Source: a bacterium
GTDB lineage: Bacteria > UBP15 > UBA6099 > DSWB01
Reading direction: 5' to 3'
DNA: 33,568 nucleotides
NCBI GenBank assembly: GCA_020061125.1
Contig: JAGUYV010000452.1
Span: forward strand, 1 to 33,568
The translations under genes were made by a program, and so were the position numbers. The notes under the pieces are model-generated. The model was given only the letters and a program-made list of their open reading frames with translations, was not told the DNA's origin and searched no databases. This document shows positions 1 to 33,568 of the stretch, piece by piece; positions within the stretch are counted from its first letter, which is position 1, and each line of letters opens with the position of its first letter.

Positions 1-471
1 CGCCACGCGCGCGGCCTGCCCGCCGGAAAGTTCCGAGACGTTCCTCGACAAATCCACGCTCCCGAGTCCCAGCGCGTTCATGCCCTCACGCAGAGCATCG
101 CGATCAGGAGGCATTTGCCGGGCGCGCACCCTGAATGACCAGGGCAGCATCAGGTTGGCGAACACATCGCCGTCTACAAGTTTCGGGGTCTGGGGATACA
201 GGGCAACGCGGCTGCGCCACTGGCAGGCTCTGAAATCCGATGCCGGAACGCCGTTCAGAAACAGGTCTCCGGAATCAGCGGCGCGCATGCGCGCCAGCGC
301 CCACAGCAGCGTTGATTTGCCAGCGCCAGATGGTCCCGTGACCACACAGATATCCCCGGCGTACAGGTCCAGATTCACGCTGTCGAGCACGCGCAGGCGC
401 GCTCCATCCGAGTCCGTTTCATAGCAAAGGTTTCTCGCCGCCAGCAGCGGCGTTTCCCGGTGTTCCGTCAT
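1..471 (-). CDS. ABC transporter ATP-binding protein (FetA/YbbL-like), partial, C-terminus beyond window start
   Basis: Reverse strand from ATG at 471 reads MTEHRETPLLAARNLCYETDSDGARLRVLDSVNLDLYAGDICVVTGPSGAGKSTLLWAL...; Walker A GPSGAGKST, Q-loop region ALYPQTP and LSGGQ signature near the window edge. Confidence 0.85.
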   Translation of the reverse strand, partial: MTEHRETPLLAARNLCYETDSDGARLRVLDSVNLDLYAGDICVVTGPSGAGKSTLLWALARMRAADSGDLFLNGVPASDFRACQWRSRVALYPQTPKLVDGDVFANLMLPWSFRVRARQMPPDRDALREGMNALGLGSVDLSRNVSELSGGQAARVA

Positions 472-650
472 TGTGTCCGCCGCGTTTCGGGCTGTGCGCC
501 CGATCTCATTAAATCATAACGCGGTCATTCGGGAATGATTCGATGGACGGCAAAATCATGGCTGCGGCGTTTTTTTAACTGTTATCCTGTACAGCGTTGC
601 GGTACGGTGATAAAATGGGGCCTGATGGCGGCAAGAACGGAGGCCTGGCA

Positions 651-2201
651 ATGGAATTCGGAAAATCGCGATATTACGAAATAAGAGAAAAGTTGCTATT
701 CGTTTCCGAGGCAAGGCCCGAAGCATACATGACCCGCAAGTATGTCCCCATTCCGGAGCGGCTGGTGCGCTGCATCTGGTACGATCAGAGATTCAACAAG
801 AATAAGCTGTTCACCATGGACGGCCTGCCCGTGAAGGTGTTTTCGCAGGGCGAGTGGAATATGACCGGCGGGCCGGATTTCCTTGAAGCCATGGTGCAGA
901 TCGGAGATGCGGATCCCGTAAAAGCGCCCGTGGAAATTCATGTGCGAAGCAGCGACTGGCACAGGCACGGGCATCATGCCAACAGCGAATTCCGGGATGT
1001 GGCGCTAAATATATCCATGTGGCACGACGACCCGTGCGCAGTCGTATACAACGATTTGAACGAGCCTATCGCGCAGGTGGAATTGTGCGGCGCCATTGAT
1101 GAAGAACTCCTCGATGTGGCGTCGGAAATAGACATGGAGAATTATCCGTTCGCAAGCAGCAGCCGCGTGGGGTTTTGCCACAAAGCCATGACAGGGCGCG
1201 AGGCCAACGCCGCGTTCGTGCTGGAACTTGCGGGCCAGGAGCGGCTCCTCGGCAAAGCGCGGCGATACTGGCGCGAGCTGCTCCGCCGCCCGTTTGCGGA
1301 TGTCATGTACCGGGCCGTGATGGAAAGCATGGGGTACCGGCCGAACAAGCAGGCGTTCCGCCGCCTGGCCGCGTGCGTGCCTGTGGATGTTGTGCGAAGC
1401 CTGGAGCGGGACGCTGCTCCCGAGCAGAGCGCCATTATCCTCGAAGCCCTGCTCTTTGGCGCGTCCGGTCTGTTTTCCAATGTGCCCGTGGATGCGTTCG
1501 ACCGCGAAACCGCGGACTACTGCCAGGCCCTGGCCGCGAACTGGGCCGCACACGAGAACAGCCTTGCCGGTCCGTTTCTGCACAAAAAGGATTGGACGCA
1601 CCGGGGCGTGCGGCCCGCGAATTTTCCCTTGCGGCGCATGGCCGCGGCCGCGCATCTTTGGGCGCGCCTGGGCGTGCGCGGCATGGAGCGCCGCATAATC
1701 GCCCTGGGCGAACAGATCAAACAGGAACGAGACCCCGAGGCGCACCGGAAAATCCTGTCGTCACTGGTGGAAGACCTGCACCAGCCCGCGGAGGGCTACT
1801 GGAAGCATCGCATCAGCCCCGGGGGCGCGGCCACGGAATCCGCACCGTCGCTTATCGGCAAATCCCATGCTCTGTCCATGGCCTTGAATGTCATATTGCC
1901 CCTGCTGGTATGCCGCGCGGGCCGTCAGGGCGACGCGGAGCTGCGCGAGGCCGCCTTGCATTTCTTCGGCAGCGCGCCGCGCCTGGACCAGCACCAGATT
2001 ACGCGCATCATGCGCTACCGGTTGTTCGGCGATGTGAACGGCGGCAGGGAGTTGCTGCGCCGCGAAATCATCCAGCAGGGTCTGATTCAGGTGTTCTTCG
2101 ATTTCTGCGATGAGAATGTGCGGGATTGCGCGCGGTGCCGGTTTCCGGAACTGTTGCGCCTTGGCCCGGAATTGCCGCTCGGGGGCGGAGCGCCGGACTG
2201 A
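651..2201 (+). CDS. DUF2851 family protein
   Basis: ORF 597..2201; start moved to ATG 651, preceded by GGAGG at 639-643. Motifs ERLVRCIWYDQRFN, GGPDFLEA, VEIHVRSSDWHRHGHH and C-terminal CDENVRDCARC are typical of DUF2851. Confidence 0.85.
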   Translation: MEFGKSRYYEIREKLLFVSEARPEAYMTRKYVPIPERLVRCIWYDQRFNKNKLFTMDGLPVKVFSQGEWNMTGGPDFLEAMVQIGDADPVKAPVEIHVRSSDWHRHGHHANSEFRDVALNISMWHDDPCAVVYNDLNEPIAQVELCGAIDEELLDVASEIDMENYPFASSSRVGFCHKAMTGREANAAFVLELAGQERLLGKARRYWRELLRRPFADVMYRAVMESMGYRPNKQAFRRLAACVPVDVVRSLERDAAPEQSAIILEALLFGASGLFSNVPVDAFDRETADYCQALAANWAAHENSLAGPFLHKKDWTHRGVRPANFPLRRMAAAAHLWARLGVRGMERRIIALGEQIKQERDPEAHRKILSSLVEDLHQPAEGYWKHRISPGGAATESAPSLIGKSHALSMALNVILPLLVCRAGRQGDAELREAALHFFGSAPRLDQHQITRIMRYRLFGDVNGGRELLRREIIQQGLIQVFFDFCDENVRDCARCRFPELLRLGPELPLGGGAPD

Positions 2202-2208
2202 ACAAGAA

Positions 2209-2236
2209 CGCCCCGGCCTTTTGAGGGGCCGGGGCG
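2209..2236. terminator. Intrinsic terminator hairpin between convergent genes
   Basis: Perfect 10-bp stem CGCCCCGGCC / GGCCGGGGCG just after the DUF2851 stop. Confidence 0.75.
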
Positions 2237-2271
2237 CTGTTCGTTTGGGTGAAAACCGGTTGTTTCAGGCG

Positions 2272-2451
2272 TCAGGCTTCGAGGTCCACATTCTGGCCGA
2301 TGCCCACGGATGCATAAAGAAGCTGCATCATAAGTTCGGCGTCGCCCTTGATGGTGTCAAGGGCTTTTTTGGCCACGGCCATGGACACATCGCTCTGCAC
2401 CTGCGCGGCTTTCATCTGAACGATGGCTGATGCCGCCTGGTCCACGTTCAT
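2272..2451 (-). CDS. YjfB-like putative motility protein (small)
   Basis: MNVDQAASAIVQMKAAQVQSDVSMAVAKKALDTIKGDAELMMQLLYASVG...; resembles the YjfB family in size and helical pattern. The GTG at 2460 is an alternative start. Confidence 0.6.
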   Translation of the reverse strand: MNVDQAASAIVQMKAAQVQSDVSMAVAKKALDTIKGDAELMMQLLYASVGIGQNVDLEA

Positions 2452-2557
2452 GCTCGTCACCTGTCTTCCCCAAAATATGGTTCATGCATTGTATCGGCAA
2501 AAAACGCGGCGAACTTGAGGCCCCGGAGCATATAATATTTTCAGAGTTCGGTTCTTG

Positions 2558-2566
2558 TGATATGAT
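2558..2566 (+). promoter_or_regulatory. Putative extended -10 element upstream of the B12-binding protein gene
   Basis: TGA-TATGAT at 2558-2566, about 60 nt upstream of ATG 2627. Confidence 0.4.
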
Positions 2567-2626
2567 ACACAGGCAAAGAACGGAAAACGGCGCGGGCGGG
2601 CAGGCGCCCGCATTACTGGAGGAAGC

Positions 2627-3031
2627 ATGGGCGGTGAAAAAATTCGAGTGGTGATCGCCAAACCGGGCCTGGACGGGCACGACCGGGGCGCCAAGGTTGT
2701 GGCGCGCGCGCTGCGCGACGCGGGCATGGAGGTCATTTACCTGGGGCTGCACCAGACCGCGGAAAATATCGTGAACGCCGCCATCCAGGAAGACGCGGAC
2801 ATCATCGGTTTAAGTTCCCTGGCCGGCGCGCACATGACGCATTTCCCGCGCGTGCTCGATCTCCTCAAGCAGAACAACGCCGCGGACATCAAGGTGTTCG
2901 GCGGCGGCATCATCCCCGACGAGGACCGCGATCAATTGCTCGAACAGGGCGTGGCCATGCTTTTCGGCCCGGGCACGGACACCGAGCATATTGTGGATGA
3001 AGTGCGCCGCATGGCCGCGGAACGCAATTAA
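2627..3031 (+). CDS. Stand-alone cobalamin (B12)-binding domain protein, methylmalonyl-CoA mutase C-terminal domain type
   Basis: [47 protein letters not shown]... contains DxHxxG (DGHDRG), GLSSLAGAH and FGGGIIP; GGAGG upstream of ATG. Confidence 0.92.
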
Positions 3032-3052
3032 CACTCACCGGACTCCACGGCA

Positions 3053-3517
3053 ATGGCGCACGACACACACACACCCGGCGGATACCGCATACCGGACATA
3101 TTCATAGCGCGCGACGGCGTCTGGTTCTGCGACGGGCGAGAAGTGGTTCATGAAAAAATCTTCCGCCTGTTCAACGACAGCCTGCACCGTGACGGCGGCG
3201 ATTATTACATCGAGGTCAGCGGGCAGCGCTGTCCCGTGCGCGTGGAACGCGCGCCGTTCGTGGTGCGAAACCTTTACCCCGAGAACACGGATCTGGGCCG
3301 CGACCTGATCTGGCTCGTGCTTAACAGCGGCTGGGCCGAGGCCCTGCGCCCGGAAACCCTGCGGCGTGAAACGGGCGATGAGCTTTTCTGCACTCTGGAA
3401 AACGGGCTGGACGCGGCCTTGAACAGGCACGCGGCGGCTCAACTCTGGCAGTTCCTGGAGCAGGACGAGTCCGGCGCATTCTTCATTTCTCTTAACGGAA
3501 TCAAATACTCGCTGTAA
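3053..3517 (+). CDS. Hypothetical protein, possibly DUF1285-like
   Basis: Intact 154-aa ORF 22 nt downstream of the B12-binding gene; IARDGVWFCDGREVVHEKIFRLFNDSLHRDGGDYYIEVSGQRCPVRVERAPFVV resembles DUF1285 proteins. Confidence 0.7.
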   Translation: MAHDTHTPGGYRIPDIFIARDGVWFCDGREVVHEKIFRLFNDSLHRDGGDYYIEVSGQRCPVRVERAPFVVRNLYPENTDLGRDLIWLVLNSGWAEALRPETLRRETGDELFCTLENGLDAALNRHAAAQLWQFLEQDESGAFFISLNGIKYSL

Positions 3518-3568
3518 TGGATGAGCAATCAGCCGGAGAAATACCGGCGCTGCAATCTGCGAAATAAA

Positions 3569-3590
3569 AAATCCCCGTTGCGGGGATTTC
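3569..3590 (+). terminator. Intrinsic terminator
   Basis: AAATCCCCG TTG CGGGGATTT hairpin followed by cgtttt, after the 3053..3517 ORF. Confidence 0.7.
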
Positions 3591-3653
3591 GTTTTCCATG
3601 CTTAACAGTGCCCTTGCAGGCCGGGATCGGTTCAATTCTGACTCGATGCTCCG

Positions 3654-3737
3654 TTATTTGCCTTTGGGCCGGGGTTTGGGGGCCGGGCGCCAGTCCATAT
3701 GTGTTGCCTCCACTGTGTTTTCAATTTCTGCATTCAT
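3654..3737 (-). CDS. Possible small ORF (27 aa) MNAEIENTVEATHMDWRPAPKPRPKGK
   Basis: Reverse-strand ATG to TAA in an otherwise unexplained gap; no homology evidence. Confidence 0.2.
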   Translation of the reverse strand: MNAEIENTVEATHMDWRPAPKPRPKGK

Positions 3738-3809
3738 TTTACGCCATGCAACAGCATTTGTCAAAATGATAAAAAAGCCGGATTATTGAAAAAGTCTGTT
3801 ATGGGAAAG

Positions 3810-4238
3810 TCATTCCCATTTCTTTGAAGTCACGCTGCCGGACGCAGAGTCGTATTCGTACAACAAGCCGTCAACGCAATAGCCGGAGATTACGAATTCG
3901 GTGTCGTTCATAAATTCCAGATAAGGGAATCCGTCCTCGACCCACAGGTTTTTGTCCGTGATCATGTTCTGCACGCCGGGTTGTTCTTGAGCCAGATCTT
4001 CGATGGTGTCCAGCGGTTGGTTCATGGAAATCCTGACTCTGGCGGTGGTTCCCAGGGCGTTGATAATGGTGTTGCATTTTGCGCCCAGAGCTTTCTGCTT
4101 GGACCCCTGCGCTTTTTTTGCGCCGCCGAGTACGCCTGCCTGTCGCATGATGAGAAAACCCACGGCGATCATAATGGCCATGGCCGCGAGCAGCCCGATC
4201 ATGGACATGCCGCGCTGGCTGCGGATTCGCAAAAACAT
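3810..4238 (-). CDS. Type IV pilin/pseudopilin-like protein with prepilin N-terminus
   Basis: Start at ATG 4238 preceded by GGAGG; MFLRIRSQRG|MSMIGLLAAMAIMIAVGFLIM shows a basic leader ending in Gly followed by a hydrophobic helix. Confidence 0.65.
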   Translation of the reverse strand: MFLRIRSQRGMSMIGLLAAMAIMIAVGFLIMRQAGVLGGAKKAQGSKQKALGAKCNTIINALGTTARVRISMNQPLDTIEDLAQEQPGVQNMITDKNLWVEDGFPYLEFMNDTEFVISGYCVDGLLYEYDSASGSVTSKKWE

Positions 4239-4263
4239 GGTCGCCTCCATCGCGCCGGCCGGA

Positions 4264-5628
4264 TCATGCGCCGGGCATGGTGTTCAGCCGGTCCCGGTAA
4301 TACGCCTCAATGGCTTCTAGATTGTTCCAGCCGTATCCGGCTATCAGGTTCCGGACATTGATGGCGAACAGCTCCTGAAGGGGCGTGATGCGGACATACG
4401 GATCATACGGCTCTCCGGCTGTCTGGTCTGGTGTGTCGTCGAGGCCGATGACTTCATTGAGATACTGAAGAAGATCCTTCTGGAGCGCGGTGTATTCCGC
4501 GGAAGCGGGCAGAGCGGATTGCGCGCCCTGCCCTGCCACGCTTTTGGTGATGCCCGCAGTGGCGAGGTCCACGGCGAATGTGCGCTCGGCGCTGCCGTCG
4601 TTGCGCACATTCACAGTGATGGCGTTGCCGTCTCTTGTTATGGAGGTGTAGCGGTCAAAGCCCTGGCTGTCCGGATCATAAGTTATGAATCGCTGAATGG
4701 CGTTCTGCGAGGGATCGAGAAGAGCGATTGTGGCGTCGTATGCGCCGCTGCCGGTGAAGTATTTCATGTATTGCAGCGCCAGGAGGTAAGCGATGCCGCC
4801 CGTAACCGCGCCGTCGGAGCTGTACAGTTCCGAGTATTTCATGCCCCCGGCGTCCCGCCACAATCGGATGGTTCCGTTGTCGCGAATGTACAGATCCCCG
4901 TTGTTTTCGCCGGTATAGAAGCGGAAGAACCGGTCGCCGTCTTCCATGCACTCGCGGTTGCATTCCACATGAATCCGAGTCTCGGTGTAATCGCCATGAT
5001 CGTCCGTTCCGGATGTGGTCGTGATTTTGTTGTAATGCTTCTCCTTAGCGTCCAGAGATCCGAAAATGGAGAATTCTCGCAGAGACAGGGATTGCGCAAG
5101 TTTCAGCCCGTAGGGGCTGGCGTGTTCGAGGGTTGCGCACACCTTCTGCTGTACGGCGTTGTTCCACGAGGGCAGGGGCTGGTCCAGATTGCCTCCCGTG
5201 TAAACGGCGAGGCTGCTGCCGTCCAGTCCAGTGCCCGCATAGCTCAAGCACAGGGTTGCGCCGCCGTTGGCGAATTGAATGCCGTCAGGCTGTATGTCCA
5301 CCACGGTTCCTGCGATTCCTCCGGGCCTGCCGGACACATAGAATTTTTCATACAGGGTCACGATTTGCGTGGCGGCCAGGGATGCGGTGAGGCTTGCCGA
5401 TGCGCTTGAGAGTGTGGCGCCGTACGGCCCCACGGTCGCGGATGCCGCGGGACGCAGCACACAACCCGCGCCGCAAGAGGCCGCAGCCGTGTTTGCGGAT
5501 GATGCGGCTGTGCCCCCGCCGCCACCCCCGCCGCAGCCGGACAGCATAGCAAAGCCGATCAGCAACAGAGCCGCCCATGCCAGGGGTTTGTTCAATCGAT
5601 ACCGCCGGTTGTGAGGTGTGTGCGTCAT
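4264..5628 (-). CDS. Putative lipoprotein of unknown function
   Basis: Signal peptide with lipobox (IGFAMLSGC) followed by a poly-Gly linker (GGGGGGG). Start at ATG 5628 preferred over the TTG at 5658. Confidence 0.75.
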   Translation of the reverse strand: MTHTPHNRRYRLNKPLAWAALLLIGFAMLSGCGGGGGGGTAASSANTAAASCGAGCVLRPAASATVGPYGATLSSASASLTASLAATQIVTLYEKFYVSGRPGGIAGTVVDIQPDGIQFANGGATLCLSYAGTGLDGSSLAVYTGGNLDQPLPSWNNAVQQKVCATLEHASPYGLKLAQSLSLREFSIFGSLDAKEKHYNKITTTSGTDDHGDYTETRIHVECNRECMEDGDRFFRFYTGENNGDLYIRDNGTIRLWRDAGGMKYSELYSSDGAVTGGIAYLLALQYMKYFTGSGAYDATIALLDPSQNAIQRFITYDPDSQGFDRYTSITRDGNAITVNVRNDGSAERTFAVDLATAGITKSVAGQGAQSALPASAEYTALQKDLLQYLNEVIGLDDTPDQTAGEPYDPYVRITPLQELFAINVRNLIAGYGWNNLEAIEAYYRDRLNTMPGA

Positions 5629-5680
5629 GCGTTTTCCAAATCTTCTAATAATGTTCAAACGCGCGCCCGGCGCGCAGCCG

Positions 5681-6634
5681 TCAGTGCGGGGCCAGTTCGG
5701 TGACCAGAAGGAGATTCTGAACCATGGAATCCAGGCGGCCCGCAGTGCGCGGGTCCAGAGGCATGCCCGCGATTTTCGAGGCCGCTGTCTGGAAGAATGG
5801 GAAAAAGTCGTCCTCTTTGAGATTGATAAGTTCGGGTTCGCCTTTGATGCGCGCCTTGCGCGCGGCGTAATCCACGGCGTCGTGGTAGGTTCCGATCCGG
5901 TCCACCAGCTTGATCTGTTTGGCCTGCTCGCCGGTGAAGATCATGCCCGTGGCGTACTCGCGGATGTCGCGTTCCTTGACGCCCCGGCCCGCGGCCACAT
6001 CGCGGATGAACTGCGCGTGGATGTTGTCCACGGATTCCTGCAGCAAAGCGCGCTCTTCCTCGGAAATGGGGCGGAACGGTGAGCCGATATCCTTGTGCTT
6101 GCCGGCCTTGATGGTCATGTCCTCCACGCCGTATTCTTTCATGAGGCCGTACCAGTTGAGTGTGCCCATGCGCACGCCGATGCTGCCGGTGAGGGTGGAC
6201 GGATTGGCGAACACGGTTTCACCCGCGGCGGCGATGTAATACCCGCCCGAGGCGGCCACATCGCCCATGGACACCACGATGGGCTTGCCTTTCCCGCGCA
6301 TGGCCATGACCTGGCTGTAGATTTCATACGATCCTGCGGGACTGCCGCCGGGGCTGTTGACATGCAGCAGAATGGCCTTGATGCTTTTGTCTTCCATACC
6401 CTTTTTCAAGGCTCGCACGATGGAGTCGGATCCGGTCGTGCTTTCCGAGAACGGGCCGCCCGTGCTGCCGCCGCTGTGGATCACGCCCGAGATCTCGACC
6501 ACTCCGATCTTGCCGCCCTTTTTGATTTTCGTGCCTTTGAGAAACGCGGACTGCACGAGCACGATAAACACCAGGAGCATGAAAAAGCAGAGCACGATGA
6601 CTCCGCAGCCGAGGAACAGGTGTTTGGGTTTCAT
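5681..6634 (-). CDS. sppA: Signal peptide peptidase SppA (short form)
   Basis: N-terminal TM; IGVVEISGVI, LLHVNSPGGSPAGSYEIY, GDVAASGGYYIAAAGETVFANPSTLTGSIGV. Confidence 0.95.
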   Translation of the reverse strand: MKPKHLFLGCGVIVLCFFMLLVFIVLVQSAFLKGTKIKKGGKIGVVEISGVIHSGGSTGGPFSESTTGSDSIVRALKKGMEDKSIKAILLHVNSPGGSPAGSYEIYSQVMAMRGKGKPIVVSMGDVAASGGYYIAAAGETVFANPSTLTGSIGVRMGTLNWYGLMKEYGVEDMTIKAGKHKDIGSPFRPISEEERALLQESVDNIHAQFIRDVAAGRGVKERDIREYATGMIFTGEQAKQIKLVDRIGTYHDAVDYAARKARIKGEPELINLKEDDFFPFFQTAASKIAGMPLDPRTAGRLDSMVQNLLLVTELAPH

Positions 6635-6674
6635 TGGTGTCGCCCCTTTCGGGTCTGTGGTGCAAATTGCGGAA

Positions 6675-7682
6675 TCAGGCCGCGCCCGCGATGCGCGCGC
6701 CGCATGCGGCGCAGCGCATTCCTTGTTTGAGGCCGGACAGATCGGTCCTGTATCCTGATCGCGCGATAACGGTCGTGCCGCATTCCGGGCAAAGCGTGCG
6801 GCTGTGCGAGTCGTCGCTCATATTGCCCAGATACACATAATTCAGATGTTTTTTCGCAATGCCGTGCGCGCGCTCCATGGTGGCCGGAGGCGTGGCGGCG
6901 CGCTCCATCTGGAAATTGGGAAAGTAGCGCGACAGGTGCAGGGGGATGTCCGGGGAAACGGACGCGAGCCACGACGCAGCTTCCTCGATTTCTTCATCGC
7001 TGTCATTCAGGCCCGGAACAATGAGCGTGGTGATTTCCACCCAGATCCCGGCTTTCACGGCGGCGGCTATGGTGTTTTTCACAGGCTCCAGCCGCGCTCC
7101 GCAATAAGTTTTGTAGAAATCATCCGAAAAGCTCTTGAGGTCTATGTTCAATGCTGTGACATGCGGCGCAAGCTCCGCGAACGGCTCGGGATTGATGAAC
7201 CCGTTGGAAACAAGCACGGTTGCAAACCCCTCGGATTTCAGGAGCGGAGCGCAATCACGGATGAACTCGAACCAGATCATCGGCTCGTTGTAGGTGAAGG
7301 CCACACCGGTGTTGTCCGGGCCGCAGTTCCGCGCTTCGCGCACCAGTTGCTCGGGCGTTATGGCGCGCGTGGCCGCATTGGCCTGGGAGATGCTCCAGTT
7401 CTGGCAGAACGAGCAGCGCAGATTGCATCCGAAGCCGCCGATGGAAAGAATCGCGGTTCCCGGATGGAAGTGGTAGAGGGGTTTCTTTTCGATGGGGTCC
7501 ACGGCCAGAGATGTGAAACGGCCGTAATTGATGAGCCGCAGTTTGCGGCCTTCGAGGGTGCGCGTGCGGCATTTGCCGGTTTTGCCCTGTGTGATGATGC
7601 ATGCCTGCGGACAGAGCCGGCAACCTGCGTCTCCGTTATCAAGGATTTTGTAATGCGCGGCTTCCACGCCGGTGTGGTCCAT
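6675..7682 (-). CDS. amrS: AmmeMemoRadiSam system radical SAM enzyme (AmrS-like)
   Basis: CRLCPQACIITQGKTGKCRTR, GFGCNLRCSFCQNWSISQ (CxxxCxxC), FTYNEPMIWFEFI. Confidence 0.92.
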   Translation of the reverse strand: MDHTGVEAAHYKILDNGDAGCRLCPQACIITQGKTGKCRTRTLEGRKLRLINYGRFTSLAVDPIEKKPLYHFHPGTAILSIGGFGCNLRCSFCQNWSISQANAATRAITPEQLVREARNCGPDNTGVAFTYNEPMIWFEFIRDCAPLLKSEGFATVLVSNGFINPEPFAELAPHVTALNIDLKSFSDDFYKTYCGARLEPVKNTIAAAVKAGIWVEITTLIVPGLNDSDEEIEEAASWLASVSPDIPLHLSRYFPNFQMERAATPPATMERAHGIAKKHLNYVYLGNMSDDSHSRTLCPECGTTVIARSGYRTDLSGLKQGMRCAACGARIAGAA

Positions 7683-8002
7683 CAGGCATCGTCCTCTGAT
7701 GCATCGCCGATCTGCGCCATGGCCGCGCTGTACGGCTGGCGCGAACTGTCCAGTGTGTCGCGCACATCTTCGCGCGAGCGCGCCAGCAGGGTGGCCGACG
7801 ATATGCGCGTTATGAAGGTTTTGCTGTCTGTGAGGATGATTGTGGATTCCTTGCCCTCGGAGATGTCTTCGATGTTCCCGCGCTGGCGGATTTCGTTCAG
7901 AAACCGGCGTCCCTTGGTGTCTTCCTGTAACGAGGCCACATTGAAAATGCCGATTATTTCGCTGCTTCTAAGCAATACATTGTTGCCGATGTGCAGAAAC
8001 AT
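7682..8002 (-). CDS. DUF370 / RemB-like regulatory protein
   Basis: Start at MFLHIGNNVLLRSSEIIGIFNVASL (8002); KESTIILTDSKTFITRISSATLLARS matches the DUF370/RemB pattern. Stop overlaps the amrS start as TGATG. Confidence 0.8.
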   Translation of the reverse strand: MFLHIGNNVLLRSSEIIGIFNVASLQEDTKGRRFLNEIRQRGNIEDISEGKESTIILTDSKTFITRISSATLLARSREDVRDTLDSSRQPYSAAMAQIGDASEDDA

Positions 8003-8112
8003 GAGACGCCCTCCCTGCGGGTCGCGGCCGTGCGGTGAACTTATGTGCAATTATAGCGGATGCCGCGCCGGGGGCAAAGCCGGAGCGGTCCTCTCCGGCG
8101 GCCCGTGCCGGC

Positions 8113-9249
8113 TTACGCCGCGCCGATAAGTTCCACGATTCTGCGCGCTGCGTCCATGCCGCTTTCCTCGAAGGTGTAGCCAGCCTGTTCGAGCAGGGCG
8201 CGGCCTTCGCTCTCGTTGGTGCCCTTGAGCCGGATGACAAGGGGCACTCTGATTTCAAACCGGCCCGCAGCCTCAATGATGCCTTTGGCCACTTCGTCGC
8301 AACGGGTGATGCCCCCGAATACATTAATGAGGATTCCTTTGACATTGGGATCCTTGAGGAGGATGGACAGGGAATTTGCGACCACATCCGCGCGCGCGCC
8401 GCCTCCGATGTCCAGAAAGTTGGCGGGCTTGCGGCCCGCGGCCGCTGCCATGTCCAGCGTGGCCATGACCAGGCCCGCGCCATTGCCGATGACGCCGACT
8501 TCGCCAGTCAGGCGGACATACGCCAGCCCCAGGCCGTGCGCCTCGGCTTCGAGCGCGTCCACTTCGCTCTCTTCCTTGAATGCGTCCAGTTCCTTGTGCC
8601 GGAACAGCGCGTTGTCGTCAAAGTCAATCTTGGCGTCAATGGCCATAAACGCGCCGTCCTTTGTGCGCACCAGCGGATTGATTTCCGCAAGCTGCGCGTC
8701 CATGTCCAGATAACACTTGCAGAGCTTTGCGAGTATCGGGGAAATGCCCTTGATCTCGTCCGCGTCGAACCCGCCCGAATACAGGGCTTTTCGAATCACG
8801 AACGGCTCCGGGCCGATAAGCGGATCAATGGGCGCGCGTCCGATTTTTTCCGGGGTCTGCGCGGCCACCTGCTCGATGTCCACGCCGCCCTCGCGGCTCA
8901 CCAGTATCATGGGCATGCGACTCTCGCGATCCAGGGTCACGCCCAGGTAGTACTCGTGTTCGATGTCCACGGCGCGCACCACGGCTACTTTTTTAACGGG
9001 CAGGCCCTTGATCTCCATGCCCAGAATGTTTCCCGCAACGCCGCTGGCGTCCGCCGGGTTTTGAACCACTTTCACGCCCCCGGCCTTGCCGCGGCCACCC
9101 GCATGCACCTGCGCTTTGATTACCACCGGAGAATTGATTTTCATGGCCAGCGCACCGGCCTCGTCCGCTGTCTCCGCCACATAACCTTCAGAGACGGGAA
9201 TGCCGAACTGTTTGAAAATCTCCCGGCCCTGGTATTCGTGAACTTTCAT
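8113..9249 (-). CDS. sucC: ADP-forming succinate-CoA ligase subunit beta
   Basis: MKVHEYQGREIFKQFGIPVSEGYVA..., KAQVHAGGRGKAGGVK, LDIGGGARADVV, NVFGGITRCDEVAKGI. Confidence 0.97.
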   Translation of the reverse strand: MKVHEYQGREIFKQFGIPVSEGYVAETADEAGALAMKINSPVVIKAQVHAGGRGKAGGVKVVQNPADASGVAGNILGMEIKGLPVKKVAVVRAVDIEHEYYLGVTLDRESRMPMILVSREGGVDIEQVAAQTPEKIGRAPIDPLIGPEPFVIRKALYSGGFDADEIKGISPILAKLCKCYLDMDAQLAEINPLVRTKDGAFMAIDAKIDFDDNALFRHKELDAFKEESEVDALEAEAHGLGLAYVRLTGEVGVIGNGAGLVMATLDMAAAAGRKPANFLDIGGGARADVVANSLSILLKDPNVKGILINVFGGITRCDEVAKGIIEAAGRFEIRVPLVIRLKGTNESEGRALLEQAGYTFEESGMDAARRIVELIGAA

Positions 9250-9340
9250 CTGCGCCGTCTCCCATGCTGTTTATTGAATAAAAACTATAACACAGGCCGC
9301 GCGCGCACACAAAGAGGCGCAAGCCGCCGCAATGCCGTAG

Positions 9341-9346
9341 TATAAT
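9341..9346 (+). promoter_or_regulatory. Putative -10 box (TATAAT) for the DUF4838 gene
   Basis: Consensus TATAAT about 36 nt upstream of the preferred start at 9382. Confidence 0.45.
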
Positions 9347-9381
9347 TCCGGATGAGTGAATACATATTTGGGAGTCGTGCC

Positions 9382-11208
9382 ATGATCAAAAGAAATGTCG
9401 ATCGGTTCGCGGCGGCGTGCCTGCTTGCGGTGTGCGTGCTGTGCCGCGCCGTTCAAGCTGCGCCGCCGCTTGCGGAAAACGGCTCGAGCCAGTATGAGAT
9501 CGTGCTGCCCGCGGACGCCATTGCTTCGGAGCGCTATGCCGCGGAAGAACTGCAATACTTCTTGAAGCAGATTTCCGGCGCGGAACTGCGCATCGTCGAG
9601 GAATCCGCGGCGTCGGGCGGTCCGGCTGTTCATCTTGGATTCACGGTCAAGGCGTTGATTACGCCGTCGGCGAAAACGCGCCCCGCCCCCGGCGCTGAAG
9701 AATTCGTCATGTTTCCAGATCCCGAAGCGGCGGAATTTTTCATCACAGGCGGCCGCCCCCGCGGAGTTCTTTACGGCGTATACGCCTTTCTCGAAGATCA
9801 CCTGGGCTGCCGCTGGTATGCGCCCGGCGTAAGCCGCATCCCGCGCATGGACACCATTCCGTTCCCAGAGATCCGCATGGCGCAAGCCCCCGCGTTCGAG
9901 TACCGCGAGCCGTTCTTTTACCACGCCTTCGACGCGGACTGGGCCGCGCGCAACAGGGTCAACGGCTCGACCCCTAAGCTCACGGACAGGCACGGAGGCA
10001 AAGTCACCTATTCGCATTTCGTGCATACCTTCAACGAACTTGTGCCCCCGGCGCAGTATTTCGACGCGCACCCCGAATACTTCACGCACATCACGGACCC
10101 GAATGTCAAAGATAAAACGCAACTGTGCGTGACCAATCCCGAGGTTCTCGACATCTCGAAGCAGCGGGTCATGCAGTGGATGGACGACGCCCCGCACGCC
10201 ACGATCTTCTCGGTTTCGCAGAACGACAACATCAACTACTGCCTGCGGGAAGGCGATGCAGCGCTGGAAAAAGAGGAAGGCTCCCCCGCGGGGCCTTTGC
10301 TTCACTTCGTGAACGCCATTGCGGATTATATCGCCGAGAAGCATCCCAGCAAATTTGTGGACACGCTCGCTTACCAATACACCGAAACCGCGCCCCGAAC
10401 CGTGCGGCCCAGGGACAATGTTATTATCCGGCTGTGCCACATGGCCCCGTCATGCGACACGCACCCGCTCGACAAATGCTTCTGGAACGCCGCGTACATG
10501 AAGAACCTGCGCGCGTGGACGGACATCAGCAAGCATGTTTTCGTGTGGCATTACGTCACGAATTTCAATCACTATCTGATGCCGTTCCCGGATGTTCGTG
10601 CCGTGGTTCGCGACATTCCCACTTATCACAAATACGGCGTGGACGGCATCTTCGCGCAGGGCAGTTACCAGGGGCACGGCGGCAACTTTGCGGAGCTGAA
10701 AGCCTGGCTCATCGCAAAGCTGCTGTGGAACCCGGATGCGGATGCCAAAGCGCTCATTGAGGAATTCTTTCGCGGGTATTACGGTCCGGCCGCGGCGCCC
10801 ATGCTCGATTACTTCCACGCGCTGCACAAAACCGTGCAGGACCCGAATGCGCATGCGCATCTGTACACGGCGCCGGACAAAACCTTTCTGCCGCGCGAAA
10901 CTCTGGTTTTTGCAGATGAGTGTTTCGACAAAGCCGAAGCCCTGGCCTCGGGCGATGATGCGCTCCTTGCGAGAATCCGGCGCGATCGCCTGGGCCTGAC
11001 ATATCTTAAACTTGTGGCCCCCCATCTCTATGGCTGGACCCGTGAGGATCTCAAACCGGGAAGCGCGCAGGACCAACAGGCGCGGCTTGAACGGTTTGCA
11101 CGCGATCTCGAGACCCTTGGCGTCACGCGCCTCGACGAATGGCATTCCCGTGAGGAATCGTTGCAAAAAATCCGCGAAATCACAGCGGCACAGACATCGG
11201 GTGACTGA
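9382..11208 (+). CDS. Secreted DUF4838 domain protein (alpha-glucuronidase-like N-terminal region)
   Basis: Start 9382 preceded by GGAG; signal peptide MIKRNVDRFAAACLLAVCVLCRAVQA; YEIVLPADAIASERYAAEELQYFLKQISGAEL and GVLYGVYAFLEDHLGCRWYAPG are typical of DUF4838 proteins. Confidence 0.85.
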   Translation: MIKRNVDRFAAACLLAVCVLCRAVQAAPPLAENGSSQYEIVLPADAIASERYAAEELQYFLKQISGAELRIVEESAASGGPAVHLGFTVKALITPSAKTRPAPGAEEFVMFPDPEAAEFFITGGRPRGVLYGVYAFLEDHLGCRWYAPGVSRIPRMDTIPFPEIRMAQAPAFEYREPFFYHAFDADWAARNRVNGSTPKLTDRHGGKVTYSHFVHTFNELVPPAQYFDAHPEYFTHITDPNVKDKTQLCVTNPEVLDISKQRVMQWMDDAPHATIFSVSQNDNINYCLREGDAALEKEEGSPAGPLLHFVNAIADYIAEKHPSKFVDTLAYQYTETAPRTVRPRDNVIIRLCHMAPSCDTHPLDKCFWNAAYMKNLRAWTDISKHVFVWHYVTNFNHYLMPFPDVRAVVRDIPTYHKYGVDGIFAQGSYQGHGGNFAELKAWLIAKLLWNPDADAKALIEEFFRGYYGPAAAPMLDYFHALHKTVQDPNAHAHLYTAPDKTFLPRETLVFADECFDKAEALASGDDALLARIRRDRLGLTYLKLVAPHLYGWTREDLKPGSAQDQQARLERFARDLETLGVTRLDEWHSREESLQKIREITAAQTSGD

Positions 11209-11301
11209 ATGATGGTGTCATGAGCGTTGCTGACGGGAACACAATGCGCGCCTTTGCCATTTCTTTTTTCAGAATAAATGCACAACGGGGAGGCAACGGC
11301 G

Positions 11302-11769
11302 ATGAGCAACATTCTCGATAAATTTCATTACGGCATATATGTGATGGGAGTTCAGAGCGGCGGGGAAATCAGCGCCATGGTAGCCTCGTGGGTCACGCAG
11401 GTGTCCGGGGATCCCGAGATGGTCGGCGTGGCCGTGAAAAAGGGGCGACACACGCTTCAGTTGCTCGACACGGGCAAGAAGTTCACCCTTGCGCTCCTTG
11501 GCCAGGATCAGTCGGACATCATGGATCGTTTCAAGGGCGCCAAGGAAATTGCTGACGGGAAAATCAATGGCGTGCCGTACAAACTTGCGGACAACGGAGC
11601 GCCCGTGCCCGAGCAATGCGTTGGGTACATTGAATTGACGCTGGAAGGCCGGCTCACGCTCGGCAACCACATTTTCTGCATGGGCCGGGTTACGGGCAAG
11701 CACACGGTCAACGATGGCCGGGGCCTGTGCGTCGCCGATTTGGTCGGTCATGTCTACAGGGGAAAATAG
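11302..11769 (+). CDS. Flavin reductase family protein
   Basis: MSNILDKFHYGIYVMGVQSGGEISAMVASWVTQVSGDPEMVGVAVKKGRHTLQLL...; GGGAGG upstream of ATG 11302. Confidence 0.88.
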   Translation: MSNILDKFHYGIYVMGVQSGGEISAMVASWVTQVSGDPEMVGVAVKKGRHTLQLLDTGKKFTLALLGQDQSDIMDRFKGAKEIADGKINGVPYKLADNGAPVPEQCVGYIELTLEGRLTLGNHIFCMGRVTGKHTVNDGRGLCVADLVGHVYRGK

Positions 11770-11812
11770 GCCTTCATCCGCTGAAGTTTTTTTGTTTCAG
11801 TCAGCGGAATCA

Positions 11813-14665
<2,853 letters not shown>

Positions 14666-14792
14666 ATTCCTCCGTGGCCGAAGCATTTACGGTCCACGAT
14701 AAATTATAAGAAAATAGCACAGATACAGACATGGCGTCCGATAGCTTTGGGACGATGTCCAAGCTGGAAAAGCCGGAAAAACAGAAAAACAA

Positions 14793-14823
14793 AACCGCCC
14801 CTGCCGTTGAGGCGGGGGCGGCT
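14793..14823 (-). terminator. Intrinsic terminator between the 14858..16042 gene and uvrA
   Basis: Hairpin ACCGCCCCTGCC / GGCGGGGGCGGCT with A/T-rich flanks. Confidence 0.65.
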
Positions 14824-14857
14824 GTTTTTCCGGTTTGCGTTCTCTGTCGAAGCCTGG

Positions 14858-16042
14858 TTATTTGATGGTGACTTCGGTGTTGGAGAACACGAGCTGCTGG
14901 TAGTGCGAGCAGTTGAGCGGAATGGGCATGAAGGAATCAATGGAAGCGTTGGCTGCGGTGAGAACGATGATGCGGACCATGTTGCTGGGGTTTGCGTTAG
15001 AACACTCTGTGCATTTCACCGAATCTTTATTCGTTCGGCACTCGACGCATGCATCACTACTGCCCTCAATAGCGCTGCGCTTGATGCTGCCGATGAAGGT
15101 GTTGCCGTCCTGTTTGCCCGTGGGCTTGGCGGCGAACAGCAGGCCGTCCATGATGTTGCCGCTCATGAGTTTGCCGATGTCGAGGACCAGCATGCCGGTC
15201 TTCATGGCTTCGTCCACATCCGCCTGGCTGATGCCTTCGGGAAGGCTGCCGACCTGTCCGAGCAGGCCCTTAATCAGTTCCTGGCCTTCGGGTTCGCGGG
15301 CCAGCGGGAGGTTGACCCACAGCTTGCCCACCATGAGGCCTTCGCTCTGCTCGATGTCGGGGTTGGTCATTTTCACGCCGTAGAAGTGAATGTACGGGGG
15401 ATTCAGAGTCCCGCCGTTGAACTTGCCCTGCACCTTGTAGCCCACATACACGCGCTCGTCATCGAACGCGGCCATGGTGTCGAGAATGTCCATGTCATCG
15501 GGAACGATGTCCACGGAGTTGTCCATATCCGCGGTTCCGGGAATCATGGCGTCCACGGCGGCGGCGGCGTCCGCAACTTTGAACGCCTGTGTGGTGGTGT
15601 TGCCGAAGGTGTCGGCCGCGGAAACGGCCACGGTGACTTTGTCGCCGCTCTTGGCGGGGATTTTGCCCGTGCACTTGAGGCCTTCACAGGTGAGGTCCAC
15701 GGACTTCTTGCCCTTGAGGTCGCCATTGACGGCGTACCAGGCTTTGGCGGCGGCGATCTTGACTTCTTCTTCCTCATCCTCGGCGCCCACGATTTCGAAC
15801 TCGGCCGAGACGGCGCCCGCGGCGTCAACGCTCACATTCACAATCTTGGGATAGGTTGTGTGCATGATGTTGCCGAAAGCGTCTTCTTCTTCCTCTTCAT
15901 CCCAATCGTCCCAGTCGTCCTCGGCGGCGATCACGATGCTGTCGTCCTGCGCGGCTGCGGCTTTGACTGCGGGAAGCAGGGTGGCGCTTACCGCGAAGAA
16001 AAATGCCAGCAGCATCAGAAGGTAATTGCGGGAAAGCTTCAT
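14858..16042 (-). CDS. Secreted protein of unknown function: acidic N-terminal tract, Fn3/Ig-like module, CxxC-x8-CxxC motif
   Basis: Start at ATG 16042: MKLSRNYLLMLLAFFFAVSATLLPAVKAAAAQDD (signal peptide), then DDWDDWDEEEEEDAF; CVECRTNKDSVKCTEC near the C-terminus. Confidence 0.8.
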   Translation of the reverse strand: MKLSRNYLLMLLAFFFAVSATLLPAVKAAAAQDDSIVIAAEDDWDDWDEEEEEDAFGNIMHTTYPKIVNVSVDAAGAVSAEFEIVGAEDEEEEVKIAAAKAWYAVNGDLKGKKSVDLTCEGLKCTGKIPAKSGDKVTVAVSAADTFGNTTTQAFKVADAAAAVDAMIPGTADMDNSVDIVPDDMDILDTMAAFDDERVYVGYKVQGKFNGGTLNPPYIHFYGVKMTNPDIEQSEGLMVGKLWVNLPLAREPEGQELIKGLLGQVGSLPEGISQADVDEAMKTGMLVLDIGKLMSGNIMDGLLFAAKPTGKQDGNTFIGSIKRSAIEGSSDACVECRTNKDSVKCTECSNANPSNMVRIIVLTAANASIDSFMPIPLNCSHYQQLVFSNTEVTIK

Positions 16043-16109
16043 TCTGTGCGTGCTCCTTTCGGGTTTGGGGTTTTTCGGTCCATTTATCCTTACAGGGCTG
16101 ATGTGATCC

Positions 16110-16182
16110 CCGATTGAAAATGAATCCGGTCTTTCCCGTAAACGGGATCTGTTCCTTATCTCAATCGGCTTGTGACAAGCCG
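16110..16182 (-). promoter_or_regulatory. Structured 5' leader with mutually exclusive hairpins
   Basis: CCGATTGA (16110-16117) pairs with TCAATCGG (16161-16168) around TCCCGT-AA-ACGGGA (16134-16147); alternative CGGCTTG-TGA-CAAGCCG (16166-16182) overlaps one arm. Confidence 0.4.
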
Positions 16183-16440
16183 CACAATGCAATGACCACG
16201 GCAATTATATTATGTTCCCCTGCATTCGTAAAGAGGAAATCATAGTTTGTGGTTCGGCATTGCCGTGTATGTTAAGACCCTCCTTTCGCATGGCCGCTTA
16301 CCGCGGTTTTCCGGCTCTCGGAACTGCACCGTTGAGCCGTTGTACTGCATAATGCGGCGGCGGGCGCGCAACTTACATGCGCCGCCTCGGTTGTGCGGTA
16401 TTTTTCCAAAATTCCATGGCCGGCTTGTGCGGCTCACGGC

Positions 16441-17454
16441 TCACAATGTGCGTTTGAACCACTTGAGGGCGTCCACCAGAACGCGGTCAAAGGGCAGAAT
16501 GTGCCCGGAGTCGTACCAGATCACAGCCTTTTTCTCCGTGGGGGTGATGGCGTGCAGCTTGTTCATGGCGGGCACGGTCATGGTGGTGTCTTCCTTGCCG
16601 TTCATGAACATGACCGGGCGGTCCGTGATGCGCTTGGCGAACACGGCCGGATCCACGAACTGGAACGCCTCGATAAGCTGTTCGGGCGTGACGCCGTGTT
16701 CGTCCATGTATTTCTGGATGTCGGCCACATCGCCGTACTCGGAATGCTTGAAGATGATGGAGAAATCCGCGGCGCCGTCGGCGATGAGAAGCGTCTTGAT
16801 GCGCGGATCCAGGGCGCATGCTGCCGTGCCTGTGACCGCGCCCATGCTGATGCCCATGTAACCGATGCGCGAGGGGTCAATGCCCTTCCACTGTTCAAGG
16901 GCGTCAAACCCGCGGCGGATATCCTGAATCTGCATCATCATGTGCCGGGCGCTCGTGACGGGATCAGGCATGAGGATGTCCATGCCCTCCTGCTTGCGAT
17001 CCCCGCGAAAGATCCCGTCAATGGCCATGAGCGCAACGCCGTGGCCGGGCCAGGCGCTGAACAGTTCGGCCAGGCTCTTGTCCGACACATGAAAGTGCAT
17101 CAGAAACACGGCCGGATACGCACCCGGAGCGGCCGAGCGCTCCGCTTTCATCGGCGCTATGCGGTCTTTGGGCATATACAGAACCGCGGGCACGCGCCGC
17201 CCGTCGAGGCTGTCGTATTTGAAGAAAATTTTGGTGAACGCGCCCATGTCCTTTTCTTCAGTGATTTCAATGTTGAGAGGCTGCGATTTATCATATTCAT
17301 AGGCTGCGCTGACCTTGTTCCAATCAACATGATCGAACGCAGTGACCGTGTCCACGGCGTCGCCGGGCTGTTCCTGAACGGCCAGCGCGGGCATGGCGAA
17401 CGCGACTATCAGCGCCAACGCGGTCACTATTCTCTTCAGCTTTTCAACATGCAT
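16441..17454 (-). CDS. Secreted alpha/beta hydrolase (dienelactone hydrolase/acetyl xylan esterase-like)
   Basis: Signal peptide; RIGYMGISMGAVTG (GxSxG nucleophile), NGKEDTTM acid region and YDSGHILP His. Confidence 0.85.
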   Translation of the reverse strand: MHVEKLKRIVTALALIVAFAMPALAVQEQPGDAVDTVTAFDHVDWNKVSAAYEYDKSQPLNIEITEEKDMGAFTKIFFKYDSLDGRRVPAVLYMPKDRIAPMKAERSAAPGAYPAVFLMHFHVSDKSLAELFSAWPGHGVALMAIDGIFRGDRKQEGMDILMPDPVTSARHMMMQIQDIRRGFDALEQWKGIDPSRIGYMGISMGAVTGTAACALDPRIKTLLIADGAADFSIIFKHSEYGDVADIQKYMDEHGVTPEQLIEAFQFVDPAVFAKRITDRPVMFMNGKEDTTMTVPAMNKLHAITPTEKKAVIWYDSGHILPFDRVLVDALKWFKRTL

Positions 17455-17500
17455 GTTGCTTCCTCCATGAAGTGTGTGTTGCTATTCTCGCGACAACGGC

Positions 17501-19633
17501 TCACAGCATGTCCATGAGTTCCATAAGCTGCTTCTGGATGAACGGCCCCTGGTTGGGGCCGAACAGGGCGAAGGTGGACTCGTACACGCGCGCCTGGTAC
17601 GCTTCGGGGGTCACAATGTAGCCGATGCCGTCGTTGGTGAGGCCCAGAAGGAACAGGTTGCCGATGCCCTTGTCCCTGGCCAGCTTCTTGACCGGGTCCG
17701 CGAGTTCCACGAACATCTCGCCGGGAATGGTGAGCATGGCTGTGTCTCCGAAGCGCAGACCAGCCATGGTCACGCGGATGTCGTAATCGGGCTGCAGAAT
17801 GATTTCGCGCGACAGGATCGTGACGGGCAGTTTGTCCTGGGTCTTGATTTTTTTCGCCACGCTCACAGCGATGGCGCCCAGGCCGCGGCCGGTCTTCTCG
17901 GCCCGCTCGAACCCGCCTCCGCAATCGCCGGGACAGGAGGGACTCTGGTTGCCCTGCGTGCCGTTGTTGAACATGGCCACGGCGCCGGGGAACGCATCCG
18001 TGATGGCCGCACGGGCCGGGCCTACGAAATCGGACGAGAATTCCATAACGCTGTCGCCCAGCACCGTGGGATGGGTTCCAAAATTGAACAGTACGGCCAG
18101 GGGCTTTCCGTCCGCCTTGTCCACGCGCATCACGCGCAGATCCGGATCAACGGGGCCTCCCTTGTTCACGCGGTTGCTGGAATACCCGGCGGCGTCTCCG
18201 GTTCCGAATCCGAGGCGCGCGGGCTGAAGCGCGGCATCCGCCTGCCTGACCACGGCGACGAATTTTTCAAGTGTTTCCGCATACAACCCCGGACGCACAT
18301 TGCCACCCAGCAGCGCCAGTTCCGGGAACATGCCGCCGGAGCTGCAATGCGCGTGTGATCCTGAAGCGATGACGAACTCGCGCGGGATGCCAAGCTCGGC
18401 CTCCACGCGCGCGGCGATGTCCTTGTACATGGACCGGCGCATGAGCAGGAAGTCGGAAGTGAGAAACACCATTTTGCGGTCTCCGGCCTGAAGCACCAGG
18501 GCCTGGGCCATGAGCGGATCGTGCACGCCGGTGGAGGGTTTTCCCTGGCGGCCGCCGTAGCCCGCAAGCGGCGTCCCAACGGGCGGGGTGATGTCAATTT
18601 CCGCCGCGCCCGCCTTGAGCGCCAAGGCCTCGGTCTTGCCGCGCGGAGCAACCGTATACGAATGCGTCCGCAGATAGGCGGTGACGAACGGCGAGGCTTC
18701 TTGCGGATACATGGCTTCAAACGAAGTGGCCGCCATGGTCAGAAGCCCGAACTCGATCTTGCCGGATGGGATGTCGCCAAGCGCCGCGCGGTTGAACCGG
18801 AAGTTCAACGAATCCGGCCCTTTCTTGAATTTCACATCCGCGCCCTCGATGCCCTTTTTCGTCTGCATGACTTCCGCGATGCGGAACAGGCCGTACTCGC
18901 CGAAGCCCATCATCTGCCCGAGCATGGGCGCATACGCCAGCATGTCCATGCTCATGAAATCGCCGATGCCCGTTGTCTTGTCCAGGTTCAGAACAGGAAA
19001 TAGATACATGTAAGCGCCCTGCCCCACCATGTTGCCTTTTCCGGGCTTGCCCTGGACTCTGGCCTGCACATAGAAAAACTGATCATCATGACCCACGCCC
19101 AACTCCAGAACATCCACATCCGGATGAAGCGCTTCATCAGGCGCGTCTTCGTCAGTGACGGTGATCAGATTGCGAGGCTGCTCGGGGAATCCCGAGACCA
19201 TGCCGGGCATTTCCGAACTCACGCTCCCGGCCCTATCGTAAGCGCTGACATAATAGAGTACCGTGACGCCTTTGTCCGCGGCGGGCAGCGTGGCGAGGTA
19301 AAAATCCGGGTCGCGGTCGTCGCGCAGCATTTCCAGAGTGGTCCACGAGGCCGCGTTGTCCGTGGAATAGCTGACCGTAACTTTTTTCACGGGCATGCCC
19401 GCAGCCTGTGTGTTGGCGCGCACCAGCGCGGTTACAAGAACTTCCTGCCCCTGCTGCGGCTTCTCGGGAACCTGGCGCACGGACACGATTTCGGGAGTGC
19501 CGGTGTAAAGGAAATTCGCGTAAGGCCCCTGCCGGCCTTCTTCGAACACCGTAACCGGCGGCGCGGCATCAGCAACGCAAGCGAAAAAAGCGGCAAACAC
19601 CGCCACGGAAAGGATTTTCATCGCAGTCTTCAT
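17501..19633 (-). CDS. Secreted protein: N-terminal Fn3-like/beta module plus neutral/alkaline non-lysosomal ceramidase N-terminal-type domain
   Basis: Signal peptide; C-terminal half LKAGAAEIDITPPVGTPLAGYGGR, IASGSHAHCSSGG, FNFGTHPTVLG, NNGTQGNQSP, GLTNDGIGYIVTPEAY match neutral ceramidase-type catalytic motifs. Confidence 0.85.
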   Translation of the reverse strand: MKTAMKILSVAVFAAFFACVADAAPPVTVFEEGRQGPYANFLYTGTPEIVSVRQVPEKPQQGQEVLVTALVRANTQAAGMPVKKVTVSYSTDNAASWTTLEMLRDDRDPDFYLATLPAADKGVTVLYYVSAYDRAGSVSSEMPGMVSGFPEQPRNLITVTDEDAPDEALHPDVDVLELGVGHDDQFFYVQARVQGKPGKGNMVGQGAYMYLFPVLNLDKTTGIGDFMSMDMLAYAPMLGQMMGFGEYGLFRIAEVMQTKKGIEGADVKFKKGPDSLNFRFNRAALGDIPSGKIEFGLLTMAATSFEAMYPQEASPFVTAYLRTHSYTVAPRGKTEALALKAGAAEIDITPPVGTPLAGYGGRQGKPSTGVHDPLMAQALVLQAGDRKMVFLTSDFLLMRRSMYKDIAARVEAELGIPREFVIASGSHAHCSSGGMFPELALLGGNVRPGLYAETLEKFVAVVRQADAALQPARLGFGTGDAAGYSSNRVNKGGPVDPDLRVMRVDKADGKPLAVLFNFGTHPTVLGDSVMEFSSDFVGPARAAITDAFPGAVAMFNNGTQGNQSPSCPGDCGGGFERAEKTGRGLGAIAVSVAKKIKTQDKLPVTILSREIILQPDYDIRVTMAGLRFGDTAMLTIPGEMFVELADPVKKLARDKGIGNLFLLGLTNDGIGYIVTPEAYQARVYESTFALFGPNQGPFIQKQLMELMDML

Positions 19634-19795
19634 TTATTATCTCCCATTGTCATAATTTACAATCCGCATCTATGCAAACAGTTTGATTCTAATTTATCGG
19701 CATTGCAGGATCAAGGAACACGCGAGCAGCCGCAGGACATATCCTGACAATTCCGCCTTGCGCAGCCTCCCGGCCATCTGCTGACACCCTTTGAT

Positions 19796-19824
19796 TTGAC
19801 ACTCCCAAATCTGTTCCCTACACT
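19796..19824 (+). promoter_or_regulatory. Sigma70-type promoter for hisH
   Basis: TTGACA (19796-19801), 17-bp spacer, TACACT (19819-19824); the hisH ATG at 19834 is about 10 nt downstream. Confidence 0.65.
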
Positions 19825-19833
19825 CTCTTTATT

Positions 19834-20445
19834 ATGATTGCACTGATTGACTACGAGATGGGCAATTTGGGGAGCGTGAGCAAAGCGCTCGAAAAAGCCG
19901 GGTTCGATGTGCGCATCACGGACAACCCGCAGACCTTGCGCGACGCTGCGGGCATAGTGTTGCCCGGCGTTGGCGCGTTCGTGGCCGCCATTGAAAATCT
20001 GCGCAAGCGGGGCCTGGACACCGTGATCCTGGACGAAATCGCCAGGGGCAAGCCGTTTCTGGGCATCTGTCTCGGACTGCAGATGCTGTTCGAGTCCGGG
20101 GACGAAGGCGCGGGCGCGCAGGGTTTGGGCCTGTTCAAGGGCAAGACCATCCGTTTCTCGCACGGCCTCAAAGTGCCGCACATGGGCTGGAACCAGTTGA
20201 ACTTCAAAAACCGAGGTCCGCTTGGAGCGGACATCCCCGAGGGCGCGTTTTTCTATTTCGTGCATTCTTATCATGTGGCCCCCGAGGATGAGTCCATCGT
20301 CATGTGCACCACGAACTACGGATACGATTTCGTGTCCGCCATAACCAGGGACAATGTCACGGCCACCCAGTTTCACCCCGAAAAGAGCCAGAAATGGGGC
20401 CACAAACTGCTGGCGAATTTTCACCGGCAGGTGACAAAGGATTAA
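19834..20445 (+). CDS. hisH: Imidazole glycerol phosphate synthase subunit HisH
   Basis: MIALIDYEMGNLGSVSKALEK, GICLGLQMLF (catalytic Cys), HSYHV, QFHPEKSQ. Confidence 0.98.
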   Translation: MIALIDYEMGNLGSVSKALEKAGFDVRITDNPQTLRDAAGIVLPGVGAFVAAIENLRKRGLDTVILDEIARGKPFLGICLGLQMLFESGDEGAGAQGLGLFKGKTIRFSHGLKVPHMGWNQLNFKNRGPLGADIPEGAFFYFVHSYHVAPEDESIVMCTTNYGYDFVSAITRDNVTATQFHPEKSQKWGHKLLANFHRQVTKD

Positions 20446-20503
20446 CGCAGAGAGCGCAGAGTCCAACAAAGGACGCAGAGGCAAAGCGCTTTTCTGAACT
20501 CAC

Positions 20504-20650
20504 AATCATGTAGGGCGGCATCGCCGAATGCCGCCATCGCAAAGCGCAGGAGCGATGTGTGCAATCATGGAATACGGCGGCACGGCGGAACAAATCGTTC
20601 CGAGGGCGGCGCGGGTCGGCGACCACGCCCTACATTGATAAGTTTGAACC
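20504..20650. repeat. Intergenic repeat copy 1, MITE-like, with inverted ends
   Basis: ATGTAGGGCG (20508-20517) and inverted CGCCCTACAT (20626-20635); contains perfect 8-bp hairpin GGCGGCAT-CGCCGA-ATGCCGCC (20514-20535); shares 32 nt exactly with copy 2. Confidence 0.7.
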
Positions 20651-20714
20651 GGCAGCGGCCGGGAAATCCCAGCGCAGAAGCACGCGGAGTTTCATAGAGG
20701 AAAGAAAACGGCCA

Positions 20715-21464
20715 ATGATCATCTACCCGGCAATTGACATCATGGACGGGCAATGCGTGCGGCTTGTGCACGGCGAAAAGAGCCAGCGCACCAACTACTC
20801 CAACAACCCCGCGGATGTGGCGCTCAAATGGCGCAGCCTGGGCGCGCGCTGGCTGCATGTGATTGATCTGGATGCAGCCATCAACCAGAAGCCGCTGGCC
20901 AATATTTTCACAATCAAGAAGATTCTCACCGCGCTCGGGCCGGGAACCATGAGCGTGCAGGTAGGCGGCGGCATCCGAGAACGCAGCCACATTGAAACCC
21001 TGCTCGACCTGGGCGTGACGCGCGTGATCGTTGGAACCAAAGTGATCGAGTCCGAGAGCTTCGCGCGCGAAATTTTCAGCGAGTTCCAGGAGCGCGTGGT
21101 TCTGGCCCTGGACAGCCGGGAAGGCAAGGTGGCGATCAACGGCTGGACCGGCGTGAGCGACATGCCCACCGAGGAATTCGCGAAAAGAATGGACCGCCTG
21201 GGCGCGCGCACCATGAATGTCACGGACATCACCCGCGACGGCACGCTCACCGAGCCGAACTTCGAGATGATCGAGCGCCTCTGCAAGCTGGTGCGCGCCG
21301 ACATCGTGGCATCGGGCGGCGTGTCCGCGCTCGAACACATCGAGAAACTCAAGAAACTGAAACGCAAAAACATGAACGGCGCCATCGTGGGCAAGGCGCT
21401 CTACGAAGGAAAATTCGACCTCAAGAAAGCCATCGAAAAGTACCAGGACAAGGAGACGCCGTAA
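20715..21464 (+). CDS. hisA: HisA, 1-(5-phosphoribosyl)-5-[(5-phosphoribosylamino)methylideneamino]imidazole-4-carboxamide isomerase
   Basis: Start ATG 20715: [36 protein letters not shown]...; [29 protein letters not shown]. Confidence 0.97.
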
Positions 21465-22219
21465 TGCTGGCCAAGCGCATCATCCCGTGCCTGGATGTGG
21501 ACAAGGGCCGCGTGGTCAAGGGCGTGAATTTCGTGAACCTCGTAGACGCGGGCGACCCCGTGGAGCAGGCGTCAAAATACGAGGAGCAGGAAGCCGACGA
21601 ACTGGTGTTCCTGGACATCACGGCCTCACACGAGACCCGGCACATCATGACCGACATCGTGCGCCGCACCGCCGAGTCCATCTTCATTCCCTTCACCGTG
21701 GGCGGAGGCATCAACGACCTGGACACGGTGCGCGAGATGCTCAATGCGGGCGCGGACAAGGTGTCCATGAACACGGCCGCGGTGAACAACCCGGACCTGA
21801 TTAATGAATCCTCGGAGCGGTTCGGCTCGCAGTGCATCGTGGTGGCCATAGACGCCAAGCGCGAGGGTGATTCCTGGACCGTGTACACGCACGGCGGGCG
21901 CACGCGCATCGAACGCGACGCGGTCCAATGGGCCGTGGAATGCGAACAGCGCGGCGCCGGCGAAATCCTGCTCACAAGCATGGACCGCGACGGCACCAAA
22001 ATCGGATACGACAACGAACTGAACCGCGCCATAGGCGAGCGCGTGAAAATTCCGGTCATCGCCTCCGGCGGCGCGGGCGAACTCGAACACCTGTACGACG
22101 GCATCGCCAGAGGCCTGGCTGACGCCGTGCTCGTGGCGTCCCTGTTCCATTACGGAATTTACACTATCCGCGAAACCAAGGAATACCTGGCAAGCCGCGG
22201 TGTGACTGTAAGAATGTGA
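21464..22219 (+). CDS. hisF: Imidazole glycerol phosphate synthase subunit HisF
   Basis: [64 protein letters not shown]; start overlaps the hisA stop (TAATG). Confidence 0.98.
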
Positions 22220-22288
22220 GCAGCGTACACAAAAATTGCAGACAGAACAAAGTGCGAAAAGGGAAACTTCTTGTCACTTTGAACTTAA

Positions 22289-22383
22289 AATCATGTAGGG
22301 CGGCATCGCCGAATGCCGCCGCCGCGGGTCGCAGATGCTGTATGCAATCCGGCGTGCATACCCGGCAATGATAAGTTGAACCA
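22289..22383. repeat. Intergenic repeat copy 2, related to 20504-20650
   Basis: AATCATGTAGGGCGGCATCGCCGAATGCCGCC at 22289-22320 is identical to 20504-20535; GATAAGTTGAACC matches GATAAGTTTGAACC of copy 1; the inverted right end is missing. Confidence 0.7.
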
Positions 22384-22435
22384 TCCGAAACGGTACTATT
22401 CGCCCGCGGGGCGCAGAGGAAAGGAAGAACAGACA

Positions 22436-22753
22436 ATGGTTGAGCTTAAATACGACGCCAACGGATTGATCCCCTGCATCGTGCAGGATGAAAAGGACGG
22501 CGCCGTTTTGATGATGGCGTGGATGAACGAGGAGTCCGTGAAACGCACGCTCGAAGATGGCACCACATGGTTCTGGAGCCGCTCGCGCCAGGAATTCTGG
22601 AACAAAGGCGCCACCAGTGGCAGCAAACAGATCGTGAAAAAGATGTACTACGACTGCGACGCGGACTGCCTTCTGGCCGTGGTCGAGCAACTCGGCTCTG
22701 GCGCCTGCCACACCGGCGAGCGCACCTGCTTCTACCGCGAACTCACCAAATGA
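22436..22753 (+). CDS. hisI: Phosphoribosyl-AMP cyclohydrolase
   Basis: Start ATG 22436: [62 protein letters not shown]..., DCDADCLL. Confidence 0.96.
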
Positions 22754-22755
22754 AA

Positions 22756-22775
22756 CGGGCGGCTCTCGCCGCCCG
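22756..22775. terminator. Terminator between convergent hisI and asd
   Basis: CGGGCGGC-TCTC-GCCGCCCG hairpin followed by a T-rich stretch. Confidence 0.65.
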
Positions 22776-22817
22776 GTTGTTCCGTTTTCATTCTCAATAG
22801 AGATGGTTTGGGTAAAA

Positions 22818-23936
22818 TCATCCGGCCAGATGTTCTATGACGATGCGCAACACGCGGCGGATGGGTTCGGCCGCGCCCCACAGAAGCTGATCGCCCACCG
22901 TGAACAGGGTCAGGTATTCGGGACCGATGTTCATTTTGCGGATGCGGCCCACGGGCACGGTAAGCGTGCCGGTCACGGCCGCAGGGGACAGCTCCGCACG
23001 CGTGGCTTCGGGCGTGTTGGGCACCACTTTGACCCACGGGTTGGCCGAGGCGATGATGTCCGTAATTTCATCAAGTGGCGCTTCTTTGGTCAGCTTGATG
23101 GTGAGACCCTGGCTGTGGCAGCGCATGGCGCCGATGCGCACGCACAGGCCGTCCACGGGAATTGGCTTTTCCAGGCCAAGAATTTTGTTGGTCTCGGCGT
23201 AGCCCTTCCACTCTTCCTTGGTCTGGCCCGCGTCCACGAGCTTGTCAATCCACGGGATGAGACTGCCCGCGAGCGGGGCCATGAAATACTGCGTCGGGAA
23301 ATCGTTCGCGCGGATGGCAGAAGCCACGGTCCGGTCAAGCTCCAGAATGCCTTTGGCCGGATCGTTGAGCAGGGGTTCGGCTGATTGGTAAATCGCGCCC
23401 ATCTGGGACACGAGTTCGCGCATGTTGTTGGCGCCCGCGCCGGACGCCGCCTGATAGGTCATGCTGGTGATCCATTCCACGAGACCCTCGCGGAACAGCC
23501 CGCCGATGCCCATGAGCATGAGACTCACCGTGCAGTTGGCGCCGATGAAGTCCTTTTTGCCCTGCCCCAGCGCATTGTCAATCACATCGCGGTTCACGGG
23601 ATCCAGAACCAGCACCGAGCTGTCCTTCATGCGCAGCGTGGAGGCCGCATCAATCCAATACCCCTTCCATCCCTGTGCGCGCAGTTTTTCATACATGGAC
23701 TCCGTGTAGGAACCACCCTGGCAGGTCACGATGACATCCTGCCGGGACAGGCTTGCGACATCGTTGGCGTCCTGCACCGGGGGCGCGTCCAGTCCCACCG
23801 CGGGCGCGGGCTGCCCGGCCTGCGAAGTGGAATAAAATGTGGGCGAAAACCCCGCAAAATCCTTTTCCGCGAGCATTCGCTCCATGAGCACGGACCCGAC
23901 CATGCCCCGCCAGCCCACAAATCCTATGTTCAACAT
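22818..23936 (-). CDS. asd: Aspartate-semialdehyde dehydrogenase
   Basis: [38 protein letters not shown] (catalytic Cys), [31 protein letters not shown]. Confidence 0.96.
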
Positions 23937-24096
23937 GACTGTCACCTTTTCCCCGAACCGGCAATATCGTGCAACGGAATATTATTATAGGACCGCGCGC
24001 GGCGCGCGAAAAGTTCTTTTGCGCGCAGGCGTCCGGTTCCGTAATCCGCGCGCCATGGTGTAGAATCTTATGAAAAGCAGCGGGAGGCGCGCGTTC

Positions 24097-24918
24097 ATGT
24101 TCAAGGACAAGACAGTGGTGATCACCGGAGGTTCGTCCGGAGTGGGCCGCGAACTGGCCATGAGACTTGCCAAACGCGGCGCGCGCCTGGCCCTGCTCGC
24201 GCGCGGCAGGGAAATGCTTGAAGAAACCCGGAACGAAATCGCCGATGCGCACCCCGGCGCGCGCGTGGACATATTTTCATGCGATGTTACTGACAGCGCG
24301 GCCGTGGATTCCGCGTTCCGGGCTGTAGCTGATTCGCAACTCGGCGCGCCGCATGTCCTGATCAACAGCGCGGGCATCTTGATAGAGAACTATTTCGAGA
24401 AGCTGCCGCTTGAGGTGTTCCGAAAGACCATGGACATCAACTTCTTCGGCACCCTGCACTGCATCCGCGCGGCCCTGCCCTTTTTCAAAGGTCACGGCGG
24501 CGGGCGCATCATCAATATGAGTTCCCTGTCAGGCGTCATGGGCGTGTTCGGGTATAGCGCCTACTGCGCATCCAAGTACGCGGTCAAGGGCCTGACCGAC
24601 ACCCTGCGCGTGGAACTGGGTCCGCAGAAGATCAAGTTTCATGTGGTGTGCCCGCCCGAATTCGACTCACCCATGGTGCGGGAAATGAACAAGACGCGCA
24701 CGCCCGAAAACCTGGCCATGGCGCATCTGCTGCCCGTGCTCACCATCCCGCAGGTGGCCGATGAAATTCTGTCCGGCGTGCGCGCGGGCCGCTATGAGAT
24801 CGTGCCGGGCGCCATCCCGCGCGCGGCATACTTTCTTGACAAACTCCTGCCCGGCCCCAGCCGCGCGCTCACGGACATGACCATCCGCCGCCATTACAAA
24901 GGCCCTTCCACGGATTGA
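24097..24918 (+). CDS. SDR family oxidoreductase, 3-ketodihydrosphingosine reductase-like
   Basis: VVITGGSSGVGRELA (TGxxxGxG), NSAG, YxxSK-type active site YSAYCASKYAVKG; PPEFDSPMVREMNKTRTPE resembles KDSR proteins. Confidence 0.85.
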   Translation: MFKDKTVVITGGSSGVGRELAMRLAKRGARLALLARGREMLEETRNEIADAHPGARVDIFSCDVTDSAAVDSAFRAVADSQLGAPHVLINSAGILIENYFEKLPLEVFRKTMDINFFGTLHCIRAALPFFKGHGGGRIINMSSLSGVMGVFGYSAYCASKYAVKGLTDTLRVELGPQKIKFHVVCPPEFDSPMVREMNKTRTPENLAMAHLLPVLTIPQVADEILSGVRAGRYEIVPGAIPRAAYFLDKLLPGPSRALTDMTIRRHYKGPSTD

Positions 24919-24967
24919 TTGTTTATTTGAAAGGTTTCCTCTGAACGAATATTTGCACAACAAAAAA

Positions 24968-24998
24968 GCGCCCGGACCGCGGGAAGCGGTCCGGGCGC
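24968..24998. terminator. Bidirectional terminator
   Basis: Perfect 13-bp stem GCGCCCGGACCGC / GCGGTCCGGGCGC, loop GGGAA, flanked by an A-run and ATTATTTT. Confidence 0.85.
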
Positions 24999-25022
24999 AT
25001 TATTTTGCGTTGTTTCCTGCGT

Positions 25023-27125
25023 TCAGAAGTCCATGGAATAGCCCATGCGGAAGATCTGCTCGTCGTAGCTCTTGTACATGTTCGTGACATAGCGGTACTC
25101 GTAATCGTAGTTCTCGAACTCGAAATTGATCTTGCGGGATTGATCCAGGTAGTAAATGAAGTTGATGCTGGACTGCTTCTCCATGGGCGCTGCTCCGGTT
25201 GTGACAGTGGTTGCGGTCACCGATGTGGTGGAGGATTTGCGGCCGGTGCGCTTGTAATTGATGTTGGTGATGAACTTGAAGGGCTTGATGTTGAGCTGCA
25301 CGCCGTAGCGGTCCGTGTTGGTTTTGCCAGTGGTGAGAGTGCGAAAGGTCTGCGTGACCAGGCCGGAAGTGGTTTGCATTTGCGTGTAGGAATAGCTCTT
25401 GTTCACTATGGTGTTGTAGGTGAACAGAGCAAAGGCTTTGTATCGTGTGGTTAAGGTCCAGTTGCGGGTGTCGTTGCGCAGAAATGAGAGGCTGCTGATA
25501 AGGCTTGTGTTGGACTGGTCGTAGGACCGCCGGTCCAGGTCATAGCGCTGGAACACGAACACCGCGCTGTTTCCGTTCCAGTTCCCTTGATCGTGGAAGT
25601 CCTGGCGCAGAGTGAAGCTGGCGTTGGTGGATTCGCTGCGGTTGGTGCCCAAAAGGCGCAGGTCCGCGTCGGTTTGAGTGTAGAGTTTGGAGTAGCGTGC
25701 ATCGAGCGTGGGGAAGTGCGGGTAGTTGAGGGTCATGCTGCTGATGGAGTTGGTGGACTTGTCAGTGTAATCGTTGGTGTTCGCGTTGTGGTGCAGATTG
25801 TTGTGATAAGCGTCGAAGAAAGAGCGAAGCGTGATTCTCTGGGAAGGCTTGTACTGCAGGGTGCCGTAGGTTCCTTCGCGATCCGCTTCGGTGAAGGTTC
25901 CGAGAGTGGTGGGTGTGAAGCGCGGTCCGATGGAACGGCGGCCCACATTGCCCGTCCAGCGTTTGCCGGTATATGAGAGATAATATTTGGAGGCGGAGTC
26001 CTTGCCAAGCATGTTCGCGTTTGAGCTTCCGCGCTCGGTGTGGTTGTCATAGACGAACTCGGAATTGAGTTTCCAGAACTTGTTGTAGGTGAAGGCGCTG
26101 GTGATGCCTGCGAGGGTGTCCTTGACGGGCACAAGCGTTGTGCCGGGTTCGCCGTGCTCGCGCGAATGCAGCACGATGATGTCCATTTCATGGTTCTTGC
26201 TGGTGGTGGTGTCGAGCTTGAAGCCGCGGGTATAGCGTTTGTAGCGGCCGCTGTGCGGTTCGCGCGTGCGGCCCGCCAGCCAGGTCAGTTTGTACTTTTC
26301 GTTCAGGTTGCGGATAGCGTACAGTCCGCGCAGGCGCACGCCGTTCATGGTCAGTTCCGAAAAATCATTCAACTTCACTGTTCGGTCGCCCACGGTGATG
26401 GTATCGTTGTTGTCCAGATATTCAAATGTGAAATAATCGTTCGCCCTGCCGGTAATCTGTTCCACGGAGCGCTGGTAATTCCCGTTCAGTGTCTTGCCGT
26501 AAAACTTGTGGCTAAAATCGAAAGTGGAGGTGATGTTGAACGCCTCGGGATACCGGATGTCGGCTTCGGACTCGGCCTCGGGCCTGATGGCTTTGTTGAG
26601 ATGAATGTCCTCGAGCTGCATGGTGAGGCGCCCGTGCGTGGTCGGTTTCTGCGTGGCCGCAGGCGGCGTCACGCGCTCGACGGTCACGCGCTCCACCACG
26701 CGGAAATCCCACTGCACGGGGTCCGTAGAGGTCAAGGAGTTCACATAATAATAAGTGATGCGCACATTGTGATTGCCAAGTTTCAATGGCGCAGCCGGAG
26801 TATAAAAAATATACTCGGTGCTGATGTTGGTTTCCGCGGTCACATCCTCGCCATCCACATAAACTCTGATTGATGTGGGGTTTATGGGAGGATCCGTAAC
26901 CGGGAGCTTGACGCCGATCATGGGCATGCGGTCCGTGATCTGCTCTCCCACGAACGGGTTCAGAATCTGGCCGCCAACCGACGATTCGTCCACGGCCGTG
27001 GCCCCTGCCTGGGCCACAACAATCTGTTCGCCGTCCTGCTGTTTGGCGCCCGCGGGCGAACCGGCCATTACCGCGAACGCAAAAACCAGAATGATGCACA
27101 CGGCAACAACTGATTTTCTCAACAT
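25023..27125 (-). CDS. Putative outer-membrane beta-barrel protein with N-terminal Ig-like region
   Basis: Start ATG 27125: MLRKSVVAVCIILVFAFAVMAGSPAGA signal; many alternating amphipathic strands; terminal Phe (QIFRMGYSMDF), typical of OM barrels. Confidence 0.65.
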   Translation of the reverse strand: MLRKSVVAVCIILVFAFAVMAGSPAGAKQQDGEQIVVAQAGATAVDESSVGGQILNPFVGEQITDRMPMIGVKLPVTDPPINPTSIRVYVDGEDVTAETNISTEYIFYTPAAPLKLGNHNVRITYYYVNSLTSTDPVQWDFRVVERVTVERVTPPAATQKPTTHGRLTMQLEDIHLNKAIRPEAESEADIRYPEAFNITSTFDFSHKFYGKTLNGNYQRSVEQITGRANDYFTFEYLDNNDTITVGDRTVKLNDFSELTMNGVRLRGLYAIRNLNEKYKLTWLAGRTREPHSGRYKRYTRGFKLDTTTSKNHEMDIIVLHSREHGEPGTTLVPVKDTLAGITSAFTYNKFWKLNSEFVYDNHTERGSSNANMLGKDSASKYYLSYTGKRWTGNVGRRSIGPRFTPTTLGTFTEADREGTYGTLQYKPSQRITLRSFFDAYHNNLHHNANTNDYTDKSTNSISSMTLNYPHFPTLDARYSKLYTQTDADLRLLGTNRSESTNASFTLRQDFHDQGNWNGNSAVFVFQRYDLDRRSYDQSNTSLISSLSFLRNDTRNWTLTTRYKAFALFTYNTIVNKSYSYTQMQTTSGLVTQTFRTLTTGKTNTDRYGVQLNIKPFKFITNINYKRTGRKSSTTSVTATTVTTGAAPMEKQSSINFIYYLDQSRKINFEFENYDYEYRYVTNMYKSYDEQIFRMGYSMDF

Positions 27126-27161
27126 TTGTTTGACTCCCTTTACATAAATTAATATTGACAG

Positions 27162-27191
27162 ATTATATATTTTTCCCAAACAGTAAATCAA
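27162..27191 (-). promoter_or_regulatory. Sigma70-type promoter for the beta-barrel gene
   Basis: Reverse strand TTGATT, 18-bp spacer, TATAAT in an AT-rich gap. Confidence 0.5.
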
Positions 27192-27222
27192 GCGGTAATT
27201 TTTGTTTTTCTATGAAATATTT

Positions 27223-27708
27223 TTACATGTCCCGGCGGGCGAGAAACACAGCCAGATTCACCGCTTCAACGGGTGTTCCGGCCATGTGGAAATTGGGATC
27301 CCGGCATCCTGCCGCGGCCAGATCCCAGGTGTGCAGCCCAACAACCGGCTTCCTGCTTTTCAAGGCCAGCGCGATTTCGCTCAATGTGCCGTATTCACCC
27401 TGCACGGCGATGATCGCATGGCTGGACAGGATGTTTATGCTGTTTCTTGCGTGCCCCATGCCTGTGGCGATAATGTGCGTAATGTAGGGATTGGCGTCCG
27501 CATGGCTGGCTCCCGGCAGGATGCCGATGACCGTCCCTCCGGCCTCGAAAGCGCCCCGCGCCGCGGCCCCCATGGCTCCGCCCAGTCCACCGCACACCAG
27601 CACGCAGTCCGCTTCGGCAATGAGCCGCCCCACTTCATGCGCAAGCTCAATTCCCGGCCCGTCCATGCGCCCCGGCCCCATGACGCCTACCTGCGGTTTC
27701 CTTTGCAC
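27223..27708 (-). CDS. TIGR00725/LOG-like family protein (lysine decarboxylase-like fold)
   Basis: GVMGPGRMDGPGIELAHEVGRLIAEADCVLVCGGLGGAMGAAARGAFEAGG...; QGEYGTLSEIALAL in place of PGGxGTxxE. Confidence 0.85.
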   Translation of the reverse strand: MQRKPQVGVMGPGRMDGPGIELAHEVGRLIAEADCVLVCGGLGGAMGAAARGAFEAGGTVIGILPGASHADANPYITHIIATGMGHARNSINILSSHAIIAVQGEYGTLSEIALALKSRKPVVGLHTWDLAAAGCRDPNFHMAGTPVEAVNLAVFLARRDM

Positions 27709-27747
27709 GCACTCACCCTCATATCCTGTTTTCCCAAGAGCATCCCT

Positions 27748-28128
27748 TTATGGCTCCAAACCCAGGCTCTCGGCAAGGTCCAGCAATTCCGCCGCTCGGC
27801 GGCACATGAGCCGGAAAAAATGCGCAGGCTCGCGCGCCTCGATTTCAAGGCGAAGTTCCCATGGATAAAGTTTGTTTTCCACAATGCGCTGGCGCAGTAT
27901 GAAAAACCCCGATGGGGCTTCGACAAAGAGATAACTGCAATAGTCGTCGAAATTCGCTATGGGCGGCTGAAAACTCTCTACGCGCACGAAGTCCAGCCGC
28001 TGCCCGTTCTGGAGCAGGGCGTAATAGCCAAGGCCATAAGCTTCAAAATGCGTGATTTGTTCGTTTCTTCCGCGGATGGCGATGACCATGCCTCCGGCGG
28101 AGCCTGTCTGCGCATCGCTCATACGCAT
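27748..28128 (-). CDS. Hypothetical protein
   Basis: 126-aa ORF in tight same-strand context between lptF/G and the LOG-like gene. Confidence 0.6.
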   Translation of the reverse strand: MRMSDAQTGSAGGMVIAIRGRNEQITHFEAYGLGYYALLQNGQRLDFVRVESFQPPIANFDDYCSYLFVEAPSGFFILRQRIVENKLYPWELRLEIEAREPAHFFRLMCRRAAELLDLAESLGLEP

Positions 28129-28189
28129 TCTCTCTAATGTGTCCGGCTCATGTCATGAGGGCGTAACCGGCGCAATGGTCGTGAATGGT

Positions 28190-29293
28190 TTATCTGCGTT
28201 CGGCTTTTGCGCACAGATATACGCCTATGGCGAACACGATGACATTGGGCATCCAGGCGGCGGCCGCAGGGTTGATCATGGATCCGCCCAGGCCGCGGAA
28301 AAGCTGCTGGAACATGTAATAAAAGAATATGATGATCACGCTTACACCCAGGCCCACGGACGAACTGGCGCGCTGCGGGGTCATGGCCAGGGGCGCGGCG
28401 ATGAGCGCAAACGCCAGGCTCGCGAACGGGATCGCCAGTTTGCCGTGAAAGTCCACGCTCTTTTTGCCGATGATGTGTTTCTCGACGCCCTGCTGTTTCA
28501 TGCGCTCGATTTCGAGCCGCAGCTCGCGAATGGTCATCTCCTCGCTCTGTTTCTGCTGCTGGAGCATGTCCTCGAAGCTCTGCGTGAGTTCGAGTTCCAG
28601 GGTGTCGCGGGTTTCCACATGGGTGTAATTTTTGGGGCGGCCCTCGGCGGTGCGGTGCGCCCTGTAGATTTCGGCCTCGTGCATGATGAGCTTGTCGTCG
28701 CGCGAGGCGTGTGCCTGCTCCGCGAACACCACCTGCACGGGCCTGGCGTTTTCATATTCCTGAATGGTGACGCCCAGCAGGCGGCGGCCCTGCACCTGGC
28801 TGATAAGAATGGCTCTCTTGAGCTGCCCCTCTTCTTCTTCCTTGAGAAACATGTTCGTGATCTGGAACCCGGAACTGGTCTTGAGATTGTCTATGAGCCG
28901 GTTGAAACGCAGATTGGACGCGGGCACGGCACGGTCGTTCATGAACAGGGCGAACAGGCTCACGCTGAACGCGAAAACCACGGCCGGGGCCAGCAGGCGC
29001 AGAAAGCCGACCCCTCCGGCGCGGCACGCGATGGTTTCAAGGTCGCTGCTCATGCGGTTGAACACCAGGAGGATGCAGAACAGCGTGGCCATGGGCAGGG
29101 TGTAGGTGATGATTTCGGGCATTTTGTAAATGAACGCCGTTGCCACGACCAGGATATTCACATTGTGGTCCTCGGCCAGGCGGATCATTTTGTATATCCC
29201 GCCCACGCCCAGAATCAGCGCTGTGAACGCCATAATGCCCACCAGGAACAGGGGCGCAAGTTGTCGCAACAGGAATCGGTCAATGAGTTTCAT
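28190..29293 (-). CDS. LptF/LptG family LPS export ABC transporter permease
   Basis: Start ATG 29293: MKLIDRFLLRQLAPLFLVGIMAFTALILG; LPMATLFCILLVFNRMSSDLETIACRAGGVGFLRLL; C-terminal TM helices. Confidence 0.92.
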   Translation of the reverse strand: MKLIDRFLLRQLAPLFLVGIMAFTALILGVGGIYKMIRLAEDHNVNILVVATAFIYKMPEIITYTLPMATLFCILLVFNRMSSDLETIACRAGGVGFLRLLAPAVVFAFSVSLFALFMNDRAVPASNLRFNRLIDNLKTSSGFQITNMFLKEEEEGQLKRAILISQVQGRRLLGVTIQEYENARPVQVVFAEQAHASRDDKLIMHEAEIYRAHRTAEGRPKNYTHVETRDTLELELTQSFEDMLQQQKQSEEMTIRELRLEIERMKQQGVEKHIIGKKSVDFHGKLAIPFASLAFALIAAPLAMTPQRASSSVGLGVSVIIIFFYYMFQQLFRGLGGSMINPAAAAWMPNVIVFAIGVYLCAKAERR

Positions 29294-29312
29294 AGGCTTG
29301 GCGGCGCGAGGC

Positions 29313-30065
29313 TCACATGCGGAACCGCTCGCCCAGGTAATGCTTGCGCGCGGACGGGTCCGCAAGGATTTCATCGGACTTGCCCGAAATCAGGATGTTG
29401 CCGTCGTACATGATGTACGAGCGGTCCGTTATCTCCAGGGTCTCGCGCACATTGTGGTCGGTAATGAGAATGCCGAGCGGAGAATCCCCGTCCGGCTCCT
29501 TGACCAGGCTGCGGAGCAAATCCTGGAGTTCCTGCACGGAAATGGGATCAATTCCAGTGAAAGGTTCGTCCAGAAGCAGATAAGTGGGCCTAGTAGCCAG
29601 TGCGCGCGCGATTTCCGCGCGGCGGCGTTCTCCGCCCGAGAGCACATAACCCTTTTGAGAGCGCAGGCGCTCGATGTTGAGCTTTTGAAGAAGGCTGTCC
29701 ACGATCTGCTTGCGGTCCTGCCTTGGCACACCGCGTGCTTCGAGGATCAGCAGCAGATTTTCTGCCACGGTGAGCCTGCGGAAGATGGACGGTTCCTGGG
29801 GCAGATAGCCCACGCCCAAGCGCGCGCGCCGGTACATGGCTTTGCGCGTAACATCGCGCCCGTTCAAATAAATGCGCCCTTTGTTGGGGCTGACCAGGCC
29901 GGTAATCATGTAAAAAGTGGTGCTCTTGCCCGCGCCGTTGGGACCGAGCAGGCCCACGATTTCGCCGGGCTTCATATCCAGACTGACATCGTTGACCACG
30001 CGGCGGCCGCGGTACACCTTGACCAGTTTTTCAGCGCGGATCTGGTTTTCCTGCCCGGCGGCCAT
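29313..30065 (-). CDS. lptB: LPS export ABC transporter ATP-binding protein LptB
   Basis: GLLGPNGAGKSTTFYMITGLVSPNKGRIYLNGRDVT, LGVGYLPQEPSIFRRLTV, VLSGGERRRAEIARAL. Confidence 0.97.
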   Translation of the reverse strand: MAAGQENQIRAEKLVKVYRGRRVVNDVSLDMKPGEIVGLLGPNGAGKSTTFYMITGLVSPNKGRIYLNGRDVTRKAMYRRARLGVGYLPQEPSIFRRLTVAENLLLILEARGVPRQDRKQIVDSLLQKLNIERLRSQKGYVLSGGERRRAEIARALATRPTYLLLDEPFTGIDPISVQELQDLLRSLVKEPDGDSPLGILITDHNVRETLEITDRSYIMYDGNILISGKSDEILADPSARKHYLGERFRM

Positions 30066-30085
30066 GAGTTGCTCCCGAAGTGGTT

Positions 30086-31075
30086 TCAGCGCGGCGTTCC
30101 GCTTTGCCCGTTCCCAGTATCTTGAGGGATTTCCATGCGAATGTCCACCGGGCCTTTGACGCGCATGGCGCGCTTGCCCGGCGTGTAGTCCACTTCCACG
30201 CGCTCGCCGGTCATGACATCCGCGCCGCGCGTGGCGCGCACGCCCTTTTCGAACACGGCCGTGCGTTTGCCATAATGGATTTCCGCGCGGCCCGCGGATG
30301 CGGTCATGTCTTTCATTTGCGCGCTGATGCCGCCCGCGGCCTCGATGCGCCGGTCCTTGAGGTTTGCGTTCACATCCGAAGCGTCCAGTGTCAGTTCGGG
30401 AAGTGCGACGCGCACCGTGCCGGCGGCCTTGAGCGCTCCGGTGTCCACATTGTATTGGATTTTCGAGGCCGTGATGCGCGCGGGACTCACCGCTACTTTG
30501 AGGTTTCCGCTGTCCGTCGGGCCGCTTTTTTGTTGCTCACGAAACGCCTTTTCACGGTCTTCGTCGCGATAGACCATCTCGACACCCGAGCGCGCCGCGG
30601 CGTCTCCGGTCTGATAATTGAAATCCAGAGCTTCGCATTTGAATGTGACCGACACGGCGCCGTCCCTGTGCTCGACAAACACGCCGTCCTGTGCTTCGGC
30701 CCTGCGCTCGTCCAGGTTCACGACGATGCGGCCCGCGGTGGCTTTTGTTTTGGGTCCCCGCATCAGAGTCACGGGACTGCCCGTGAGCGCGGCGACATGC
30801 GTGTTGTTGTCGTAAACCAGTTTTGCGCCGCTGACCTTCATGTCCCCGGACTCGATGGAGACCCCGCCCTCAATGGTGATGACTTCCTGCTCCAGGGAAT
30901 ACTGCGCGGAATCGGCGCTGATGCGCACGGTCTGCGTGGCCGCGCCGGGTTTGGCGGCGTTTGATTTTGCGGCTGCGGCCGGCCGCGGCGCGAACACAAT
31001 AGCGGCGCATGCAAACGCCGCAAGCACGGCCGTGCGCGCAAGGAACTGATAAAAAGAGTTTTCGTTTCCGTTCAT
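30086..31075 (-). CDS. lptA: LptA/OstA-like periplasmic LPS transport protein
   Basis: Signal peptide; ITIEGGVSIESGDMKVSGAKLVYDNNTHVAALTGSPVTLMRG...; immediately upstream of lptB. Confidence 0.85.
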   Translation of the reverse strand: MNGNENSFYQFLARTAVLAAFACAAIVFAPRPAAAAKSNAAKPGAATQTVRISADSAQYSLEQEVITIEGGVSIESGDMKVSGAKLVYDNNTHVAALTGSPVTLMRGPKTKATAGRIVVNLDERRAEAQDGVFVEHRDGAVSVTFKCEALDFNYQTGDAAARSGVEMVYRDEDREKAFREQQKSGPTDSGNLKVAVSPARITASKIQYNVDTGALKAAGTVRVALPELTLDASDVNANLKDRRIEAAGGISAQMKDMTASAGRAEIHYGKRTAVFEKGVRATRGADVMTGERVEVDYTPGKRAMRVKGPVDIRMEIPQDTGNGQSGTPR

Positions 31076-31100
31076 TTCAGACTCTTCTAATCATAAGTAT

Positions 31101-31221
31101 CGGCTGAAGATTCGAGTCGTCTTCAGAATGGAATCAGCCGGTTTGAGGGCTGAAAAATCCGGGAATCGGAGCGTAAACAGCGGACTTGCGGCAAAATGAT
31201 TTCCCTGCTCCGTTTCAACAT
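31101..31221 (-). promoter_or_regulatory. Candidate lptA leader: competing hairpins plus possible 32-aa leader ORF
   Basis: CGGCTGA (31101-31107)/TCAGCCG (31134-31140) competes with CTGAAGA (31104-31110)/TCTTCAG (31120-31126); reverse-strand ORF 31221..31123 ends inside the last arm. Confidence 0.3.
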
Positions 31222-31313
31222 CCTCCAGCGTGTTCGCACATTATTCGGCCGCATGGGCCATGGCGCTAATTATTCCACTGATTCGCGCATCTGTACAGAG
31301 TTTAACGCGCGCG

Positions 31314-32210
31314 TTACGCACGGGGATGGCAACGGCGGTAGACTTCGTTCATCTGCTGCAGAGTGACATGCGTGTAAATCTGCGTGGTTGCTATGTCGGC
31401 GTGGCCGAGCATTTCCTGAACCGCGCGGAGATCCGCGCCATTTTCCATGATGTGAGTGGCGAACGAATGGCGCAGGGTGTGCGGAGACACCTTTTTGGCC
31501 AGGCCCGCGTTCAGGGCGGCGCGTCGCACGATATGCCAGCAGGTTTCCCGGCGCATGCCCGCGCCGCGGTTTGTGATGAACAGTTCGGCAGCGCCGGATT
31601 TGTCCCATGCGGGCCGAACCTCGGCAAGGTATTTCGCAATCCACGATAGCGCTTCGCGGCCCACAGGCACGCGCCGCATCTTCCGTCCCTTGCCCCGGCA
31701 GCGGACCATGCCCTGCGCCATGTCCAGATCCCCGGCGCGCAACGAGCATAGTTCACTGATCCGCAATCCAGAGGAATACAGCAGCTCCATCATGGCGCGA
31801 TTGCGGATATCATTCGGGGATGATCCGTCCACGCTCGACAGCAGACGCTTCACCTCGTCCACGCTCAAGGTGTCCGGAAGGCGGACATGCGGTTTCACGG
31901 GTTCGATGCGGTCGAAGGTTCCGGGATCGGCTATGCCCTCGCGGGCCAGGTATTTTGCGAAACTGCGCACAGCGGTGATTTTGCGCGCCACGGTGTTGCG
32001 CTCCGCGCCGCCACGCCGCAGATGCGCGGAAAACGCGCCCATGACTTCGGGCGTGATGCCCTCGGGCGCGTCGGCTCCGGACTGCTCCAGGAATTCGCCG
32101 AACTGAAGCAGGTCGCGGCCGTACGCATCCAGTGTATGCGCGGAACAGTTCTTTTCGACGAGCATGTAATTAAGAAATTCGTCCTGAAGCGAATGGAACC
32201 GCATGCTCAC
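31314..32210 (-). CDS. Site-specific tyrosine recombinase XerC/XerD family
   Basis: LLYSSGLRISELCSL, SPHTLRHSFATHIMENGADLRAVQEMLGHADIATTQIYTHV (R-H-x-x-R...H...Y). Confidence 0.93.
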   Translation of the reverse strand: MSMRFHSLQDEFLNYMLVEKNCSAHTLDAYGRDLLQFGEFLEQSGADAPEGITPEVMGAFSAHLRRGGAERNTVARKITAVRSFAKYLAREGIADPGTFDRIEPVKPHVRLPDTLSVDEVKRLLSSVDGSSPNDIRNRAMMELLYSSGLRISELCSLRAGDLDMAQGMVRCRGKGRKMRRVPVGREALSWIAKYLAEVRPAWDKSGAAELFITNRGAGMRRETCWHIVRRAALNAGLAKKVSPHTLRHSFATHIMENGADLRAVQEMLGHADIATTQIYTHVTLQQMNEVYRRCHPRA

Positions 32211-32221
32211 GCGCGGCTGGT

Positions 32222-33568
32222 TCAGGGATGCCGAAATGCGTCAGCCGGCGCCGTGGCGCGGACACGCATGAGAATCACGGGCAGCCGGGAGCTGTCCAGG
32301 TCTTTCTCGATAGCCGTGCTCGGGCCGGGAGATCCGGTGTTGAACCGCCGCTCCTCCACTGATATTATCCCGTTTTCCCTGGCGGACCTGACCCAGCGGC
32401 GGACTTCGTCAATATGCGGGGGATCATCGTCATTGCGCGCCTGCACGACCAGCCACGCCTGCCCCTGTTCCTCAACGGCGTTTTCCACATCGTTGTCATA
32501 CGCAAATGTCCGACCGTGAAACGGCTCGATGATGATTCCGGAAAGGTACTTGTTCGAGCCGGGCACATCTATGGGCGCGAAGTCCGGGAACATCAATTCC
32601 AGGCGGTCCCGGTCCTGTTTCATATAAAACGAAAGCGCCGATGCGCCCCACCCGTCAAGCGCGAAAACCTGAACGCCCGGAGGCGCGGACTCGCGGATCT
32701 CGCGCGCCACGGGGCGCCAATCCGCGCTCACCTTTTCATCGGCCCGTACCGACGCCCACCCGCCAAGGAACAGCAGGGGCAGAGCCGCGGCGAACAGGGC
32801 CTTGAGCCTGGCCCCGCCGAAACGGTGAACGCCACCGGCCACCACAATGCTGAAGGCCAGATATGCGGGGATAAGGCCTTCGCGGTACGAGAACCCGAAA
32901 AATGTGGCGCCCGCTCCCAGCGCGCACGCCGTGAACAGTGTGAGAACGAGAAACACGCGCGCACGCAGTCCGTGAGCGTATTCCCGCAATCCATAGAAAA
33001 TGGCCACATGAAACGCGGGCAGAACCGCAAACAGGGCCAGGGCGTCGAACCCGTTCAGTTTCCGATACACCGCGCCCGGGAAAAATGCGCTCAAGGTGAA
33101 AAACGCATTCACATACTTTTCCAGAAAAACAATATTGAACTGCATGGCGCTGGACAGCAGGCGCGGGTCGTACAGTTCCATGAAATGCGAGTCTTTGGCG
33201 AACCCGAGATTGGCCGTGGAGAGCGCCCGCCACTCGGGCATGGACACCGCGAACAATGCGATCACCGGCGCGTTGGCAATCAACCACGCGGGGATGTCCC
33301 AGGCGCGCTTTTCGCGCACTGTGAAAAACACTGCGAAGAACGGAATGATTAGAACGGCAGGAATGAAATGGAACAGAATGGCAGCGAAAAAGGAAACCGT
33401 GTACAGCGCATAACCCCATGCGCCCCCGCGTCCGTTGCAGATGCGCAGAAACGCATAGATGGACACGGAACACAACGCGAGCAACAGCGACTCGTGTCCC
33501 AGGGTGCGGCTCATGACCACCAGATACGGATTGATGCAAAGCAGCAGCAGGGCAATGAGCGACGCGCG
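32222..33568 (-). CDS. Multi-pass membrane glycosyltransferase-like protein (GT39/PMT-type), 5'-partial
   Basis: Frame stays open to the window edge (RASLIALLLLCINPYLVVMSRTLGHESLLLAL...), so the GTG at 33520 is probably not the start; many TM helices. Confidence 0.65.
   Translation of the reverse strand, partial: RASLIALLLLCINPYLVVMSRTLGHESLLLALCSVSIYAFLRICNGRGGAWGYALYTVSFFAAILFHFIPAVLIIPFFAVFFTVREKRAWDIPAWLIANAPVIALFAVSMPEWRALSTANLGFAKDSHFMELYDPRLLSSAMQFNIVFLEKYVNAFFTLSAFFPGAVYRKLNGFDALALFAVLPAFHVAIFYGLREYAHGLRARVFLVLTLFTACALGAGATFFGFSYREGLIPAYLAFSIVVAGGVHRFGGARLKALFAAALPLLFLGGWASVRADEKVSADWRPVAREIRESAPPGVQVFALDGWGASALSFYMKQDRDRLELMFPDFAPIDVPGSNKYLSGIIIEPFHGRTFAYDNDVENAVEEQGQAWLVVQARNDDDPPHIDEVRRWVRSARENGIISVEERRFNTGSPGPSTAIEKDLDSSRLPVILMRVRATAPADAFRHP

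Follow-up and report, generated by a model that had tools for sequence, protein, structure and literature searches.

Neutral and alkaline ceramidases, represented by the family PF04734 and the structures 2zws and 4wgk, are the described enzymes closest to the catalytic part of one protein considered here. In human ASAH2, an Ig-like domain lies beside the catalytic domain, toward the C-terminus, and the active-site serine was reported to hold Arg257 in position (PMC6952831). Further points of comparison are the Ig-like domain of the Porphyromonas peptidylarginine deiminase, the family CBM_56 (PF22184), and the CBM9 (PF06452) and DOMON families. For the lineage concerned, UBP15, the literature gives the name Candidatus Lagoxiota and six genomes, whose sources are a black smoker, digester sludge and wastewater (PMC11382960).

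The window, i.e., the whole stretch of 33,568 nucleotides that was analysed, corresponds to contig C391 of a genome of 4.1 Mb and 79% completeness, which belongs to an uncultured bacterium. Three minus-strand genes, here termed P3, P2 and P1, are located between a UvrA-like and a HisH-like gene (names of the flanking genes assigned by eye). An earlier note on this DNA had described them as three exported-protein genes on one strand with a secreted alpha/beta hydrolase in the middle, and both statements hold: the open reading frames were confirmed, an N-terminal export signal was predicted on each product, and P2 matched alpha/beta hydrolase families in Pfam and NCBIfam searches. The locus comprises the following features:

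19686 to 19714, minus strand: promoter-like site 5' of P3 (TTGATC-17-TAGAAT; consensus match only)
17501 to 19633, minus strand: P3, 710 residues, with signal peptide, two-domain module and PF04734 (ceramidase-type) catalytic domain; orthologs order-wide
18656 to 19498, minus strand: module in P3 (residues 46-326), an Ig/Fn3-like domain followed by a second domain
18656 to 19165, minus strand: second, unnamed module domain in P3, delimited by domain-model searches
17504 to 18625, minus strand: PF04734 catalytic domain of P3 (Pfam E=1.9e-22; PDB profiles)
16441 to 17454, minus strand: P2, 337 residues, secreted alpha/beta hydrolase (AXE1/S9-like) with GxSxG present; member of a multi-copy hydrolase family
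16204 to 16232, minus strand: promoter-like site 5' of P1 (TTTACG-17-TATAAT; consensus match only)
14858 to 16042, minus strand: P1, 394 residues, secreted stand-alone module protein
15881 to 15922, minus strand: acidic DDWDDWDEEEEED linker, preceding the EEDAFGNIM motif, which is conserved in the P1 subfamily
14879 to 15853, minus strand: module in P1 (residues 64-388), from the family profile
14999 to 15067, minus strand: 23-residue insertion with CVEC...CTEC in P1, absent from 8/8 aligned homologs
14795 to 14815, minus strand: predicted strong intrinsic terminator-like hairpin 3' of P1

The stop of P3 and the start of P2 are only about 46-47 nt apart, and these two genes may form a two-gene transcript. 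Between P2 and P1 the spacing amounts to 398 nt and includes the promoter-like site that precedes P1, and the hairpin region past P1 (14770-14860) folds far better than its shuffles (z=-4.8). When searched as a whole protein, P1 had no match in Pfam or NCBIfam. Its Cys-rich insertion was considered as a repeat or mobile element, which was rejected as no other copy occurs in the genome.

The N-terminal part of P3 had been suggested by eye to align in order with P1. This was confirmed by direct BLASTP (22% identity over 178 residues, E=7e-5) and, at far greater length, by a profile-profile comparison of nine P1-type proteins with six P3 orthologs, the rows being disjoint, which gave a probability of 99.7% and E=1.6e-25 over 285 aligned columns and covered residues 51-394 of P1 and 33-329 of P3. 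Thus, the similarity observation was right and extends further than first seen; the idea of one shared module domain needs correction, since the shared unit spans two domains, an Ig/Fn3-like domain of about 110 residues and a second domain of about 170-180 residues. As the alignment runs through both domains, the similarity exceeds that of a generic Fn3 fold. Searched with a model restricted to the second domain, the window genome yielded P1 (E=9.5e-49) and P3 (E=4.8e-47), a result of consistency only, because both are rows of that model. P1 and P3 are distant paralogs of about 20% identity, connected by about 50 intermediate paralogs. Judged by sequence, P1 and the N-terminal 300 or so residues of P3 are homologous throughout, with the two domains in the same order. 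The proposal of an undescribed module, which P3 combines with an amidohydrolase-type (PF04734) domain and which P1 carries on its own, is supported.

By sequence profile (E=7e-6), the first domain resembles the Ig domain of peptidylarginine deiminase, which the AlphaFold models of P1 and P3 both match by fold; CBM_56 was matched by the first domain in 4 members, with a best value of 9.3e-7. Unlike in these described families, the Ig-like domain of the module precedes an unnamed second domain, for which searches of Pfam, NCBIfam and PDB sequences yielded no usable match. Both structure models, based on shallow alignments, show a similar strand order with a confident first domain; the second domain was modelled at low confidence (pLDDT mostly 35-75), mainly strands plus a helical insertion being predicted. 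The fold search with both models gave Ig/Fn3-type matches for the first domain and none that were informative for the second. The second domain is probably a CBM9/DOMON-like beta-sandwich, the assignment being suggestive. It features motifs similar to those of CBM9, namely D-x-LYV and a late strand like 'vEvaIPl', and its scores against CBM9 profiles were above those of shuffled controls (26.2 vs at most 13.7; 30.2 vs 16.1; 23.5 vs 19.9). It differs from these families in having no Pfam match at a useful score and no identifiable ligand residues. The profile probability of the CBM9/DOMON link is weak (7-42%), and the longest alignment to CBM9 depends on the protein L161, which was found by the domain's own model, 30-33 columns being left when L161 is omitted.

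Sequence searches in six genomes of the same order revealed about 50 module paralogs, 37 of which make up the profile A1. Among the matches listed for this profile were 70 module places distributed over 7/7 genomes of the order, with 8-12 per genome. The matches listed for A1 in 91 genomes from other orders concerned the Ig-like part only. The model of the second domain alone gave five matches in 379 outside genomes, three of these proteins carrying both domains, and a complete or nearly complete copy occurs in 8/20 genomes of the phylum of genome G345. Since complete modules are found outside UBP15, the module is expanded in the order of the window but not exclusive to this lineage; outside the order, complete modules appear to be rare. 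The PKD-rich or secretion-tail proteins L159, L160 and L163 from outside UBP15 contain the complete two-domain module. The complete module is present roughly once per genome there, in exported proteins whose other parts are PKD/Ig domains or a secretion-tail match and not PF04734. By eye, the C-terminal stretch of the L159 protein (448-2478), whose module is joined to PKD/Ig domains, is dockerin-like.

Maximum-likelihood analysis placed P1 and P3 in separate subfamilies, each with a support of 100/100. Both subfamilies span all three families of the order and therefore predate its divergence; some further subfamilies are just as widely distributed. All members with a complete N-terminus start with a hydrophobic segment there, and lipobox-like N-termini were found in a few (L105 and L115, as well as L087 by eye). 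A distant member of 1504 residues in genome G001 (L100:1179-5690) shows a partial module match and a C-terminal type I dockerin, and is encoded directly upstream of a module gene.

The catalytic domain of P3 matches PF04734 with 80 bits, above the curated cut-off of 32.1, and its residues ~337-708 match PDB ceramidase profiles with E values of 1e-21 to 6e-23. The positions H427, H521, E639 and Y672, which match those of the neutral-ceramidase zinc site in 2zws and 4wgk, are invariant in six orthologs (P3 and five complete ones). This much of the designation 'ceramidase-type' stands. The step to a true neutral ceramidase is not supported: P3 reaches 41.8 bits against a cut-off of 1200 for the NCBIfam ceramidase equivalog, only the N-terminal ceramidase model being matched, and the position of the active-site serine, S564 in P3, is occupied by glycine in the other 5/5 complete orthologs. 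Because of this replacement, 'ceramidase' is not established for P3, and 'zinc amidohydrolase-type' is the justified name. The Ser/Gly position adjoins an invariant CPGDC motif (residues 561-571; 17921-17953).

Orthologs of P3 with 45-50% identity are present in 6/6 relatives, the copy of G006 being split over two contigs, and every complete ortholog features the module at its N-terminus, opposite to the more C-terminal Ig-like domain of ASAH2. On the sequences compared, the PF04734 fusion is thus an order-wide ortholog. A scan of 84,980 species, based on two short patterns and accordingly of limited sensitivity, revealed the fusion in these six only, in records named 'UBP15_UBA6099', 'ADurb.Bin236' and MAGs, plus one planctomycete protein matching the catalytic part. 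Within the collection of papers searched, none dealt with such module-PF04734 fusions.

The reading favored here, to which we give an even chance, is that P1 and the N-terminus of P3 represent one lineage-expanded, secreted two-domain family whose module would act as a non-catalytic binding or attachment unit and would tether the enzyme in P3, the proximity of the two genes in the window genome being incidental. This role is inferred from domain make-up, export and diversity. The stand-alone modules, soluble or in some paralogs lipid-anchored, would be periplasmic or surface-located proteins with differing ligands, probably glycans or polymers of the envelope; in P3, the module would hold the zinc amidohydrolase-type enzyme near the module's ligand. 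A more far-reaching version, in which the second domain forms a new carbohydrate- or envelope-binding family that diversified within one candidate phylum, so that each genome encodes some ten old and specialised receptors for export and one of these directs an amidohydrolase with a substrate other than ceramide, is conceivable but rather unlikely.

A structural or envelope-assembly role would be as compatible with the sequences. The module might hence be a building block of the envelope (surface layer, matrix or outer-membrane-associated) and P3 an envelope-tethered enzyme, a reading that the many divergent paralogs, the few lipobox-like variants and the dockerin at the end of the 1504-residue member would suit. 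It is considered less likely than the favored reading, as P1 and P3 contain no S-layer, autotransporter or sorting domain.

Considerably less probable is a dedicated extracellular degradation system of module protein, esterase and amidohydrolase acting on one substrate, a variant of the small three-gene extracellular system proposed in the earlier note. The same strand, the export of all three products and the gap of just 47 nt between P3 and P2 speak for it, as does contig C335 of genome G005 (L125:979-7993), where a span of 7 kb includes, on mixed strands, genes for a P2-type hydrolase, a module protein and a non-fused PF04734 protein. Nevertheless, conservation of the neighbourhood, on which the proposal depended, was not found in the six relatives checked: genes of all three types are present but far apart or on different contigs in each of them. 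G004 has 107 kb between its orthologs of P1 and P3 and the P2 ortholog on another contig, and in G002 each of the three is on a different contig. The P3 orthologs of the relatives have other neighbours, which in one genus include another module gene at about 1.5 kb. Proximity counts do not favor the system either, since P2-type hydrolases were found within 10 kb of module genes in 3/31 cases vs about 1.6 expected, which is near chance. For non-fused PF04734 genes the value was 3/13 besides the window, with about 0.65 expected, but the module/PF04734 neighbour pairs examined in G002 and G005 were not conserved in sister genomes. Because the orthologs are scattered and P1 possesses its own promoter-like site and terminator-like hairpin, the three-gene system is unsupported; ortholog positions and proximity counts together led to its rejection. 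Several P2-like alpha/beta hydrolases are encoded per genome in the window genome and its relatives, including proteins of 777 and 855 residues with two matching stretches.

Similarly improbable is a propeptide-like or regulatory module that served the folding or activity of P3 and was later duplicated as free proteins. Its N-terminal location and its conservation in every complete P3 ortholog would be expected from such a part, but stand-alone members by far outnumber the fusion and fall into several old subfamilies, and the same genomes also encode PF04734 proteins that lack the module. A merely generic Fn3/Ig resemblance by convergence, for which the widespread first-domain matches could be quoted, is barely credible, as the alignment passes through both domains, the second domain by itself suffices to recover the family and the intermediates join P1 with P3.

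The module is real, undescribed and lineage-expanded, with one conserved enzyme fusion, and the combination of an Ig-like and a probable binding domain is an ordinary architecture in a little-known phylum. For annotation, this means that P3 should not be called a ceramidase and that the three-gene cluster should not be read as a system. A recurrent, order-wide secreted family that is not covered by Pfam or NCBIfam is now delimited for a candidate phylum that very few genomes represent, and the module boundaries and profiles given here allow the family to be annotated and tested.
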